Source: Williamsia faeni (lineage in GTDB: Bacteria > Actinomycetota > Actinomycetes > Mycobacteriales > Mycobacteriaceae). Taken from it: DNA of 64,000 bases. The notes below the pieces were generated by a model, which worked only from the letters and a program-made list of their open reading frames with translations, made no database searches and had not been told where the DNA came from. Below are positions 1-64,000 of the stretch, piece by piece (within the stretch, counting starts at the first letter, position 1; the number at the start of each line of letters is the position of its first letter). The stretch lies in NCBI GenBank assembly GCA_003202005.1, contig QJJF01000003.1, positions 496,001-560,000 on the forward strand. The letters are read 5' to 3'. The position numbers and the translations under genes are program-made.

Positions 1-1078
1 ATTGGCGGCCAGACTGGCCGCCGAGACCGTCACCGAGTCGAGTATCGACGCTCTTCGCGCCATCGTGAACGAAGAGCACGCGAGAATCGCTGATTCGTCC
101 ATTGCCTCCGGCAAAGATTTCCACGCAATGTTGGGCCAGTTGTCGGGAAATGCCTTGTTGCAGATGTTCACCGAAGTCGTGACAGGTTTGAGCACCCGCT
201 ACTTGCAAACTTCACGACGTATCGCGGAAGGCGCCGCGCGCGAGGCCAGGACTCACGTCGCCAACCGGCATTCCGAAATCGTCGAAGCAGTGATTGCCGG
301 TGACGGCGCAGCCGCGCAGACCCGTGTGACGACTCACCTCGAAGAGGTCATTACATGGATGTTGGCCCAGAAGATTCATCCCAAAGTCGAGCGAATGCGC
401 ACCCGGCCAGTGGATCCCGACCCGAAGTCGGGAGACAAACTCGCCGAGATCGTCGCCGGCCGCATACACAACGACATCACCACCGAAGACTGGCAGGTTG
501 GTGAGATCCTCGGATCGGAATCGGACCTACTGACCCGTTACGGCGTCAGCCGTGCGGTCCTTCGAGAATCCCTCCAGATCCTCGAACACCACAGCGTTGC
601 CCGAATGCGACGCGGGCCGGGTGGTGGATTGGTCATTCTGGCCCCCGACCCCACAGCAAATATCCGCGCGATGGCCCTCTACCTCAACTACCGGGGATTG
701 AGTCCTGACGACCTCTTCGTGGTCCATGAGGCCATCGCCCTGGAATGTGTCCACACACTCACCGCCGGTGAGCTCTCCCCCGACACGGCCTCCCGCCTTC
801 GCGAGGCACTCGATCTTTCGACTGAGCAGGGTGACTCCGGTGACCTGTTCCACACCGAGATCGCCGAGCTGGCGGGTAACCCGATCCTGTCACTGTTCCT
901 GCGGATCACCACGGAACTCCGAGCCCGCAACGGCCTCAGCGATAAAGCAAGAAGTGCTCAGGGTGCATCCGATGTTCGCGATGCCCACGAGAAGATACTC
1001 GTCGCCGTCCTCGCCGGCGATGAGGGGCTCGCCCAGCACCGCATGCGCCGGCACCTCCAGGATCTCGCCACTTGGTGA
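1..1078 (+). CDS. GntR-family regulator with two FCD domains (5' truncated by window edge)
   Basis: The reading frame is open from the first base, so the true start lies outside the window. The visible part begins inside an FCD ligand-binding domain (about residues 1-125). A full GntR winged helix follows (about residues 140-215, with the YGVSRAVLRESLQILE recognition region and a GPGGG wing), then a second FCD domain to the end. The intact protein is therefore probably a tandem wHTH-FCD-wHTH-FCD regulator, about twice the usual 230-250 residues of FadR-type proteins. FCD regulators usually respond to acids or acyl-CoAs. It converges on the IclR gene. Family is clear; ligand and target are unknown. 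Confidence 0.85.
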   Translation, partial: LAARLAAETVTESSIDALRAIVNEEHARIADSSIASGKDFHAMLGQLSGNALLQMFTEVVTGLSTRYLQTSRRIAEGAAREARTHVANRHSEIVEAVIAGDGAAAQTRVTTHLEEVITWMLAQKIHPKVERMRTRPVDPDPKSGDKLAEIVAGRIHNDITTEDWQVGEILGSESDLLTRYGVSRAVLRESLQILEHHSVARMRRGPGGGLVILAPDPTANIRAMALYLNYRGLSPDDLFVVHEAIALECVHTLTAGELSPDTASRLREALDLSTEQGDSGDLFHTEIAELAGNPILSLFLRITTELRARNGLSDKARSAQGASDVRDAHEKILVAVLAGDEGLAQHRMRRHLQDLATW

Positions 1079-1145
1079 GACCAGAACCCTGGTCCCGCCG
1101 AGGCTGAATCACCCTGTGGGCGAACAGCCTTGGCGGACGGCGTCA

Positions 1146-2045
1146 CTACACCCGCGCGCTTGCGTTCCCGAGTTTGACGCTCGCGTTCCAGATCGCGTTA
1201 GCGGTACCCCGGACGGCCTCGGCAACCATGCCCCATCTCATCTGACCCGCCGGGCCGGTGACGGACACCGCAGCAACGGCACCGCCCGCATTTCGAACCG
1301 GCGCGGCGACGCAGACGAGCCGGTCGTAGGCCTCGCCGCGATCGAACGCGACTCCCAACCGTCGAACCTGGTTCAATTCCGCTTTCAAGGCAAGAGGATC
1401 GGTGATCGTGTTAACCGTTCTCCTCGGCATGTCCCCGCTGGTCACCGCCAGAATGACCTCGTCGTCGAACGCCGCCATCGCTTTGCCAATTGCGGTGCAG
1501 TACACGGGATTACGTCCACCACGTCGGGTCGGCAAACGAAGCGAACCCTCCGCGATCCGTTCGAGATATACAACCTCGCCGTGGTCGAGGACGCCGAGTT
1601 GCGCGGTCATCCCGGTCCTGACCGCGAGCGCTTGCAGATGGGGGAAGGCAACCTCACGGAGCTGACCCCCCTCGGCAGCGAGGCTCCCCAACTCGAACAT
1701 CCGCAAACCGACCCGGTAGCCACCGGGATCGCGCTCGATCCAGCCGATCTGGCACAGCTGATCGGCGAGGCGATGCAGGGTCGATTTCGGCAGACCGGTG
1801 CGATCACTGAGATCACCGAGACTGAGGACCTGCTGACTGCAGTTGAACGCATCCATGATGGACGCAACTCGACCCATCACCGTCCGCTCCGGGCCTCGCC
1901 GTTCGCAGGACTCACCGGCATTACCGCTTGTCAGCGCGGCCCTGATTCCATCCTGGGAATCACCAGTCACTTCCTCTGGTGAAACCACACTTCGTTGCAA
2001 CAAGCTAGATGACAAGGTAGCCACGCTTTCATTCAGTGCACCCAT
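1146..2045 (-). CDS. IclR-family transcriptional regulator
   Basis: This 299-residue protein has an extended N-terminus of about 55 residues, then an IclR helix-turn-helix (LSLGDLSDRTGLPKSTLHRL, about residues 75-95) and the IclR effector domain with the usual GMTAQLGVLDHGEVVYLERI and NPVYCTAIGKA segments. IclR proteins control aromatic and organic-acid catabolism and bind short palindromes. A repeated 17-bp palindrome in this window (sites at 3602, 6688, 9012, 9057, 10773, 27057, 32662 and 38512) makes it the best local candidate for a pathway regulator, which is inference. An internal ATG (encoding MGRVASIMDAF, about residue 57) could be the true start, because the N-terminal extension is poorly IclR-like. 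Confidence 0.88.
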   Translation of the reverse strand: MGALNESVATLSSSLLQRSVVSPEEVTGDSQDGIRAALTSGNAGESCERRGPERTVMGRVASIMDAFNCSQQVLSLGDLSDRTGLPKSTLHRLADQLCQIGWIERDPGGYRVGLRMFELGSLAAEGGQLREVAFPHLQALAVRTGMTAQLGVLDHGEVVYLERIAEGSLRLPTRRGGRNPVYCTAIGKAMAAFDDEVILAVTSGDMPRRTVNTITDPLALKAELNQVRRLGVAFDRGEAYDRLVCVAAPVRNAGGAVAAVSVTGPAGQMRWGMVAEAVRGTANAIWNASVKLGNASARV

Positions 2046-2415
2046 CTAACCTTCGCGCAGTCGCGCAGTCGGGTTTCTGAGTACAAATCTGGGGGCAGGT
2101 CCCGTATTGAGTATCCTCTTTTGCGGGAGTGTTACCACAGTCACATCTGAGAGCCCACATGTCAAGCGTCACGAGAGCTCCAGTTTCGATGGACCTGCGT
2201 ACCGCTCGTAGAAGGGGGGGTGACGCCCGTGGAGTCCTGCAGTTTGCGCGTTGTTCCGCGAGGGAATCAATGAGGCGTCAAAAATGCTCCCGCTGCGACG
2301 CAGCGAGAGCATTCTTCTGGTCCACCCCAGGCTCTTGACTCGCCAATAGCCCACTGTGCGAACAGTTTTCATCCCAAAGGTGATACCTGAAGGATCAGTT
2401 CGCGAGAATCGACGA
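2046..2415. other. Intergenic region, 370 bp
   Basis: No convincing gene is seen. The stretch should contain the promoter of the IclR gene (reading leftward from 2045) and the 3' end of the ferredoxin reductase transcript, whose hairpin is at 2284-2312. No copy of the TTCC-N7-GGAA palindrome was found here. Confidence 0.5.
2284..2312 (-). terminator. Hairpin terminator of the ferredoxin reductase gene
   Basis: Two 13-base arms (2284-2296 and 2300-2312) pair with one mismatch around a 3-base loop. On the minus strand the stem is followed by TTTT, as expected for an intrinsic terminator about 100 bp past the reductase stop codon. Confidence 0.6.
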
Positions 2416-3399
2416 TCAGGCGGAATCTGTCGAGTGGCCCGGGAACAAGGACAGGGCGGGGTCGAGTGAGACTGCCGCATTGTTGACTGCGGTTGCCACC
2501 TCACCGAACCCGACCGACATCAATTTGACCTTGCCGGGGTAGGACGTGACGTCACCGGCGGCATATACGTGCTCGACGGTGGTTTCCATCCGGGTGTCGA
2601 CAACAATCGTGCGGCGGTCCAATTCCAGGCCCCAGGCCTCGAGTGGTCCGAGGTTGCTGATGAAGCCGAGTGCGGCCACAACCGCGTCGACCTTGAGCAC
2701 CCGCGCCTCCTGCTCTCCATCGACCCGCACGTGCGCCTCGCGCAGCACGTCGTCACCGAACAGCGCTTCTACCTGCGCATTGATGATGATGTCCGCCGTG
2801 CTTTCGTGTACTTCGCGGATGCTCGCGGCATGCGCCCTGAAGGTGCCTCTGCGGTGGACGAGTGTCACCGAGCGGGCGATCGGCTCGAGTGCCAGGACCC
2901 AGTCGATCGCGCTGTCTCCCCCGCCGACAACCAGCACATCGCGGTCCGAATACTCCTCTGGTGCTGGGACGAAGTAGCTCAGTCCGCGCCCGAGGAACTC
3001 CTCACCGGCCGGAAGGGTCCTGGGGGTGAACGTGCCGATCCCCGCGGTCAGGATGACCGCCCCTGCGTCGATCACGGTGCCATCGGAGAGTGTGACCTGC
3101 GGCCGCCCGTCCGGGGAGTGCACCAGCTCGACCGCTTGGCGGCCGAGGAGGTACGTCGGACCGTAGGTGTCCGCTTGGTCTTTGAGGGCAGCGACCACGT
3201 CCCGGCCGCGGGCACCGGGAATCCCTGCGATGTCGTGGATGTGTTTCTCCGGGTACAAGGCGGCGATCTGGCCGCCACACTGCGGCAACGCGTCGACCAG
3301 TACGGTCTGCATCCCGCGGAAGCCCGCGCAGTATGCGCCGAACAGGCCCACCGGGCCGGCGCCGACGATGAGGATGTCTGTTGTGATGGTCTCGGCCAC
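2416..3399 (-). CDS. Ferredoxin-NADP+ reductase (thioredoxin-reductase-like flavoprotein)
   Basis: This is a 327-residue FAD/NAD(P) oxidoreductase. An N-terminal Rossmann motif VGAGPVGLFGAYCAGFRG binds FAD, a second motif VVGGGDSAIDW near residue 165 binds NAD(P)H, and the C-terminal YAAGDVTSYPGK is the FAD contact of this fold. The redox CxxC of thioredoxin reductase is absent, which fits the YumC-type ferredoxin reductases. A GTG start is chosen because AGGAGGT lies six bases before it. It is divergent from a ferredoxin gene, so it probably supplies electrons to that ferredoxin and through it to the Rieske oxygenase or the P450s. Partner choice is inferred from position. Confidence 0.85.
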   Translation of the reverse strand: MAETITTDILIVGAGPVGLFGAYCAGFRGMQTVLVDALPQCGGQIAALYPEKHIHDIAGIPGARGRDVVAALKDQADTYGPTYLLGRQAVELVHSPDGRPQVTLSDGTVIDAGAVILTAGIGTFTPRTLPAGEEFLGRGLSYFVPAPEEYSDRDVLVVGGGDSAIDWVLALEPIARSVTLVHRRGTFRAHAASIREVHESTADIIINAQVEALFGDDVLREAHVRVDGEQEARVLKVDAVVAALGFISNLGPLEAWGLELDRRTIVVDTRMETTVEHVYAAGDVTSYPGKVKLMSVGFGEVATAVNNAAVSLDPALSLFPGHSTDSA

Positions 3400-3791
3400 G
3401 AGCCGACCTCCTGGTGTGTGTTGCGGAAATATTGACCTCGGAGTTCGGCCGGGTTCGACCGACACCCGAGTCCGTACTCGAATAACCTTGCCCGCGTAGA
3501 TATCTCACTGCCCATGTCATGCATGGGACCTACGGCCGACATGGCACGTCCGGGGTTGATCTTCGAAGTGTAAGTCGGCCCGCGCCTAATAGAGTGCACT
3601 GATTCCGTCTGATGGAATGCCCGATGGACAACCGCGCAGGCCTTGGTCAAAGTGATTCTCAGGTCAATCACCGCGCCAGATCGGCGGGGAACGTGAGCCA
3701 CGCCGATAGCGCGGCCGGGTAATCAACGCCTGGCGAAATACCTGCTTCGTGAAGTCTCCGGAGCGTTCCATCGATGAGGAGGTCGACGACA
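3400..3791. promoter_or_regulatory. Divergent promoter region between reductase and ferredoxin
   Basis: This 392-bp stretch separates two divergent redox-partner genes and holds no convincing gene. It carries the palindrome at 3602-3618, placed roughly midway, where one bound regulator could act on both promoters. A TAATAG resembling a -10 box lies at 3588-3593 just before the palindrome, but no well-spaced -35 box was found. Confidence 0.5.
3602..3618. promoter_or_regulatory. Putative IclR-type operator
   Basis: ATTCCGTCTGATGGAAT has perfect 5-base arms around a 7-base spacer. It is one of eight similar sites in the window. It sits between the divergent ferredoxin reductase and ferredoxin genes. 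Confidence 0.55.
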
Positions 3792-4067
3792 ATGAGCGAA
3801 GACGTACGGGTCTGGATCGACCAAAAACTGTGCACCGGCGACGGTCTGTGCGTCCAGTACGCCCCCGATATTTTCGAGTTCGGCGCCGACGGACTGGCGT
3901 ATGTCAAGGACGCAGACGGAAACCTTTTGCAGACCGAGGGCTCCCAGACCGATGTGAACGACGAGCTTCGACTCGACGTCATCGATGCCGCCGACGGGTG
4001 CCCGGGCAACTGCATTCACGTCGTCCGCGCCGCCGATGGCGTCGAAATCGCCGGCCCCGACGCCTGA
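3792..4067 (+). CDS. Small P450-type ferredoxin with Asp in the cluster motif
   Basis: This 91-residue ferredoxin would carry electrons from the divergent reductase to the Rieske oxygenase or a P450. The cluster motif is C14-TG-D17-GL-C20 with C70-P later, the pattern of actinobacterial [3Fe-4S] or [4Fe-4S] single-cluster ferredoxins in which the second cysteine position is variable. Here that position is aspartate, which in some ferredoxins can ligate a fourth iron. An extra Cys74 lies in CPGNC. A loop of about 20 residues (about 40-60) makes it longer than the roughly 63-residue relatives. AGGAGG about nine bases upstream sets the ATG start. It is followed 64 bp later by the oxygenase gene. 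Confidence 0.85.
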   Translation: MSEDVRVWIDQKLCTGDGLCVQYAPDIFEFGADGLAYVKDADGNLLQTEGSQTDVNDELRLDVIDAADGCPGNCIHVVRAADGVEIAGPDA

Positions 4068-4131
4068 CGTCCCGCAAACACGCAAGCAGCCAGAGCAATT
4101 CCCAAAGCACTAGTAGAGGAGTGATTTCCCG

Positions 4132-5571
4132 GTGTCGATAATCGAGGAACCGCAAGTAGACCGTTTCGTCCCCTGGTTCGAAGGCGATGTAGATCCCGAG
4201 AAAGTGCCGGAGAAATACCGGTTGTCGCGTGCCTACGTGCCCAAGGGGCGCTACCTGGACCCCGAATTCCAGAAGTTGGAGCTCGAGAAGGTCTTCAAGA
4301 AGACCTGGCTGATGGCCTGCCGTGTCGAGGAATTGGCGTCGGTCGGAAACTACATCGAGTACGAGATCGGAAGCTATTCGATCCTGATCGTGCGCGAGTC
4401 GAAGACCAAGATCAGCGCGTACCACAACGCATGTCGTCACCGCGGAACCCGTCTTGCCCGCGGCCAGGGTCGCGTCGGGTCGCTCATCTGCCCGTTCCAC
4501 GGCTGGCGATGGAACCTGGACGGCTCGATCCGGCTCGTGCTCGATCGCGAGGAGTTCGTCCCGCGCTCCGATGACGACCTGGGCCTGGAGCAGGTCCGCG
4601 TCGACCAGTGGGCCGGTTTCGTGTTCATCAACATGGACCCCGAAGCCAAGCCACTTCTCGAGTACCTCGACCCGATCGCACGCATTTTTGAGCCGTTTCA
4701 TATCGAGAACATGCGGTATCGCTGGGCGAAGGGCTTCATCCTGCCCTGCAACTGGAAGACAGCGCTCGACGGATTCCTCGAGGCATATCACGTTGCGGGA
4801 ACGCATCCACAGCTCTACCGAGTCGACAAGACGAACCTGAACCTTCAGTCCCTCAAAGAACTCGACGAGCGGATCTGGGCACCCACCACTGTCTACGAGC
4901 GGCACTCGCACTACTCGGCCGTCGGCCAGACGAAAAAGGATGCCACCGCGGAATCCGTCAAGGATCCCACTGCCAGAGGCACCGCGGAGATCACCGATGA
5001 GCGGCTGTCCATCGCAATGTCGGTGCAGTATGTCGCCGAGGACATGCGCGGCCTCGAGAACGAACTCAGCTGGCGCGCCGCGGAAGCACTCAAGACCGCT
5101 GAAGTGCCCGAGGGATCGAACGCCGGCGAGGTGTACATGCAGCTGCACCGCGACATGGCGATCGCCGAAGGCTACGACTGGCCGATGCTCACCGGACAGC
5201 AGTGGGCCGAAGCCGGTACCGCGTGGAATGTGTTCCCCAACACGATCATCCTGCCCAACCAGGGTTCGGTGTTCGTCTACCGGGCACGCCCGTACGGCGA
5301 CGACCCGGACACCTGCCTCTTCGAGATTTTCAGCCTGGACCAGATCCCGGTTGCCGACTACGACAAGAAGCGCGAGTTCCAGCACCAGTTCTTCGAGGAC
5401 TACCGGGACGCCGACCTCGGCGAGGTCTTCGGCCAGGACATGGCGAACGCCAAGGAGGTCACCGTCGGAATGCATTCACCGAGTTTTGACGGCCATCGGC
5501 TCAGCGAAGAGCAGGAGATGACCATCTACAACCACCACCGGGTGGCCGACCGCTACCTCTGGGCCGACTGA
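4132..5571 (+). CDS. Rieske non-heme iron oxygenase, alpha subunit
   Basis: This 479-residue protein is a ring-hydroxylating or demethylating oxygenase alpha subunit. The Rieske [2Fe-2S] ligands are C101, H103, C120 and H123 (CRHRG, CPFHGW). The catalytic segment NWKTALDGFLEAYHVAGTH supplies His220 and His225, and the acid just before the first His is Glu217 rather than the usual Asp, as in choline/carnitine-type oxygenases. No beta subunit gene is nearby, so a homo-oligomeric enzyme is likely. The start is GTG after AGAGGAG. With the ferredoxin just upstream and the divergent reductase it could form a three-component system. The substrate is not evident. Confidence 0.88.
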   Translation: MSIIEEPQVDRFVPWFEGDVDPEKVPEKYRLSRAYVPKGRYLDPEFQKLELEKVFKKTWLMACRVEELASVGNYIEYEIGSYSILIVRESKTKISAYHNACRHRGTRLARGQGRVGSLICPFHGWRWNLDGSIRLVLDREEFVPRSDDDLGLEQVRVDQWAGFVFINMDPEAKPLLEYLDPIARIFEPFHIENMRYRWAKGFILPCNWKTALDGFLEAYHVAGTHPQLYRVDKTNLNLQSLKELDERIWAPTTVYERHSHYSAVGQTKKDATAESVKDPTARGTAEITDERLSIAMSVQYVAEDMRGLENELSWRAAEALKTAEVPEGSNAGEVYMQLHRDMAIAEGYDWPMLTGQQWAEAGTAWNVFPNTIILPNQGSVFVYRARPYGDDPDTCLFEIFSLDQIPVADYDKKREFQHQFFEDYRDADLGEVFGQDMANAKEVTVGMHSPSFDGHRLSEEQEMTIYNHHRVADRYLWAD

Positions 5572-5587
5572 CCCTTTGTAACAAATT

Positions 5588-5634
5588 GGACTCGGCGTCC
5601 GCAGACCGGAACACCGGCCCCTGGCGCCGAGTCC
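5588..5634 (+). terminator. Hairpin between oxygenase and extradiol dioxygenase genes
   Basis: The arms GGACTCGGCG (5588-5597) and CGCCGAGTCC (5625-5634) are perfectly complementary and enclose a smaller CCGG/CCGG hairpin. It lies just after the oxygenase stop codon and probably ends its transcript. Confidence 0.6.
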
Positions 5635-5697
5635 TTGTTCTTACACTCGACGTCGTCCTCGATGTCGCACAAGTTATTTCATGATTGGAGCAAGAAA

Positions 5698-6558
5698 ATG
5701 GGCGTCAGATCACTTGGCTATGTCCGGCTGAATTCGCCAGACCTCAAGGCATGGAGGAGTTTCGGCGAGGACTTCCTCGGAATGATGCGGGTGGAAGGGA
5801 ACACCCCGGATTCGCTCTACTTCCGGATCGACCACTATCCGCCGCGCCTGGTGGTGTCCCAGGCCGAAGAACCCTCGCTGGGTGCGTTGGGTTTCGAGGT
5901 CCTGAACAAGCGTGAACTCGCGCAGCTCGTGAGTGCAGTGGAGGCCGAAGGCATCAAGGTCTCCACCGGCACAGACGCCGAGCGCGCCGAACGCCGCGTC
6001 ACCGGTCTGGCGAAGTTCGACGATCCGGCCGGCAACCCGGTCGAGTTGTTCTACGGCCCGATTCTCGACCACGTCCGCATCCAGACGCCATTGGTGAGCA
6101 GCTTCGTCACCGGCGACATGGGGATGGGCCACGTGATCGTGACCGCCGAGGACGTGGAGACGACATTCGACTTCTACTCTCGGGTACTCGGGTTCATCGA
6201 GCGAAACACCGCGGGACCCACCTACTTCATGGGCTGCAATCCGCGCCATCACAGCTTTGGTATCGCTCCCACACCGGGTCCGGGCAAGCTGGTCCACATC
6301 ATGGTCGAGATGGCCACCATCGACGATGTCGGCCTCGCGCTCGACCGGGCTGCCGACATGAATATTCCGATGATGAACACCCTCGGCAAGCACACGAACG
6401 ACCAGATGCTGTCGTTCTACGTCTACTCACCCGAGTTGTACGCAGTCGAGTGCGGCTTCGAGGGCCTTCGGGTCGAGCACGAAGAACCGACTTACGAAAT
6501 CACCGAAGGTGCGCTCTGGGGCCACAAGTTCACCCCGCCCCCAATGCCCCCCAGCTGA
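5698..6558 (+). CDS. Type I extradiol (meta-cleavage) dioxygenase
   Basis: This 286-residue enzyme has the two-domain vicinal-oxygen-chelate fold of BphC/HsaC-type catechol dioxygenases, which open a dihydroxylated ring next to the diol. Iron ligands His145 (MGHVIV), His200 (LVHIMVE) and Glu251 (YAVECGF) are present, as are active-site residues His185, His232 and Tyr241. Length is typical for the family. GGAGC precedes the chosen ATG; an upstream in-frame ATG gives an unconvincing extension. It has its own terminator downstream. It should act on a catechol made by the HsaAB-like hydroxylase, feeding the hydrolase at 9905. Confidence 0.9.
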   Translation: MGVRSLGYVRLNSPDLKAWRSFGEDFLGMMRVEGNTPDSLYFRIDHYPPRLVVSQAEEPSLGALGFEVLNKRELAQLVSAVEAEGIKVSTGTDAERAERRVTGLAKFDDPAGNPVELFYGPILDHVRIQTPLVSSFVTGDMGMGHVIVTAEDVETTFDFYSRVLGFIERNTAGPTYFMGCNPRHHSFGIAPTPGPGKLVHIMVEMATIDDVGLALDRAADMNIPMMNTLGKHTNDQMLSFYVYSPELYAVECGFEGLRVEHEEPTYEITEGALWGHKFTPPPMPPS

Positions 6559-6576
6559 ACTACTCACGCGCAACAA

Positions 6577-6611
6577 CTGACCCCTGCGAGTCGCCGACTC
6601 GGAGGGGTCAG
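6577..6611 (+). terminator. Terminator of the extradiol dioxygenase gene
   Basis: Two 16-base arms (6577-6592 and 6596-6611) pair with one mismatch around a 3-base loop and are followed by CTTGTTCTGT. Confidence 0.75.
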
Positions 6612-6687
6612 CTTGTTCTGTCCTCCAGCAGCTGTCGGTTCAATCCAGGTGATGCAAAATACTTGGGAAGCAACACTTTTCGCGTCC

Positions 6688-6704
6688 ATCCCGGCCAATG
6701 GAAA
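6688..6704. promoter_or_regulatory. Putative IclR-type operator upstream of binding-protein gene
   Basis: ATCCCGGCCAATGGAAA matches the window-wide palindrome pattern with a mismatch in the arms. It lies about 150 bp before the start of the lipoprotein gene at 6853. Confidence 0.45.
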
Positions 6705-6852
6705 AGATAGATGAAACACCGGTCGATCTTCGTCACACTCCTGACAAGACAATCACGCACCTCTCCCGTGTTGGCGGATGAAAGACCTACGTGCGGGTTT
6801 GTTTGTCGCCCAGCCGGCATCTGCGCCGGCGCTCAACGAAAAGGACACCTCG

Positions 6853-8112
6853 ATGAAACGCTCAATCGGCCTGCGTACAGCGCAGGTTCTGGCGATGTCA
6901 ACAGTTGTCGTCGCCTTGACGGCGCTGACGGCCTGCAGCAGTGACGACGACAGTTCGGACAACAGCACCGCGTCGAGTGCCCAGGCGCCCTCGGACGCCT
7001 TTCCGGGAAAGGCAGCCAGCGGGGACCCGGTAAAGATCGGATTCATCAGCGCCGAGGGCGGGTCGGCCATCTCACAGCCCGAGACCCGCGAAGCCGCCGA
7101 GGCAGTCACAAAATACGCCAACGAAAATTTCGCCGGAATTGGCGGCCGCCCAATTGAATTGGTGAGCTGCAAGCAGCAAGAAGAACCGGTGAGTGCCCGC
7201 GACTGTGCCAACCAGATGGTTGAGCAAAAGGTATCGGCAGTCGTCGTTCCGGTTGCCGGCCTGGGCAACATCATCGCACCGATCATCGTCGACGCCGGGA
7301 TTCCATACGTGGTTGCACAGGGATCGAGCGTCCCTGAGCTCACCTCGCCGGGCGCCTACTCCTTGACCGCTTCCTCCAACTCGACGCAGGCCATGGCTGC
7401 CTACGCAGCGGAGAACGGCATCAAAAAAGTCACCGCGTACTCCATCGATGTCCCGGCTGCAATCGGTGCGCTCCAAGCAGTTGGACAGCCGGCATTCCAG
7501 GCAAATGGTACCGACCTGAAGATCGTACCCATTCCCCTGGGAACACCGGACGCAACTCCTCAGGTCAGCGCCGGTCTCGAGAACGACCCTGAGGCCGTCA
7601 TCGTCTTCGGCGATTCCACCGTCTGCACCTCGGTCATCAAGGCGCTCACCACATTGGCCTCCACGGCCGAGAAGTGGACCGCCATCTCCTGTGCCGCCCC
7701 AGAGGTCGTCGACGCCGTCGGATCGGGACTGGACAACACCAAGATCTTCAGCTCCGCGGACACCGTCTCGGACAATTCGGAGGCAGTCCTGTACCGCGAC
7801 GTGATGAAGAAGTACAGCCCCAAGACCCCCACCGAGAGCAATGCTGTCGTTGGTTACCAGGCCATGCTCGGCCTGGTCAGGGCAACGCAGGCAGTTGCCG
7901 GAACCGATACCTCCCCGGCAGCGATCAACACCGCAATCAAGACCGCCACGGACGTGGTCACGCCTGCCGGTAACGGCTTGACCTTCACCTGCAATGGGCA
8001 GGCGATCGCCGGCTACCAGTCGGTGTGCTCCAACGGGTTGATCATTCTCACGATGAAGGACGGGAAGCAGACAGACCCGCAAAACGTCTTCATCAAGGCA
8101 CCTAACTCCTGA
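6853..8112 (+). CDS. ABC-transporter substrate-binding lipoprotein, branched-chain amino-acid type (orphan)
   Basis: This 419-residue protein begins with a lipoprotein signal (MKRSIGLRTA, a hydrophobic stretch, then the LTAC lipobox with Cys28) and a Ser/Asp-rich linker. A periplasmic-binding-protein fold of the LivJ type (Peripla_BP_6) follows. It would bind a substrate outside the membrane. The gene stands alone between an operator and a terminator, with no permease or ATPase genes in the window. A close paralog is at 46906. Four late cysteines (including C-A-A-P and FTCNGQ) match the paralog. AAGGA precedes the chosen ATG. The ligand is unknown; context suggests the catabolic substrate or a sensor role. 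Confidence 0.88.
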   Translation: MKRSIGLRTAQVLAMSTVVVALTALTACSSDDDSSDNSTASSAQAPSDAFPGKAASGDPVKIGFISAEGGSAISQPETREAAEAVTKYANENFAGIGGRPIELVSCKQQEEPVSARDCANQMVEQKVSAVVVPVAGLGNIIAPIIVDAGIPYVVAQGSSVPELTSPGAYSLTASSNSTQAMAAYAAENGIKKVTAYSIDVPAAIGALQAVGQPAFQANGTDLKIVPIPLGTPDATPQVSAGLENDPEAVIVFGDSTVCTSVIKALTTLASTAEKWTAISCAAPEVVDAVGSGLDNTKIFSSADTVSDNSEAVLYRDVMKKYSPKTPTESNAVVGYQAMLGLVRATQAVAGTDTSPAAINTAIKTATDVVTPAGNGLTFTCNGQAIAGYQSVCSNGLIILTMKDGKQTDPQNVFIKAPNS

Positions 8113-8118
8113 GCGAAA

Positions 8119-8159
8119 TCACCGAAGTCCCTGCCTCATCGAGGCAGGGACTTTGGTGA
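8119..8159 (+). terminator. Terminator of the binding-lipoprotein gene
   Basis: Perfect 18-base arms, 8119-8136 and 8142-8159, enclose a 5-base loop directly after the stop codon. Confidence 0.85.
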
Positions 8160-8203
8160 CTCCGCCGACCGTGCCGAAGAAGCCGTCGAGCGGGCCGAAC
8201 CGA

Positions 8204-8428
8204 CCGTCGAGTGGGCCTTAGTTGCTTGTGCAACAGTCAGTTTCGGCACGCTCAACGATGATTTGGGCACGCTCGGCGGTTGGTTCGGCACGCTCGACGG
8301 TGGTCCCCCGTTGAGCGTGCCTTTGTTGCCGTCGAGCGGGCCTAAGTTGCTTGTGCGACAATCAGTTTCGGCACGCTCGACGGTCATTTGGGCACGGTCG
8401 GCGGTTGGTTGGGCACGCTCGACGGGTG
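8204..8428. repeat. Duplicated block of 21-bp tandem repeats
   Basis: Two copies of a roughly 100-bp block (8204-8302 and 8329-8428) lie 125 bp apart and are about 85% alike by eye. Each block contains three 21-bp units marked by the word CACGCTC, or CACGGTC in one unit. The word begins at 8247, 8268 and 8289 in the first copy and at 8372, 8393 and 8414 in the second. Each block opens with CCGTCGAG and GTTGCTTGTG. Function is unknown; it may be a dispersed genomic repeat. Confidence 0.7.
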
Positions 8429-8436
8429 ACAAAAGA

Positions 8437-8474
8437 CTGACCCCCTCGGAGTCTGGAGACTCTGAGGGGGTCAG
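8437..8474. terminator. Strong hairpin terminator next to the cupin gene
   Basis: Seventeen-base arms (8437-8453 and 8458-8474) pair with a single G-U type mismatch around the loop TGGA. It is placed just past the stop codon of the minus-strand cupin gene at 8496 and can act in both directions. Confidence 0.8.
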
Positions 8475-8495
8475 TGTGTTGTGCGATGGCGTATT

Positions 8496-8969
8496 TCAGC
8501 GGTGAACCCAACCGACATCGTGCCAGATCGTCTCCAGCTCGGTCACCGGAACCGGCCAGGTCTCGATGTAGGTGACGCCTTCCGGGCCGGCTGTCATCGT
8601 GTACGGGGTATTCGCATGGCTGACGAACATATCTCCCGCACGCACGACCACCGTTTTGGTGCTGCCGTCCGGTTCGTCAACCTCGATGCTGTACTCGCCT
8701 GCGAAGACGAACAACATCTCGTCACAATTGTGCTGGTGCTTGGGCACGACGAAGCCCGGGGTCACCCGCAGCGGATTGCGGTTGAAGTGCATGAGATCAA
8801 TGGGCTCGCTGGTCAAATCCATGTGATCGGCGAACGTGGCAGCGAAATCCACCGGCGCATCGTTGAGTAGACCGCCATCTTTCCAGAAGTAACTCGGCAC
8901 CCCCTGCTGATCCAGGGGCATGTGGAACCAAGCATCGGGGTTCAGCAGATTGCCAAAACTGTTTGTCAT
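8496..8969 (-). CDS. Small cupin protein A (keeps motif-1 metal ligands, lacks motif-2 His)
   Basis: This 157-residue single-domain cupin may be a metal-dependent dioxygenase, isomerase or decarboxylase. Motif 1 is intact (H78-Q-H80-NCD-E84), but the His expected in motif 2 is Tyr123 (TPYTM). The C-terminal ELETIWHDVGWVH segment is shared with the cupin encoded divergently at 9115. The start is the ATG giving MTNSFGN, where similarity to the partner protein begins; the open frame upstream runs through the shared promoter. The 145-bp divergent region holds two palindromes. No specific reaction can be assigned. Confidence 0.8.
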   Translation of the reverse strand: MTNSFGNLLNPDAWFHMPLDQQGVPSYFWKDGGLLNDAPVDFAATFADHMDLTSEPIDLMHFNRNPLRVTPGFVVPKHQHNCDEMLFVFAGEYSIEVDEPDGSTKTVVVRAGDMFVSHANTPYTMTAGPEGVTYIETWPVPVTELETIWHDVGWVHR

Positions 8970-9011
8970 GGCAACCACGGTAAGTGCGGCCGCCGGCGGT
9001 GTCACCGGACC

Positions 9012-9028
9012 ATTCCGCTCGATGGAAT
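9012..9028. promoter_or_regulatory. Putative IclR-type operator, divergent cupin promoter, site 1
   Basis: ATTCCGCTCGATGGAAT has perfect 5-base arms around a 7-base spacer. It lies 43 bp from the cupin A start and 45 bp from the next palindrome. Confidence 0.55.
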
Positions 9029-9056
9029 TTGCTTGTCGAACAAAGCTTTCGGGTCC

Positions 9057-9073
9057 ATTCCGTCCAATGGGAC
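9057..9073. promoter_or_regulatory. Putative IclR-type operator, divergent cupin promoter, site 2
   Basis: ATTCCGTCCAATGGGAC matches the same pattern with imperfect arms. It lies about 42 bp before the cupin B start. Confidence 0.5.
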
Positions 9074-9114
9074 CGTCGGATGAAATCACCGGCGACGTTC
9101 GCAACACTCGTGAC

Positions 9115-9573
9115 ATGACAATTGAGCACTTTAGCCTTGTGGCCGACGGAGGCTGGGCAGATCTGGCGATCGACCAGTACTCCCCCAAACACTTCTGGAC
9201 TGAAGGGGGCCTCCTCGCCGACGCCCCGGTCAACGTGGACAAAACGTTCAACGGCGTGTCGGTCTCGACAAAGGTCAATAAAGGGTTTCACCTGAACGGC
9301 CTGCGACTTGCGCCGAATTATTCCGGCCCGAGACGCCACCAGAATCTCGACCAACTGATCTTCGTGTTCGCCGGCGAGCTGCGGGTCAACTGGGGCGCGA
9401 ACGGCGAAGAAGGGGCCCGGACGATCCGTCCAGGTCAATTCTGGGTCACCACTGCCGAAACCCCGCACCGCCTGACGGCTGGTCCGGAAGGCGCGATCTT
9501 CGTCGAGACCTGGTCCAAACCGATCGCCGAGCTCGAAACGTACTGGCACGACGAGGGCTGGATCCACAACTGA
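9115..9573 (+). CDS. Small cupin protein B (keeps motif-2 His, lacks motif-1 ligands)
   Basis: This 152-residue cupin is a paralog of the divergent cupin A: both have FVFAGE, TAGPEG and a C-terminal ELET-WHD-GW-H block. Where cupin A has His78, His80 and Glu84, this protein has Arg74, Gln76 and Gln80. It keeps the motif-2 His118 (TPHRL) that cupin A has lost. On its own it is unlikely to hold a normal cupin metal site. The ATG at 9115 is chosen because upstream frame sequence is promoter. A terminator follows at 9599. Reaction unknown. Confidence 0.8.
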   Translation: MTIEHFSLVADGGWADLAIDQYSPKHFWTEGGLLADAPVNVDKTFNGVSVSTKVNKGFHLNGLRLAPNYSGPRRHQNLDQLIFVFAGELRVNWGANGEEGARTIRPGQFWVTTAETPHRLTAGPEGAIFVETWSKPIAELETYWHDEGWIHN

Positions 9574-9904
9574 CCCAGTCAGTTTCGTCGGACCCGCAGC
9601 AAAGTCCCTGACTCTCCACGAGCCAGGGACTTCGCTATTTGTTGTCCTGTTCCGCTGGCCGGGATTTTCACCACGATTCGGCCACCAATCGAATTAGCGT
9701 CGAATCAGGCCAATCCACGCCTCGCGCGTAGTTCCCGACGTGGCGACGTCTGCGGTGCCCCATCCCGTAGACGTCCTGTCGCTGTGTCGATGCACTACCA
9801 GAGCCGAGAGCTGTTGCAGCCACCGCATTTTGAAACATAGCCGCAAAGAATCACAGAGGCCCCCCGCTCCTGTGTGCACGGAAAACTGTCAGGAAGGCAC
9901 ACCC
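9574..9904. other. Intergenic region before the hydrolase gene, 331 bp
   Basis: Apart from the terminator at 9599-9635, this stretch should contain the promoter of the hydrolase gene. No copy of the 17-bp palindrome and no convincing small gene was seen. Confidence 0.5.
9599..9635 (+). terminator. Terminator of cupin B gene
   Basis: Sixteen-base arms (9599-9614 and 9620-9635) pair with two weak positions around a 5-base loop and are followed by TATTTGTTGT. Confidence 0.75.
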
Positions 9905-10768
9905 ATGACGAGTGCAGTCACGTTCGAGTCGACCCAGAAAACCGCCCAGGTCGACGGAGTGAAGTTCAACTACCACGAAGCCGGCGAGGGCGTACCTCTG
10001 ATCCTGCTGCACGGGTCCGGTCCGGGCGTCACCGCGTGGTCCAACTTCGGGCCCAATCTACCGTTTTTCGCCGACAACTTCCGCACGATCATGCCCGACC
10101 TGCCCGGTTTCGGACTCACCGATCTCCCTGAACTGGACGAGATCTACACGGTCGCCGCAGCCCGCTGGATCGCCAAGTTCATGGACCACCTCGGTATCGA
10201 ATCAGCTGTCTTCGTGGGCAATTCCATGGGCGGTGCAGTCGTCGCAGAACTCGCCGCACTACACCCCGAACGAGTCCGGCGGCAGGCCATCATGGGCTCG
10301 GGCGGCATGTCGGTCGGAATCTTCCAAGCCGAACCCAGCGAGGGCTTCCTGCGACTCTTCGAGTTCCTCGAGGACCCGGTCCGCGACCGCATGATCGCCT
10401 GGATCAAGACAATGGTCTACGACAAGGCCCTGATCACCGACGAACTCGTCGACCAACGCCTGACGAACGCATTGGCCGAGGGCGTACTCGGGAAGACCAA
10501 AACCATCTTCGGAACATTGTTCAACCCGGCCTTCCGGACCTCCTATGTACCGCTGTGGACCAAAGCAGAATCGCTAAAGACCCCCACACTGCTGCTCTGG
10601 GGCCGCGACGACCGCATGATTCCCTACGACCAGGCACATTTCGCAACCCGCTGGCTCCCCGAGGTCGAACTACACACCTTCGCCCACTGTGGGCACTGGA
10701 TCCAGGTCGAACGCAAAGCCGACTTCGAACGCGTCGTGCACGAGTTCCTGACCCGGCACACAGCCTGA
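9905..10768 (+). CDS. Alpha/beta hydrolase of the meta-cleavage-product hydrolase type
   Basis: This 287-residue hydrolase resembles BphD/HsaD enzymes, which split the C-C bond of meta-ring-fission products. The oxyanion-hole motif HGSGPG is at about 36-41, the nucleophile Ser107 is in GNSMGG, the acid Asp lies in LLWGRDDRMIP (about 235-236) and the base His264 in HCGHWIQ. AGGAA precedes the ATG. It probably acts directly after the extradiol dioxygenase at 5698. The HsaAB-like genes follow downstream, separated by a palindrome, so they may be a separate unit. Confidence 0.88.
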   Translation: MTSAVTFESTQKTAQVDGVKFNYHEAGEGVPLILLHGSGPGVTAWSNFGPNLPFFADNFRTIMPDLPGFGLTDLPELDEIYTVAAARWIAKFMDHLGIESAVFVGNSMGGAVVAELAALHPERVRRQAIMGSGGMSVGIFQAEPSEGFLRLFEFLEDPVRDRMIAWIKTMVYDKALITDELVDQRLTNALAEGVLGKTKTIFGTLFNPAFRTSYVPLWTKAESLKTPTLLLWGRDDRMIPYDQAHFATRWLPEVELHTFAHCGHWIQVERKADFERVVHEFLTRHTA

Positions 10769-10772
10769 AAAT

Positions 10773-10789
10773 GTCTCACTGAGTGGAAA
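10773..10789. promoter_or_regulatory. Putative IclR-type operator upstream of the HsaA-like gene
   Basis: GTCTCACTGAGTGGAAA fits the pattern with one weak arm. It starts four bases after the hydrolase stop codon and about 95 bp before the monooxygenase start. Confidence 0.5.
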
Positions 10790-10883
10790 CACTCGGCTGG
10801 CCAACGGGTTCCAGGCAAGACAATCAAACAGACCTGCCGCCAGGGCGGGAATGTGATCCACAAGGAAGTATGAGGTACGCGCC

Positions 10884-12068
10884 ATGACACACGAAGTAGT
10901 CAAACGCAGTGAAGAACTCGGCCCAGAACTGGCGGCACTCGCAGAAGAAAACGAACGCCTGGGCAAACTCAGCGACACCACCGCCGACCTCCTCCGCCAG
11001 ATCGGCGTGATGCGACTGCTCCAGCCCACCGACTTCGGCGGCTACGCCGCCCACCCCCGCGACTTCGCCGAAGCAGTCATGGCGATCGCGAAACATGACC
11101 CGGCAGCAGGCTGGGTCTCCGGGGTCGTCGGCGTGCACCCCTGGGAGCTGGCGCAGATGGACCGCAAGCTCCAGCAGGAGATCTGGGGCGAAAACCCCGA
11201 CACCTGGGTTGCCTCGCCGTACATGCCGAATGGTGTCGCCAACCCGACCGACAACGACTCATACGTCCTCAGCGGCCGCTGGCCGTTCTCGTCCGGTGCA
11301 GATCACTGTCAGTGGGACTTCCTCGGTGCCATGAAGGGCGACGGAACCGGCAAACCGATCATGCCGCCCGAGGTCATGCATGTGGTACTCCCCCGCAAGG
11401 ACTACACGATCATCGACGACTCCTGGGACGTGGTCGGACTCTCCGGCACCGGTAGCAAAGACGTCGTCGTCGACCAGGCCGTCATCCCCGACTACCGCAC
11501 AGTGCTGCAATCCGATATCGCCGGTGGCGTCGCCGCCGCCCGCGTAGGACGCACCGACACCCTCTACAAACTGTCCTTCGGTGTGATGTTCCCCCTCGGC
11601 ATCACGTCCGCAGTGATCGGCGCCTGCGAAGGTGCACTGGCCACTCACCTCGAGATCCAGAAGACCCGCGTCGCGGTCACCGGCGTCCAGGTCAAAGACG
11701 ATCCCTACGCCCTCTACGCCGCCGGCGAAGCCGCCTCCGAGATCTCGGCGTCACGGACCCAACTCATCGACGGCATCAGCCGCCTCTACGACATCGTCGA
11801 ATCCGGTGGCACACCCACCACCGAGGACAAGTCCAACCAACGCCGCAACCAGGTGCGCTGCGCCTGGCGCGCAGTACGCGCAGTCGACGAGATCTTCACT
11901 CGCTCCGGCGGTGGCGCAATCCGCAAAAACAGCCCCATGCAACGCTACTGGCGCGATGTGCACGTCGGTCTGCAGCACATGATCCACGTCGACGGCATCG
12001 CCTACCACTCCAACGGCCTCCACATGATGGGCCTGGAGACCCCTCCCGGAATGCTGGTCATGCTCTGA
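10884..12068 (+). CDS. Flavin-dependent monooxygenase, oxygenase component (HsaA-like)
   Basis: This 394-residue protein has the acyl-CoA-dehydrogenase fold used by class D flavin monooxygenases. Its length and features such as WPFSSGADHCQWDFLG and the C-terminal DVHVGLQHMIHVD match the HsaA type, which ortho-hydroxylates a phenol to a catechol using reduced FMN from a separate reductase. That reductase gene follows 65 bp downstream. The expected product is the catechol opened by the extradiol enzyme at 5698. True HsaA acts on a steroid-derived phenol; the other steroid-ring genes are not here, so the substrate may differ. GAGG lies eight bases before the ATG. Confidence 0.87.
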   Translation: MTHEVVKRSEELGPELAALAEENERLGKLSDTTADLLRQIGVMRLLQPTDFGGYAAHPRDFAEAVMAIAKHDPAAGWVSGVVGVHPWELAQMDRKLQQEIWGENPDTWVASPYMPNGVANPTDNDSYVLSGRWPFSSGADHCQWDFLGAMKGDGTGKPIMPPEVMHVVLPRKDYTIIDDSWDVVGLSGTGSKDVVVDQAVIPDYRTVLQSDIAGGVAAARVGRTDTLYKLSFGVMFPLGITSAVIGACEGALATHLEIQKTRVAVTGVQVKDDPYALYAAGEAASEISASRTQLIDGISRLYDIVESGGTPTTEDKSNQRRNQVRCAWRAVRAVDEIFTRSGGGAIRKNSPMQRYWRDVHVGLQHMIHVDGIAYHSNGLHMMGLETPPGMLVML

Positions 12069-12133
12069 TCGGTAGAACACACCACCTGCAGTCCACATCG
12101 TTGTAGGGCAACCCACACAGGGAAAAAAACGCT

Positions 12134-12676
12134 GTGACAGAAACGAAAGAGCCGATGACCAAGTCATTCGACGCCCGCCATCTTCGCGACGTGATGGGCA
12201 ACTTCCCGACCAGCGTCGTCGCGGTGACCACGCTGGGGCCGGAGCAAGAGCCCGTCGGCATGGTCGTCGGCTCTTTCACCTCGGTGTCCCTCGATCCACC
12301 TCTGGTGTCGTTCCTGGTCGACCGTTCCTCGTCGACGCTTCCGAAAATCATCGCAGCACAGCGCTTCTGCGCCAATGCATTGGCTTCGGATCAGGAACGA
12401 CTGTGCCGGCAGATGGCCACCCGCGGCGCGCAACGCTTCGATGGCGTCGCCTGGGAGACGTCTCCGGCGGAGAACCCGATACTCGACGGTGTTGTTGCCT
12501 GGGTGGATTGCGCGATCGACAAGGTCGTCGAACTCGGAGACCACTTCTTGGTTGTCGGTCTCGTCCGTGACCTGGGTGTGGCATCGACGAAGACACCACT
12601 GCTGTTCTTCCGCGGCGGATACGGCGACTACAAGTCCACCGCACACCACATGCTGGACGACCTCCACGGCTGGTGA
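12134..12676 (+). CDS. NAD(P)H:flavin reductase component (HsaB-like)
   Basis: This 180-residue protein has the split-barrel FMN-binding fold of HpaC/HsaB-type flavin reductases, with the typical TSVVAVTTLG, GMVVGSFTSVSLDPPLVSFLV and FCANALASDQ segments. It would supply reduced flavin to the oxygenase encoded just upstream. The start is GTG after a purine-rich stretch; an ATG seven codons later is possible. A strong hairpin follows, closing the unit before the convergent enoyl-CoA hydratase gene. Confidence 0.88.
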   Translation: MTETKEPMTKSFDARHLRDVMGNFPTSVVAVTTLGPEQEPVGMVVGSFTSVSLDPPLVSFLVDRSSSTLPKIIAAQRFCANALASDQERLCRQMATRGAQRFDGVAWETSPAENPILDGVVAWVDCAIDKVVELGDHFLVVGLVRDLGVASTKTPLLFFRGGYGDYKSTAHHMLDDLHGW

Positions 12677-12695
12677 ACTGAACTACGACAGGCAA

Positions 12696-12736
12696 ACAAG
12701 CAGGGCCGGTGGGAATCTCCCACCGGCCCTGCTTGT
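12696..12736. terminator. Bidirectional terminator between convergent genes
   Basis: Perfect 19-base arms (12696-12714 and 12718-12736) enclose a 3-base loop. It sits between the flavin reductase and the convergent enoyl-CoA hydratase gene. Confidence 0.88.
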
Positions 12737-12755
12737 GTCATCTGCGAAAGGCAGC

Positions 12756-13553
12756 CTATCGGCCGGTCCATTGCGGTGCGCGCCGCTCGGTGAAGGCTCT
12801 GGGGCCTTCGACGGCGTCATCAGATGCGAACACCGGATCGGTGTATGCACTCTGCCGTTCGAAAGCCTCTGCGTCGGTCCAGGTCCGGGATTCGAGCGCC
12901 AGGGCCTTGCTCGCCTGGACGGCCAACGGGGCGTTGGCAGCGATGGTGGCGGCGATCTCCCGAGCCACCGTTGCCGCGGTACCGTCCTCGACCACGCGGT
13001 TGATCAATCCGTATCCGTGCGCGGTGGCAGCCGTGATCGGTTCACCGGTCAAGAGCATCTCCAACGCGATTGCCTGCGGCAGTGCCCGAGGCGCACGGAA
13101 GATCCCGCCGGCCCGGGCGGCAAGCCCGCGTTTGACCTCGGGCAGACCGAACTTCGCTCCTTCTCCCGCGACAACCAGATCCGACGCGAGCACAAGCTCG
13201 AAGCCACCGCCGAGGGCCCACCCCTCCACCGCAGCGATCAACGGCTTGCGCGGCGGGGCCTGGACCAGACCGCCGAAACCCCGTCCGTCGACAACTGGCC
13301 GCTCACCCAACTGAAAACGCTTCAGATCCATTCCGGCACAGAATGTTCCACCATTGCCGGTCAGAATCCCGACCCGGAGGTCCGGTTCGGCATCGAGGCG
13401 GATGAGGGCCTCGGCGATCAACTCGGCCGCCGCCCGCGTCATCGCATTGCGCTGCGCCGGACGGTTGATGGTGATCGTCAGGATTCCGGAATCGACCTCC
13501 ACGAGAACCTCGCTGACGGGGCCGGTCTCTGAAGTGCTGACCGCGTCGGTCAC
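12756..13553 (-). CDS. Enoyl-CoA hydratase/isomerase (crotonase family)
   Basis: This 265-residue crotonase should add water to an enoyl-CoA. Both catalytic glutamates are in place (GGGFE and GLPE), and the oxyanion-hole segments are seen (CAGMDLK, ALGGG). It is the last gene of a four-gene minus-strand operon (thiolase, acyl-CoA dehydrogenase, SDR, hydratase), and its start overlaps the SDR stop by four bases, so the two are translationally coupled. The operon holds a complete beta-oxidation set. Substrate not evident. Confidence 0.9.
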   Translation of the reverse strand: MTDAVSTSETGPVSEVLVEVDSGILTITINRPAQRNAMTRAAAELIAEALIRLDAEPDLRVGILTGNGGTFCAGMDLKRFQLGERPVVDGRGFGGLVQAPPRKPLIAAVEGWALGGGFELVLASDLVVAGEGAKFGLPEVKRGLAARAGGIFRAPRALPQAIALEMLLTGEPITAATAHGYGLINRVVEDGTAATVAREIAATIAANAPLAVQASKALALESRTWTDAEAFERQSAYTDPVFASDDAVEGPRAFTERRAPQWTGR

Positions 13554-14317
13554 CGTGGAGCCATCCGGATCGAACCGTCGAGACGGATGGTCTCACCGTT
13601 GACATACCCGTTCTGCAGCAGCGAGAGCGCTAGGTCGGCGTAGTCAGAAGGCCGGCCCAGGCGCTTGGGGAACGGAACATCGGCGGCCAGTCCCTCGCGG
13701 ATGTCGTCGCGCAACCGGGCGAGCATCGGGGTGTCGAAGACCCCCGGGGCAATGGTGTTCACCCGGATACCCACACTGGCCAGGTCACGTGCAGCCACCA
13801 GGGTGATGCCGTGTACCGCAGCCTTCGACGCGGTGTACGAGGTCTGGCCGATCTGGCCGTCGAATGCGGCAACGGAGGCGGTCAGCACGATTGCGCCACG
13901 TTCGGTATCGATGGGTTCGTTTCGCGCGATGCGCGACGCCGCGAGGCGCAGCACGTTGTAGGTCCCGATGAGGTTGACCTCGAGGACATTTCGGAAGCTG
14001 TCCAACGACGCGGGATTCTTCTCCCTGTCGAGAATTCGGAGCCGGTCGCCACCACGCCCCGCGCAGTGCACCGCACCGCGCAATGTGCCGTGCGCTTCTG
14101 CGGCGTCGAGGGCTTCGCCCAGCGAGGCCTCGTCGGTGATGTCGGCGGGAACGAACAGTGCGGCATCGCCCAGGCTCTTCGCGGTGATTTCGCCGTCAGA
14201 GGTCGCCAGGTCGGTGATCACCACTCGTCCACCTCCTTCGACGATGGCCGCGGCCGTCGCGGCACCGAGGCCGGAAGCTCCGCCCGTGACGAGGAATGTA
14301 TTGTCCGTCAACTTCAT
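13550..14317 (-). CDS. SDR-family 3-hydroxyacyl-CoA dehydrogenase-like protein
   Basis: This 255-residue short-chain dehydrogenase has the cofactor motif TGGASGLG, an Asp after the second strand (VVITDLA) that favours NAD, and the YTASK catalytic pair with an upstream Ser (LTASVAAF). The segment structure, with APGVFDTPML and GETIRLDGSIRM, resembles type II 3-hydroxyacyl-CoA dehydrogenases (HSD17B10-like). In this operon it would oxidise the 3-hydroxyacyl-CoA made by the hydratase, before the thiolase. Overlap with the hydratase gene is four bases. Confidence 0.88.
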   Translation of the reverse strand: MKLTDNTFLVTGGASGLGAATAAAIVEGGGRVVITDLATSDGEITAKSLGDAALFVPADITDEASLGEALDAAEAHGTLRGAVHCAGRGGDRLRILDREKNPASLDSFRNVLEVNLIGTYNVLRLAASRIARNEPIDTERGAIVLTASVAAFDGQIGQTSYTASKAAVHGITLVAARDLASVGIRVNTIAPGVFDTPMLARLRDDIREGLAADVPFPKRLGRPSDYADLALSLLQNGYVNGETIRLDGSIRMAPR

Positions 14318-14368
14318 TGGATTCAGACTTTCTCTGTGGTGTACATCTGCCGTGGCTTGGATCAGGAC

Positions 14369-15529
14369 TCAGGCCGGGTATCGCGCAGCGAGTTCGCGGC
14401 CGATGATTTCTTTCATGATCTCTGTCGTGCCGCCGACGATTGTCTGCACGCGCGCATCGGCATAGGCGCGAGAGATCGGATATTCATCCATGTAGCCATA
14501 ACCGCCGAAGAACTGGAGACAGCTGTCGATCACACGTTTCTGCAATTCGGTGGTCCACCACTTGGCCTTCGCACCGACCGCGGCATCGAGGGTGCCATCG
14601 TTGTATGCCAGGATGCTCTGTTCCAGGAACGTCCGGGTGATCTCCACCTCGGTGGTCAATTCCGCCAGCTTGAAGCGCGTGTTCTGGAAGTCGATGACCC
14701 GTTCTCCGAACGCCTTTCGTTCACTGGTGTACCGAATCGTCCAGTCCAGAGCGGCCTCGGCCGCGCACAACGACCGCCACGCGATCGAAAGACGTTCCAG
14801 CGGAAGCTGAGCAGTCAGGTGGTGGAATCCGCGCCCCAGCTCACCGAGCAGATTGGTCGCCGGAACGCGAACATCGGAGAACGCGATCTCGGCAGTGTCC
14901 TGCGCATGTAGACCCAACTTACGAAGTTTTCGGCCGCGGGAGAATCCGGCAGTTGTGGTGGGCACCAGGATCAACGACAGCTGCGGCCGCCCCTCGCGCT
15001 CACCGGTACGTGCCGCGACGATCACCACATCGGACGAGAATCCGCTCGTGATGAATGTCTTTGCACCGTTGATCACCCAGTCGTCACCGTCTCGGACAGC
15101 CGTGGTCTTCATTCCGCGCAGATCACTGCCCGCCGCCGGTTCAGACATCGCGATCGATGCCACGATCGAACCGTCGGACATGCCCGGAAGCCACTGCTGT
15201 TTCTGCTCTTCGGTTCCGAAGGTCGTCAGATACGAGCCGACGATGTCCTCGTTGATCGAGAACCCGGACGCGAGTGCCGCTGCACCCACCCGCGCGAACT
15301 CTTCCTGGATGACACACCGAAACCGGTAATCCCGGGTACCGCCGCCACCGAACTCCTCCGCGAAGCGGATGCCGAGTACACCTTGCTTACCGGCGGCGAG
15401 CCAGACGTCACGGCCCGTGCTGCGGTCCTCTTCCCAGCGGTCGATGTTCGGTACGACCTCGCGATTGACGAACTCCCGGACGACATCCCGGAATGCAACA
15501 TGGTCGGACTCGTAAAACGGTTGGGGCAC
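14369..15529 (-). CDS. Acyl-CoA dehydrogenase
   Basis: This 386-residue flavoprotein would introduce the alpha,beta double bond in an acyl-CoA. It has the signature MSEPAAGSDL and a C-terminal FGGYGYMDEYPISRAYADA stretch. The position of the MCAD catalytic Glu near the end is Gly (IVGGTTEI), while Glu is present in QLPLERL, the site used by isovaleryl/long-chain types. It is second in the four-gene operon, 59 bp after the thiolase gene. Confidence 0.9.
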   Translation of the reverse strand: MPQPFYESDHVAFRDVVREFVNREVVPNIDRWEEDRSTGRDVWLAAGKQGVLGIRFAEEFGGGGTRDYRFRCVIQEEFARVGAAALASGFSINEDIVGSYLTTFGTEEQKQQWLPGMSDGSIVASIAMSEPAAGSDLRGMKTTAVRDGDDWVINGAKTFITSGFSSDVVIVAARTGEREGRPQLSLILVPTTTAGFSRGRKLRKLGLHAQDTAEIAFSDVRVPATNLLGELGRGFHHLTAQLPLERLSIAWRSLCAAEAALDWTIRYTSERKAFGERVIDFQNTRFKLAELTTEVEITRTFLEQSILAYNDGTLDAAVGAKAKWWTTELQKRVIDSCLQFFGGYGYMDEYPISRAYADARVQTIVGGTTEIMKEIIGRELAARYPA

Positions 15530-15588
15530 AGCGGTCTCCTGGTTGAAGTGACAATCGGGTCAGCGCGAGCGCGATGCGCCCGGATGTC

Positions 15589-16740
15589 TCACTCGATCAA
15601 TTCGTAGATGGTCGCGTTCGCGGTTCCGCCGCCTTCACAGATCGTCTGCAGGCCGTAGCGGTGCCCTTGATCGCGCATGTGGTGGATCAGCTTCGTGGTC
15701 AAGATTGCGCCGGTGGCACCAAGTGGGTGGCCCATCGCGATGGCGCCGCCGAGTGGATTGATCCGGTCGAGATCCGCACCGAGCTCGGCTTGCCATGCCA
15801 GCGGTACCGGCGCGAATGCCTCGTTGATCTCGATGGCGCCGATATCGCCGATCGACAGACCCGTCCGGGCGAGCAACTTCTTCGTCGCGGGGATGGGCGC
15901 TGTCAGCATCTTCACCGGATCGTCGCCGGCGACCGAGCCCGCCACGATGCGCACGATCGGGGTCAGTCCCAGTTCCTTCGCCTTTTGTGCCGTCATGATC
16001 ATCACGGCGGCAGCGCCGTCGGAGATCTGCGACGCGTTTCCGGCGTGGATGACGCCGTCCTCACGGAACGAGGGCTTCAGTTTTGCAAGAGTCTCCGGTG
16101 TGGTGCCGCGACGCAATCCTTCGTCGACCTCCAGTTTTCCGTCGACCGTGTCGACCTTCACCAACTGAGCATCGAAGGCACCGCTGTCGATCGCCTCGCC
16201 GGCCAAACGGTGCGAGCGCGATGCGTACTCGTCGAGCATGGCTCGCGTCAGCCCCCACTGGGCGGAGATGATCTCGGCGCCGGTGCCCTGGTCGAGATGG
16301 TCCGTCTCATAGCGGTCCAGAACTGTTTGCCCGTACGGGAATCCGGTGGCCCGGGCCGCGCCGAGCGGGATCCGCGACATCGATTCGACGCCACCGGCAA
16401 CGGCGATCTCGTAGGCACCGGAAATGACAGCGTGGGCGGCGGATTCGATGGCCTGCTGGCCCGACCCACACGCCCGGTTGACGGTCACCGCAGGAACCGA
16501 CTCGGGCCACCCCGCGGCCAACACCGCGAACCGGCCCACATTGCTCGACTGGTCGCCGAGTTGCGTGACACATCCCCACACCACGTCGTCGACCGTCACG
16601 GGATCAACACCGGTCCGGCGCGCCAATTCTTTGAGCACCACCGCGGACAGATCCACGGGGTGGATGCCGCTCAACGATCCGTTTCGCTTGCCGATGGGTG
16701 TACGCACCGCTTCGACGATCACTGCTTCCCGGTTCTGCAT
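15589..16740 (-). CDS. Acetyl-CoA acetyltransferase / 3-ketoacyl-CoA thiolase
   Basis: This 383-residue thiolase has the nucleophile in RACGSGQQ (about residue 90), NEAF, GHPLGATG and a C-terminal CEGGGTAN with the second catalytic Cys. It should cleave a 3-ketoacyl-CoA with CoA. It is first in the minus-strand operon and divergent from an acyl-CoA dehydrogenase gene. GGAG lies ten bases before the chosen ATG; an upstream in-frame GTG would add 19 residues that overlap the promoter region. A paralogous thiolase is encoded at 18816. Confidence 0.92.
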   Translation of the reverse strand: MQNREAVIVEAVRTPIGKRNGSLSGIHPVDLSAVVLKELARRTGVDPVTVDDVVWGCVTQLGDQSSNVGRFAVLAAGWPESVPAVTVNRACGSGQQAIESAAHAVISGAYEIAVAGGVESMSRIPLGAARATGFPYGQTVLDRYETDHLDQGTGAEIISAQWGLTRAMLDEYASRSHRLAGEAIDSGAFDAQLVKVDTVDGKLEVDEGLRRGTTPETLAKLKPSFREDGVIHAGNASQISDGAAAVMIMTAQKAKELGLTPIVRIVAGSVAGDDPVKMLTAPIPATKKLLARTGLSIGDIGAIEINEAFAPVPLAWQAELGADLDRINPLGGAIAMGHPLGATGAILTTKLIHHMRDQGHRYGLQTICEGGGTANATIYELIE

Positions 16741-16869
16741 GACTATTTTTGCTCCGATCGCTATCGCTCGCACTGGAGGCACGCGGAGCAAATACATGTG
16801 CTACACGCGTATTGCTTCTCAACATAGATCCTCATGGTTAAATACGTCAAACAGATTGAAAGGAACGCC
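16741..16869. promoter_or_regulatory. Divergent promoter region, thiolase / acyl-CoA dehydrogenase
   Basis: This 129-bp region separates divergent genes. It contains a widely spaced inverted repeat of TTGCTCCG and CGGAGCAA (about 16749-16793). It has no copy of the TTCC-N7-GGAA palindrome, so these units may be controlled differently. Confidence 0.45.
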
Positions 16870-17922
16870 ATGGACTTCGCGTTGAGCGCCGAACAGACAT
16901 CCCTCGCCGATTCCGAGCGCGCGTGGCTCACCAAAAACGATCCACTGCAGACGCGGCGGCAAACCGTGGACGAGGGACCGGCACGCCTGAGCGCTGCGGA
17001 CCGACGCCATCTGACCGACTCGGGCCTGATCGGGTTGCTCACCGACGAAATGGGCGGCACCCATGTCGATCTCGCCGTTTTGACCGAAGAGCACGGGCGG
17101 GCCGGCAGCGCCATCCCGCTCGCGGATCTCGCAGTGGCGGCCCGACTGCTCGAGGTCATCGACCACCCGATCCGGGAGGTCGCCGAGTCCGGCACCGAAC
17201 TCGTCCTTCCAGCAGTGTCGACGCGGGAGGATTCCGCACTACATGCGGACGTCGATGGAACGGGCCTGCGCCTGAGTGGTGCTACCGCGCCGATCAGCGG
17301 ACTGCTCGACGCCGACCACATTCTTCTCGTCACAACCACCGTCTCCGGTACCGATGTCGCAGCGCTGCTGTCCGTCGAATCGGTGACCGTACGAACCCTG
17401 GAGACACTCGACCTGACCCGATCGTGGTCGGTGGTCGAACTCGATCTGGTTGTCCCGGAGTCGGAGTGGAGCGCGCTACCCACCGGAACCGCTGCCTACG
17501 TGCACGACGAACTGTCCACCTACCGCTCCTTCGATGCACTCGGCGCCGCCGCACAGCTGGTGGATGTCACCGTCGAATACGCAGGCCAGCGAACCCAGTT
17601 CGATCGTCCGATCGGCAGCTTTCAGGCGATCAAGCATCACTGCGCAGACATGGCCGTGGCCACCGAATCCTCCCGCGCAGCACTGTGGGCCGCCGCAATT
17701 GCCCTCGACGACAACCTCGACACCAGGCCCACTGCCGTGTCGGCAGCGGCCGCGTACGCCGGTGAGGCCACCAGCACAACCGCGCAAACCGCACTGCAGG
17801 TGCACGGCGGTATCGGGTTCACCTGGGAACACGACCTGCACTTGTTGCTCCGTCGCATCAAGGTCGATGAATTGCTGGACGGGTCTGTCTCCTACCACCG
17901 CCGCCGCCTCGTCACCGCCTGA
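16870..17922 (+). CDS. Short acyl-CoA dehydrogenase subunit (FadE-like)
   Basis: This 350-residue protein is an acyl-CoA dehydrogenase shorter than the usual 380-400 residues. The N-terminal domain is divergent and lacks a normal SEP-x-GSD motif. The C-terminal domain keeps RTQFDRPIGSFQAIKH and QVHGGIGFTWEHDLHL. Such proteins often pair with a second, full-length subunit to form alpha2beta2 enzymes, as in steroid side-chain breakdown. The dehydrogenase at 21621 is a possible partner. GAAAGGAA precedes the ATG, and a perfect terminator follows. Confidence 0.85.
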   Translation: MDFALSAEQTSLADSERAWLTKNDPLQTRRQTVDEGPARLSAADRRHLTDSGLIGLLTDEMGGTHVDLAVLTEEHGRAGSAIPLADLAVAARLLEVIDHPIREVAESGTELVLPAVSTREDSALHADVDGTGLRLSGATAPISGLLDADHILLVTTTVSGTDVAALLSVESVTVRTLETLDLTRSWSVVELDLVVPESEWSALPTGTAAYVHDELSTYRSFDALGAAAQLVDVTVEYAGQRTQFDRPIGSFQAIKHHCADMAVATESSRAALWAAAIALDDNLDTRPTAVSAAAAYAGEATSTTAQTALQVHGGIGFTWEHDLHLLLRRIKVDELLDGSVSYHRRRLVTA

Positions 17923-17949
17923 ACCACAGGCACCTACAACTCGATAAAC

Positions 17950-17989
17950 GATCAAGGGCGGGAACCGGTTTCGGTTCCCGCCCTTGATC
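17950..17989. terminator. Perfect bidirectional terminator
   Basis: Seventeen-base perfect arms (17950-17966 and 17973-17989) flank a 6-base loop between the convergent acyl-CoA dehydrogenase and enoyl-CoA hydratase genes. Confidence 0.9.
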
Positions 17990-18015
17990 AATTCTCTTGC
18001 AGTCGCCGCTTGGTG

Positions 18016-18819
18016 TCAGCGAGCCTGCCACTTCGGTTCACGCTTCTCTGCAAAGGCCCGAGGGCCTTCCTTTGCGTCTTCACTCTTCCGCAGTTCCGCC
18101 CACTCGGCCGCGGTGAGCGCCCACTGAGCGTCCTCGTCGGTGCGCACTCCGTCGACGGCGCCGAACGCAATACGCTTGCTCGCCTGTACCGACAGTGGGG
18201 CGTTGACCGCAATCCGCTGAGCCAGCTCGATGGCTGCATCAACCGAACCACCCTCGGGTGCAATCTGATTGATCAATCCCAGCTCGAGGGCACGGGCGGC
18301 AGTGATCGGATCGCCGGTGAAGAGCATCTCCATCGCCAACCGTCGCGGAATCTGGGCCGCGAGGCGAAAAGCGCCGCCCGCTCCGGCCAACAGCCCACGT
18401 TTGACCTCCGGAAGTCCGAACGTTGCATTCTCCGATGCGACGATCAGATCAGCGGCCAGCGCCAGTTCGGTACCGCCACCGAGTGCGGTTCCGTTGACAG
18501 CGGCGATGGTCGGCTTGTCGATGAACCGGTTCACGAACCCGGCAAAACCCCAGTCCTCATGACCCGGCGCGTACAGGCTCTCGCCGCGCGAGATCGCCTT
18601 GAGATCAGCACCCGCACAGAAGGATTTGTCGCCGGCGCCGGTGATGACGATGGCCCGGACGTCCGGGTCTCGGGTCGCCTCATTGAGGGCCTCGCCAACC
18701 GCTTCGCTGACCACCGAGTTCACGGCATTGCGCGCGTCGGGCCGGTTGATCGTGATGACCATGACGTTGCCCTCGCGCCTCACGAGCGCACCGGCCTGGG
18801 TAGTCGTGGTTTCTGTCAT
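18016..18819 (-). CDS. Enoyl-CoA hydratase (crotonase family)
   Basis: This 267-residue crotonase carries both catalytic glutamates (GGGTE and GLPE) and the oxyanion segments CAGADLK and ALGGG. It is similar to the hydratase at 12756. It is the last gene of a long minus-strand operon that starts near 26937, and overlaps the thiolase stop by four bases. It should hydrate an enoyl-CoA in the second beta-oxidation set of the window. Confidence 0.9.
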   Translation of the reverse strand: MTETTTTQAGALVRREGNVMVITINRPDARNAVNSVVSEAVGEALNEATRDPDVRAIVITGAGDKSFCAGADLKAISRGESLYAPGHEDWGFAGFVNRFIDKPTIAAVNGTALGGGTELALAADLIVASENATFGLPEVKRGLLAGAGGAFRLAAQIPRRLAMEMLFTGDPITAARALELGLINQIAPEGGSVDAAIELAQRIAVNAPLSVQASKRIAFGAVDGVRTDEDAQWALTAAEWAELRKSEDAKEGPRAFAEKREPKWQAR

Positions 18820-19976
18820 TTTTCCTCACTCGGGTCGATCAGTTCCAGAATGGTGGCGTTGGCCTGCCCACCGCCTTCGCACATGGTCTGCAGGCCATAC
18901 CGAATGTTGTTGTTCCGCATGTGGTGAATCATGTCGGTCAGGATTCGCGCACCCGAGCCGCCCAGCGGATGTCCCAGGGCAATGGCCCCGCCGTTCGGGT
19001 TCACCCGCTCCGGATCGGCCCCGATTTCCTTCAGCCACGCCAAGGGCACCGATGCGAAGGCCTCGTTGACCTCGAACACACCGATATCGTCGACGCTCAA
19101 GCCCGACTTCTTCAGGGCCTTCGCCGTGGCCGGGATGGGTGCGGTCAGCATGATGACCGGGTCGGCACCGGCCACCACGGCCGTATGGATCTTCGCGATC
19201 GGCGTCAGTCCGTGCTCGGCAGCTGCCTCTTCGCTCATGATCAGCAGAGCGGCACAGCCGTCGGAGATCTGAGATGCGTTGCCGGCGTGGATGACACCGT
19301 CTTCTTTGAAGACGGTCTTCAACCCGGCGAGCTTCTCCACCGTGGTCCCGCGACGAATACCCTCGTCTTTCGAGATTACGGTGCCGTCCGGTGTGGTCAC
19401 CGGCACGATCTGCGCGTCGAAAAGGCCGGCGTCCTGCGCCGCGGCGGCACGTTCATGTGATCGTGCCGAGAATGCGTCGAGCTCGGTCCGGGACAAATTC
19501 CACTTGTCCGCGATCATCTCGGCGCCGATGCCCTGATTGGGGGCGGTCTCGTATCGGGCCATGAATGCAGGGCCGTAGGGCGAACCACCGATCTTGCCGG
19601 CCGAGCCCATCGCGACCCGCGACATCGACTCGACGCCACCGGCGACCACGACGTCGTAGTGACCGGCCTCCACACTCGCGACCGCGAAGTTCAGTGCCTG
19701 CTGGGAAGATCCGCACTGCCTGTCGATCGTCACGCCAGGCACCGAGTCCGGCCAGCCCGCGGACAGCACCGCGTTGCGGGCGATGTCGTTGGCCTGATCA
19801 CCGAGCTGCTGCACACACCCCCAGATCACGTCGTCGACGATCACGGGATCGATGCCCGCGCGCTCCACCAGTGCGTTCAACACCGCCGCGGACAAGTCGG
19901 CCGGATGGACCCCCGACAACCCACCGTTCCTCTTTCCGACCGGCGCCCGGACGGCGCCGACGATCACTGCAGACAT
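18816..19976 (-). CDS. Acetyl-CoA acetyltransferase / 3-ketoacyl-CoA thiolase
   Basis: This 386-residue thiolase resembles the one at 15589. The nucleophilic Cys is in DRQCGSSQQ; NEAF, GHPLGGSG and CEGGGQAN complete the active site. It is of the FadA5-like type common in actinobacterial side-chain catabolism. It is coupled to the hydratase downstream and lies 64 bp after the CoA ligase gene. Substrate is inferred only as a 3-ketoacyl-CoA. Confidence 0.92.
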   Translation of the reverse strand: MSAVIVGAVRAPVGKRNGGLSGVHPADLSAAVLNALVERAGIDPVIVDDVIWGCVQQLGDQANDIARNAVLSAGWPDSVPGVTIDRQCGSSQQALNFAVASVEAGHYDVVVAGGVESMSRVAMGSAGKIGGSPYGPAFMARYETAPNQGIGAEMIADKWNLSRTELDAFSARSHERAAAAQDAGLFDAQIVPVTTPDGTVISKDEGIRRGTTVEKLAGLKTVFKEDGVIHAGNASQISDGCAALLIMSEEAAAEHGLTPIAKIHTAVVAGADPVIMLTAPIPATAKALKKSGLSVDDIGVFEVNEAFASVPLAWLKEIGADPERVNPNGGAIALGHPLGGSGARILTDMIHHMRNNNIRYGLQTMCEGGGQANATILELIDPSEEK

Positions 19977-20040
19977 GTTGTGCTCCTTGGTGCTTCGTGC
20001 CGGGCGGTAGGTGCCCGGAGTTCAATTGATCGCGCGAAAA

Positions 20041-21555
20041 TCAGACGCGCGCGGTTTCCAGTTCGGCAACCATCTCCAGGAGTCGACGGCGGTCGACCTT
20101 CAGGGATGGGTTGCGGGGCAGTGCACTGACGGTGTGGATGGCCACCGGGACCTCATAGCCGGTCAGCTGTCCCCGCACAAATTTCTTGAGTTCGTCCTCG
20201 TCGACCGGCTCGGCGTTCTCGATGAGTTCGATGACCGCGACCGGCACCTGTCCCAACCGGTCATCGGCCTTCCCGTAGACCGTGGCGTCGTGTACCGCGC
20301 TGTGCGCCCGCAGGGCATTGCAAACGGTCTCCGGTTGCACCTTGAATCCACCGCGGACGATGGCGTCGTCAGCGCGTCCGTCGATGTAGAGGAATCCGTC
20401 GTCGTCGAGATGCGCCAGATCGCTGGTTCGCAACCAATGGCCCTCCCCGTCACCTACCTGCTTCGCCGACACCTCGAGCCGACCGCTCTCACCGACCGGC
20501 AACACAGTTCCCTCGGCATCGACGGTACGCATCTTGACGCCGGGAAACGGCCGGCCGACACTGCCACGCTTGTTCTTCCACCACTTCTCGATCAGCGGTT
20601 TGCTCCATCCGGCCACTGCCCCACCGAACTCTGTGGCGCCGTAGACGATCATGACCGGGATGTCGTAGCGATCGGTGAACTCGTCGGCCAGTTCAGGACT
20701 GACAAAGGTGGTACCGGCGGTCACCGCACGAAGACTGGCCAGCTTCTCCCTGGGCACGCCGGCACTGAGTACCGACCGCATGGCGGCCGGTGGCAAACTT
20801 GCGACCCGGAGCCCGTGCTCGCTGACCGCATCGACCCACCCGTCGACGGTGAAGCGTGGCAGCAGGACAAACGGGCGGGCCTCGGTCAGGGACTGGATGA
20901 CGCTGAACATCCCGCCGATGTGAACGATCGCCAGTGTCACCAGGGCGACGCCACCGGTCAGCGGCTCCCGCCCACCCGTTGCCGCACCGGTGTGCCCATG
21001 CACTGCCGATATCGACGACTCGAGCTGTCGCCAGGTCAGCGGAATCCGCTTGGGGGTTCCGGTGGTGCCCGACGTGAACATCTCGACGGCAACCGGGTCT
21101 TTGTCATTGCGTTCGGCCGACAGGGTGATCTGCTCACCACCACAACGCTGCTCGACGTCGATGCCGTCGAACGAGAATCCGACGATCCCGGCATTGGTCA
21201 CTGCGGCGACGAACTCATCTTCATTCCAATAGGTTTCAGATCCGAGCACCACCTGAGGCAAGGACGCGACCGCGTCTGCACTCACACGCGCGACCGGCTG
21301 CATGGGGTTGAGGGTGACCACGGTGCGACCCTTGGCCAGGATCGCGATGAGTGCCGCGATCGACTCCATCCGGTTGCTGAGCAGGACGCCGATGCGGGCG
21401 CCCTCTCCCGCGCCGACCCGGGTCAGCTCCGCGTCGATCCGCTCTGCGAGCGTGCGCACCTGGCCCCAAGTGTACCACTGCTTGTCCTGCTGGATCATGC
21501 GGGCGTCATCTGACGCGGTCCACAACGAGCCCAACGCTTCTCTGATACTCGTCAT
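20041..21555 (-). CDS. Adenylate-forming acyl-CoA synthetase
   Basis: This 504-residue class I adenylating enzyme should activate a carboxylic acid with ATP and CoA. The P-loop-like motif TSGTTGTPKRIPLTW, the adenine motif YGATEFGG, and the hinge TSDLAHLDDDGFLYIDGRADDAIVRGG are present. The C-terminal catalytic Lys should be in NPSLKVDRR. The internal ATG giving MTSIREALG is chosen as start; a longer frame upstream overlaps the promoter side and looks non-coding. It sits between a thiolase and an acyl-CoA dehydrogenase gene, fitting entry of an acid into beta-oxidation. Confidence 0.88.
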   Translation of the reverse strand: MTSIREALGSLWTASDDARMIQQDKQWYTWGQVRTLAERIDAELTRVGAGEGARIGVLLSNRMESIAALIAILAKGRTVVTLNPMQPVARVSADAVASLPQVVLGSETYWNEDEFVAAVTNAGIVGFSFDGIDVEQRCGGEQITLSAERNDKDPVAVEMFTSGTTGTPKRIPLTWRQLESSISAVHGHTGAATGGREPLTGGVALVTLAIVHIGGMFSVIQSLTEARPFVLLPRFTVDGWVDAVSEHGLRVASLPPAAMRSVLSAGVPREKLASLRAVTAGTTFVSPELADEFTDRYDIPVMIVYGATEFGGAVAGWSKPLIEKWWKNKRGSVGRPFPGVKMRTVDAEGTVLPVGESGRLEVSAKQVGDGEGHWLRTSDLAHLDDDGFLYIDGRADDAIVRGGFKVQPETVCNALRAHSAVHDATVYGKADDRLGQVPVAVIELIENAEPVDEDELKKFVRGQLTGYEVPVAIHTVSALPRNPSLKVDRRRLLEMVAELETARV

Positions 21556-21620
21556 GTCGATGACTCCACTTCTGCCGACGAGAAAACTGGCACTTTCATA
21601 GATGACTGGATGACGAAGGG

Positions 21621-22805
21621 CTAGCGGGGCAGGCCCAGCCCTCGTTCGGCGATGATGTTCCGCATGATCTCGGAGCTGCCACCGGCGATCGTGTAGGCCC
21701 GGGCGTAGAGAAATCCGTCCTGCCATCGACCGTTTTCGATCGCGGCCGGATCACCCTCGACGAGAATCCCTGCCTGGCCGCTCAATTCGAGGGCAAAGCG
21801 TTCGATCTCGACGCCGATCTCACTGAACATCAACTTCGCCATGGGGGCGTCATACGCGCGTTCGGTCTTGGTGGACCATCGGCTGATGTTTGCGTACACC
21901 AGCGCCGACAGTGCCGCGACGGAAGCCGTGAGTTGTCCAAGCCGATCCTGGACGAGAGCGTCTTCGATCGCGGGACGTCCGCCTCGCGTGACGTTCTTCG
22001 CCAGATCCTTGAGTGCATGAACATTCTGCTGGAGTCGAACAGCGCTCGCGGCCACTCCGGACCGTTCGTGCCCCAGACTCGAATTCGCGATTTTCCAGCC
22101 CTGGCCGGGTTCGCCGATCAACGCCTCGGAAGGGAGCTCGACGTTGTCGAGGAACACCTCGTTGAAGTCCGACGTACCGGTCATCTCGCGCAACGGCCGC
22201 ACGTCGACACCAGGTGTGCGCATGTCGATGATGAACGCGCTGATGCCTTTGTGCTTGGGCGCATCTGGATCGGTACGTGCCAGGAGGTAACCGAAATCCG
22301 CCCACTGGCCGTGGGTGGTCCATACCTTCTGGCCGGAGATCCGGAATCCGTTCTCGGTCCGAACAGCTTTCGTGCGCAACGAGGCGAGGTCGCTACCCGA
22401 ACTCGGCTCACTGAAGAGCTGACAGAAGATCTCCTGCCCCGACCGGATCCCGGGCAGATACCGCTGTCGCTGGGCCTCGGTACCGAAATCGAACAGTGCG
22501 TGTGCGACCAGATTTCCAGCACCGGTCGCCAGTGGGGCACGAGCCCGCGCCGCCTCCTCACCGACGACGACGCTGCGCTCGGCCGAGTGAATCGAACCCG
22601 AGCCGCCGTACTGCTCGGGCCAGTCACCACCGAGGTAGCCAGCCGCAAACAGCTTGCCGGTCCACTCTTTGAGCAGTGCCAGTTCTTCGACCGACTCCGC
22701 GCTGCGCACACCTGCTTTGGGGGCGATGGCCGGCTTGTTCGCGGCGACAAAGGCGCGCACTTCTTGCCGGAACTCTTCGAGTTCCGGTGTCATCCCGTAG
22801 TCCAT
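21621..22805 (-). CDS. Acyl-CoA dehydrogenase (FadE-like, 394 residues)
   Basis: This full-length acyl-CoA dehydrogenase has the YLGGDWPEQYGG N-terminal feature, FSEPSSGSDLAS for flavin contact, QKVWTTHGQWADFGYLLART, and a C-terminal TIAGGSSEIMRNIIAERGLGLP. This layout matches the subunits that form heteromeric dehydrogenases with short partners such as the one at 16870. GGAGG before the ATG supports the start. It lies 21 bp after the crotonase gene and 65 bp before the CoA ligase gene. Confidence 0.9.
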   Translation of the reverse strand: MDYGMTPELEEFRQEVRAFVAANKPAIAPKAGVRSAESVEELALLKEWTGKLFAAGYLGGDWPEQYGGSGSIHSAERSVVVGEEAARARAPLATGAGNLVAHALFDFGTEAQRQRYLPGIRSGQEIFCQLFSEPSSGSDLASLRTKAVRTENGFRISGQKVWTTHGQWADFGYLLARTDPDAPKHKGISAFIIDMRTPGVDVRPLREMTGTSDFNEVFLDNVELPSEALIGEPGQGWKIANSSLGHERSGVAASAVRLQQNVHALKDLAKNVTRGGRPAIEDALVQDRLGQLTASVAALSALVYANISRWSTKTERAYDAPMAKLMFSEIGVEIERFALELSGQAGILVEGDPAAIENGRWQDGFLYARAYTIAGGSSEIMRNIIAERGLGLPR

Positions 22806-22826
22806 GTCAGATCCTCCGCTCAAAGC

Positions 22827-23618
22827 TCATGCCGGGCCCCGGATCTCGAACTCACGGGTGGGCACTGCCGATCGATCCACCTGCGCCTTGCCGATCGGAT
22901 TGCCGATCACGGTGTAGGACATCGCCGTCGCCAGTGCATGCGAACGTCCGGTGTCCTTCGACTCCCAGATCGCACGGACCGTGCCCTGGATCGCGGCGGC
23001 CGGTTTGGCCGCGATGCGCTCGGCGAGTAGCGCCGCCCGACCCCAGAGTTCGTCGCGCGCGACGACTTCGCTGACAAAGCCGATTTGATGTGCACGCTGG
23101 GCCGACATCCGTTCGTCGAGACCGAGCAGCGCCATCCGCAACACCTCGCCGATCGGGATCCGATGTGCCAGTCCGATCGGTTCGAGCGCCGCGACGATTC
23201 CGTACGAGACGTGCGGATCGAAGAACTGTGCATCTTCGCTGGCGATGATGATGTCGGCCTCGTTGAGCCAGTACAGCGCACCGCCCGCGACCATGCCCTG
23301 CACCGCGCAGATCAGGGGCTTCCAGCAACCGTTGTGCTTCGGGGAGAGATCTGCCCCGGGATCACGCCTGCTGAAAGGATTCTCGGCCACATAGGTGCCC
23401 TCTTTGACATCCATGCCGGTACTGAAGGCGCGGTCGCCACTCGCCCGCAGGACAACGACATGGACATCGTCGGTTGCGTCCGCGTACGCCCACAAGTCGC
23501 GGAACTCGCCACGCATGGCGTTGGTGAACGAGTTCATCCGATCGGGACGATTGAGGGTGATCGTCAGAACGTGGTCTTTGACCTCTGCGATCACCGTGGT
23601 CAGTGCGGTCAGCTCCAC
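22827..23618 (-). CDS. Crotonase-family protein lacking both catalytic glutamates
   Basis: This 263-residue crotonase-fold protein has the CoA and oxyanion region (FSTGMDVKEG, MVAGGALYW), but the two general acid/base residues are replaced. Tyr116 is at the first glutamate position and His136 at the second (FFDPHVSYG). It is therefore unlikely to be an ordinary hydratase; isomerase, hydrolase or lyase chemistry is possible. GTG is chosen as start because GAGGAGG lies five bases before it. It lies within the operon between a MaoC-type and an acyl-CoA dehydrogenase gene. Confidence 0.85.
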   Translation of the reverse strand: MELTALTTVIAEVKDHVLTITLNRPDRMNSFTNAMRGEFRDLWAYADATDDVHVVVLRASGDRAFSTGMDVKEGTYVAENPFSRRDPGADLSPKHNGCWKPLICAVQGMVAGGALYWLNEADIIIASEDAQFFDPHVSYGIVAALEPIGLAHRIPIGEVLRMALLGLDERMSAQRAHQIGFVSEVVARDELWGRAALLAERIAAKPAAAIQGTVRAIWESKDTGRSHALATAMSYTVIGNPIGKAQVDRSAVPTREFEIRGPA

Positions 23619-23741
23619 AGTTCCTCCTCTGGTACACGCGGGACGCATTCCCGCACAACGATCAACGGGATACTCGGCGGAAACCCGCTCGCGGCGACAT
23701 GTACGAACACCGTCTCCGCCGCACCCGCCTTCACCGGCGGG

Positions 23742-25007
23742 TCAGGCGTTACGCTGTGCCGCACGCAACTCACCGTGTCGCTTGAGCATCTGGACGGCGA
23801 TGGCGCTCAGATCTGCCGGCGGGGTCCGCAGTGCCGCCAGGCCGGTCTCACGACTCGGCAGCGAGACCGTTGCCGTCGCCGGACACGTGACCTCACCGCG
23901 CTGGCTGGTACCACGGAATTCGAGGTCGACCAGGTAGCGATCACCCTCGATGCGCTTGCCGACCACCTCACCGGTGAATCGGTGAGTGTCGCCCAGGTAG
24001 TTGAACTTTCGCATCTGGCTGGACATCGTCTCGATCCAGCCGTCGTCACCGATCCAATTGGTGAGGAAGTGGGTCAGCCAGCAATCGCGCATCATGCCGT
24101 AGTCATAGGATGTCGGCAAACCGATCGAGCGGGCGTATTCGGCATCCCAGTGAATACGCTGCGCAACATCGGGAATGCCCTGCTCGTTGGGGATGTAGAA
24201 CGCACCGATGCGTTGCCGGTTTTTGTAGGCCAGCCGGCCGGTGCAGGGCGTGTACGGCGCGAAACCGTAACCGCCCGAATGGAAGACAACCATGTCCGTG
24301 GTGGTCAGCGGGCCTTTGGCCATCAAGCCCAGATCGTCTCCGACCTGCACGTCTTCCCAGTACCGGGTGTCGGCACCACGCCGCGCCTCGGCCTCGTAGA
24401 TCGCGTCGAGCTCGGCGATCTCTTCCGGGGTGTAGGTGGCGGGTTCGATGGCGTCATACTTCTTGCGCTTCTTCGACTCGTGCCGCTCGGTGTGAATGGT
24501 CAGCACCTTCTGGATCTGGACGATCTCCGCGCGCTGATTGAACTCCACGTGAATACGGGTCACGATCAACGAGCGTCCGGCGAACTCAGACTCCTTGATC
24601 TCCACGTTGTGAAAACCCTCGTACGAGTAGAGAGTATCCCCCTCATAGAGCGGTTGATACCAGTCCGTCGTGGTCCCGGACACGAAGACATGGATGCCAC
24701 GGAACGCCGGCCGGCGATGCTCTTTCGGCATCTTGTCCGCGAGGAGGTCTTTCGTCAGGGCGATGTTGATCATCGGCGGGGCGATCTGGCTCCCCCATCG
24801 GGTGTTGACGCCGTAGTCATCGTCGGTGAACAACGGGTTGTCGTCCCCGTAGCTGCGCGCGAAGGCACGCAGGACGTCGGGACTCGCGCGGGAGAACTGT
24901 TCGCGCTGGGTCACCGCGTGATAGATGCCCACGATGTCCCGTGCTCGCTGGATGTCCTCATCCTTGAACGTGTAGACCTCGGTCTTGTCAGTCGTCTCGG
25001 TACTCAT
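23742..25007 (-). CDS. Two-domain MaoC/FAS1-like dehydratase
   Basis: This 421-residue protein has two hotdog-like domains. The N-terminal half (about 20-180) resembles the FAS1-type dehydratase domain, with the ARSYGDDNPLFTDDDYG stretch. The C-terminal half (about 215-400) resembles a MaoC hydratase, with GPLTTTDMVVFHSGGYG and RKFNYLGDTHRFTGEV. It would hydrate or dehydrate a bulky CoA ester; such paired-hotdog hydratases serve large ring-bearing substrates in actinobacteria. It sits between a CoA ligase and the unusual crotonase, 123 bp before the latter. Confidence 0.85.
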   Translation of the reverse strand: MSTETTDKTEVYTFKDEDIQRARDIVGIYHAVTQREQFSRASPDVLRAFARSYGDDNPLFTDDDYGVNTRWGSQIAPPMINIALTKDLLADKMPKEHRRPAFRGIHVFVSGTTTDWYQPLYEGDTLYSYEGFHNVEIKESEFAGRSLIVTRIHVEFNQRAEIVQIQKVLTIHTERHESKKRKKYDAIEPATYTPEEIAELDAIYEAEARRGADTRYWEDVQVGDDLGLMAKGPLTTTDMVVFHSGGYGFAPYTPCTGRLAYKNRQRIGAFYIPNEQGIPDVAQRIHWDAEYARSIGLPTSYDYGMMRDCWLTHFLTNWIGDDGWIETMSSQMRKFNYLGDTHRFTGEVVGKRIEGDRYLVDLEFRGTSQRGEVTCPATATVSLPSRETGLAALRTPPADLSAIAVQMLKRHGELRAAQRNA

Positions 25008-25077
25008 GTATGCCTTCCGGTGAAAGGGCGCTTCGGCCGGGGCCGGCGCCGCTGAGGGGGTGCTTGGTATGGCGCGG

Positions 25078-26586
25078 TCAGACGCCCGACGCCTGCTTTG
25101 TCAGTCGATCGACCACATGGCGGCGCACGAGCTTGCCGGTTTCATTGCGCGGCAGCTCATCCCAGTACACGATCCGTTCTGGTGTCTTACTGCTCCGCAA
25201 CGCCGCGCGAATGAAGTCGCGCAATTCGTCCGGCGTCAGTGCCGAACCTGGCCGGAGCACGGCTGCAGCCTCGATGCGTTGACCCCAATCCGGGTCCGGC
25301 ATCCCGACCACAGCCACATCGAGAACCGCGGGATGCCGCAGGATCACATCTTCGATCTCGGCAGGCGCGATGTTCTCGGCGCCCCGGATGATGGTGTCGT
25401 CCACCCGCCCGCCGACGAACAAAAAGCCTTCGTCGTCGAGGAAACCCTGATCGCGGGTGTCGAAGAAACCGCGCTCATCGACCATCCGGCCGATACCTGC
25501 GTACTCGGCCGAAACCTGTTCTCCGCGTACGCAAATACGGCCAGTGACACCCGATTCGAGCACTCGGTCATCGGCGTCCCGGATCTCGAGCTCGATCCCT
25601 GGTACGACCTGTCCAACCGAACCGAGTCGTGCCCGGACGGACTCGTCGCCTTCGAGCGCGGCGCGATGATCGTCCGGGCCCAGAACGGCGATGGTGGAGC
25701 TCGTCTCGGTCAGACCGTAGGCGTTCACGAATCCGACGTCGGGCCAGATCTGCAGTGCCCTTTCGATCACCCGCGCGGGCATCGGCCCTCCGCCGTACGC
25801 AAGACCACGGAGCGATGGCATGGCCTTGTCCGCATCGGACTCGACCACCCGCGCGAGCATCGTGGGCACGACAAGGGCATTGGTGATGCCTTCTCGACGG
25901 GCGGTATCGAGCCATTGTTCCGGTGTGAACTGTTCGAGCACAACGGTTCGCCGCCCGGCATAGAGGTTGGTGATCACGTTCGCAACGGCCGCGATGTGGT
26001 ACGGCGGAACACTCACCAGCGCGGCCTCGTCCGCGCCTGCGGCAGCGAACTCGACGGACGCCAGAACATAGGACGACAGGTTCTCGTGCCGCAGAAGAAC
26101 TCCCTTGGGCGCCGATGTGGTGCCCGAGGTGTAGATGATCACGGCCGGGGCGTCGGAGTCGCCGTCCTCGGGCGCAGTGGCGGCGGTCCCACCGTCAACC
26201 GAAGCTGCCAACGTGCCGAGCCATTCATCGGGCGACAAGACGGTCAGCCCGGCACGGTGCAGGGCCTGCGCTTGTTCTGCACCGGCGATACCCAGTGCGC
26301 GTGGGTGATTCGACAGAAGAGCGTCGAGTTGTTCTCGACCCAGCCGGTAGTTGACCGGCACCAGCGGGACACCGGCCCGTGCCGCCGCGAACATCGCGAC
26401 CGGAAACGCCGGACCGTTGACCGCCAGGTAGACCAGCGCGTCCGCGCCGGACTTCCGGATCATTTCGGCACCGGCATACGAAAGGTGCTGCAGCCGAGCC
26501 GGTGTCAGGCCCAGGTCCTGACCGCCGACCACCACGCGGTCACCGAATCCGTCCGCGGCCATGTCCAACAACATCGTGATATTCAT
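25078..26586 (-). CDS. Adenylate-forming acyl-CoA synthetase
   Basis: This 502-residue adenylating enzyme has YTSGTTSAPKGVLLRH, the YGLTETSS motif, the hinge DTRDQGFLDDEGFLFVGGRVDDTIIRGG and a C-terminal catalytic Lys in RNETGKLVRR. It activates a carboxylic acid as its CoA thioester. It is the second such enzyme in the same operon (the other is at 20041) but is only distantly similar, which suggests two different acids or steps. A small unknown gene lies 42 bp upstream. Confidence 0.9.
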   Translation of the reverse strand: MNITMLLDMAADGFGDRVVVGGQDLGLTPARLQHLSYAGAEMIRKSGADALVYLAVNGPAFPVAMFAAARAGVPLVPVNYRLGREQLDALLSNHPRALGIAGAEQAQALHRAGLTVLSPDEWLGTLAASVDGGTAATAPEDGDSDAPAVIIYTSGTTSAPKGVLLRHENLSSYVLASVEFAAAGADEAALVSVPPYHIAAVANVITNLYAGRRTVVLEQFTPEQWLDTARREGITNALVVPTMLARVVESDADKAMPSLRGLAYGGGPMPARVIERALQIWPDVGFVNAYGLTETSSTIAVLGPDDHRAALEGDESVRARLGSVGQVVPGIELEIRDADDRVLESGVTGRICVRGEQVSAEYAGIGRMVDERGFFDTRDQGFLDDEGFLFVGGRVDDTIIRGAENIAPAEIEDVILRHPAVLDVAVVGMPDPDWGQRIEAAAVLRPGSALTPDELRDFIRAALRSSKTPERIVYWDELPRNETGKLVRRHVVDRLTKQASGV

Positions 26587-26628
26587 CCGACACTCACTTT
26601 TGGGATCAAGGGCTGGCGAAACCGGAGG

Positions 26629-26937
26629 TCAGTCCGACGCCGGCAGCGGCTTGGCGGACTTGATCGGCAGTACGGTGCCGTTGACCTCGAGGCGACCGAC
26701 ACCCGACTTCGTGCACAGCACCTCCAGACCGAGTCCTTCATCGACGTACCGCTTGCCGAGAAGCGCGCCGCCGGTGTGAGCGGGGTCGACCGACGAACCA
26801 TCACCGCCCGGCTCGCGGCCGGGAATCATGTCGGCCCCACCGCAGGTGAGCGAAATATCGCTTGCCGGCGCGCGGACCACGACGATCGTGGTCGCGTCAA
26901 CGGAACTGGCCAGAGACTGGCCTGTTTTGAGAATCAT
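26629..26937 (-). CDS. Small conserved-looking protein of unknown function
   Basis: This 102-residue protein is not recognised. The first part holds beta-like stretches (TTIVVVRAPASDISLTCGGADMI), with a CGG that could be a metal or turn site. The middle is Gly/Asp-rich, and the end reads GLEVLCTKSGVGRLEVNGTVL. GGAGGAAT before the ATG supports translation. It appears to be the first gene of the operon running to 18016, directly before a CoA ligase, and a 17-bp palindrome lies in its promoter at 27057. Confidence 0.7.
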   Translation of the reverse strand: MILKTGQSLASSVDATTIVVVRAPASDISLTCGGADMIPGREPGGDGSSVDPAHTGGALLGKRYVDEGLGLEVLCTKSGVGRLEVNGTVLPIKSAKPLPASD

Positions 26938-27044
26938 GATTCCTCCATTCGAGCTGGATGCGGGTCATGGACCGGGCAGCAGCGATACAAAGACCCCGGA
27001 ATCCGGGGCAAAGATAGTTAGAGAGTAGAAGAAGTAACCTCTTT

Positions 27045-27086
27045 CGAAGCCGGATGAATCCACTGAGCGGAACGCATCCGGCCTCG
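27045..27086. terminator. Inverted repeat enclosing an operator-like palindrome
   Basis: Twelve-base arms (27045-27056 and 27075-27086) are complementary with one mismatch. The 18-base loop is almost exactly the 17-bp palindrome. The position just past the CoA-transferase stop suggests a terminator, with the palindrome serving the next operon. Confidence 0.5.
27057..27073. promoter_or_regulatory. Putative IclR-type operator of the 26937-18016 operon
   Basis: AATCCACTGAGCGGAAC fits the window-wide palindrome. It is 120 bp upstream of the small gene that begins the operon. Confidence 0.5.
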
Positions 27087-27103
27087 ACTTCGAGCAGGTG
27101 GGG

Positions 27104-28333
27104 CTAGGTGACGGCGCCGGCGATCTTGAGTTCGATCAGTTGGTCATCGTCGAGTCCGAGCTCGCGCAGAATCTCGTCGGTGTGCTCGGCGAACTGCGGG
27201 GCCCGCTTCATATCCACTGATGCGTCGTCGAACTTCACCGGATTGGCGACCAGCTTCTGCGTCACGCCATCGGCATCGACGACTTCCGAGATCCGGCCGT
27301 TCGCGATCAGCGCTTCATCGTTGCCCAGTTCCCAGCTGTTCTGCAGCGGCGCCCAGGGACCACTCAGCCCCGCCAGGGTCTCGAGCCACTCTGCGTAGGT
27401 GTGCTGTGCGAACGCGTCGGCAAACCAGCCACCGATGTCCTCGCTGGCGGCGGCGATCGCCTCCATGGTTGCGAAGCGCTCGTCGTCGACCAGGTGTGGG
27501 AGCCCGATCGTGGTGACGAACTCATTCCAGAATCGGGTGGGCTGCAGCATCGAGAACTGCAACCAGCGGCCGTCGGACGTCTTGTACGAACCGGTCAGCG
27601 GGTTGCCGGCCGCCGCCGACTTCTTGCGTACCTTCGGCAGCGGGCCGCCCGTGAACAACGCCAGATTCACCGTGAACTGGGTGGCCCATGCGCCGACACC
27701 GAGCAGTGAGACGTCCACGACCGAGGGTTCCCCGGTCCGCGCCCGACCGAGCAATGCAGCGCTGATACCGCCGGCGATGGTCATGCCACCGATGTTGTCT
27801 CCGTACGCGCCCGCCGGCATGAAGGCCATGGATTCGGCATCAGCCGGCATGACACCGTCCGCGCTGCCTCCTCGCGCCCAGAAACCGGTGGCGTCGTATG
27901 AGCCACGATCGGAATCCGGTCCCTCGCTACCGAATCCACTTCCGGTCACGTAGATGATGTCGGGATTGACGGCCCGGATGTCTTCCAACGTCAGCCCGAG
28001 CTTGCGGCGCACGCCGGGAAGGTAATTGGTGAGGAACACATCGGAGCGGCGGATCAGGTCTTCCAGGATCGGGCGCGCGGCCGGGTTGGCCAGGTCGATG
28101 CCGATGCTCCGCTTGCCCCGGTTGGGCCCCTCCATGATGGGGGCAAACGACGAACCAGCCTGGGCACCGTCATAGCCGAGGACCTTGACCAGGCCGCGCT
28201 GGGGATCACCGGTCTCGGCGTGCTCCACCTTGATGATGTCGGCGCCCCAATCCGCCAGCACCGCACCGGCGGCGGGCACGAAGGTGAACTGGGCAACCTC
28301 GAGAATGCGGATCCCTTCCATGGGACGGTGCAT
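27104..28333 (-). CDS. CaiB/BaiF-family CoA-transferase
   Basis: This 409-residue family III CoA-transferase or racemase moves CoA between carboxylic acids, or epimerises 2-methylacyl-CoAs. The N-terminal MEGIRILEVAQFTFVPAAGAVLADWGADIIKVE is typical, and the catalytic Asp lies in GSYDATGFW (about residue 145). AGGAG precedes the ATG. It ends an operon with the DUF35-thiolase fusion, a small protein and an amidohydrolase. Methyl-branched isoprenoid acids need a racemase of this superfamily, but the sequence does not settle transferase against racemase. Confidence 0.88.
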   Translation of the reverse strand: MHRPMEGIRILEVAQFTFVPAAGAVLADWGADIIKVEHAETGDPQRGLVKVLGYDGAQAGSSFAPIMEGPNRGKRSIGIDLANPAARPILEDLIRRSDVFLTNYLPGVRRKLGLTLEDIRAVNPDIIYVTGSGFGSEGPDSDRGSYDATGFWARGGSADGVMPADAESMAFMPAGAYGDNIGGMTIAGGISAALLGRARTGEPSVVDVSLLGVGAWATQFTVNLALFTGGPLPKVRKKSAAAGNPLTGSYKTSDGRWLQFSMLQPTRFWNEFVTTIGLPHLVDDERFATMEAIAAASEDIGGWFADAFAQHTYAEWLETLAGLSGPWAPLQNSWELGNDEALIANGRISEVVDADGVTQKLVANPVKFDDASVDMKRAPQFAEHTDEILRELGLDDDQLIELKIAGAVT

Positions 28334-28391
28334 GAGAACTCCTGAGTTGATTGAAGAGGATCGATTCAATGGGACTGGGAAGCAAGACAAT

Positions 28392-30056
28392 TCATACGTT
28401 GCGGAGCAGGATTGCGCCGGAGGGAACACCGCCGCCGGAGCTCACCACCGCGACCTTCGGATCGGCCACCTGCCGGCCGGGCGCCTGTCCGCGCAGTTGC
28501 AGGACGGCCTCGCGGAAGAACCCATAACCATGTGTCCGGCCGGCGGAGAGCTGACCTCCATGCGGATTCAGCGGCAGCCTGCCGTCGATCGCGATCCCGC
28601 GACCGGAATCGATGAAATCACCGGCGCCACCGAGCTCACAGAACCCGAGGCCCTCCAGCCACGACAACGCGTTGAAGGTGAACCCGTCGTAGAGCAGTGC
28701 GACGTCGACGTCGTCCTGCCGCAGATCGGTGCGGCTCCACAGATGTGTGCCGATCCCGAGAGACTGTGGCAGATGGCTGAGGGTGCCCTGGTCCCAGGAC
28801 AGGTTTTCCATGATCTGGGTACCGACCGCCTCCACATACACCGGCGGATTCGGCCGGTCCACCGCGGTCTCGGCCGCCGAGATGATCACCGCGACCGCAC
28901 CATCGACGGGGACATCGCAGTCGTACAGGCCGAATGGCGACGAGACCATTCGCGCCGACAGGTAGTCGTCCATGGTGATCGGATCGCGGTACACCGCTTC
29001 GGGATTCGCGGATGCGTTGCTGCGGGCGTTGACCGCGATCGCGCCGAGGGTCTCCCTGGTGCCGCCGTACCTGTGGAAGTAGTTCGACGCCTGACAGGCA
29101 ATCCAGTTCGCCGCGGACATCGCGCCGAACGGGGCACGATGCTCGAACATCCCCACCGCCGGGCCCGCGGCCGCTTTCCATCGCCCGGCCTTGACGAGGT
29201 CGGCATTGGTCGATTCCCACACGGTGCGGAAGCACAGCACGTGGCGGCACAACCCGGAGGCGACCGCCAGCATCGCCGCGACGATGGATCCATTCTGTCC
29301 CGGCAACTCACTGCCACCGTTGACCCAGGTGGGCCGGACCGACAGTGCCTGCTCGACGGCCATGATGCCGCCCTCGGACATACCGCCGGCACCGCCGCTT
29401 CCGGGATACGTGGACAGCCCGTCGATGTCCTCGAGTGTCAGCCCGGCATCTTCGATTGCCCGCAGGCAGGCGTCCACCGTCAGTGACAGTGGTTCGACCA
29501 TGAGCCTGCGCCCGATTTTCGATTGCCCGACACCGGTGATCGCGACCTCGTGCTCGAACCTGCGCGATGACGCCGGCGGTCGCAGCCGTGGCCGGAGATC
29601 GTCCGGCTCTGGCACAGTCCCGGCCACACCTGCCCGTTCGGGATCCAATTCGAACAACGGCAGCCAGACATTCTCAGAAACCTGTTCGAACACCACCCGG
29701 ACCTGCGTGCCCACCGAGACGTCCGCCGGGTCACACCCGACGATGTTCGTGGTCAATCGGACACGCGAATCTTCTTCCAGTGCAACGATTGCCACCACGT
29801 AGGGAGGAGGAAACTTGGGAAGCCACTGCTGGACATTGATCGTGAAACCCACCACGGTGGCGCGCCCGGACACCGGCTCCCAGCCGATGTCCCGACCGCG
29901 ACAATGCGGACAGAGCACGTTCTGAGTATGCATCCAGCCGGCGCAGTCCCGGCAGCGCGCGATCCGCAGGAGCCCGTCGGCACCCGAGGCCCAGTAGGGT
30001 TCCCGTCCGGGTGTCGGCTGCGGCACCGGCCGTCCGGTTTCAACGATCGTTGTCAC
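28392..30056 (-). CDS. DUF35 OB-fold / thiolase-like (Ltp2-type) fusion protein
   Basis: This 554-residue protein joins two modules. Residues 1-165 are a DUF35 domain with a zinc ribbon (C35, C38, C49, C52) and an OB fold. From about 171 a thiolase-superfamily domain follows (VAITGVGQSKIGRR to the end). The usual nucleophilic Cys is missing (GGSELPGQNGS), as in SCP2-like aldolases such as Ltp2, which cleave C-C bonds by retro-aldol chemistry with a DUF35 partner. GTG is chosen as start because GGAGG lies five bases before it; an earlier GTG adds seven residues. Confidence 0.87.
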   Translation of the reverse strand: MTTIVETGRPVPQPTPGREPYWASGADGLLRIARCRDCAGWMHTQNVLCPHCRGRDIGWEPVSGRATVVGFTINVQQWLPKFPPPYVVAIVALEEDSRVRLTTNIVGCDPADVSVGTQVRVVFEQVSENVWLPLFELDPERAGVAGTVPEPDDLRPRLRPPASSRRFEHEVAITGVGQSKIGRRLMVEPLSLTVDACLRAIEDAGLTLEDIDGLSTYPGSGGAGGMSEGGIMAVEQALSVRPTWVNGGSELPGQNGSIVAAMLAVASGLCRHVLCFRTVWESTNADLVKAGRWKAAAGPAVGMFEHRAPFGAMSAANWIACQASNYFHRYGGTRETLGAIAVNARSNASANPEAVYRDPITMDDYLSARMVSSPFGLYDCDVPVDGAVAVIISAAETAVDRPNPPVYVEAVGTQIMENLSWDQGTLSHLPQSLGIGTHLWSRTDLRQDDVDVALLYDGFTFNALSWLEGLGFCELGGAGDFIDSGRGIAIDGRLPLNPHGGQLSAGRTHGYGFFREAVLQLRGQAPGRQVADPKVAVVSSGGGVPSGAILLRNV

Positions 30057-30096
30057 ACGTTCCTCCACTTCACTCACAGTCGCACGCGCCGCAGTT

Positions 30097-30327
30097 TCAG
30101 CCTCTGTGCGCGTTCTTGGTACGGATGTCGATCATCGCCGCGAGCCTGCGTTCCATGTCCGCTTTGCTCATCACGATGTCGTCGCCGCCCTCACCACGCT
30201 CGAGACGCGCCAGCCGGTCACGCTCGGCAGCGATCTCACCGTCGAGCAGCGAGCCCGCCAGATCCCGGGTCAACAGATCCTGTTCTACCCAGTCGTCCTG
30301 TGGAATCTGTTCGATCGGCTCTTCCAT
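30097..30327 (-). CDS. Small acidic helical protein of unknown function
   Basis: This 76-residue protein is not recognised. It is rich in Asp, Glu and Arg and predicted by eye to be helical (LDGEIAAERDRLARLERGEG, then MSKADMERRLAAMIDIR), with no membrane segment or cysteine. It lies 45 bp after the amidohydrolase gene and 40 bp before the DUF35-thiolase gene in the same operon, so it may be an accessory subunit of one of them. The reading frame is well formed; function unknown. Confidence 0.65.
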   Translation of the reverse strand: MEEPIEQIPQDDWVEQDLLTRDLAGSLLDGEIAAERDRLARLERGEGGDDIVMSKADMERRLAAMIDIRTKNAHRG

Positions 30328-30372
30328 TGACTGTTCAATCCTTTTCGGTGATAACGGCTTTCGGCGAAAGTT

Positions 30373-31560
30373 TCAGCTGGTGCGCGGGAAATTGAGCAGC
30401 CGGCGGGCGTTGAGTTCGACCATCTTGTGCACATCCTCGTCCGGGATATTGAGCATGGCGTCGTGCACGAGCTTGCGACTGTTCGGCCAGTTAGAATCGG
30501 AATGCGGGTAGTCACCTTCCCAGGTGATGTTGTCGATTCCGACATGGTGCCGATTCGCCAGACCGAACTCGTCCTCGATGAAGCAGCCGAACAGGTGCTT
30601 GGCGAACAGTTCCGACGGGAGTGCGCTCTGATTGATGTTCTGGTAGAAGCGATGCTTCGTCCAGACCGCATCCATGCGCTCGAGCATGTACGGCACCCAG
30701 CCGATGCCACCCTCGGACAACATCACCTTGAGTTCGGGGTGATTGTGGAAGGTCGGCGAGAACAGCAGATCGGCGGTGGCATACATCGAGTTGCAGCCGA
30801 ACAGCGACGTCATCACGGCCATCGGAGCCTCGGGCGCGGTGATCGGCGCCTTTCCGGAGGTGCCGAAATGAACGCAGAGCGGCATCCCGGTCTCCACCGC
30901 AGCCTTGAACACCGGATCCCAGTGGTTTGTATGGAACGACGGAAGACCCAGTGGTGACGGGTTTTCCGGGAACGAGATCGCCTTGGCGCCCTTGGCCGCG
31001 GTCCGGTAGACCTCCTTGGCAGCTTCGTCGGCCGACCAGAGCGGAAGAATCACCAGCGGGATCAGGCGATCCGGCGCGGCAGCACACCATTCGTCGAGCA
31101 CATAGTCGTTCCAGGCCTGAACAGACAGGAGTGCGAGCTCTTTGTCCTGACCATCGAGGAAGACCGTGCCGGCGAAGCGAGGGAACGAGGGGAACGACAG
31201 GGTCGCGTGCACGCCGTCGATGTCCATGTCCGCAATACGGGCCTTCGGCTCGTAGCAGCCGGGGATCATGTCTTCGTACCGGGTGGGCTCGGCACCGAAC
31301 TCCTCGGGTTTCTTGCCCGCGACCGCGTTCAGTCCGATGTACGGGTACACGCGGCCTTCGTATTCCCACACCTCGGCGAGCTTGGTGCCGCCGTCTTTCC
31401 GCCCGCCGTCTCCGACGTGGATCGACCTCGGCATCTCCTTCTCGATGATCTTCGGTCCGGCCTCGAGGAATTTCTTGGGCAGGCGATCCGACCAGAGCAG
31501 CGGATGCTCGATCAGGTGGTCGTCGGTGGAAATGAGTTGCATGTGGCTCTGCAGTGGCAT
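30373..31560 (-). CDS. Amidohydrolase-2 family metal-dependent hydrolase
   Basis: This 395-residue TIM-barrel protein belongs to the amidohydrolase-2 group, which includes decarboxylases and ring-opening hydrolases. The N-terminal STDDHLIEH carries the D/H metal motif (HxH is not intact); later His residues are in CVHFGTSG and FHNHPELK, and the late Asp is in EGDYPHSDSNWPN. AGGAGG five bases before the ATG fixes the start. It opens the operon that includes the DUF35-thiolase and the CoA-transferase. Related proteins in actinobacterial catabolic clusters have uncertain substrates. Confidence 0.85.
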   Translation of the reverse strand: MPLQSHMQLISTDDHLIEHPLLWSDRLPKKFLEAGPKIIEKEMPRSIHVGDGGRKDGGTKLAEVWEYEGRVYPYIGLNAVAGKKPEEFGAEPTRYEDMIPGCYEPKARIADMDIDGVHATLSFPSFPRFAGTVFLDGQDKELALLSVQAWNDYVLDEWCAAAPDRLIPLVILPLWSADEAAKEVYRTAAKGAKAISFPENPSPLGLPSFHTNHWDPVFKAAVETGMPLCVHFGTSGKAPITAPEAPMAVMTSLFGCNSMYATADLLFSPTFHNHPELKVMLSEGGIGWVPYMLERMDAVWTKHRFYQNINQSALPSELFAKHLFGCFIEDEFGLANRHHVGIDNITWEGDYPHSDSNWPNSRKLVHDAMLNIPDEDVHKMVELNARRLLNFPRTS

Positions 31561-31778
31561 GAGTCCTCCTGAGGTGTGCGCAGAGCGCAAGAAGGCGGTT
31601 ACTTGTTTAACTTTCTCGACGCTATCAGAATATGTTGCCTGCGTCACCATCCCGACCGAGAAATTCACCCGAATTCGGCCGATCCGAAGGCCGAGACATA
31701 AAAGACGGCACGCGGGGCCCGCGTGCCGTCATAGGTTGGAACGTCCGCTGAATACGTTGGCGGACTACAGAATTGAGG
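31561..31778. promoter_or_regulatory. Promoter region of amidohydrolase operon and end of GntR gene
   Basis: AT-rich sequence near 31600-31640 (GTTACTTGTTTAACTTTC, then AGAATATG) is a plausible promoter. A palindrome, TTCGGCCGATCCGAA, lies near 31675. The terminator of the GntR gene is at 31704-31730. Confidence 0.45.
31704..31730 (-). terminator. Terminator of the GntR gene
   Basis: Thirteen-base perfect arms (31704-31716 and 31718-31730) form a GC-rich hairpin followed on the minus strand by TTTTATG, downstream of the GntR stop codon. Confidence 0.8.
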
Positions 31779-32600
31779 TCAGTTGAACACACTCACGGTG
31801 GCTTGCCGATCTCGATTTCGGTACGTGACCTCAGTGGCCGCCTCGAGATGGCGCCGCCAATGTCGTTCGGCTCCCGCGGAATCGCGGGCCTCGACCAGGA
31901 CGATCAGCGTCGCATAGTCGTCGATCACCCACGGAATATACGAGGTCCGCGAGGGTACTTCGACATCCTCTTCGCGCTGCTTGATACCCATCTGCCGATG
32001 CTGCAAAAGCACGTCCGACAACACGCTCACCTGCACTTCGAGCGTCTTGTTACCGCAGTAGCGCGCAATGAGCTCATGGAACTCTGCAGTCAGCGCAACC
32101 CAATCCGAAAATGCAGCAGGATCATCAACACCCTTGTCGAGTGCTGCGCGATGGGCCGCGAGGCAACGTTTGAAAGCTTGCAGCCCTTCCGGAGGACACC
32201 GGTCCGCAAGGTGGCGTACACATGCCGTTTCGAAATCGGTCCGGGCCTCGAGCAGATCAGCCAGGGTCGTGTTGTGGACCTGGAGGTATTGACCGATCTG
32301 GCGCGTCGCAATGCCCAGGTCAGGCAATTGCGCCTTCGCCCCGCCGCGCGATCCGGTGACCACCGTGATCAGGCCTTCGCTCTCCAGGATGCGAAACGCT
32401 TCACGCAATGTCGGACGTGAGACCCCGAGATACTGGATCAGCGTCTTCTCCGGAGGCAACATCTCGCCCGTGGCGATCTCACCTCGGACGATCTGCCCCC
32501 GCAACCTGTCGGCAATCTGCTCCGACGCCTTCGGTGTTCGCACGCTGTCGGCGGCAACGGCACCGACGGACGCCCACCCCACGCCTTGTCCGGATTCCAT
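31779..32600 (-). CDS. GntR-family regulator (FadR/FCD type)
   Basis: This 273-residue protein has a GntR winged helix (QIADRLRGQIVRGEIATGEMLPPEKTL, then YLGVSRPTLREAFRILE) and an FCD effector domain (DLLEARTDFETACVRHLA to the end). FCD metal-ligand histidines may be those in AEFHELIAR and near ERHWRRHLE. It is divergent from the 32918 operon, which starts with a mycofactocin-type SDR, and probably controls it or itself. An upstream in-frame ATG is possible, but the chosen start gives the usual N-terminus length. Confidence 0.85.
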   Translation of the reverse strand: MESGQGVGWASVGAVAADSVRTPKASEQIADRLRGQIVRGEIATGEMLPPEKTLIQYLGVSRPTLREAFRILESEGLITVVTGSRGGAKAQLPDLGIATRQIGQYLQVHNTTLADLLEARTDFETACVRHLADRCPPEGLQAFKRCLAAHRAALDKGVDDPAAFSDWVALTAEFHELIARYCGNKTLEVQVSVLSDVLLQHRQMGIKQREEDVEVPSRTSYIPWVIDDYATLIVLVEARDSAGAERHWRRHLEAATEVTYRNRDRQATVSVFN

Positions 32601-32917
32601 GTGACGGATTCTAACCGCCCTCCTGCGACAACGGCGCGGCATTTCCGGTCACCGGCACACGGTTCCACTCTTCGGAATATCTTTGACCAGCCCATATGCC
32701 ACGGCGATATGGTCAACCCATTTCATATTGCCATCCATTTCCACGCCGGATGCACCCCAAAACGCAGTGGAGGTTTACAGTGATGCAAGCCACAAGGTAT
32801 TACTAGTTAGATCATTCTGAGTTCGGAGCGAGTTTCGTCGCCCGGAAGTACCGACCCGTGCCGTGCGGGGACCTGATCGGAAGACTGCAGGGCACCACCA
32901 TCCGACGAGGAGTCACC
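32601..32917. promoter_or_regulatory. Divergent intergenic region, GntR / SDR operon (317 bp)
   Basis: No gene is seen. Besides the palindrome at 32662-32678 there is an AT-rich segment with GGTATTACTAGTTAGATC near 32793, which may be a GntR-type operator or promoter for the SDR operon. Confidence 0.4.
32662..32678. promoter_or_regulatory. Putative IclR-type operator in divergent GntR/SDR region
   Basis: GTTCCACTCTTCGGAAT has TTCC and GGAA arms around a 7-base spacer. It lies 62 bp from the GntR start and 240 bp before the SDR start, in a 317-bp intergenic stretch that otherwise holds no gene. Confidence 0.45.
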
Positions 32918-33781
32918 ATGGGAAAGCTTGACGGCAAGGTTGCATTCATCACGGGCGCGGCCCGGGGACAGGGCCGCAGCCATGCTCTGGCACTTGCCGC
33001 TGAAGGCGCCGACATCATCGCGGTGGACATCTGCGCCGACATCGAGACAAACACCTATGCTCTGGCGTCTTCCGACGATCTCGAGGAGACCCGCCGCCTG
33101 GTCGAGAAAGAGGACCGCCGGTGCGTGACCTCGATCGCCGACGTCCGGGATCCCGGACAGCTACGCCAGTCCATCGAGCAGGGTGTGGCCGAACTGGGAC
33201 GTCTGGACATCGTGGTGGCCAATGCCGGTATCTGCCCTCTCGGCCAGATGCCGGGGAACGCCTTTCTAGATGCGGTCGACGTCGACCTGGTCGGTGTGAT
33301 CAACACCGTCAGCGCCGCATACCCGCACCTGCGCGCCGGCGCCTCGATCATCGCGACCGGATCCACCGCTGCACTGATGAAGGGTGGCAGCGACAGTCCC
33401 GCAATGGGTCCCGGCGGCGCCGGTTACACCCATGCCAAAAAAGGTGTTGCGCAGTTCGTTCACGACGCGGCCAAGGCGTTGGCTCCCGAATCAATCCGCG
33501 TGAATGCCGTGCACCCGACGAACTGCAACACCGACATGCTGCACAGCGAAGGCATGTACAAGATCTTCCGTCCCGACCTCGAAGCGCCCACCCGCGAGGA
33601 CACCGTCGACGCATTCGCATCGACTCAGCCGATGCCGACCACGCCGTGGGTGGAGCCGGAGGACATCAGCAAGGCCGTGCTGTTCCTCGCCTCCGACGAC
33701 GCTCAGTTCGTCACCGGCCTGCAGATGAAAGTCGATGCGGGACAGGCGCTTGCGCATACCCACGCGTACGCCATCAAATGA
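32918..33781 (+). CDS. Mycofactocin-type SDR oxidoreductase
   Basis: This 287-residue SDR has the subfamily signature GKVAFITGAARGQGRSHA followed by ADIIAVDIC, known from mycofactocin-coupled dehydrogenases that hold NAD tightly and pass electrons to mycofactocin. The catalytic Ser is in TGSTAA and the Tyr-Lys pair in YTHAKK. GAGGAGT precedes the ATG. It begins a long plus-strand operon with an aldehyde dehydrogenase 58 bp on, so an alcohol-to-aldehyde-to-acid sequence is likely. Mycofactocin biosynthesis genes are not in this window. Confidence 0.85.
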   Translation: MGKLDGKVAFITGAARGQGRSHALALAAEGADIIAVDICADIETNTYALASSDDLEETRRLVEKEDRRCVTSIADVRDPGQLRQSIEQGVAELGRLDIVVANAGICPLGQMPGNAFLDAVDVDLVGVINTVSAAYPHLRAGASIIATGSTAALMKGGSDSPAMGPGGAGYTHAKKGVAQFVHDAAKALAPESIRVNAVHPTNCNTDMLHSEGMYKIFRPDLEAPTREDTVDAFASTQPMPTTPWVEPEDISKAVLFLASDDAQFVTGLQMKVDAGQALAHTHAYAIK

Positions 33782-33839
33782 CTCTCGCCTAGCCACCAGT
33801 CGCACCCGGGTCACTTCTCGCACTCTCCCAAGGATCACC

Positions 33840-35309
33840 ATGCTCAAGGAATTCCACAACCTCTACATCGACGGCGCCTGGGTGCCCCCGGAGACCGGAC
33901 GCACCGCACCGGTGATCAACCCCGCAACCGAGGAAATCGTCGGGGTTGCACCGGTCGCATCCCGCAGTGACGTCGTACGGGCAATCCAGGCTGCGCGTAC
34001 GGCTTTCGACGACGGCCCCTGGCCGGAGATGTCGGTGAGGGAACGCTCCGAGATCCTGATCCGGATGGCCGACGTGATGGAGAAGCGACAGGAAGAGTTG
34101 GTCGAGCTCAATATCGCCGAGGCCGGGAGCACCCGGGCCGGCGCGCAGTCCTTCCAGACCGGCATTCCGATCGCCCACTTCCGGGACATGGCCGAACGCG
34201 TGATGCTGAGATTCCCGATGGAAGAACCGATGGCGCCCCATGTGGGTGTCGGGATCGGCCAGGGTGTCATCCGGCGCGAGCCGTTCGGGGTGGCAGCGCT
34301 GGTCTCGGCGTACAACTTCCCGCTCTACCTGAACCTGATGAAGCTGGCGCCGGCGCTGGCAGCGGGATGCACCACGATCCTCAAACCCGCTCCGACAACA
34401 CCTCTGGAAGCCTTCATCCTGGGTGAGATCGCCGACGAGGCCGGATTGCCGCGCGGCGTCCTGAACATCATTGCGGGAGACCTCGACACCGGGGTCGAAC
34501 TGAGCACCAACGCGATGGTGGATGTGGTCAGTTTCACCGGCTCAGAGATGGTGGGGCGCAAGGTGTTCGAGCAGGCGGCACCGACGCTGAAGAAGGTGAT
34601 CCTCGAACTCGGCGGCAAGTCCGCCAACATCATCTGCGAGGATGCGGATCTGACCAAGGCCGTGGGATCGGTTGTGCGCGACACGATTCTGCATGCCGGC
34701 CAGGGATGCGCCTTCTTGACCCGAACACTTGTCCACGCCTCCCGGCTCGACGAGCTCACCGAACTCACCAAGGCCGCCCTGGCAGCGGTCAAAGTCGGAG
34801 ATCCGGCCTCCGCCGATACCGTGATGGGACCACTCGGCAGCGCCGCGCAACGCGCGAAGGTCGAAGAACTCATCGGGATGGGCGTCGACGAGGGCGCAAC
34901 GATCGCTGTCGGCGGTGGCCGCCCGGCCGGCCTCGAGAAGGGCTTCTACATCGAGCCGACTCTGTTTGTCGACGTGGACAACTCGATGACCATCGCGCAA
35001 CGCGAGTTCTTCGGCCCGGTCGGTGTGATGATCCCCTTCGAAACCGACGACGACGCCGTCCGTATCGCCAACGACAGTGAGTACGGGTTGGCCGGCGGCG
35101 TGTGGTCCAAGGATCCGGTGCGGGCATACGCAATCGCCAAACGCCTGCGGACGGGCTACGTCACCGTCAATGGCGGCGGCGGCGGGCTCACCCCGCACGG
35201 ACCGTTCGGTGGATACAAGCAGAGCGGTCTGGGTCGAGAACGGGGTGACGCCGGACTCGACGAGTTCCTGCAGACCAAGACCATCGCGTGGGGCGTGGCG
35301 TCCGGATAG
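33840..35309 (+). CDS. Aldehyde dehydrogenase (NAD(P)-dependent)
   Basis: This 489-residue ALDH has the cofactor region FGVAALVSAYNFPLYLN, the general-base Glu in LELGGKSAN, the catalytic Cys in GQGCAF and the C-terminal PHGPFGGYKQSGLGRE. It would oxidise the aldehyde made by the SDR upstream to an acid. AAGGA lies just upstream of the ATG. A 60-bp gap separates it from the 3-hydroxyisobutyrate-dehydrogenase-like gene. A second ALDH is encoded at 62400. Confidence 0.92.
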   Translation: MLKEFHNLYIDGAWVPPETGRTAPVINPATEEIVGVAPVASRSDVVRAIQAARTAFDDGPWPEMSVRERSEILIRMADVMEKRQEELVELNIAEAGSTRAGAQSFQTGIPIAHFRDMAERVMLRFPMEEPMAPHVGVGIGQGVIRREPFGVAALVSAYNFPLYLNLMKLAPALAAGCTTILKPAPTTPLEAFILGEIADEAGLPRGVLNIIAGDLDTGVELSTNAMVDVVSFTGSEMVGRKVFEQAAPTLKKVILELGGKSANIICEDADLTKAVGSVVRDTILHAGQGCAFLTRTLVHASRLDELTELTKAALAAVKVGDPASADTVMGPLGSAAQRAKVEELIGMGVDEGATIAVGGGRPAGLEKGFYIEPTLFVDVDNSMTIAQREFFGPVGVMIPFETDDDAVRIANDSEYGLAGGVWSKDPVRAYAIAKRLRTGYVTVNGGGGGLTPHGPFGGYKQSGLGRERGDAGLDEFLQTKTIAWGVASG

Positions 35310-35369
35310 CGGTCGGCGGCCGACCAACCGATCCTTCACCACGACGCGCATCGACACAGGACACACAAC

Positions 35370-36221
35370 ATGAGCGATTCCCCCCGCATCGGATTCGTCG
35401 GCACCGGACTGATCGGCGAACCCATGGTCGAACGGCTACTGGCCGATGGGTGTTCGACTACGGTCTACGCCCGCCGCCCAGAAGTTCGTGAGCGGCTCGG
35501 CGCCCTCGGCGCGATCACCGCAACCACACCAGAACAATTGGCGGCAGCCGACGTCGTTGTCGCCTGCCTGTTCACGGACGACCAGGTACTCGAGGTCTGC
35601 CCACCCATCATCGAGAAGATGCGTCCGGGTTCGGTTTTCCTGTCCCATACGACCGGAAGCCCTTCCACCGTGCGTCGACTCGGAGCGCTCGCCGCCGATG
35701 TCGGCGTGTCCGTGGTGGAGGCCCCGTTCAGCGGAAATCCGGCGGCAATCCGCCGGGGGCAATTGACCGTGATGCTGGGCGGTGAAGGCACAGGCGTCGA
35801 CATTGCAGCACATACCGTTTCTGCGTACGCCTGCAACATCATTCGCACCGGTGGCCTCGGAACGGCTCTGGCGGCCAAGCTGCTGAACAACGCACTCTTC
35901 GCGGCATTTTCACAGATCACCCTCTCGGCACTGCAGTCCGCCGAAACACTCGGACTCACCGAGGAAAAACTTTTGGAGGTACTTGCCGCCTGCAGTGGCG
36001 GCAGCACCGCCGCCACCTACATCACCGCATCCGGCCAGCCGGCGGTCACATACAGCGAGCGGCTCCCCCGCTATCTGCGGAAGGACCTCGACACGGTCCG
36101 CACGGTTGCTTCTGAACTGAACGTCGAAATCAATGCGCTACTCACCGCGGCCGAACTCGGACCGATGAATCTCGTCGACGACCGGTTGTCGACCGAACAA
36201 CTCGAAAGCAGCCCAACGTGA
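35370..36221 (+). CDS. Beta-hydroxyacid dehydrogenase (3-hydroxyisobutyrate dehydrogenase family)
   Basis: This 283-residue protein has the N-terminal Rossmann motif IGFVGTGLIGEPMVERLL and the family segments FLSHTTGSPST, EAPFSGNPAAIRRGQLTVMLGG and AAKLLNNALFA with the catalytic Lys. It should reduce or oxidise a beta-hydroxyacid with NAD(P). In methyl-branched acid catabolism it could act on a 3-hydroxyisobutyrate-like compound, which is inference. It precedes the ferredoxin-P450 pair. Confidence 0.87.
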   Translation: MSDSPRIGFVGTGLIGEPMVERLLADGCSTTVYARRPEVRERLGALGAITATTPEQLAAADVVVACLFTDDQVLEVCPPIIEKMRPGSVFLSHTTGSPSTVRRLGALAADVGVSVVEAPFSGNPAAIRRGQLTVMLGGEGTGVDIAAHTVSAYACNIIRTGGLGTALAAKLLNNALFAAFSQITLSALQSAETLGLTEEKLLEVLAACSGGSTAATYITASGQPAVTYSERLPRYLRKDLDTVRTVASELNVEINALLTAAELGPMNLVDDRLSTEQLESSPT

Positions 36222-36259
36222 CCGACATCGACATCAACCACACAGGAAAGAAGGCCGCC

Positions 36260-36448
36260 ATGAAGGTAGAAATCGATCTGAACAAGTGCTCGGGTCACGC
36301 CCGCTGCTTCATGGTCGATCCCGAACTGTTCGACCTCGACGAAAGCGGATACGCCCTGCACGCCCAGGTGGACATCCCGGAAGGCGATGAAGGCAAGGCA
36401 CGCGATGCGGTCGCCGCCTGCCCCGAACGCGCGATCAGCCTGAGCTGA
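36260..36448 (+). CDS. [3Fe-4S]-type ferredoxin for a P450
   Basis: This 62-residue ferredoxin has C10-SG-H13-AR-C16 with C54-P, the CxxHxxC...CP pattern of mycobacterial P450 redox partners. It lies 49 bp before the P450 gene, so the pair is almost certainly functional together. Electrons could come from the reductase at 2416. An upstream GTG would add 14 residues, but AGGAAAGAAGG lies before the chosen ATG. Confidence 0.92.
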   Translation: MKVEIDLNKCSGHARCFMVDPELFDLDESGYALHAQVDIPEGDEGKARDAVAACPERAISLS

Positions 36449-36497
36449 TTCCTCAGAGCGACCACCAGCGTCCGCCAAACCAACCGGAGGAATAACC

Positions 36498-37697
36498 TTG
36501 AGCACCACCGAATCTCCCTCGACCTGCCCGGTTCACAATTTCAATCACTACGAAGAGAAGCCTTTCGGCGAGAAGATCGACTTCTACGACCGCTTGCGCG
36601 ACGAGGCACCGATCGTCCGCAACGAGTTCGCGAACGGCCACTACATCGTCACCCGCTATGAGGAGATCATGGCGGTGTACCAGGATGCCGCGACGTTCTC
36701 GAATTCGGCGGTCACGGTGTTCAATCCGAACCCCACCTATCGCTGGATCCCCGAGATGCTCGACGGTGACGAGCATCGTCAGTGGCGCAAGCAGCTGGGT
36801 CCGCAGTTCGCGCCCAAGGCCGTCGAGGTTCTCGAGGACAAGGTGCGGGACCGTGCCGTCGAACTGATCGAATCCATCGCCAAACGCGGATCCTGCGATT
36901 TCATGAAGGATTTCGCGAATCAGTACCCGTCGTTCATCTTTCTCGAACTGATGGGCCTGCCCTTCGAAGATCTGGACAAATTCCTCCACTGGGAGGACGA
37001 GATCCTGCACGTATCGGCCGGCACGGCCGAAGAGACCGCACAGCGGCGCGAAACCGCGACCATCGCAGTCACCGAGTACTTCGACAAGATCATCGCGGCG
37101 CGACGGATCGAGCCAAAGGACGACCTCGTCAGCAAGGCCCTCGCTTTCCAGATCGACGGGAAGCCGGTCAACGACGAAGACATGCGCGCCTTCTGCCTGC
37201 TGATGTTCATGGCCGGCCTCGACACCGTCTCGGCCACACTGGGTATCACCTTCCTGCACCTGGCGACCCACGACGAAGATCGCCGCCGCCTCGCCGAAGA
37301 TCCCGAGCTCATCCCGACCGCCATCGAGGAAATGCTGCGTGCGCACGCCATCGTGTTGCCCTCACGCAAGGTCACCAAGGACACCGAGATCGCGGGCTGC
37401 CCAATCAAGGCCGGTGAGATGATCTCGGTACCGCTCAATCTCGCGACGCGCGACGATTCGGTGTACGACGATGCCAAAGAGGTCCTGATCGACCGGAGTC
37501 CGAACAACCACATCGCCTTCGGCGCCGGACCCCACCGCTGCCTCGGATCGCACCTGGCCCGCCGCGAACTCAAGATCGCACTGGAGGAATGGCACCGGCT
37601 GATCCCGGAATACCGCCTCGCCGACAAGTCCGACCCCAAGGAATCCGGCGCACAGCTGGGTCCGAGCGGCGGCGTCATCCTGGAATGGGATGTGTAA
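36498..37697 (+). CDS. Cytochrome P450
   Basis: This 399-residue soluble P450 has the heme-ligand motif FGAGPHRCLGSHLA with Cys348, the I-helix oxygen motif AGLDT (239-243) and the ExxR motif (Glu278-Arg281). It hydroxylates an unknown hydrophobic substrate using the ferredoxin just upstream. The start is TTG after AGGAGGAATAACC. Only three bases separate it from the TIM-barrel isomerase gene. A second P450 at 49238 shares the CLGSHLAR and WIPEMLD segments and also neighbours an isomerase gene. Confidence 0.93.
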   Translation: MSTTESPSTCPVHNFNHYEEKPFGEKIDFYDRLRDEAPIVRNEFANGHYIVTRYEEIMAVYQDAATFSNSAVTVFNPNPTYRWIPEMLDGDEHRQWRKQLGPQFAPKAVEVLEDKVRDRAVELIESIAKRGSCDFMKDFANQYPSFIFLELMGLPFEDLDKFLHWEDEILHVSAGTAEETAQRRETATIAVTEYFDKIIAARRIEPKDDLVSKALAFQIDGKPVNDEDMRAFCLLMFMAGLDTVSATLGITFLHLATHDEDRRRLAEDPELIPTAIEEMLRAHAIVLPSRKVTKDTEIAGCPIKAGEMISVPLNLATRDDSVYDDAKEVLIDRSPNNHIAFGAGPHRCLGSHLARRELKIALEEWHRLIPEYRLADKSDPKESGAQLGPSGGVILEWDV

Positions 37698-37700
37698 CAG

Positions 37701-38507
37701 ATGAGCAACCAACTCTCGGTGAGCGGCTTGTGCTTCCCCGACTTCGATCTCGCCCGAACCCTCGACGCCGTGCAGGAGGCCGGGGTGAGCGCAACCACCC
37801 TGCAAACCGCGGTGGTACGAGAATTCGGGTGGGACAAGGGCATCGAACAGATCAAGGCTTCCGGCATCGCCGTCGCAGGCTTCGTCGGCCCGTTTCCGAA
37901 GGACCTCGGCAATCGGGAATCCTGGCAGGCGGCGCGTACCGATTACATCGAGACCCTCGATGCGGCAGCGTCGTTGGGATCACAAGCTGTCTACTCGGTA
38001 ACCGGCCCCTTGGTCACCGAGAGCAGAGACGACTCTGTGGCAATGTTCGGCGATTTCATTGCACCGGTCGCCGCCTACGCGGCGAGTGTCGGTGTGCAAC
38101 TGGCGGTGGAACCAACCATCCGCGAATATGCCTGGGTCTCCTTTGTCCACACACTCGACGAGGTTCTGGAACTCAACCGGCAGAGCGGACTGGGTGTCTG
38201 TTTCGATCTGTACCACGTCTGGGACGACCCAATGTTCGACGACTTCCTCTCGCATCACCTGGATCTGATCGGACTCGTGCAGGTCGGCGATACGGTGCTC
38301 GAAGAGGGAAAGCCCGTCAAAGTCGTTCCGGGCGAGGGCACCATCCCTCTTGACGCACTGCTGGGCAAGGTTGCCGCAGCCGGCTATCAAGGCGTGTTCG
38401 ACATCGAACAGTTCGGTCCGCGAATGGAAACCGAAGGCACCGTCGAAGCTGCCCGGCGGGCCGTGAAATACATCGAAAAGGCAACGACTCCAGGCCATCC
38501 GGTGTGA
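37701..38507 (+). CDS. Xylose-isomerase-like TIM-barrel protein
   Basis: This 268-residue protein belongs to the sugar phosphate isomerase/epimerase superfamily (AP endonuclease family 2). Candidate metal ligands are Glu in LAVEPTIREY, Asp in VCFDLYHVWDD, His in SHHLDLIGLVQVGD and Glu in GVFDIEQFGP. Members use a divalent metal for keto-enol isomerisation. It is three bases from the P450 gene and clearly coupled to it. It may act on the P450 product, for example tautomerising a hydroxy-ketone; this is speculative. A second such gene is at 48336. Confidence 0.82.
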   Translation: MSNQLSVSGLCFPDFDLARTLDAVQEAGVSATTLQTAVVREFGWDKGIEQIKASGIAVAGFVGPFPKDLGNRESWQAARTDYIETLDAAASLGSQAVYSVTGPLVTESRDDSVAMFGDFIAPVAAYAASVGVQLAVEPTIREYAWVSFVHTLDEVLELNRQSGLGVCFDLYHVWDDPMFDDFLSHHLDLIGLVQVGDTVLEEGKPVKVVPGEGTIPLDALLGKVAAAGYQGVFDIEQFGPRMETEGTVEAARRAVKYIEKATTPGHPV

Positions 38508-38511
38508 TCGC

Positions 38512-38528
38512 GTTCCACTGAACGGACT
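38512..38528. promoter_or_regulatory. Putative IclR-type operator before the kinase gene
   Basis: GTTCCACTGAACGGACT fits the palindrome pattern with an imperfect right arm. It lies in the only gap of about 100 bp in this plus-strand run, 80 bp before the kinase gene. Confidence 0.5.
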
Positions 38529-38607
38529 CTGTTGCTGACAACGAGATCACAACCCAGAACACTGATCTGAGAACGGCAATCTCACTTTCACCGCCGTCCC
38601 GGAAAAG

Positions 38608-39651
38608 ATGGGTTGGTCAATGCACGAATCCGAACAAGCCGCGTTCATCGCGGATCTGACGTCCCGCGCCACTGAGGCCGGCGATCAATGGCGACCCGGA
38701 CTCAAAGTCACCAATGTGCGTTCGCTGACCGGTGGATCGTCGAGTCTGACGTTCGTCGCCGACGCCACGGCCGGGTCGATCACCGAACCCGTGGTGCTCA
38801 AGGTCGCGCCTCCCGGGCTCGAACCGGTGCGCAACCGCGACGTTCTACGACAGGGACGGGTGATGCAGGCGGTGCAGGGCATCACCGGGGTGGCCGCTCC
38901 GGCGATTCGTTTCGAACACCCCGGCTCCCCGCCCGAGATCCCGCCGTTTGTCGGCATGCAGATGCTCCCCGGCGAGTGCGTCGAACCGATCCTCGACGGT
39001 GACCGGCCGCGCGACGCCGCGACTCGCTCCGAAAATCGAGCACGCTACATCGACGCCACCCGAATGCTGGCACATCTGCATCAGATCACGCCGGCCGATG
39101 TCGGCTTGGGTGACGAGCCACATGTTTCGATCGCCGACGAGATCAACCGTTGGACAAGGGCATTCGAAACTGTTCCGGAAGATCTGCAGGGCGACTACAC
39201 GATCTGCGCAAAAGCTCTGCACGCCTCGATCCCACCCGCGGCCCCCGCAGTCATAAATCACGGCGACTATCGCCTGGGCAACACGCTATGTGAAGGTGAT
39301 CGTGTCACGGCAATCATCGACTGGGAGATCTGGAGTGTCGGCGATCCGCGCATCGACCTGACCTGGCTTGCCTATTTCACCGACGAGGCACGCCATCCCG
39401 CCACCAAGGGCACCGAGCCGTGTGGCACTCCCACCATCGACGAGGTGGTCGGCCTCTACGAAGAGACGCTCGGCAGCCGGGTCGAGAACATCGACTGGTT
39501 CCACGCGCTCACCCGATACAAGGAAGCAGCTGCCACCGCACTGCTGATCAAGCGAGCGCGCCGGGCAGGAACCATGACTGAATCGTTCAAGCTCATGGAA
39601 CCGGCTCTGCCCACCCTGTTGTCCGAAGCCATGGATTTGATCCGGCTCTGA
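38608..39651 (+). CDS. APH-type phosphotransferase (ACAD10/11 kinase-domain-like)
   Basis: This 347-residue kinase-fold protein has the ATP-site Lys in VVLKV (residue 65), the catalytic loop HGDYRLGN (218-225) and the Mg motif DWE (238-240). In mammals ACAD10 and ACAD11 fuse this domain to an acyl-CoA dehydrogenase and phosphorylate 4-hydroxyacyl-CoAs; here the dehydrogenase is encoded separately at 40355. A role in 4-hydroxy-acid breakdown is therefore likely by analogy. A second ATG four codons in is an alternative start. The TetR gene follows three bases after the stop. Confidence 0.85.
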   Translation: MGWSMHESEQAAFIADLTSRATEAGDQWRPGLKVTNVRSLTGGSSSLTFVADATAGSITEPVVLKVAPPGLEPVRNRDVLRQGRVMQAVQGITGVAAPAIRFEHPGSPPEIPPFVGMQMLPGECVEPILDGDRPRDAATRSENRARYIDATRMLAHLHQITPADVGLGDEPHVSIADEINRWTRAFETVPEDLQGDYTICAKALHASIPPAAPAVINHGDYRLGNTLCEGDRVTAIIDWEIWSVGDPRIDLTWLAYFTDEARHPATKGTEPCGTPTIDEVVGLYEETLGSRVENIDWFHALTRYKEAAATALLIKRARRAGTMTESFKLMEPALPTLLSEAMDLIRL

Positions 39652-39654
39652 CGC

Positions 39655-40380
39655 ATGAGTCACCCGACGCAGTCACCCGTGATCTCCGGTGGCACACAGC
39701 TCCGGCGCGTGGCGACCCCACGCCGACAGGCCTCGTACGACGACGAGGTTCGCCGGCTGATCGTTGCCACGCAGACGGTCATGCTGCGCGAAGGGTGCAC
39801 TGCACAGCCCAGACTCGCCGACATCGTCCGTGAGGCGGGCATGTCCAATCAGGCGTTCTACCGCCACTTTCGGACGCGCGATGACGTCATCGTCGCGACG
39901 TACGAACAAGGACTGTTGACGATCCACGGCTATTTGGAGCGGCAGGTGTTCAAACACGAACATCTGGAGGATCGACTGACCGCCTGGATCGACGGCGTGC
40001 TCGCGCAGATCGAGGATCCCACTCTGTCCGAGCTGAGCACCGTGATTCTCTGGAATCTCGGTCAGATCGCGCGAAATCAGAGCGAGATCAAACCGGTCGG
40101 TCGCTCCCGGATAGTCGACCTGTTGCGCACCATCCTCATCGACGGCAAGGTGCCCGACGCTGATCGCACCGCGCTGTTCGTGCACACACTTGTGATGGGG
40201 CTGACAACAACGTATTTGGAGTCGGGACAGGAACCGACACTGCAAGTGCGAGAACATCTGTCCCGCTTCTGTCTCGCGGGAATCACGCAGGGCAAACAAC
40301 ATGCACCGGTGTCGCCATCCGAGGCGACGCCCGAATCACCAAAGGAATCAAACAATGTGGGAATTCCAGACCGATCCTGA
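39655..40380 (+). CDS. TetR-family transcriptional regulator
   Basis: This 241-residue protein has a TetR DNA-binding domain (ADIVREAGMSNQAFYRHFRTRDDVIVATYEQG, about 55-85) after a 30-residue basic extension, then a helical ligand domain. The last 26 bases overlap the next gene. The regulator lies inside the kinase/dehydrogenase operon, so it may autoregulate the unit in response to an acyl-CoA or hydroxy acid. Confidence 0.85.
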   Translation: MSHPTQSPVISGGTQLRRVATPRRQASYDDEVRRLIVATQTVMLREGCTAQPRLADIVREAGMSNQAFYRHFRTRDDVIVATYEQGLLTIHGYLERQVFKHEHLEDRLTAWIDGVLAQIEDPTLSELSTVILWNLGQIARNQSEIKPVGRSRIVDLLRTILIDGKVPDADRTALFVHTLVMGLTTTYLESGQEPTLQVREHLSRFCLAGITQGKQHAPVSPSEATPESPKESNNVGIPDRS

Positions 40381-41659
40381 GTTCCAGGAAAAGCTCGACT
40401 GGGCGAACACCTTCATTCGCGAAGAGTGTGAACCCCTCGACGTGCTCTTTCCGCATCTCGGTCAGCCGTACAACACCGAGAACAAGGCAGCCCGGGCCAT
40501 CCTCGAGCCGCTGCGCGAGAAGGTGAAGGCGCAAGGTCTCTGGGCTTGTCATCTCGGCCCCGAGCTCGGCGGACAGGGCTACGGCCAGCTCAAGCTCGCC
40601 CTGCTCAACGAGGCACTGGGCCAATCGATGTGGGCACCCACCGTGTTCGGCACCGCCGCACCCGACACCGGCAACGCCGAAATCCTCGCGATGTTCGGTA
40701 CCGAGGAACAAAAGGCCCGATACCTGCAGCCACTCCTCGACGGCAACATCGTCTCCTGCTTCTCGATGACAGAACCCCAGGCCGGTTCGGACCCCAAGGA
40801 GTTCATCTGCAGCGCACGCAAAGACGGTGACGAGTGGGTCATCAGCGGCGAGAAGTGGTTCTCCTCCAACGCCCGCTACGCCTCGTTCCTCATCGTCATG
40901 GCCGTCACCGATCCCGACGCCTCCCCGTACCGCCGGATGTCGATGTTCGTCGTACCCTCCGAAACAGCCGGCATCGAGATCATTCGCAACGTCTCGGTGA
41001 TGGGTGACCGCGACGAGCTCGACGAAGGCACCCACGCCTACATCCGCTACAACGATGTCCGGGTTCCCGCGGACGCCATCCTCGGTGGTCCGGGACAGGG
41101 TTTCGAGGTGGCCCAGGCCCGCCTCGGAGGTGGCCGCGTCCACCACGCGATGCGCACTGTCGGCAAATGTCAGCGTGCCCTGGACATGATGGCCGAACGC
41201 GCACTCTCCCGCCACACCCAGGGCGAGGTCCTCGCCAAAAAGCAACTGGTACAGCAGTTCATCGCCGATTCGGCCATCGAACTCGAGCAGTACCGGCTGC
41301 TGGTCATCAAGACCGCCTGGATCATCGACAACCAGCCACACGGCGCCGCGCGCACCCACATCGCCATGTGCAAGGTCGCGATGGCCAAGATCTACCACGA
41401 CATCATCCACCGAGCCATCCAGGTCCACGGCTCCCTGGGCGCCACCGTCGAAACATCTCTGCACATCTGGTGGGCCGGCGTGCTCTCGATGGGCCTGGCC
41501 GACGGACCCACCGAAGTTCACAAGGTCGCGGTCGCCCGCGGAGTCCTCAAGGACTACTCCCCTGCCGAAGGCCTGTTCCCCACCGACCACCTCCCCACCC
41601 GACTCGCGGCCGCCAAGATCAAGCACGCCGACGTTCTCCAGGAGTACGGAATCGCATGA
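40355..41659 (+). CDS. Acyl-CoA dehydrogenase, ACAD10/11-like
   Basis: This 434-residue acyl-CoA dehydrogenase has SMTEPQAGSDPKEF for flavin binding, EWVISGEKWFSSNA, QVHGSLGATVETSL and the ADGPTEVHK stretch near the end that marks the ACAD10/11 group. In that group the dehydrogenase domain removes phosphate from a 4-phosphoacyl-CoA made by an APH kinase, giving an enoyl-CoA. The kinase gene is two genes upstream. The start overlaps the TetR gene by 26 bases and the stop overlaps the SDR gene by four. Confidence 0.9.
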   Translation: MWEFQTDPEFQEKLDWANTFIREECEPLDVLFPHLGQPYNTENKAARAILEPLREKVKAQGLWACHLGPELGGQGYGQLKLALLNEALGQSMWAPTVFGTAAPDTGNAEILAMFGTEEQKARYLQPLLDGNIVSCFSMTEPQAGSDPKEFICSARKDGDEWVISGEKWFSSNARYASFLIVMAVTDPDASPYRRMSMFVVPSETAGIEIIRNVSVMGDRDELDEGTHAYIRYNDVRVPADAILGGPGQGFEVAQARLGGGRVHHAMRTVGKCQRALDMMAERALSRHTQGEVLAKKQLVQQFIADSAIELEQYRLLVIKTAWIIDNQPHGAARTHIAMCKVAMAKIYHDIIHRAIQVHGSLGATVETSLHIWWAGVLSMGLADGPTEVHKVAVARGVLKDYSPAEGLFPTDHLPTRLAAAKIKHADVLQEYGIA

Positions 41660-42417
41660 GCACCACACCTTCTGTAACTGACAAATTCTCCCTCGACGGC
41701 AAAGTCGCCCTCGTCACCGGCGGCAGCCGTGGCCTCGGCCGCGAAATGGTCCTCGCCTTCGCCGCCGCCGGCGCCGACGTCATCATCACCAGCCGCAAAG
41801 CCGAAGCCTGCGCCGATGTGGCCCGCGAGGTCGAGGCGCTGGGCCGCAAGGCCCTTCCGGTGAGCTGCCACGTCGGCAAATGGCAGGAAGTCGACGCCTT
41901 GATCGACAAGGCGTACGAGGTGTTCGGCAAGGTCGACATCCTGGTCAACAACGCCGGAATGTCGCCCGTTGCACCATCATCGGCCGAGACCAGCGAAGAA
42001 CTCTTCGACAAAGTCATCGGAGTCAACTTCAAGGGACCATTTCATCTGAGCTCCGTCATCGGCGAACGGATGGCAGCCGGCGACGGCGGCTCGATCATCA
42101 ACATCTCGTCCTCCGGCGCACTGTTCCCCCAACCCCGCTTCGGCCCTTACGCCGGCGCGAAAGCCGCACTCAACGCCCTCACCGAGGTGTTCGCACGCGA
42201 ATACGGCCCCAACGTCCGCGTCAACACGATCTCGGCAGGACCATTCCTGACCGACATCTCCAAGGCATGGGCACCGGAGAAACGTGAAACCGCCCGCAGC
42301 GCAATCGGACGGCCGGGCAACCCCGAGGAGATCATCACCGCCGCACTGTATTTGGCCAGTCCCGCCTCGAGCTACACGACCTCGTCGCTCATCCGCGTCG
42401 ACGGCGGCCTCTACTGA
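41656..42417 (+). CDS. SDR-family oxidoreductase
   Basis: This 253-residue classical SDR has TGGSRGLG, NNAG, the catalytic Ser in NISSSGAL, YAGAK (Tyr-x-x-x-Lys) and a C-terminal SSLIRVDGGLY. Arg in ITSRKAEA after the second strand suggests NADP preference. ATGA overlap with the acyl-CoA dehydrogenase gene indicates coupling; it probably handles the hydroxyacyl or ketoacyl intermediate of the same pathway. Confidence 0.9.
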   Translation: MSTTPSVTDKFSLDGKVALVTGGSRGLGREMVLAFAAAGADVIITSRKAEACADVAREVEALGRKALPVSCHVGKWQEVDALIDKAYEVFGKVDILVNNAGMSPVAPSSAETSEELFDKVIGVNFKGPFHLSSVIGERMAAGDGGSIINISSSGALFPQPRFGPYAGAKAALNALTEVFAREYGPNVRVNTISAGPFLTDISKAWAPEKRETARSAIGRPGNPEEIITAALYLASPASSYTTSSLIRVDGGLY

Positions 42418-42427
42418 AATTACGTAG

Positions 42428-43165
42428 ATGAACGCGCCAGGCAACACCATCACGCGCCTGACGAATCTCCGGGACCTGGGTGGACTGCCGCTGATCGGCG
42501 GCGGTACCACCCACCCCGGAGTTCTCTACCGCGGCGACGCGCTTCATCCGGGCGACGTCGAACCCGACGACGTCCGGCCGTGGCCACCGGCGGTGGTCAT
42601 CGATCTGCGCACGCCAGAAGAATCCAGGCGGGTCGGGTACGCATGGCCAACCGGTCCAATCGTCCACAATCACCCTCTGCATGACGCCGCGGCGCCGACC
42701 GAGGACATCCCGGACACACTTACCGGGGTCTATCAGAAGATCGTCAACACGACGCCGCATCGGATCGCGGCGACCGTGGCACTTACGGCTGCCGCAGAAG
42801 GTCCGGTTTTCGTCCATTGCACGATGGGCAAGGACCGGACCGGACTCGTGATCGCCGCTCTGTTGTTGAGCGTCGGCGTCGAACCCGAGGCCGTGGTCGC
42901 GGATTACCTTGCCACCGAACCGAATATGCCGACGTTGCGGGACAAGCTACGGTCAGCCGACGTCGCTCGCTCCACCCCGAGCGGCCGCCCGTTCAACAAG
43001 GCCTTGCTCGACGTGACAGAGGAGGGTATCCGGTTTGTCGTGAACATCCTGGAGACCTGGCCTGGTGGGCCGTCTGGGTGGATGCGCGACCACGGCGCCG
43101 ATCAGTCCGACCTCGACCGGTTCCGGCTGCGGTTCACTGCGCCGGTCGTCCCGGATTCGACCTAG
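42428..43165 (+). CDS. Tyrosine-phosphatase-like protein (PtpB/Y_phosphatase3 type)
   Basis: This 245-residue protein has the phosphatase loop HCTMGKDRTG (His130, Cys131, Arg137) and the N-terminal TRLTNLRDLGGLP, as in PtpB-like tyrosine or lipid phosphatases. It lies ten bases after the SDR gene in a metabolic operon. It could dephosphorylate a small phosphorylated metabolite, such as the product of the kinase at 38608, or have a regulatory role. The reaction is not proven by sequence. Confidence 0.85.
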   Translation: MNAPGNTITRLTNLRDLGGLPLIGGGTTHPGVLYRGDALHPGDVEPDDVRPWPPAVVIDLRTPEESRRVGYAWPTGPIVHNHPLHDAAAPTEDIPDTLTGVYQKIVNTTPHRIAATVALTAAAEGPVFVHCTMGKDRTGLVIAALLLSVGVEPEAVVADYLATEPNMPTLRDKLRSADVARSTPSGRPFNKALLDVTEEGIRFVVNILETWPGGPSGWMRDHGADQSDLDRFRLRFTAPVVPDST

Positions 43166-43223
43166 AAGTCAACACATTCGATCGAACACCGATCGGATTT
43201 CGCCCCACCAGAAAGGCATGAAC

Positions 43224-44192
43224 ATGCGGGCAGCACGGTGTGAGGTTCACGGAACTCCGGACAAGATCGTGATCCGCGATCTACCCGACCCGGTCGCGGG
43301 TCCTGGGGAGGTGGTTGTCGGAATCGAAGCGGCCTCAGTCAATTACCCGGATGTACTGATCGCTGCCGACCGCTATCAGGTGACCGTGCCGACCCCATTC
43401 ACCACCGGAAGTGAGTTCGCCGGTCGCGTGCTCTCGGTCGGCCCCGATGTGGCACTCCTCGTTCCGGGCGACGCAGTCATGGGCACGGCATTCGGCGGCG
43501 CGTTCGCCGAGCAGATCGCGGTCCCGGAGAAGACACTGACCCGGATTCCCGCCGGATTGGACATGGTCAATGCCGCTGCCTTCAACGTCACATATCGAAC
43601 TGCCTATCACTCCCTGACGACCTTCGGCGCAATGCAACCCGGCGACTGGGTGGTCGTCCTGGGTGCTGCGGGTGGCGTGGGCACGGCATGCATCGACGTC
43701 GCCACCCGCCTGGGAGGCAGGGTCATCGCCGCCGCGTCGACACGAGAGCGCGCCGACATGTGCCGGTCGCTGGGAGCCGTGGAGGCCATCGCCTACGACG
43801 AAGAAGATCTCAAGCTGCGAATCAAGGAGATCACCGGCAAAGGTGCGGACGTGGTCATCGACCCTGTCGGCGGAACCTATGCCGAACAAGCGATCCGGGC
43901 AATCACCTGGGGTGGGCGCTATGTATGCCTGGGCTTTGCCCAGGGCGATATCCCCCGCATCCCACTGAACCTCGTGCTCTTGAAGGGTGCGATCCTGCGC
44001 GGCTTCGAGATTCGTACGCTCGCCGACCACGACCGCGAGGCGGTGTCGCGCGGGGCCGCAGAAATCGAAGACCTCGTCTCACAAGGAATGAGACCGTTCA
44101 TCTCAGAGACGTTTTCGCTCGAGGAGGTACCGCAGGCCTTGACCCGGGTTGCCGAACGGCGAGCCTCGGGAAAGATCGTCATCAAGATGTAG
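43224..44192 (+). CDS. Zinc-free MDR / NADPH:quinone oxidoreductase
   Basis: This 322-residue medium-chain reductase has the N-terminal GroES-like fold (PDPVAGPGEVVVGIEAASVNYPDVL) without zinc-ligand cysteines, and the NADPH motif VLGAAGGVGTACIDVA. It resembles quinone oxidoreductases and enoyl reductases of the QOR group. AAAGG lies eight bases before the ATG chosen; an ATG two codons earlier has no room for a ribosome site. It is the last gene of the plus-strand run before a double hairpin. Confidence 0.88.
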   Translation: MRAARCEVHGTPDKIVIRDLPDPVAGPGEVVVGIEAASVNYPDVLIAADRYQVTVPTPFTTGSEFAGRVLSVGPDVALLVPGDAVMGTAFGGAFAEQIAVPEKTLTRIPAGLDMVNAAAFNVTYRTAYHSLTTFGAMQPGDWVVVLGAAGGVGTACIDVATRLGGRVIAAASTRERADMCRSLGAVEAIAYDEEDLKLRIKEITGKGADVVIDPVGGTYAEQAIRAITWGGRYVCLGFAQGDIPRIPLNLVLLKGAILRGFEIRTLADHDREAVSRGAAEIEDLVSQGMRPFISETFSLEEVPQALTRVAERRASGKIVIKM

Positions 44193-44204
44193 AGGCTTCC
44201 GCAA

Positions 44205-44274
44205 AACGAGCCACTTCTACAAGGACGAGCCACCTACACGTACAGGTGGCTCGTCTTCGTAAAAGTGGCTCGTT
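44205..44274 (+). terminator. Nested double-stem terminator
   Basis: An outer 12-bp stem (44205-44216 with 44263-44274) encloses an inner 12-bp stem (44224-44235 with 44244-44255). All four arms carry the word CGAGCCAC or its complement. It closes the operon that ends at 44192. Confidence 0.8.
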
Positions 44275-44397
44275 CCGGGTGATGCAATATAGATTTATAT
44301 CTAACTTATTTCACATGGTATTAGTCTTGGCTCAGGCGTCTCGTGAAGTTTGACCGCAGACCGGGGCAGAAACACTGAACGGGAAGGCAGGTGAACG

Positions 44398-45192
44398 GTG
44401 GCGGAAGAAGCATCGGCATCGAAAACCGAGCTCGCCGACAAGCTCGGCCGACCGCTTCGCACACGGAAGACCGCCGAACTCGTCGCCCGTAAACTGCGAC
44501 AGATGATCGTCGACGGCCAACTCGTCGACGGTGATCACCTCCCACACGAGGCGGAGCTCACCGCACACTTCTCTGTCAGCCGGCCGACACTTCGCGAAGC
44601 GGTGCGAGTTCTGGAAGCCGAACGGCTCGTCGAGGTCCGTCGAGGTTCCCGCACCGGCGCGCGAATCTGCGTGCCCGGACCGGAGATAGTGGCCCGCCCG
44701 GCGTCGCTGCTTCTCGAATTGTCAGGGACCACAGTCGAAGATGTGCTCATCGCGCGAGAGTCAATCGAACCCGCTGCGGCCGCGATTCTGGCCACCCAGG
44801 GCAAAGAAGAGGCATTCGACGAACTCGAGCGTTTCGTCGACGAGGACATTCCACGCGCGTTCGCCGAAGACAATTTCGGGGCTGCAGTGGCGCGCTTTCA
44901 CCTCCGGATGGTCCAGTTGTCGGGCAATGCGACGCTGGCACTCATCGCCGGAATGCTTCATGAGATCTTCGAACAGCACACAATCGCGGCAACCCGCTCA
45001 CGTAGCCTCACCGATACCGAGGCGTATGAGGCGAACTATCAGCTCTTCGTCCGGTCCCAACGACGGCTGATCAAGCTTCTCCGCGCCCGCGACGCCGAAG
45101 GCGCGACCGCACACTGGCAAAAGCACATGGTGGTCGCCCGCACCCTTGTCGGAGGAAATCTGGACCGAAAGGTCAAGGACATCCTCGACTGA
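44398..45192 (+). CDS. GntR-family regulator (FadR/FCD type)
   Basis: This 264-residue protein has a GntR winged helix (LVARKLRQMIVDGQLVDGDHLPHEAELTAHFSVSRPTLREAVRVLE) and an FCD domain with likely metal-binding histidines in ARFHLRMVQL and AHWQKHM. The start is GTG after an AGG. It converges on the SDR gene at 45240 across a hairpin. It may control the adjacent SDR/MaoC genes or the binding-protein gene at 46906. An AT-rich stretch at 44290-44330 should be its promoter. Confidence 0.88.
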   Translation: MAEEASASKTELADKLGRPLRTRKTAELVARKLRQMIVDGQLVDGDHLPHEAELTAHFSVSRPTLREAVRVLEAERLVEVRRGSRTGARICVPGPEIVARPASLLLELSGTTVEDVLIARESIEPAAAAILATQGKEEAFDELERFVDEDIPRAFAEDNFGAAVARFHLRMVQLSGNATLALIAGMLHEIFEQHTIAATRSRSLTDTEAYEANYQLFVRSQRRLIKLLRARDAEGATAHWQKHMVVARTLVGGNLDRKVKDILD

Positions 45193-45201
45193 ACCAACGA
45201 C

Positions 45202-45232
45202 CGAGTCGGCCGGTCAACGGCCGGCCGACTCG
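45202..45232. terminator. Terminator between convergent GntR and SDR genes
   Basis: Perfect 12-base arms (45202-45213 and 45221-45232) around a 7-base loop sit between two converging genes. Confidence 0.8.
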
Positions 45233-45239
45233 AGCTCGA

Positions 45240-46088
45240 TCAGCGATTCGAACGCCCCAGATCAACGGGAAGCTGGATACCGGTCACGTGCCGGGCCTCC
45301 CCTGATGCGATCCAGGCGATGGCGGCGGCAATGTCTTCAGGTTCGCTGTATTGGTCCGACATGGCGGGCATGAACATGGCCCCGAGTTTCGGTTTGTCCT
45401 CGAGAACTTCATGGAGCCCACCGGGCTTCAGGTCCGTGTTCACTCCGTACGGATGCACGGAGTTGACCCGAATACGATACTCCGCGAGTTCATTTGCCAA
45501 CGCCTTCGACAATCCGGTGACGCCATGTTTTGCCGCGACGTAGTCAGCCATCAGGGGCAGGCCCACGATGCCGGCGGTGGAGCTGGTGAAGACGATCGCA
45601 CCTCCGGTCCCTTGCTCCAACATGATGGGGATGGCCGCCTTCGCCGTGTAGAAGGCGCCGGTGAGGTTGATCCCGATCGTGGCATCCCAGTTCTCGAGTG
45701 ACATGTCCCAGGCGAACGCCGTGGTGGTCATCCCCGCATTCGCCACCACGACGTCGAGTCGCCCGAGTTCACTCACGCCACGTTCGAGCTCCGACTTCAC
45801 CCGGGCGAAGTCTCGCGTGTCTGTCTTGGTGGTGACGATGCGGCGATCCAGCGCTTCGACACGTCGAGCTGTCTCGGCCAGATCGGCTTCTGTGGCGCCG
45901 GCGTATTGCGTCGTCGGCAGGTCCTCACAGATGTCGAGGGCGATGATGTCGGCACCCTCGGCAGCCAGCCGGAGCGCAACTGCGCGTCCTTGCCCCCGCG
46001 CTGCGCCGGTGACGAAGGCGACCTTACCTTCGTAACGCCGACCGTTCGGAGCGTCGGGAAGCGGGCTTTCCGGTACTGCAGTTGTCAT
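45240..46088 (-). CDS. Mycofactocin-type SDR oxidoreductase
   Basis: This 282-residue SDR shares with the protein at 32918 the signature GKVAFVTGAARGQGRAVA plus ADIIALDIC, so it is the second mycofactocin-coupled-type dehydrogenase in the window. Catalytic Ser and Tyr-Lys are in TSSTAGIVG and YVAAKHG. The third-codon ATG is chosen as start because GAGG lies six bases before it. It follows a MaoC-like gene on the same strand 58 bp away. Substrate is probably a secondary alcohol of the pathway. Confidence 0.85.
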   Translation of the reverse strand: MTTAVPESPLPDAPNGRRYEGKVAFVTGAARGQGRAVALRLAAEGADIIALDICEDLPTTQYAGATEADLAETARRVEALDRRIVTTKTDTRDFARVKSELERGVSELGRLDVVVANAGMTTTAFAWDMSLENWDATIGINLTGAFYTAKAAIPIMLEQGTGGAIVFTSSTAGIVGLPLMADYVAAKHGVTGLSKALANELAEYRIRVNSVHPYGVNTDLKPGGLHEVLEDKPKLGAMFMPAMSDQYSEPEDIAAAIAWIASGEARHVTGIQLPVDLGRSNR

Positions 46089-46146
46089 GATCATCCTCTA
46101 CTTCGTTGTAAATTGAACACTTGAATATTGTTGTGCCACTTCAGTT

Positions 46147-46611
46147 TTATTGTGACGACCGATCAGTACCGATGCCGCTCCGTCGACGGAACCAGAGTCG
46201 GCTGACCATATCGGCCACGCAAGCGGGCTTGCTCGAACCCGCGATCTCAATCGTCGTTCGCGCGACGAGTTGCACGGAGCCGGCTTCGAGCTCCGTCACG
46301 GTGAGAAGCATTGTCCGGCCACGGATTCGGTCACCCACGCGGACCTGCGCCGGAAAGCGCGCGCGGTCGATTCCGTAATTGACACCCATTGCCAGATCTT
46401 CGACCCGGCGCAGGCGGGCAACAAAGTACGGAACCAGCGACAGCGTCAGAAACCCATCCGGGACAACGGTTCCGCCACCCTCGCCGGTGGCGCGGACAAA
46501 GGTGTCCACACGGTCCTGGTCGATCTGCAACCAGCCCGAAGGCCCGAGCGACCGTCCCGTCGCAGCCACGAGCGAAGGGATGTCGCGGAACGTCTCCACT
46601 GTTGCGACCAC
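46147..46611 (-). CDS. MaoC-like hotdog protein with deleted catalytic loop
   Basis: This 154-residue protein is clearly MaoC-type (SGWLQIDQDRVDTFVRATG, then PDGFLTLSLVPYFVA). The stretch that normally carries the hydratase Asp-x4-His dyad, between ATGD and AHGFLTLS, is reduced to EGGGTVV (residues 44-50), so both catalytic residues are gone. The reading frame is intact across the gap. It may be inactive, a regulatory partner of another hydratase, or have a new role. It shares a promoter area with the divergent binding-protein gene. Confidence 0.82.
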   Translation of the reverse strand: MVATVETFRDIPSLVAATGRSLGPSGWLQIDQDRVDTFVRATGEGGGTVVPDGFLTLSLVPYFVARLRRVEDLAMGVNYGIDRARFPAQVRVGDRIRGRTMLLTVTELEAGSVQLVARTTIEIAGSSKPACVADMVSRLWFRRRSGIGTDRSSQ

Positions 46612-46905
46612 CTTCCTGAGCCGGCCAGAAACAAGTTAAAAGTAGTAATCTTCTTCTAGAGAAGTCAATGGCCAAGTTCCGCGGCCGTCCGCTAGCGCCT
46701 TAGTCTGACCACTGGCCTGCGGTGAAACGATGTCGCAGCATGACCGGTCACCGGGAGAACGACGATATTCTCTGCCGCTGCAAGGCAAACAAGTGACATA
46801 GGTCATGTCTGTATGCCATAGTTCACGTGTACTTGTTTAGCTATGTTGACCTCCGGGTCGGAGACCCCCGCGCGGACAGTGTCGATTCGAACGAGAAGGA
46901 CATCA
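46612..46905. promoter_or_regulatory. Divergent promoter region, MaoC-like / binding protein (294 bp)
   Basis: No gene is seen. Features include an inverted repeat around CTTCTTCTAGAGAAG near 46650, a GACAT-N5-ATGTC repeat near 46795 and AT-rich sequence TACTTGTTTAGCTATGTTG near 46830 that may be the promoter of the binding-protein gene. No TTCC-N7-GGAA palindrome occurs, unlike the paralogous gene at 6853. Confidence 0.45.
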
Positions 46906-48156
46906 ATGAAAAAGCTCAGAGGTCTGCGGGCCGCCCAAGTCATGGCAGCCTCCATCGCCGTCATCGCGTTGGCCTCCACCGCTGCATGTAGCAGCGACGA
47001 CAGCAGTGATGACAGCTCCAATTCCTCCTCCGCTGTAGAAGCGCCCGAGGGTTCCTACCCGGGCGTTGCTGCCACGGGCGATCCAGTGAAGATCGGTCTG
47101 ATCAACAACGAAGGTGGCCAGGCGATCTCGCAGCCGGCGAGCCGCGAGGCCGCTGAGGCTGTGGTGAAGTACGCCAACGAGAATCTCGGTGGTATCGGTG
47201 GTCGCCCGATCGAGTTGGTGATCTGCAAGGAAGCTGAGGAGCCCGCCTCTGCACGTGACTGTGCCAATCAGATGGTCGAGGCGAAGGTCTCTGCCGCGGT
47301 GATCACCAGCACCGGTCTGGGCGATGTGATGGTGCCGACCATCACCGGCGCCGGCATTCCATATATCACTGCGTCGGGGCAGTCGACTTCTGAGTTGACC
47401 AATCCGGGCTCGTTTTTGTGGACCGGCGGTTTCCCTGCCAGCCTCAATGCGATGGCCTCGTATGCCGGCGAGAAGGGCATGAAGAACGTCACCGCGTTCA
47501 CCATCAACGTGCCGGCGGCGGTCAACGGTCTGGAGAAGCTGGGGATCCCGGCGTTCAAGGCCCAGGGTGTGGACCTCAAGGTGGTTCCCATCCCGTTGGG
47601 CACCCCTGATGCCACCCCGCAGGTCAGTGCCGGTTTGGCGAGCAACCCTGAGGGTGTGATCGTGGTCGGTGAAGAGACAGCGTGCACCTCGGTCTTCAAG
47701 GCACTGGGCACCCTCGGGTCGACCGCGGAGAAGTTCACCAACGCCTCCTGCACTGCCGATTCGGTGGTCCAAGCAGTCGGATCGTCCATCGAGGGCGCTC
47801 ACGTCTTCGCTGCGTACGACGCCACAAGCGACACCCCGGAAGCGAATCTGTTCAAGAGCATCATGGAAAAGTACTCCCCGAGCACCGAGACCGGCGGCCA
47901 AACCCCCGTCGCGTACCAGGGGATGCTCGGTCTGATCCGGGCGACCGAGTCGGTGCAGGGCACTGATACCTCCGCGGCTGCGATCATCGCGGCCATCAAG
48001 GCGGCCAAAGACGTTCCCGTCCCGGCTGCCGAGGGCTTGACCTTCACCTGCAACGGGACCGCCCTGCCACCGCTGACATCCATCTGTGGCAAAGGCTCGA
48101 TTGTCTTGACCATCAAGGACGGTCAGCCGACCGATCCGCAGACCGTCGGCAGCTGA
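46906..48156 (+). CDS. ABC-transporter substrate-binding lipoprotein (paralog of 6853 gene)
   Basis: This 416-residue lipoprotein has a signal peptide ending in the STAAC lipobox (Cys28), a Ser/Asp linker and a LivJ-type binding domain. It is strongly similar along its whole length to the protein at 6853, for example DPVKIG, GGRPIELV and VVPIPLGTPDATPQVSAGL. No permease or ATPase gene is in the window, so both are orphans that may share one transporter elsewhere. Promoter sequences differ, which suggests separate control. Ligand unknown. Confidence 0.9.
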   Translation: MKKLRGLRAAQVMAASIAVIALASTAACSSDDSSDDSSNSSSAVEAPEGSYPGVAATGDPVKIGLINNEGGQAISQPASREAAEAVVKYANENLGGIGGRPIELVICKEAEEPASARDCANQMVEAKVSAAVITSTGLGDVMVPTITGAGIPYITASGQSTSELTNPGSFLWTGGFPASLNAMASYAGEKGMKNVTAFTINVPAAVNGLEKLGIPAFKAQGVDLKVVPIPLGTPDATPQVSAGLASNPEGVIVVGEETACTSVFKALGTLGSTAEKFTNASCTADSVVQAVGSSIEGAHVFAAYDATSDTPEANLFKSIMEKYSPSTETGGQTPVAYQGMLGLIRATESVQGTDTSAAAIIAAIKAAKDVPVPAAEGLTFTCNGTALPPLTSICGKGSIVLTIKDGQPTDPQTVGS

Positions 48157-48189
48157 ACAGTCGACCCAGTTAGACCCTCGACGTACCGC

Positions 48190-48223
48190 TGAGCCCCTGC
48201 TCCCATCCGGGAGCGGGGGCTCA
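48190..48223 (+). terminator. Terminator of the binding-lipoprotein gene
   Basis: Fifteen-base arms (48190-48204 and 48209-48223) pair with one G-U around a 4-base loop, 34 bp after the stop codon. Confidence 0.8.
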
Positions 48224-48250
48224 GTTGTCGGTACGACGTGCAACGAAAAA

Positions 48251-48289
48251 CACCCGGTGCCACCGCATTTTGCGGTGACACCGGGGGTG
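48251..48289 (-). terminator. Terminator of the isomerase gene
   Basis: Arms at 48251-48267 and 48271-48289 form a GC-rich hairpin, followed on the minus strand by TTTTTCG. It lies downstream of the convergent isomerase gene. Confidence 0.75.
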
Positions 48290-48335
48290 TGGGATATCGA
48301 AGGCGGCCGCGTGGCCGCCGGCCATCACACGCTGA

Positions 48336-49178
48336 TCAAGCGTTCTGTGACTGACGGTGGGCACCCTCGAGAACCCGACGACTTCCGGTGATGATACGAC
48401 GAGCTCTGTCTTCGGGCGATACGCCCGCATCCTTGAGACTCTGCAAAGGAACTTCGGCACTGATCGTGATGTCATCCGGCAGCAGCGCCAGAATGCGCTC
48501 GAGCGGAAACTCACCGTCTCCCGGGATGGCCCGGTTGTAGATGGCTTCGGCCATATAGGCACCAAGGCTCATCGCCCCGAGCGGGCCGTCGCTCAGCTGG
48601 CAATAGCCGAACAGGGTGGAGTCGATGTTCGCGATGTCATCAGGACCCTCACCAGCACGTGCCAGGTGGAGGGTGTCGACCATGATCTTCAGATTCGGCT
48701 GATTGATCTGCGCGACCAATTCCGCTGCAGCAGCCAGCGACGGCACATGAGACAGAGGCGTGAACTCGATCAGCACACCCACCCCGGCCGCCTGCGCAAG
48801 CCGCGTGAAGTCGCCGAGTTGTTCCTGGATGAGGCCCGGATTGCGGACCGCTGTCTCATCAGGCTCGAAGGCACACGCGTTCGCATACGGCGCACCGAAT
48901 TGGATGAGCGTGTCCAGGTGCCGCTTGAGACCATCCAGGTTCTCGCCGGCATTGAGGAGAAAGCCGTCACCCATCGACACCCGAAGATTCGCATCGGCAA
49001 TCCGGGAGAGACTGTCGCGCAATGATTTCGGGTCGAGCACGCCAGGGTGATTGACACTCAGGCAAATCGAATCCGCGCCGGCCCCGGCGGCTGCACCGAT
49101 GAAGACCGGTATCGGGTCCTCATACAGGCTCAGATGTTCCAGCCCGACCGGCCGAGGATTTGTACCGTTTGTAGTCAT
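48336..49178 (-). CDS. Xylose-isomerase-like TIM-barrel protein
   Basis: This 280-residue protein belongs to the sugar phosphate isomerase/epimerase superfamily. Metal-ligand candidates are Glu in VLIEFTPLSH, Asp-x-x-His in IMVDTLHLARAG, Gln in FGYCQLSDGP and Glu in ITISAEVPL. It follows the P450 gene at 49238 on the same strand after 59 bp, repeating the P450-plus-isomerase pairing seen at 36498-38507. A role in rearranging the P450 product is inferred only from this pairing. Confidence 0.82.
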   Translation of the reverse strand: MTTNGTNPRPVGLEHLSLYEDPIPVFIGAAAGAGADSICLSVNHPGVLDPKSLRDSLSRIADANLRVSMGDGFLLNAGENLDGLKRHLDTLIQFGAPYANACAFEPDETAVRNPGLIQEQLGDFTRLAQAAGVGVLIEFTPLSHVPSLAAAAELVAQINQPNLKIMVDTLHLARAGEGPDDIANIDSTLFGYCQLSDGPLGAMSLGAYMAEAIYNRAIPGDGEFPLERILALLPDDITISAEVPLQSLKDAGVSPEDRARRIITGSRRVLEGAHRQSQNA

Positions 49179-49237
49179 GACCCACTCATCTCGTTCCTGC
49201 CGGCGACCACACTCGAGTTCACCTCAGTGCCAATCGG

Positions 49238-50437
49238 TTACCACTGCAAGCGAAGCGAATTGATGCCGTACATGTTTCCGTGCTGCCAGAGTTCCTGTTC
49301 CGGTGCGATCGTGTAGTCGGGAATGCGCGCGTGCCACTCTTCGATGGCAACGTTCAGTTCCAGGCGGGCCAGGTGCGATCCGAGGCATCGATGCGGTCCG
49401 GAACCGAACGCGACGTGGTTGTTCGTGACGCGCTCCAGATCCACTTCGGTCGGGTTCTCGAAACGCTCGGCGTCACGGTTGATCACGGACAACGGGAGCA
49501 TCACCATCTCCCCTTCCTTCACCGGGCATCCACCGATCTGCACGTCGGTGGTCGCCTTACGGGCAGGAACCACAAATGAGTACACGCGGAGGATTTCTTC
49601 CACGGCGACCGGGATCAACGACGGATCCGCCACGATCGCGGCACGGTCCTCGGGGTGGGTCGCGAAGTGGTAAAAAGCCCAACCGATCGAGATCGGAACG
49701 GTGTCGAATCCGGCCTGGAACAACAAGATGCAAAAAGCATGCATGTCGGAATCGCTGATCTTCTCGCCGTCGATCTCCCACGTCATGGCCGTCGACAGCA
49801 GGTCGTCACGTGGCGCTTCGCGACGCAACGCGATCTGCTCATCAAAATAGGCAGACACCGCGTGCATGGCAGCGAGCTGCCGGAGGCCTTCGGGATCCTC
49901 GTCATAGGTCAGATGCAGCAGATCGTGTACCCAGTCGAGGAACTGGCCGAGATCCTCTTCGGGCAAACCCACCATCCGCATGAAGATCTTGGTCGGGAAC
50001 TGACGGGCGAAGGCATCGAGGACCTCCGCGGCCCCGGCGCCCTTGAGTTCTTCGATCAGTTCGATCGCGACTTCGCGGACCTCGGCCTCCCGGGCCGCGA
50101 TCGTCTTCGGGGAGAATGCATTGCCCAGCAAACGCCGCCACGTGGTGTGAACGGGCGGATCCAGCATCTCCGGGATCCACAGGAACTTGGGATTGGCTTC
50201 GAGGGCCGTCACCGACTTGTTCGAGAAGGTGCCCCAATCCTGCAAAGCCTCCTGCACCGCGTCACTCTCGGTGACAACCCAGTAGCCCTTGGAAATGGTG
50301 CTGCGGAAACCCGAATGCGCACCGGCCATCTCGTCCCAACGCTGCTGATGGCTCATCACCGGCCCTCCGACGCGATTGTCGAAGTGGTAGGCCGGGCAAC
50401 CTTCGTATGTGCCCTCGGGTTCATATGTGGTGCTCAT
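49238..50437 (-). CDS. Cytochrome P450
   Basis: This 399-residue P450 has FGSGPHRCLGSHLA with heme-ligand Cys351, the I-helix AGFDT (242-246) and the ExxR pair Glu281-Arg284. It is of the same length and general type as the P450 at 36498 and shares WIPEMLD and the substrate-region layout. No ferredoxin gene is adjacent, so it may use the ferredoxins at 3792 or 36260. GAGAGGA precedes the chosen ATG. It is divergent from the VOC gene at 50726. Confidence 0.92.
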   Translation of the reverse strand: MSTTYEPEGTYEGCPAYHFDNRVGGPVMSHQQRWDEMAGAHSGFRSTISKGYWVVTESDAVQEALQDWGTFSNKSVTALEANPKFLWIPEMLDPPVHTTWRRLLGNAFSPKTIAAREAEVREVAIELIEELKGAGAAEVLDAFARQFPTKIFMRMVGLPEEDLGQFLDWVHDLLHLTYDEDPEGLRQLAAMHAVSAYFDEQIALRREAPRDDLLSTAMTWEIDGEKISDSDMHAFCILLFQAGFDTVPISIGWAFYHFATHPEDRAAIVADPSLIPVAVEEILRVYSFVVPARKATTDVQIGGCPVKEGEMVMLPLSVINRDAERFENPTEVDLERVTNNHVAFGSGPHRCLGSHLARLELNVAIEEWHARIPDYTIAPEQELWQHGNMYGINSLRLQW

Positions 50438-50725
50438 GGCGGATCCTCTCGGGTGTCGTCGCAGCTTCCGTCGTGCAACATGCGCTGCACGCGGGCGGCA
50501 CGGAGTCGGGCGACCGCCAGTGGGATCGAGTCTTCTGACGCGATCCACACCGGCAAACCGTTAAGGTCCACTGTGTCTGCCACCCGCACTCGGTTCCACC
50601 GGCTGTACCGTTCACCGGGACGGATTCGGACAGGCCATGTTCCGCTCGGCGAGACTTGCCGGCAATGCGCTGCGCCGAGACCTCGCAAACCACACCAGTG
50701 CCTGGATGGCCCGAGAAGGAGATCC
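50438..50725. promoter_or_regulatory. Divergent intergenic region, P450 / VOC (288 bp)
   Basis: It separates divergent genes and must hold their promoters. I see no gene and no good copy of the 17-bp palindrome; a GGTTCCACCGGCTGTACCG near 50590 is only loosely similar. Confidence 0.4.
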
Positions 50726-51259
50726 GTGTCGATCCGAAGTCTGAACCATGCCGTCTTGTTCGTCTCCGACGTCGAACGAAGCGTCGCGTTCTATTGCGAC
50801 GTACTGGGATTCGAACGCCTGCCGGTGGATTTTCCCGGCGGTGCATTCCTTCGCGGCGCGGGCTCAGCCAATGACCACGATCTCGGGCTGTTCCAGGCCA
50901 CCGGCCCCCGCGCCGCCGACGGATCAGTCGGCCTCTACCACCTCGCATGGGAGGTGTCGACACTGCACGAGTTCGCACAGACCCACGATCGACTGCACGG
51001 TGCGGGCGCCCTGAACGGATCCTCGAATCACGCCGGAACAAAGGCCCTCTATGGCCGCGATCCGGACGGCATCGAATTCGAGATCACCTGGTTGGTGCCG
51101 GACTCCCAACTCGAAAACGAGATCGTGCCCGGGGTGGCACCGACTCGGCCACTCGACATCGACGCCGAGATAGAGCGATACGGCGCCCACACACCCGGCG
51201 GTCCCCGCGCCGACAAGACACTCATGGACCGGGTCATGACCCGGCTGACGGCTCAGTAG
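50726..51259 (+). CDS. VOC-superfamily protein (glyoxalase/extradiol-like)
   Basis: This 177-residue protein has a single paired beta-alpha-beta-beta-beta fold, with ligand candidates His in LNHAVLF, His in LYHLAWEV and Glu in IEFEITW. It resembles small glyoxalase/catechol-dioxygenase-like proteins; the spacing allows a divalent metal site. GAAGGAG before the GTG sets the start. It is followed nine bases later by the isochorismatase-like gene, so the two form a small operon. The specific reaction is unknown. Confidence 0.82.
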   Translation: MSIRSLNHAVLFVSDVERSVAFYCDVLGFERLPVDFPGGAFLRGAGSANDHDLGLFQATGPRAADGSVGLYHLAWEVSTLHEFAQTHDRLHGAGALNGSSNHAGTKALYGRDPDGIEFEITWLVPDSQLENEIVPGVAPTRPLDIDAEIERYGAHTPGGPRADKTLMDRVMTRLTAQ

Positions 51260-51268
51260 GATACGACA

Positions 51269-51838
51269 ATGCCTCTGACACAGCTAGATACGAGAAGCGC
51301 CCTGGTTGTGATCGACCTTCAACAGGGTACCGCCGCCGGCGAGAAGGCACCCTACCCGATCAACGAGGTGATCAGTCGGACCGTCATCCTCGCCGACGCC
51401 TTCCGCAACCGTGGACTTCCGGTTGTCCTCGTGCGCATGACCTCTGACGGATCGGATACACGCGGTCGCACCGACATGTCCGGGCGAGCACCACATGTGT
51501 TTCCAGACGGCTGGGATCAGCTCGTCGACGAATTGTCGGGGCACCCCGAGGACATCGTGGTGACCAAACGCAACTGGGGCGCCTTCTACGGCACCGATCT
51601 GGACCTGCACTTGCGGCGCCGCGACATCACCCAGATCGTCCTCACAGGTGTCGCCACCAGCCTGGGAGTCGAATCTTCCGCCCGCGCAGCACATGAACAC
51701 GGCTACAGCGTCACCGTCGTGGCCGACGCCGTGACCGACATCCGGCCCGAGACACACGCCAACAGCGTCGAACGCATCTTCCCGCTGCTCGCCGAGACCG
51801 GTACCACGGCGGATGTTCTCGAGCTGCTCACACAATGA
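51269..51838 (+). CDS. Isochorismatase-like hydrolase without the nucleophilic cysteine
   Basis: This 189-residue protein has the family catalytic Asp16 (VVIDLQQG) and Lys100 (VTKRNWGAF). The third residue, normally Cys, is Gly133 (GVATSLGVESSA), as in true isochorismatases of the PhzD type, which hydrolyse enol ethers rather than amides. The cis-peptide region GVATS is present. It is encoded nine bases after the VOC gene and may hydrolyse its product. The window has no isochorismate pathway. Confidence 0.85.
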   Translation: MPLTQLDTRSALVVIDLQQGTAAGEKAPYPINEVISRTVILADAFRNRGLPVVLVRMTSDGSDTRGRTDMSGRAPHVFPDGWDQLVDELSGHPEDIVVTKRNWGAFYGTDLDLHLRRRDITQIVLTGVATSLGVESSARAAHEHGYSVTVVADAVTDIRPETHANSVERIFPLLAETGTTADVLELLTQ

Positions 51839-51846
51839 GCGCCGAC

Positions 51847-52074
51847 TCAGCGGCGTGAATCCTGTCGATCGAGCTCGCACTGAACCGCGACCTCGCTGAC
51901 ACCCCCACCGCCAAACGTGTAGAAGCGCTCACCCCTGACCGATCCGTTGACCCAGCCGCCGGCAGTCATCCAATCGATGGTCTCGCCGTCCGCGTCGAAC
52001 GCGATGACGGAATAGTCGGGATGCTGCGCCACAAATTCTGCAATGCGCCGGGCGGCGAGGCTGATTTCAGACAT
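51847..52074 (-). CDS. Small protein of unknown function
   Basis: This 75-residue protein is not recognised. It has an N-terminal helix (SEISLAARRIAEFVAQHP), then short strands (YSVIAFDADGE, IDWMTAGGWVNG, RGERFYTFGGGGVSEVAVQCEL), suggesting a small alpha-beta fold. There is no signal peptide or known motif. It converges on the hydrolase gene and lies about 190 bp downstream of tatA, with the terminator at 52246 between. A true gene is likely but not certain. Confidence 0.5.
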   Translation of the reverse strand: MSEISLAARRIAEFVAQHPDYSVIAFDADGETIDWMTAGGWVNGSVRGERFYTFGGGGVSEVAVQCELDRQDSRR

Positions 52075-52245
52075 ATCCCAGGTGATACCACGGTGACGCG
52101 GACTCCACCAAGGGCGAAGCCGTCTGCCCGGCGGGAAATGAATCGGCCGTCAACGCGGATATCTCTCCCTGTCTCGCCGTCGACGCCAGGCGTGTTGCGG
52201 ACACTGAGGTTCCGTGCCAACACCCCTTTGAACAAGCCGCCAAAT

Positions 52246-52275
52246 GCGACTGAATTGATGCCTCAATTCAGTCGC
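52246..52275 (-). terminator. Terminator overlapping the tatA stop codon
   Basis: Perfect 13-base arms (52246-52258 and 52263-52275) enclose a 4-base loop. The stop codon of tatA lies inside the right arm. Confidence 0.75.
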
Positions 52276-52549
52276 GTTGGTGGCCACTGGGATTGGTGTG
52301 GTCGCCACGAGCGGTCTCAACGTTTTCGTCGGCACGGTCCGTTGTGGTCTGGCTGGGACTGAGTTCGCGCGTACCGGTAGCAGCCGGCGGTTCGGCCCTT
52401 GTGTCGTTGTGCATTTCGTTGACTTCGCTTTTGAAGATTCGCATCGATCTGCCGAGTCCGCGGGCTGCATCAGGCAGCTTCTTGGATCCGAACAACACAA
52501 GAAAGACAGCAGCCACCAAAACGATGTGCCACGGCTGCAAAGCATTCAT
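52268..52549 (-). CDS. tatA: TatA/TatE-family twin-arginine translocase subunit
   Basis: This 93-residue protein has one N-terminal membrane helix ([13 protein letters not shown]) followed by [25 protein letters not shown], the hinge and amphipathic helix of TatA, then a polar tail. It would help export folded Tat substrates. The globin gene ends two bases before it on the same strand, so they are co-transcribed. The Tat-signal protein Lcp is encoded just upstream. Standard chromosomal tatAC genes are usually elsewhere, so this looks like a dedicated extra copy. Confidence 0.88.
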
Positions 52550-52551
52550 TT

Positions 52552-53019
52552 CTATCCCTTTCCTCGACCTGGCCCGCTCAGCAGATGCTGGTCGGTGGTG
52601 TTGGATTCTTGGCCCGGTGATTCCGGCGGGTATGCGTCGAGCATCATCGCGGCCACTGCGGTCAGTGCCTCGTTCCATTCTTTGGACATGGCATCCGTCC
52701 ACTGGGGACCGGCGATGTCAGCCATGGTGGCAACCAATGTTGTTGCCACCCAGCCGTACATCTTCCGCGTCACACCGAGCGAAGCGTGCACCCTGCCGAG
52801 CGAACTCAGCGATGTCTCCAGCCAGCCGGGGTCGTCGAGATGTTCCAGAACCGCAACGATCGCTTCCTGCAGCATCGTGGCCTGTGGTCGGATGTTCTTG
52901 CCGAAGAGCGCCTTCACCTCCGGATAGTCGGCAAACAGTCGCTCATAGAATCGAACGGTGAAGTCCGGATCGTCGGCAGCGACGAGCGCCAAACTTTGTT
53001 CGAGCAGAATTTTGTCCAT
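52552..53019 (-). CDS. Single-domain globin (flavohemoglobin-like globin)
   Basis: This 155-residue heme protein has Tyr25 at the B10-like position (FYERLF), Phe39 at CD1 and the proximal His78 in [10 protein letters not shown]. It matches the globin part of flavohemoglobins but has no reductase domain. It may bind oxygen, NO or peroxide. It is encoded two bases before tatA and downstream of lcp on the same strand. Supplying O2 or protecting the heme oxygenase is an inferred role. Confidence 0.88.
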
Positions 53020-53042
53020 AAAAATGTCCTCTTCTTCTGTGG

Positions 53043-53242
53043 TCAGGCGAGATCAGCGAGGCGCTTTTGCGCCCATTCCACGGCGGTCACATCCGAATCC
53101 ACCTGAAATGCGGCGTAATTCGCGTGCGCACCTGACTGTAGGAACTGGTTGAAGATGTTGATCTCTTCGCGAACGCGGGCGTCGCTGACCTCTCGGGCGA
53201 CGACTGCTGGCCCGTCGTAGCGTCGTACCCGACGAACTGCAC
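53043..53242 (-). pseudogene. Possible frameshifted small gene between lcp and globin
   Basis: A GTG with GGAG five bases upstream begins a frame reading MQFVGYDATTG. Another frame continues as AVVAREVSDARVREEINIF and ends HANYAAFQVDSDVTAVEWAQKRLADLA. The second part has natural composition but no start codon of its own. Joining them needs a one-base shift near 53205-53210. This is either a decayed small gene or a sequence error. Function not recognised. Confidence 0.35.
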
Positions 53243-53295
53243 GGCGTCTCCGGTCCCAGCCCGGAGGTGACCGCGCCGAGCAGTCCTGGCTGTGG

Positions 53296-54522
53296 TCAGC
53301 GACCGTAGTTCGGATTGTTGCCCACGGGGATATTGATGTTGATGGGCATACGGAGTTCAGACATGTAGAAAAGCACAAATTGACGGAGAAACTCGTCGAA
53401 CAGGAAGTACGCCTCTTTGGGTAGGCCGGCATCGAGAAGTCCTTCGCGAACCAGGACGTAAGGGCCCCAAGCTGTTTCGAGAAGCGGCGTCCAGACAGGT
53501 TCGGTAGGGATATGGAGCCAGTTGGCGACTTCATCGCCGAGCATGAAGCGGGTCAGGGCGCCGAGGATCGGTCTGGTGAGCAACGTCAGGTCCAGGTTCA
53601 TCCCGAGATCGAGGAGGGTATCGGCGAGCTTGATGCCCTCGGGCGTGGGCGCCAGGATGGGGTCGAGGACCTGTTTGGCCTGCGAATCGGCTTCGTTCCA
53701 GGAGGCAGGGATGTACTGGTCCTCCACCCCCAGCAGATGGGCACTGAGCTGCCACGAGTGCAGAAAACCCTCGGATTCGTCGGCGGCGATCGGTACCTTC
53801 CACTTGTTCAGATTGCGCATGACGGTAGTGGGCAGGCTGTGCCAGGTGACCATGATGTCGGCCTGACTGATCGGGACATCCTCGGGTGCGGAGTTCACCC
53901 AGTGCGGAGACTGCGGTAGCAGGTGGCGCACCGCGGCATGTGCCAGCCGGGTCTTGACGCAGGTGACAACCATTTCACCGTCGGGCTGATAGGCGTTGAG
54001 GGACCCGATGTCATACCCCAACTTCGCGGTCTTGGTGATGCGGTCCTTCATGTCCGCGCCACCCTTGGAGTAGTACACCGCGCGGGCCTCTTTGGGGATG
54101 ACGGTGCTCATCATGCCGCTGGCGAAGCCGTACAAGACCCCGAGATAGGTTCCGCGCTTCTGATTGAAATTGACTGCGCTGACCAGCTTTTCCTGATCGG
54201 TCCACGACGGCAGCTGCCGGGCATGTTCCATGAAGTCCCGCAGTTCGGACGGCAGGCCCGCAGGCAATGCCTGAGCGTTCTTGGTCCAGCCCCTGAGCAA
54301 CTCGTTGGCCTTGGGCACTTCTCCACGATCGAGCAATCCGGCAACCACGGGATCGGCCTCGACATCCCACACCCCGCGCGGATCAGCGCCGCTACCCATG
54401 CCCGGGACCGAGCCGGCCGGCGACCACGTCCAAGGAGTCGCCGGAGCAATCAGGCTGAACGCACCCGCCGCCCCGACCACCCCGCCGGCCTTGAGCATGT
54501 TGCGCCTATTGAATTTGTCCAT
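53296..54522 (-). CDS. lcp: Latex-clearing protein, heme-b rubber oxygenase
   Basis: This 408-residue secreted protein begins with a twin-arginine signal (NRRNMLKAG, then a hydrophobic stretch ending near APATPW). The DUF2236-type oxygenase domain carries the residues known to matter in Lcp of Streptomyces K30, here offset by three: Glu145, Arg161, Lys164, Thr165, the heme-ligand His195 and His200 (HAAVRH). Lcp cleaves poly(cis-1,4-isoprene) with O2 into oligo-isoprenoids with aldehyde and ketone ends. GGGGA precedes the ATG. A TetR gene is divergent, as described next to lcp in Gordonia polyisoprenivorans. Confidence 0.9.
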   Translation of the reverse strand: MDKFNRRNMLKAGGVVGAAGAFSLIAPATPWTWSPAGSVPGMGSGADPRGVWDVEADPVVAGLLDRGEVPKANELLRGWTKNAQALPAGLPSELRDFMEHARQLPSWTDQEKLVSAVNFNQKRGTYLGVLYGFASGMMSTVIPKEARAVYYSKGGADMKDRITKTAKLGYDIGSLNAYQPDGEMVVTCVKTRLAHAAVRHLLPQSPHWVNSAPEDVPISQADIMVTWHSLPTTVMRNLNKWKVPIAADESEGFLHSWQLSAHLLGVEDQYIPASWNEADSQAKQVLDPILAPTPEGIKLADTLLDLGMNLDLTLLTRPILGALTRFMLGDEVANWLHIPTEPVWTPLLETAWGPYVLVREGLLDAGLPKEAYFLFDEFLRQFVLFYMSELRMPININIPVGNNPNYGR

Positions 54523-54551
54523 CTCGAATCCCCGTCCCCATCATGCGCCAT

Positions 54552-54578
54552 TGATACAAAGTGAGTAACTTCGTATCA
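54552..54578. promoter_or_regulatory. Palindromic operator between lcp and the TetR gene
   Basis: The arms TGATACAAAGT (54552-54562) and ACTTCGTATCA (54568-54578) are complementary except for one position, around the 5-base spacer GAGTA. It lies about 30 bp before the lcp start and reads as the binding site of the divergent TetR repressor. Confidence 0.7.
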
Positions 54579-55334
54579 TTGGTACACGCCTGTGGCAGCA
54601 ATCACAAGATCAGGCACCAATGTCCGATATCACAGGTAAAGGATTGGCCCTTGGAGTACTCAGCTCGATGGTTGTCAGGTGGTCCGTCGGGTCCGCAGTC
54701 TCTACTGGAACGCGCGTTCACCGAGGCTCGAGAGTGCAGCGCCAACACCGACGCCACCCGGACCCGACTACTCGATGCGGCATACGAGCAGTTCTGCCGC
54801 ACCGGGATTCAGCGTTCCTCCGTTGAAGATGTGGCCAAGCGGGCAGGGATGTCGCGCATCACGGTCTACCGACGGTTCGCGACCAAAGACGCCTTGGTCG
54901 AGCACGTCATCCTGAGGGAAATCAGGCGGTACTTCGATCAATTTCGCATCGACATCACAGGCGCCGAGACGGCGGCCGACCGCCTCGTGGTCGGCTTCGT
55001 CAGTTCGCTTCAGGCTTTCAGGAGTAACCCGCTGATCGGCAGCCTCATCGCCACCGAACCCAACCTGTCCGTCGGCGCAATGGTCGGCGATGACGGCAGA
55101 ATGCTTGCCGCGGTAAGACAATTTGTGGCCGGTCAGCTGCGCCACGAACAACTCGTCGGGAACATAGCCGAAGATCTCGACACTGATCTCACTGCCGAAG
55201 TGATGGTACGCATCTCGGCCTCGTTCCTGACGATCCGCAGTCACGTCGTCAACCTCGATACCGAGGAAGAACTGGTTGCCGTCGCGCGTCAATTCCTCGT
55301 GCCCATGCTCCGGCTGCCTCCGGAGCGGAGTTGA
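54561..55334 (+). CDS. lcpR: TetR-family regulator divergent from lcp (LcpR-like)
   Basis: The protein has a TetR DNA-binding domain (TRTRLLDAAYEQFCRTG, then VEDVAKRAGMSRITVYRRFATKDALVEHV) and a C-terminal helical ligand domain. Position next to lcp matches the LcpR repressor reported in Gordonia polyisoprenivorans. The start is uncertain: the frame-opening GTG lies inside the palindrome and could only serve a leaderless transcript, and no ATG or GTG occurs in frame before the HTH. A TTG at 54672 would give a protein of about 220 residues, closer to normal TetR length. Confidence 0.75.
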   Translation: MSNFVSLVHACGSNHKIRHQCPISQVKDWPLEYSARWLSGGPSGPQSLLERAFTEARECSANTDATRTRLLDAAYEQFCRTGIQRSSVEDVAKRAGMSRITVYRRFATKDALVEHVILREIRRYFDQFRIDITGAETAADRLVVGFVSSLQAFRSNPLIGSLIATEPNLSVGAMVGDDGRMLAAVRQFVAGQLRHEQLVGNIAEDLDTDLTAEVMVRISASFLTIRSHVVNLDTEEELVAVARQFLVPMLRLPPERS

Positions 55335-55569
55335 CGGCAGCACTTCACAACCCGGTTGCCGGCTATTTCAACTGAGCACACCCAGTCATCGGGCAGAAGT
55401 ATGGGCTACCTGCCACCGGAGTTCCGGGACGCGTTTTGAGGTTTCTTGGACCGAGATGTCCGCATGTCTGGAACGTCATTCGCCGTGGATGTCGAGAACG
55501 CCCGGGCGGCTCCGTCCCAGGGGTACGAGCAGCCAAACGGGCCTCGATGACACCGACGAAGGAGCGATC

Positions 55570-56067
55570 ATGCAACCGAACCAGATCGCCGAGATCCTGA
55601 ACCTCCCGATCAGTCAGGAACTCCTGGCACGCGACCTGCTGCGCATGGCCTACGTCGCGCAGGACGGAACACCCCGCAACATCCCCATCGCCTTCACCTG
55701 GAACGGCTCACAGATCGTCGTCTGCACCACGAAGAATGCCCTGAAGCTTCCCTACCTGCGCCACCACCCCGAGGTCGCGCTGACGATCGACACCGAGGTA
55801 CATCCGCCGAAGCTCCTACTCATCCGCGGCCGGGCCGAGCTGGACGTGGTCGAGGACATCCCGGAGGAGTACCTACAGATGAACGGCAGCTACGAAATGA
55901 CGCGCGAGCAACGCGCCGAATGGGAGGCCGAGGTCCGCTCGCTCTACGACGGCATGGTCCGGATCGTGATCACTCCGACCTGGGTGAAACTGATCGATTT
56001 CGAAACCACGCTCCCCACCGCGGTCGAGGAACTGGTCCAGCAGCGGGCCGAACGTCAGCGCGCGTGA
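55570..56067 (+). CDS. PPOX-fold FMN/F420-binding protein
   Basis: This 165-residue protein has a split-barrel pyridoxamine-phosphate-oxidase-like fold, with LLRMAYVAQDGTPRNIPIAFTWNGSQIVVCTTKNALKLPYLRHHPEVALTID-type strands and a C-terminal IVITPTWVKLIDFE. Such proteins bind FMN, F420 or heme. AAGGAG precedes the ATG. It lies 49 bp before a VOC gene. No catalytic role can be assigned; quencher or reductase functions are possible. Confidence 0.75.
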   Translation: MQPNQIAEILNLPISQELLARDLLRMAYVAQDGTPRNIPIAFTWNGSQIVVCTTKNALKLPYLRHHPEVALTIDTEVHPPKLLLIRGRAELDVVEDIPEEYLQMNGSYEMTREQRAEWEAEVRSLYDGMVRIVITPTWVKLIDFETTLPTAVEELVQQRAERQRA

Positions 56068-56116
56068 AACGATCAACCCGGCCAGAATGGGCCGCAGCGA
56101 ATTCAAGGAGAACATC

Positions 56117-56554
56117 ATGACGATCCGCCGGATGGATCACGTCGGTATTGTGGTCGAGGATCTCGCGGCTGCCATCGCGTTCTTTGTCGAACTGGGCCTG
56201 GAACTTGAAGGCGAAGCAACAGTCGGTGGCCAGTGGGCCGACGACCTCCTCGGACTGGACGGGGTCCGAGCAGGCATCGCCGTCCTGCGGACTCCGGACG
56301 GCAATGCCAAGGTCGAGGTTTCGACGTTCCATTCGCCGGCGACCGCCGGCACGGCGCCGAAGGCGCCGGTGAACACCCCGGGCATCCCTCGCCTGACGTT
56401 CGTCGTCGACGACGTCGCGGACGTCCTCGACCGCCTGCACGCCCATGGCGCCGAACTCGTGGGCACGGTAGCCCAATACGAAGACATCTACCGGTACTGC
56501 TACCTACGCGGCCCCGACGGCATCGTCATCGGGCTGGTCGAGGAACTCCAGTAG
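56117..56554 (+). CDS. VOC-superfamily protein (glyoxalase/bleomycin-resistance type)
   Basis: This 145-residue protein has the vicinal-oxygen-chelate fold. His in MDHVGIVV starts the first module and Glu in VEVSTF or VEELQ may complete a metal site; the segment YCYLRGPDGIVIGLVEEL ends the second module. It lies 49 bp after the PPOX-fold gene, and GGAG before the ATG supports the start. It converges on the CoxG-like gene. Substrate unknown. Confidence 0.8.
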   Translation: MTIRRMDHVGIVVEDLAAAIAFFVELGLELEGEATVGGQWADDLLGLDGVRAGIAVLRTPDGNAKVEVSTFHSPATAGTAPKAPVNTPGIPRLTFVVDDVADVLDRLHAHGAELVGTVAQYEDIYRYCYLRGPDGIVIGLVEELQ

Positions 56555-56592
56555 CGACACCCTTCGCCGCAAGATCGGAACGTGCACAGACC

Positions 56593-57291
56593 TTAATTTT
56601 TCGATCTGCGCGCGAACGCAATACCAGCCAAGAATCCCGTCAGGACCAGCACAACCGCCGGCAACACCTTCTTCAGACCGGCATCAAACCCGGTTGCCTG
56701 CAACAAGTCCAACGGCTGCGACACCTTAGGGGCGCTCGACTGTCCGGCGTCGGCGATTTCGCTGTTGCCGTCACGGTCCGGTGATGCTGTCGAAGCACCA
56801 GTTGACGTTTCCTCCGGTTCGGTCACCGCTCCATCTGCGTCTGGACGTACCGCGGAAAGTTCCTCGGCCAAGTTGTCCGCGAACTTCCCGATGAGCATCT
56901 CGGCAACTTCGTTGAGGGTGCCACGTCCGAACTGCGCCGGTTTGCCGGTGATGTCGAGATCGGTTTCCACAAAAACATCTGTCGTGTCACCGGATTCCGC
57001 CAACCTGCAGGTGATGAGCGCTTTGGCGGTACCGTTTCCGCGAGCTTCCCTGGCCCCACCCTCCAGTACGGCCACGTGAGCGGATTCATCGCGGGAGACG
57101 ATTTTGATGACACCCTTGTACGTCAGGCCAATTGGACCGAGTTTGACCTTCATCTTGCCGTTGAACTCATCACCCTGCCGCGAGGTGACCTCGGCACCGG
57201 GTACACACGGTGCGATTCGTTCGAGATCGAGCAGTACCTTCCAGGCGTCAGCAGTGGGCACCGGTATGTTGAAGTTGTTCTCGAGCTTCAT
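56593..57291 (-). CDS. CoxG-like SRPBCC protein with C-terminal membrane anchor
   Basis: This 232-residue protein begins with a START/SRPBCC domain of the CoxG type (MKLENNFNIPVPTADAWKVLLDLERIAPCVPGAE), followed by an acidic linker (about 155-200). It ends with a membrane helix (LPAVVLVLTGFLAGIAFARR). CoxG proteins occur with molybdenum hydroxylases and can anchor or recruit them to the membrane. It is the last gene of the operon encoding the three enzyme subunits, ten bases after the iron-sulfur subunit gene. Confidence 0.87.
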   Translation of the reverse strand: MKLENNFNIPVPTADAWKVLLDLERIAPCVPGAEVTSRQGDEFNGKMKVKLGPIGLTYKGVIKIVSRDESAHVAVLEGGAREARGNGTAKALITCRLAESGDTTDVFVETDLDITGKPAQFGRGTLNEVAEMLIGKFADNLAEELSAVRPDADGAVTEPEETSTGASTASPDRDGNSEIADAGQSSAPKVSQPLDLLQATGFDAGLKKVLPAVVLVLTGFLAGIAFARRSKN

Positions 57292-57301
57292 ATTCTGCCC
57301 T

Positions 57302-57784
57302 TCAATGCGATTGGTCGTCGGCCTCTGCGGCGGCTCGCACCGCTGCGATGATTCCCTGATAACCCGTGCAGCGGCACAGGTTTCCGGAGATGCCTTCTCG
57401 GATCTCGTCATCTGACGGTCGTGGGTTGTCTTTCAGTAGCGCAGTTGCCGTCATGACAAACCCCGGAGTGCAGAACCCACACTGCAGTCCGTGATTGTCG
57501 CGAAATGCGGCTTGAACTGTGGACAGGGTGCCGTCTTTCGACGCGATACCTTCGATCGTGGTGATCTCGGCACCGTCGGCCTGGACTGCAAACACCAAAC
57601 AGGCGCGTACAGCCTCACCGTCGAGCATCACCGAGCAGGCCCCGCATACCCCGTGCTCGCAGCCCAGATGCGTGCCGGTCAAACCGCAGTCGACCCGCAG
57701 AAAATCCGCCAGTGTCAGCCGCGGCGGCACCGAATGCCGTTGCGGCACACCGTTGACACGTACTTCAATATCAATGTTGGTCAT
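57302..57784 (-). CDS. Molybdenum hydroxylase, [2Fe-2S] small subunit
   Basis: This 160-residue subunit binds two [2Fe-2S] clusters. The plant-type motif is [11 protein letters not shown] with a later Cys in RACLV; the second cluster uses CGFCTPG and CRCTGY. It passes electrons from the molybdenum site to FAD. It overlaps the end of the FAD-subunit gene by 14 bases. The set corresponds to oxidoreductases such as OxiAB of the Streptomyces K30 lcp locus. Confidence 0.93.
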
Positions 57785-58652
57785 TGATCGCTCCCTCTAC
57801 GGCGCGACGCCAGGCGCGCGCCACCATCAACGAACCCACACGTTTTCGGTAATCCGCCGATCCGTGCAGATCGGCGGGTATCGAGCTCAACGACGCCAAT
57901 GCATCGACTCCGATCCCGTCAGGCTCAATGTCATCAGCGCGCAGGCCGATCACGGACTGTTCTACTGTCTGAACCCGCACCACCGACGAGGCGAGTCCGA
58001 ACAAGGCGATGGCACAATGTTCGACCCGTGAGTCGGCGTCGAGACGGACGCTCACCGCAGCGCCGGCGATTGCGAAGTCTCCACTGCGCCGGGCGAATTC
58101 CTCGATGGCATATCCAGTTCGACCGCTTCGGATCGGTACGATGACGCCGGTCAGGATTTCGTCCTCGGCAAGTTCGGTACCCCACAATCCTTTGAAGAAG
58201 TCCGTCGCCGCGATCCTGCGCACACCACGAGGAGAAATTGCATCGAACTCGGCGTCGAGCGCCAAAGTCACTGCGGGATACTCGGCCGCAGCATCCGCAT
58301 GGGCGATGGATCCGCCGATCGTCCCTCGATTGCGAATCTGGAAATGACCGATGAGCGGAGTGGCCTCGGCCAGCAGCGGCACGTTCGAGCGGATCTGCGC
58401 CGACCTGCCGATCGCCGTATGCGTGGTTCCGGCTCCGATCCACACCGAGTCGTCGCGAACCTCGATGCCGCGCAGGTCACCGATACGCCTCAAATCCACC
58501 AGGTGGTCGAAGGCGGCCAGCCTCAGATTGAGCATCGGCATCAAACTCTGCCCGCCGGCGATGATCTTCGCATCATCACCGAGTTCCGACAGCAGTTGCA
58601 CGGCCTCATCGATCGTGGCCGGTGAGTGATAGTCGAACGCAGCCGGTTTCAC
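57771..58652 (-). CDS. Molybdenum hydroxylase, FAD-binding medium subunit
   Basis: This 293-residue subunit has the FAD motifs AGGQSLMPMLNLR and TIGGSIAHADAAAEYP of the CoxM/xanthine-oxidase FAD domain, and a CO-dehydrogenase-type C-terminal domain. It takes electrons from the iron-sulfur subunit. The start is GTG, overlapping the large-subunit stop by four bases, which implies coupled translation. Confidence 0.92.
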   Translation of the reverse strand: MKPAAFDYHSPATIDEAVQLLSELGDDAKIIAGGQSLMPMLNLRLAAFDHLVDLRRIGDLRGIEVRDDSVWIGAGTTHTAIGRSAQIRSNVPLLAEATPLIGHFQIRNRGTIGGSIAHADAAAEYPAVTLALDAEFDAISPRGVRRIAATDFFKGLWGTELAEDEILTGVIVPIRSGRTGYAIEEFARRSGDFAIAGAAVSVRLDADSRVEHCAIALFGLASSVVRVQTVEQSVIGLRADDIEPDGIGVDALASLSSIPADLHGSADYRKRVGSLMVARAWRRAVEGAINDQH

Positions 58653-60988
58653 TTGTCACCCGCCCCGGCTCGCGCGGCCTCGATCAGGCCGACGATTCTC
58701 GACGGCGACAAGGGCAGACGGCTGATCTCGACACCCAGCGGAGCCAGCGCGTCGGCCACGGCATTCACGACCGCAGGAGACGACCCGATTGCACCACCTT
58801 CGCCGACGCCCTTGTACCCACCCGGACCTTGACTCGGTGTCTCGACGTGTCCGAGTTCGATGACCGGCACTTCAGTTGCTGTTGGCAACAGGTAGTCCAT
58901 GAATGTTGTGGTCACGGGATTTCCGCTCTCGTCGTAGGCCGACTCTTCGTAGAGTGCACCACCGATTCCTTGCACGGTACCGCCCCAGATCTGACCCTCG
59001 ACGACGCTGGGGTTGATCATCGGGCCGCAGTCGTCGCTGACGATGTAGCGCAGCAATGTGACTGCGCCGGTGTTGACGTCGACCTCGCAGGTACATACGT
59101 GGGTCGCGTTGGCCCAGATCATCGGGAGTGGCGATCGGTAGCGTCCACTCGCCTCTAGTCCGGCCGGTACACCGGCGGGAAGCCCTTCAACACCGAAGTA
59201 CGCAATGTCTGCGATCTCGGCCAAAGACAGTTCAACATCGGGAACGCCGCGAACGGTTGCCCGGCTCCGGATGAACTCGATGTCGTCGACCTGGGCATCG
59301 AGGCGGTGCGCTGCAATCGCCAGAATTCGCTCGCGAAGGCCCGCTGCTGTCTCGTTGATGGCACCCGCGGTCATCGAACCCGAACGACTGCCTCCCGTGC
59401 CGCCACCGAAAGGGGTGACCGCGGTGTCGCCTTGAATGGTGTTGACATCGCCGATGTCCACACCCAGCGCGTCAGCGGTCAACTGGATGACGGTGGTCTC
59501 CAGGCTGTTGCCGGCAGATCCACCGGCGACATACACGTTGACCTTGCCCGACGGCTCGATCCGGATTGTTGCGCCTTCGGTGACGTGGAACGGAGCGGCG
59601 CCGGCAGTGGGTTCGAGATAGGTACAAGTACCGACACCCAGGTATCGCCCTGCCGCCCTGGCCGCTTCCTGCTCGGCACGAAATGCCTCATAGTCCAGTA
59701 TCGACAGGGCCTGCTCGAAGGTCTCCGACGGAGTGGCATCGCTGTAGGGCATGCCGTTGGGGCTTATCATCGGCATGTCTTTGCTGCTCAACATGTTTCG
59801 TCGGCGTAGTTCCACCGGGTCGATGCCGATCTGACGGGCGGCCGTGTCGAGGAGCACCTCGCGGGCCATGGACTCGAACTGCCATGGCCCCCGGTATGCG
59901 ACACGTCCAACAGTATTCGAGTAGAACAACTTCAGACTGAAGGTGGCGTCGGTGACCCGATACGGACCGGGGAACAGCATCCCGACGACCGAGGCCGCTG
60001 TCAGCGGAGACGTGATCGGGTACGCACCCACGTTCTGGACATGCTGCAGTTGCGCGGCGAGAATGTGCCCGTCCTCGTCGAAAGCCATTCGGGCTTCGCC
60101 GTGTTCTTGCCTTGCCATTCCCGCAGACATGAGGTGTTCTTGTCGATCCTCGATCCACTTGAGCGACGCCGACAGTTTCGTTGCGGCCAGCATCACGGCC
60201 ATGTCCTCGCGCTGAGGCGCCACCTTCTGGCCGAAGCCGCCGCCCGTATCGCGAACCACGACACGTACGCGATGCTCGTCGATGCCCAGCAGACGAGCGC
60301 ATACGAGGCGGGTTTCGTGCGGCGATTGGGTTGACGTCCATATCTGCATCTCCCCGGACGACGCAGACCATTCGGCGATGATGCCGCGGGTCTCCATCGG
60401 CATCGGCATATACGCCTGCTGGTAAATGCTCTGCGTAACAACGTGTCGCGCGCCGTCGAAGATGGGAGCCAGATCTTCCGCCGGCCTTCCACCCAACTCG
60501 CCGGCGCTATTCCCCGGATACTGCGGATGGACCAGGTTCTCGGACTGATCCGCAGTCGTGTAATCGACGACCGGCGTCAGTGGGTCGTAGTCCACCACAA
60601 CCAGTTCCGCCGCATCCTCGGCCACGTATCGATCGCGGGCCACGACCAGAGCAACCGGGTCTCCGACGAATCGGACCTCTCCATCGGCGAGGGGCGGCCA
60701 TTGAAACGTCGGAAAGTAACGGCCATCGAGCGAGTACCGAACCTCGTGCACGAGGGGGTTGAGGTCATTGGCGAGGAATATCGCTTCCACGCCGTCCAGT
60801 GCCACTGCCTCGGAGATATCGATCCCGAGGATACGTCCACGAGGTAGCGGGCTTCGAACGAAGCAGGCGTGCCACATGCCCGGACGTATCACGTCGTCCA
60901 CGTAGGTCCCGGTTCCCGTGAGCAGTCGAGGATCCTCAGTCCTCGGAACGCGGGTGCCGACGTACTGCTCGATGACCGTTCTCGTCAT
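58649..60988 (-). CDS. Molybdenum hydroxylase, molybdopterin-binding large subunit
   Basis: This 779-residue catalytic subunit belongs to the xanthine oxidase/CO dehydrogenase family. It has GGGFGQK, the substrate loop VAYRGPWQFE (the CoxL loop AYRCSFR is absent, so it is not CO dehydrogenase) and KGVGEGGAIG with the catalytic Glu. By context it probably oxidises an aldehyde or heteroaromatic; oxidation of isoprenoid aldehydes from Lcp is likely. The start overlaps the binding-protein gene stop by four bases (ATGA). Confidence 0.92.
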   Translation of the reverse strand: MTRTVIEQYVGTRVPRTEDPRLLTGTGTYVDDVIRPGMWHACFVRSPLPRGRILGIDISEAVALDGVEAIFLANDLNPLVHEVRYSLDGRYFPTFQWPPLADGEVRFVGDPVALVVARDRYVAEDAAELVVVDYDPLTPVVDYTTADQSENLVHPQYPGNSAGELGGRPAEDLAPIFDGARHVVTQSIYQQAYMPMPMETRGIIAEWSASSGEMQIWTSTQSPHETRLVCARLLGIDEHRVRVVVRDTGGGFGQKVAPQREDMAVMLAATKLSASLKWIEDRQEHLMSAGMARQEHGEARMAFDEDGHILAAQLQHVQNVGAYPITSPLTAASVVGMLFPGPYRVTDATFSLKLFYSNTVGRVAYRGPWQFESMAREVLLDTAARQIGIDPVELRRRNMLSSKDMPMISPNGMPYSDATPSETFEQALSILDYEAFRAEQEAARAAGRYLGVGTCTYLEPTAGAAPFHVTEGATIRIEPSGKVNVYVAGGSAGNSLETTVIQLTADALGVDIGDVNTIQGDTAVTPFGGGTGGSRSGSMTAGAINETAAGLRERILAIAAHRLDAQVDDIEFIRSRATVRGVPDVELSLAEIADIAYFGVEGLPAGVPAGLEASGRYRSPLPMIWANATHVCTCEVDVNTGAVTLLRYIVSDDCGPMINPSVVEGQIWGGTVQGIGGALYEESAYDESGNPVTTTFMDYLLPTATEVPVIELGHVETPSQGPGGYKGVGEGGAIGSSPAVVNAVADALAPLGVEISRLPLSPSRIVGLIEAARAGAGDK

Positions 60989-62370
60989 TTGACGTCGGCC
61001 ATGGTCTTGCCGACGTCGGCCAAGGTGAGCGGTGTGCCGTAATTCTTGGTGTACTTGTAGGGCGGGACGTTGCACCGGAACGGGCCTGCGTCAGGCTTGA
61101 AATCGGCTGTCTCCCAACCCTCCGGGGTCAGTTGCTCGATGTTGAAGCACCCTGACGGCGGGGCCGGCTGAGACACGTTCACCGAGGCGTGCAATCCGCC
61201 GCCTGTCCATGCTGTTTCGGCGGTCGCGGTGCTGAGCAAGCAAGTTCGCGTCAGGTCATCGCCACAGGCCGACGCAGACTTGGCGAACAGCAACCATGCT
61301 GACATCGCGCGGACCGCCGGCAAGGTGAGCTTCTCACCCGGCGCGTACTTCTCCCACAACTCGTTGAGCTGTTTCATCGGCAGGGCATCACTACTCAGGG
61401 GAAGGTTGCCGCCCAGATCGACGTAGTTGCTCTGGTAGCCGGCTGAGGTGCCCGCGAGGTCTGCGAACTGTTCTCCGTAAGCGCTGCTATTCGTATCGAT
61501 CCAGTCGAGCTTGTATTCCATACTCGTCAAGACGGACTCGAGTTTGGCCAGTTGCGAGAATTCACCATAGAAGATGAGGCCCTTGACTCCCTTGCTCTTC
61601 ATGGCCTGGGCGTACGGAGTCCAATCCGAAACGCCCATCCCCGGATACAGGTCGTTGTAGACGAACGTCCCGCCCGCAGCCTCGGTTGATTCGACCGCCT
61701 GCTCGCCAAGTACCTTCGTCACCGGCGAATCGCCGTTGATGATGCCGACAGCATTCGCGGAATCCGGATGCGCATCCTTGATCAGCCACTGCCGGAACCC
61801 GAAGTAGGGGTCATATCCGGGGACCTGTGTGGGATCAGCGGCGACCTCGAGAGCCGAACCCACGGACGTCAATTGAGCTACCTGGGCCGGGAAGCTGGGC
61901 AACAGGCAGCTGACGCGCTCTTTCACCCCGAGACCGTCGAGCGCGGCCCCTCCGCCAACCAGCGCAAAGTCGTCACGGCACGCGTTCAACATCTGCTTGC
62001 GCACGTCCATCAGTCTGGAGTCGCGGATATTGGCAACGACCTTGCGTCCGTTGATGCCCCCCAGCTCGTTGCACCACGACGTGAAAACGTTGGCAGCGTT
62101 GACGAATTCGGCGTTCTTGTTGAAGCCGACATCCGAGAAGACGCCAACCTTGATGTCCTGGGCGGTAACGCCCTGAGTAGGCGCGGAAGAAGCCGATCCT
62201 CCCTGACATACATCGGATAGATCTCCGAAACCACTCGCGATGTCGCTGGCGGATGAGGCCGATCCACCGCCACCCTGATCGTCTTCACCCCCGTCGCCAC
62301 TGCGTCCACTACAACCAGCAACCAGCAACACTGCTGCCATCAGACCGATGAGCATGCGATGTGATTTCAT
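60985..62370 (-). CDS. ABC-transporter substrate-binding lipoprotein coupled to the Mo-hydroxylase operon
   Basis: This 461-residue lipoprotein has a signal ending in the VAGC lipobox (Cys20), a Gly/Ser-rich linker and a LivJ-like binding domain with several cysteines. It is unlike the two paralogs at 6853 and 46906. Its stop overlaps the start of the large-subunit gene by four bases. No permease or ATPase genes are in the window. It could capture oligo-isoprenoid products outside the membrane for the enzyme, but this is inference. Confidence 0.87.
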   Translation of the reverse strand: MKSHRMLIGLMAAVLLVAGCSGRSGDGGEDDQGGGGSASSASDIASGFGDLSDVCQGGSASSAPTQGVTAQDIKVGVFSDVGFNKNAEFVNAANVFTSWCNELGGINGRKVVANIRDSRLMDVRKQMLNACRDDFALVGGGAALDGLGVKERVSCLLPSFPAQVAQLTSVGSALEVAADPTQVPGYDPYFGFRQWLIKDAHPDSANAVGIINGDSPVTKVLGEQAVESTEAAGGTFVYNDLYPGMGVSDWTPYAQAMKSKGVKGLIFYGEFSQLAKLESVLTSMEYKLDWIDTNSSAYGEQFADLAGTSAGYQSNYVDLGGNLPLSSDALPMKQLNELWEKYAPGEKLTLPAVRAMSAWLLFAKSASACGDDLTRTCLLSTATAETAWTGGGLHASVNVSQPAPPSGCFNIEQLTPEGWETADFKPDAGPFRCNVPPYKYTKNYGTPLTLADVGKTMADVK

Positions 62371-62399
62371 TCTTCCTCCTCGAATATGTCCGGCACAGC

Positions 62400-63896
62400 T
62401 CACATACCGATACGGATGTTTTTCACCTGTTGGAACTCATGGAGACCTTCGAGTCCCCCGGCTCGGCCCGTACCACTTTGCTTGTAGCCTCCGTACGGGC
62501 CCTGCGGCGAAATATCACTGTTTCGGTTGACCCACACCGAACCGGACTCCAGCTGGCGGGCAACCCGATGTGCGCGAGTGAGATTCGCGGTCTGCACGAA
62601 CGCATTGAGCCCAAAGGTGGTGTCATTGGCCATGGCAACTGCCTCAGCTTCATCGGCAAACCGCATCACCGACACGACTGGACCGAACGTCTCCACGGTC
62701 GCCAGCGGCGACCGATTGTCGACGTCGCCGAAGACAGTGGGCTCAATATAGAAACCGGAACTGAGTTCTCCGCCGAGCCGGCGGCCACCAGTGATCAGTT
62801 CACCCATGTTCTCATCGACCGCACGATCGATGATCGCCAATATCCGTTCGGTGGAGGCCTGGCTGACCACGGGGCCCAGCATGACGCTGGGATCGAAAGG
62901 GTCACCAATCGGTGCAGAATCGATCACCTTCAAGAATCGCTCCAGGAAAGCGTCATAGACCTTGTCCTGCACCATAATTCGACTGCCGCATGCACAACTC
63001 TGCCCGGACTGACCGAGCGGGCCCTGCCACGCTGCCAGAATGGCCGCCTGATCGAGGTCCGCATCCTCGAAGACCAGATTGGCAGATTTGCCACCCAGCT
63101 CGGTTGCCACCGGTGTCAGGTTCGGAGCTGCTGCGGTGATGATCTTCCTCGCGGTGTCGCCGCCACCGGTGAAGTGGATCTTGCCGATGCCCGGATGACG
63201 GACCAGTGCGGCACCACCTTCTGGGCCTGACGGCAAGACGTTCACCAGCCCTGGCGGCAATCCGACTTCTACGCAGATTTCTCCGAACCGCAGGGGTGTA
63301 AACGGGGACAGCTCGGATGGCTTGAGGATCACCGCGTTCCCGGCCGCCAAGGCGGGAGCCACGTTCAACCCGACCACAACCATCGGGCCGTTCCACGGCG
63401 CGATGATGCCGACCACGCCGAACGGCTCTCGCTCGATGAGGTTGACGTCGAACTTGCTCGACACCGGGGTACTGGATCCCGAGGCCTTGTCCACCCACCC
63501 GGCGTAATACCGGATGAACCCCTCGGCGAGCATGACGTGGCCGGGGCTCGTCCGGACCGGAACAGCGAAGTCGTGGACGTTGAAGCGGGACAGACGATCA
63601 ACATCCGCCTTGACTGCATCGGCAAGGTCGAACATCAGATCTCTCCGACGTTCCGGCGGCATCGAGATCCACTCGCGCTGAGCCTCTTTGGCCGCGATCA
63701 CGGCGCGGTCGACCTCGCGATCGCCGGCCAGCTCGATGGTGGCGTTGGATTCTCCGGTGGCCGGGTAGATGTGGTCGTACGTGCCGCCGGATGAGCCGGT
63801 CACCCGGTCACCACCGATGAGCAGGGCGGTGGGCAGGTCTTCGGCCGGCGGTGCAAATACAGTATTTGAGATCATGTCGTCCTCGACGTCAGACAT
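62400..63896 (-). CDS. Aldehyde dehydrogenase
   Basis: This 498-residue ALDH has FGVVGIIAPWNGPMVVV, the Glu in TELGGKSAN, the catalytic Cys in GQSCACGSR and the C-terminal SPQGPYGGYKQSGTGR. It would oxidise an aldehyde with NAD. It lies 29 bp before the binding-lipoprotein gene in the same operon as the molybdenum enzyme, so two different aldehyde-oxidising systems are encoded together. An ATG seven codons later (MISNTVF) is an alternative start. Confidence 0.9.
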   Translation of the reverse strand: MSDVEDDMISNTVFAPPAEDLPTALLIGGDRVTGSSGGTYDHIYPATGESNATIELAGDREVDRAVIAAKEAQREWISMPPERRRDLMFDLADAVKADVDRLSRFNVHDFAVPVRTSPGHVMLAEGFIRYYAGWVDKASGSSTPVSSKFDVNLIEREPFGVVGIIAPWNGPMVVVGLNVAPALAAGNAVILKPSELSPFTPLRFGEICVEVGLPPGLVNVLPSGPEGGAALVRHPGIGKIHFTGGGDTARKIITAAAPNLTPVATELGGKSANLVFEDADLDQAAILAAWQGPLGQSGQSCACGSRIMVQDKVYDAFLERFLKVIDSAPIGDPFDPSVMLGPVVSQASTERILAIIDRAVDENMGELITGGRRLGGELSSGFYIEPTVFGDVDNRSPLATVETFGPVVSVMRFADEAEAVAMANDTTFGLNAFVQTANLTRAHRVARQLESGSVWVNRNSDISPQGPYGGYKQSGTGRAGGLEGLHEFQQVKNIRIGM

Positions 63897-63914
63897 CGTC
63901 TTCGCAGACCGATG

Positions 63915-64000
63915 TCAGCGAATCATGAAGCCGGCGTCCAGCGCCCACTCGGTGCCGGTGATGAACTTCGCCTCATCGGAGACCAGGAACGCCACTGCGT
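63915..64000 (-). CDS. SDR-family oxidoreductase, C-terminal end only
   Basis: The minus-strand frame from the window edge reads AVAFLVSDEAKFITGTEWALDAGFMIR and stops at 63915. This is the typical C-terminus of a short-chain dehydrogenase (ITG-x-x-x-x-x-DAG). It is upstream of the aldehyde dehydrogenase gene on the same strand, so it may be the first visible member of that operon. The rest is outside the window. Confidence 0.75.
   Translation of the reverse strand, partial: AVAFLVSDEAKFITGTEWALDAGFMIR

Follow-up and report, generated by a model that had tools for sequence, protein, structure and literature searches.

Globin and second TatA genes as probable members of an LcpR-type rubber-degradation regulon in Williamsia and Gordonia

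The open-licence literature on rubber degradation centres, in its accessible parts, on the latex clearing protein Lcp, its regulator and aldehyde oxidation. In Gordonia polyisoprenivorans VH2, a haem-b rubber oxygenase exported by the Tat pathway is paired with the TetR regulator LcpR, the LcpR-bound lcp1 promoter contains a palindrome (PMC7413915), and a CRP motif, CRP_VH2, is also known (PMC8235351). Streptomyces sp. K30 has an lcp-oxiAB arrangement and Actinoplanes sp. OR16 an lcp1-lcp2-oxiB-oxiA operon; for the K30 enzyme, experiments established that haem is loaded intracellularly and that Tat export follows (PMC6311187). The accessible parts of these descriptions make no mention of a globin, a TatA, a cutinase or a microprotein at the VH2, K30 or OR16 loci. 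An initial annotation of the present locus remarked that globin and TatA are missing from the usual descriptions of lcp loci, in agreement with the accessible open-licence PMC literature. Beyond rubber, Bacillus subtilis offers two Tat systems, phoD-tatAd-tatCd and TatAy-TatCy/YwbN, in which Tat subunits are encoded or induced with a substrate or the translocase favours a haem peroxidase (PMC3068169), and Vitreoscilla haemoglobin is credited with supplying respiration and oxygenases with oxygen (PMC3962134). The locus described here touches on how a Gram-positive cell exports an active rubber oxygenase, copes with its use of O2 and takes up its products; these questions become open to gene deletion through a regulon signature that joins a Tat subunit and a globin to a cutinase and a new microprotein.

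The locus lies in a 64-kb stretch of Williamsia DNA, here called the window. Its lcp gene (53296..54522, minus strand) is followed in a row on the same strand by a cutinase-family pseudogene (53046..53292), recognised by pieces similar to an intact relative, a gene for a single-domain globin of 155 aa (52552..53019) and a gene for a TatA of 93 aa (52268..52549), the second TatA of the genome. The globin stop codon TAG is followed by AA and then by the tatA ATG, a spacing of 2 bases; coordinates and Pfam matches thus bear out the initial annotation, which had placed lcp, globin and TatA on one strand, with 2 bases separating globin from TatA. The pseudogene lies in the gap of 276 bases between lcp and globin, where a search of the minus strand revealed no terminator-like site. 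Upstream of lcp, a 27-bp LcpR-type palindromic operator, TGATACGAAGTTACTCACTTTGTATCA in the minus-strand reading, occupies 54552..54578, and a TetR-family regulator (PF00440, E 1.9e-13), the LcpR candidate, is encoded divergently by an open reading frame at 54561..55334 on the plus strand, whose real start is probably internal, the TetR_N domain running from about 54768. In these respects the window resembles the lcp-LcpR system of VH2, with its Tat-exported haem-b oxygenase, TetR regulator and lcp1 palindrome carrying the motif found here (PMC7413915). Unlike K30 and OR16, it has no oxiAB pair directly adjoining lcp. A three-subunit molybdenum-hydroxylase set is located 2.8 kb from lcp, and an oxiAB link was considered and dropped: the 2Fe-2S and FAD proteins at 57302-58652 occur near lcp in no other locus compared. 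For a 75-aa open reading frame near 51847 there was no Pfam match above cut-off, and no tie to the cluster was found. The genome carries a second lcp, at locus L045, with neither globin nor TatA adjoining.

By the domain, haem-site residues and Tat signal in its sequence, the window lcp product (408 aa) is a member of the Lcp rubber oxygenases. It matches MPAB_Lcp_cat (PF09995) with E 4.9e-16 and 59.9 bits against a cut-off of 23, and its best PDB match, over residues 1-404 with E 1.6e-145, is the rubber oxygenase 5o1l, which we take to be LcpK30. The twin-arginine signal is matched by PF10518 at 26.1 bits (cut-off 22.7) and lies marginally below the cut-off of NCBIfam TAT_signal_seq (16.5 versus 16.7). 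R161, K164, T165 and H195 align with R164, K167, T168 and H198 of 5o1l, of which H198 is presumably the proximal His and R164 and T168 the distal-side Arg and Thr. In an alignment of 13 Lcps, R161, T165 and H195 are invariant and K164 is almost so; a role at the haem site is described for Lys167 (PMC6311187).

The sequence models identify the 93-aa protein as a TatA, with membrane helix, hinge and amphipathic helix (PF02416, E 5.6e-17; NCBIfam TatA equivalog NF001854, 100.5 bits, cut-off 72; TIGR01411, 58.3 bits, cut-off 53.9). PF02416 has three matches in the genome, which keeps a housekeeping tatA-tatC pair at another locus (L256), where a tatA of 90 aa is followed by TatC (PF00902, E 1.5e-63). 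Like phoD-tatAd-tatCd of B. subtilis, the window encodes a Tat subunit with a substrate; unlike the B. subtilis systems, it adds TatA alone, without TatC, in a genome that retains its housekeeping pair, and so offers a naturally occurring example of an extra TatA by itself in apparent connection with one cargo. The TatA family search took in seven of the nine Williamsia genomes, with G040 read from locus L307 and G131 from L306. All 7 second TatAs seen in Williamsia and 5 of the 6 in Gordonia lie within an lcp locus or behind an operator, three Williamsia and four Gordonia genomes having them within the lcp locus itself; in two further Williamsia genomes (G119 and G059) lcp and globin are accompanied by a single TatA only. 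Since Lcp is a Tat substrate and all second TatAs of Williamsia stand in lcp loci or behind the operator, it is plausible that the second TatA serves Lcp export, and among co-expression partners for Lcp that the regulon suggests for rubber waste processing, TatA comes first. TatA can also work in trans with a TatC encoded elsewhere, and extra TatAs do occur distant from lcp (L254, L255, L306, L307), as expected if the protein served other Tat substrates during rubber growth, or stabilised membranes, rather than Lcp itself. We regard this as rather doubtful: within the regulon it is Lcp that obviously suggests itself as Tat cargo, and none of 13 lcp-negative Gordonia genomes yielded a second TatA above 45 bits, a comparison that Williamsia cannot offer since all nine of its genomes have lcp. 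A single lcp-type clade of TatA is not claimed; it was neither supported nor rejected by a tree of 26 TatAs (AU p 0.27). A degenerate TatA adjoining a second lcp in G406 was left out of the trees.

The globin (PF00042, E 1.6e-14) is a single-domain member of a flavohaemoglobin-like family. Three residues of the haem pocket, Tyr25, Gln46 and His78, do not vary among 10/10 aligned globins; guided by alignment to 1cqx, we take them to be B10, E7 and the proximal His. The structure model (pLDDT 87.8) has TM scores, by target length, of 0.89 to 3s1i and 0.74 to 3tm3. With identities of 25% to 3s1i and 21% to 3tm3, it is thereby predicted to share the globin fold of the single-domain Vitreoscilla haemoglobin and Hell's gate globin I; the window globin differs from these in its association with a rubber-degradation regulator. 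No signal peptide was seen in the window globin, so that it is expected to be cytoplasmic; Lcp works outside, and direct feeding of the exported enzyme is therefore hardly possible. The initial annotation's proposal that the globin supplies oxygen to the oxygenase, or protects it, is weakened accordingly. The globin, of the Vitreoscilla and flavohaemoglobin kind, would instead supply respiration and intracellular O2-using steps, with Lcp using O2 at the surface. Its sole NCBIfam match is to flavohaemoprotein (62.4 bits, far below the cut-off of 432), and the structures near its model include, besides Vitreoscilla haemoglobin, flavohaemoglobin 1cqx, Hell's gate globin I and neuroglobins, which would suit a detoxifier of NO or reactive oxygen, co-induced with an oxygenase from which radicals escape or which encounters NO in biofilms. 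The lack of a reductase domain in its 155 aa and its company with a rubber enzyme make this unlikely. Overall, a TatA that raises Tat export capacity for folded haem-Lcp appears likelier than a globin that supports oxygen supply in cells whose oxygen Lcp competes for.

The neighbourhood recurs. The globin adjoins lcp in 9/9 Williamsia genomes (11 loci) and in 6/59 Gordonia genomes, and it stands directly 3' of lcp on the same strand at 17 lcp loci in the two genera, which rules out a one-off neighbourhood and goes against the first refuting condition named in the initial annotation, a lack of conservation in other genomes; the order does vary, being globin-tatA in Williamsia and tatA-globin in Gordonia. 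Among genes within 2.5 kb downstream of lcp, clustered blind over 79 loci with gene calls that were fetched for lcp alone, globin forms the largest same-strand family (10/79 loci), equalled by one opposite-strand family (10), and the cutinase family is present at 6/79. A wider clustering of 85 loci gave 15 for globin; up to 8 of its loci had been chosen through globin or lcp contig-end matches, and the 79-locus set was used instead. In Gordonia, globin is present in 25/46 lcp-positive and 0/13 lcp-negative genomes (Fisher p 0.0003, kinship not corrected). Forty-one of 47 Gordonia lcp genes lack an adjoining globin, some of them close to contig ends. Neighbourhoods were fetched for 80 of the listed lcp places, and a further selection kept 80 of 343 confirmed lcp loci, many of these on contigs already covered. 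At none of the loci examined from other genera did a globin adjoin lcp. A related TetR gene diverges from lcp in most non-Nocardia loci compared, with no TetR match beside lcp in L047 and L048 (Williamsia G119 and G059).

In L047 the stop codon of lcp shares one base with the start codon of the globin gene (TGATG). Such tight coupling, together with the intracellular uptake of haem by Lcp ahead of its Tat export (PMC6311187), would suit a role of the globin in haem handling, in which it would buffer haem b or hand it to apo-Lcp before export, Lcp being itself a haem protein, built on a globin core, whose loading has to take place within the cell. The invariance of the three pocket residues fits a stable ligand-binding globin instead, and many lcp-bearing genomes have no globin. 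We know of no single-domain globin that is an established haem chaperone for another enzyme and consider this role quite unlikely.

Because the LcpR-type motif is degenerate, a strict operator pattern tried initially matched no more than 12 of 152 lcp promoters, and a matrix took its place. The first matrix was built from 120 distinct promoters of the 152, after exclusion of loci where the Lcp match was short or upstream DNA scant, and many Nocardia lcp promoters lie outside it; an outgroup matrix was trained on 30 lcp promoters outside Williamsia and Gordonia. With the outgroup matrix the window operator scores 31.9 bits and is the only site of at least 8 bits in the window, no operator of their own being found before the window globin or tatA. 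Sixteen of the tested sites before globin, tatA or microprotein genes score 21.5-28.9 bits and a 17th (L048) 19.0, whereas at least 10 bits is reached at only 4 of 824,649 other positions, three of which are accounted for by the microprotein promoter of L048 and by a relic lcp promoter that occurs in two overlapping loci. Several microprotein sites score only 13.9-17.8 bits with the first matrix. The palindrome of VH2 lcp1 has a 27-bp core identical to that of L073, which belongs to the first training set, and scores 23.1 and 24.5 bits; the VH2 lcp2 palindrome (PMC7413915) fits neither matrix (-5.3 and -15.9 bits), so that LcpR recognition must involve more than this motif. G329 has an lcp site with the VH2 lcp1 core and no match for the window globin.

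A pattern search of 24 genomes returned 64 sites (reversed-pattern control, 1), namely 25 at lcp, 10 at microprotein, 5 at globin and 5 at tatA genes, 14 in a recurrent sequence and 5 others; the genomes had been picked since most had regulon genes, and the counts therefore describe the contexts of sites rather than the frequency of the regulon. The window genome has three pattern sites, the operator before lcp among them. The 14 sharing the recurrent sequence are not counted as operators, both that were read (L291, L294) being coding, within an acyl-CoA-ligase-like frame (named by eye) at 12.1 bits. The five other sites, two in G383, two in G293 and one in G379, are unexplained.

The palindrome stands before unlinked globins at five Gordonia loci, before unlinked second TatAs in four Williamsia and one Gordonia, and before the microprotein, and is rare elsewhere. 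This suggests that globin, TatA and microprotein are switched on by the same regulator as lcp, and that globin and TatA are probably members of a dispersed LcpR regulon. LcpR binding and rubber induction are described for lcp promoters of other strains (PMC7413915). The dedicated module proposed at the outset is supported, its genes recurring together in relatives and the operator marking many globins and TatAs far from lcp. In a tree, all 16 genes of globin clade 1 lie behind lcp or behind their own operator, and the regulon includes members of two separate clades. That every relative of the window globin is a rubber gene is ruled out by 21/27 unlinked Gordonia copies without an operator. Were globin and TatA mere passengers, which rearrangement or transfer had brought to lcp and which had no role in rubber use, their absence from most lcp loci examined, the several lcp copies at contig ends in G092 and G076 and the different gene order of the two genera would be readily understood. 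Passengers would not carry the operator at unlinked copies, as five Gordonia globins and five tatA genes do, nor do two separate globin clades in one regulon favour such an origin, which we judge very unlikely. In the window, LcpR control of globin and TatA would rest on read-through across the 276 bases of pseudogene.

With lcp, decayed cutinase, globin and TatA in a row behind a single LcpR-type palindrome, the window is likely one form of an LcpR-controlled rubber-degradation regulon in which TatA would have a role in export and the globin one in oxygen use. Rubber-derived inducers would free LcpR from the promoter, with CRP assisting, and a single transcript that starts at the lcp promoter would carry lcp, globin and tatA. 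Lcp would fold around haem b in the cytoplasm and leave through Tat, and the extra TatA, with no TatC adjoining, would join the housekeeping Tat and raise transport capacity under heavy Lcp output. The cutinase, where intact, would probably be a secreted esterase acting on natural rubber lipids. An intact gene holds the same position in two sister genomes (L126, with PF01083 at E 1.3e-16, and L129); the window pseudogene retains three pieces in different frames (best 62% over 58 aa, E 4e-24), which align with positions 64-89 and 252-309 in the product of the intact relative and indicate a large internal deletion.

A conserved microprotein of 29-33 residues is encoded behind the LcpR-type palindrome at 10 loci and also behind four solo tatA genes. 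Its model was built from 12 sequences, the four copies behind solo tatA not included, and searched against loci that had been retrieved through matches to lcp, globin, tatA or the operator; neither the window nor L045 nor L260 gave a match to it. As a helix it would be strongly amphipathic (moment 0.37-0.45, shuffled mean about 0.14), and it ends in TGS plus 2-6 residues. PorA, PorH and ProtX of the corynebacterial mycomembrane are likewise very short (45, 57 and 38 residues), have no classical signal sequence and carry a mycoloyl group on Ser, which in PorH and ProtX is close to the C-terminus (PMC5310785); the likeness is drawn from size, amphipathicity and the TGS end, not from sequence. 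A bolder reading, possible and distinctly tentative, is that LcpR controls a rubber kit in Williamsia and part of Gordonia, with TatA for export of the haem oxygenase, a two-clade globin keeping oxygen for the cell and the microprotein perhaps a PorA/PorH/ProtX-like porin admitting oligo-isoprenoids. If so, cell envelope and oxygen economy would be rebuilt for attack on a polymer, and the microprotein would be an unrecognised family linked to rubber use.

Beyond the operator, a CRP-like box, TGTGG-N6-TCACA, with one mismatch to TGTGA-N6-TCACA, lies at 54591..54606, a further likeness to VH2 with its CRP-type box (PMC8235351). Similar boxes are visible by eye in other lcp promoters.

In the window, the genes for the rubber oxygenase Lcp (latex clearing protein; 53296-54522), a single-domain globin (52552-53019) and a TatA subunit (52268-52549) follow one another in that sequence on the minus strand within 51847-54522, and only two bases separate the globin stop from the tatA start; gene calls thus bear out the order given in the initial annotation. 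Over almost its whole length Lcp aligns with rubber oxygenase 5o1l, a solved structure (E = 1.6e-145), and it retains the haem-site residues; the TatA scores above the NCBIfam cut-off. A TetR-type gene, the LcpR candidate, starts at 54561 or later in the opposite direction to lcp, and a near-perfect 27-bp palindrome, the LcpR-type operator, lies upstream of lcp at 54552-54578. Fragments of a cutinase-family protein are encoded in the 276-base gap separating lcp from the globin gene: they correspond to its residues 64-89 and 252-309, lie in different frames and leave out the central part. Two sister genomes carry lcp, cutinase, globin and tatA with the cutinase gene intact (L126 in G092, L129 in G076). 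By its sequence, the gap is therefore the remains of a lost cutinase gene rather than plain spacer, and the window order is the sister order with one gene lost. Cutinase-family genes also lie downstream of lcp in Gordonia (L054, L060, L061, L148) and at several Nocardia loci, for example L193, L199 and L207, making the lcp-cutinase pairing wider than the lcp-globin pairing. At 2.8 kb from lcp, a CoxG-like gene and the 2Fe-2S, FAD and molybdopterin-binding subunits of a molybdenum hydroxylase occupy 56593-59980 (minus); the 2Fe-2S and FAD proteins were found near lcp in no other compared locus.

All nine Williamsia genomes compared contain lcp, with the globin adjoining it in every one (11 loci, in four of which, from G092 and G076, lcp is cut at a contig end, leaving 315 visible residues in G092 and 19 in G076). 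In Gordonia, 46 of 59 genomes carry lcp (47 genes) and 25 carry this globin type (33 genes, six adjoining lcp); all 25 are lcp-positive, and the 13 genomes without lcp all lack the globin (Fisher p = 0.0003, uncorrected for kinship). Outside these two genera, no globin or TatA match lay within 4 kb of lcp in the 168 loci compared alongside the window (many named loci duplicate unnamed ones), except in L155, a Williamsia-type lcp-globin locus in a record named Kitasatospora arboriphila NRRL B-24581; that name is probably an error, the record apparently corresponding to G106, a genome of the window's genus. When the genes up to 2.5 kb past lcp were clustered blind, using the 79 loci with gene calls fetched for lcp alone, the globin formed the largest same-strand family (10 loci), equalled by one opposite-strand family, with cutinase next (six loci). 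The lcp stop overlaps the globin start in L047 (TGATG), which suggests translational coupling there. The proposed dedicated module is supported in that the lcp-globin pairing recurs, with a plausible role in Lcp export and a less certain one in oxygen supply or protection. Its order is not fixed: globin precedes tatA in Williamsia and follows it in Gordonia. In L045, the second lcp locus (lcp2) of the window's genome, a 145-residue glyoxalase-like gene (7462-7899, minus; Glyoxalase_6, E = 1.5e-28) follows lcp, and a similar 145-residue gene lies 57 bases after lcp in Gordonia G387 (L055).

Degenerate forms of the palindrome lie upstream of lcp in most non-Nocardia loci. In Gordonia polyisoprenivorans VH2, according to the sections of PMC7413915 consulted, palindromes in both lcp promoters interact with LcpR_VH2; the lcp1 palindrome shares its 27-bp core with L073, and our two matrices give it 23.1 and 24.5 bits; the lcp2 palindrome fits neither (-5.3 and -15.9 bits). 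With the first matrix, built from lcp promoters, no site of at least 18 bits occurred outside lcp promoters in 1.26 Mb of 80 neighbourhoods. To guard against circularity, the training set of a second matrix consisted solely of 30 lcp promoters from genera other than Williamsia and Gordonia. This matrix scored 16 globin, tatA and microprotein sites at 21.5-28.9 bits and a 17th (L048) at 19.0, a recurrent coding match reaching 12.0 bits; across some 0.82 Mb, one otherwise unexplained site of at least 10 bits appeared, inside a flavoprotein-monooxygenase (FMO)-like gene of L147. A one-mismatch pattern search of 24 chosen genomes yielded 64 sites against one for the reversed control: 25 at lcp, 10 at the microprotein, five at globin, five at tatA, 14 copies of one recurrent sequence and five unexplained. 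The recurrent sequence was rejected as an operator, lying within a coding frame in the two copies read.

Operators also accompany members away from lcp. Among all 27 unlinked Gordonia globins, five have an operator 40-56 bases upstream (L132, L133, L136, L137, L138), one follows tatA in a pair with the operator before tatA (L147, G379), and 21 have none. Four solo Williamsia tatA genes carry an operator 81-89 bases before the start. The 5.52-Mb genome of the window (44 contigs) encodes three TatA-family proteins: the copy whose gene is followed by tatC (L256), that of the window, and a weak match at 21.7 bits. A TatA additional to the housekeeping tatA-tatC was found in seven of nine Williamsia genomes, at the lcp locus in the window's genome, G092 and G076 and elsewhere in G010, G106, G040 and G131, and not in G119 or G059. 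In Gordonia, six of 59 genomes have one above 45 bits, at lcp (G399, G406, G151, G249) or apart from it (the G379 pair and G191), as against none of the 13 lcp-negative genomes; a tree spoke neither for nor against a single origin of these TatAs. A tree of 44 globins separated clade 1 (support 100/100; 11 adjoining lcp in Williamsia and five Gordonia globins with their own operator), every member of which thus falls in the regulon, from clade 2 (28 Gordonia globins, of which six adjoin lcp, one comes after an operator and tatA, and 21 lie outside the regulon). Since both clades hold regulon members, two kinds of globin entered it.

Ten operator sites precede, by 59-184 bases, an ATG-started frame of 29-33 residues, for example MLSAIFYAIEAFDNLLWDIAETIVTGSDEAAGS. 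This microprotein, strongly amphipathic as a helix and without Pfam or NCBIfam match in the two variants scanned, is located at L300 3433, L301 3301, L302 4192, L303 4258, L304 4214, L305 3648, L308 4132, L309 4123, L310 3038, L048 9647 and 7519, L047 9640, L125 1369 and L130 6907. It stands at the end of the globin gene in four lcp operons, 11 bases past the globin frame in L048 and overlapping its last 70 bases in L047, L125 and L130. A model built without them recovered copies in four genomes, each following the solo tatA (L254, L255, L306, L307; E = 1.7e-13 to 1.9e-12) and had no match in the window or at lcp2.

Gene order, operators and co-occurrence of lcp, globin and tatA are established at the level of sequence; globin and tatA would be induced together with lcp. 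Lcp is loaded with haem inside the cell and exported by Tat (PMC6311187, in part), and the additional TatA probably provides added export capacity for the folded haem protein, much as Tat subunits in B. subtilis can pair and be co-induced with a substrate (PMC3068169, in part). The AlphaFold model of the window globin (pLDDT 87.8) was most similar to Hell's gate globin I, closely followed by neuroglobins and a flavohaemoglobin. The globin might, we suggest tentatively, supply oxygen in cells that share it with Lcp, as is described for Vitreoscilla haemoglobin with oxygenases and respiration (PMC3962134, in part); NO detoxification seems unlikely, and haem transfer more doubtful still. Titles and abstract openings of the papers listed from the open literature, a scope mostly outside subscription papers such as the original LcpR and CRP reports, yielded no description of lcp associated with globin, tatA or cutinase, nor did the consulted portions of PMC8538451, PMC3426405, PMC6311187, PMC8235351 and PMC7413915; in those portions, "globin" in PMC6311187 refers to Lcp's own fold, and PMC8538451 reports TatA/B/C genes in a Dactylosporangium genome but does not assign them to an lcp locus. 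We regard the system as the known lcp/LcpR system with added, dispersed members.

An alpha/beta-hydrolase gene lies on the far side of a microprotein operator in G092 and G076 (L303, L304), joined in G076 by an FMO-like monooxygenase gene. In G379 (L147), the tatA-globin pair is faced by a similar hydrolase gene together with one for an FMO-like enzyme. Enzymes of these kinds could act on the methyl-ketone ends that Lcp leaves. Unlinked clade-2 globins lacking an operator (L131, L134, L135, L142, L144) adjoin another flavoprotein-monooxygenase-like gene (Pfam FMO-like, checked in L131). In Gordonia G293, a weaker LcpR-like site (L311 2958, 14.9 bits) has a TetR-like gene on one side and, on the other, a gene of the carotenoid-oxygenase family (RPE65, PF03055, E = 1.2e-82). 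The window's genome contains the pattern three times, at the window lcp, at lcp2 and at G000:C1:959407-959433 (L260 5408-5434); the third, with a CRP-like box beside it and then, by eye, apparent first codons of lcp, looks like the relic of a third lcp promoter.
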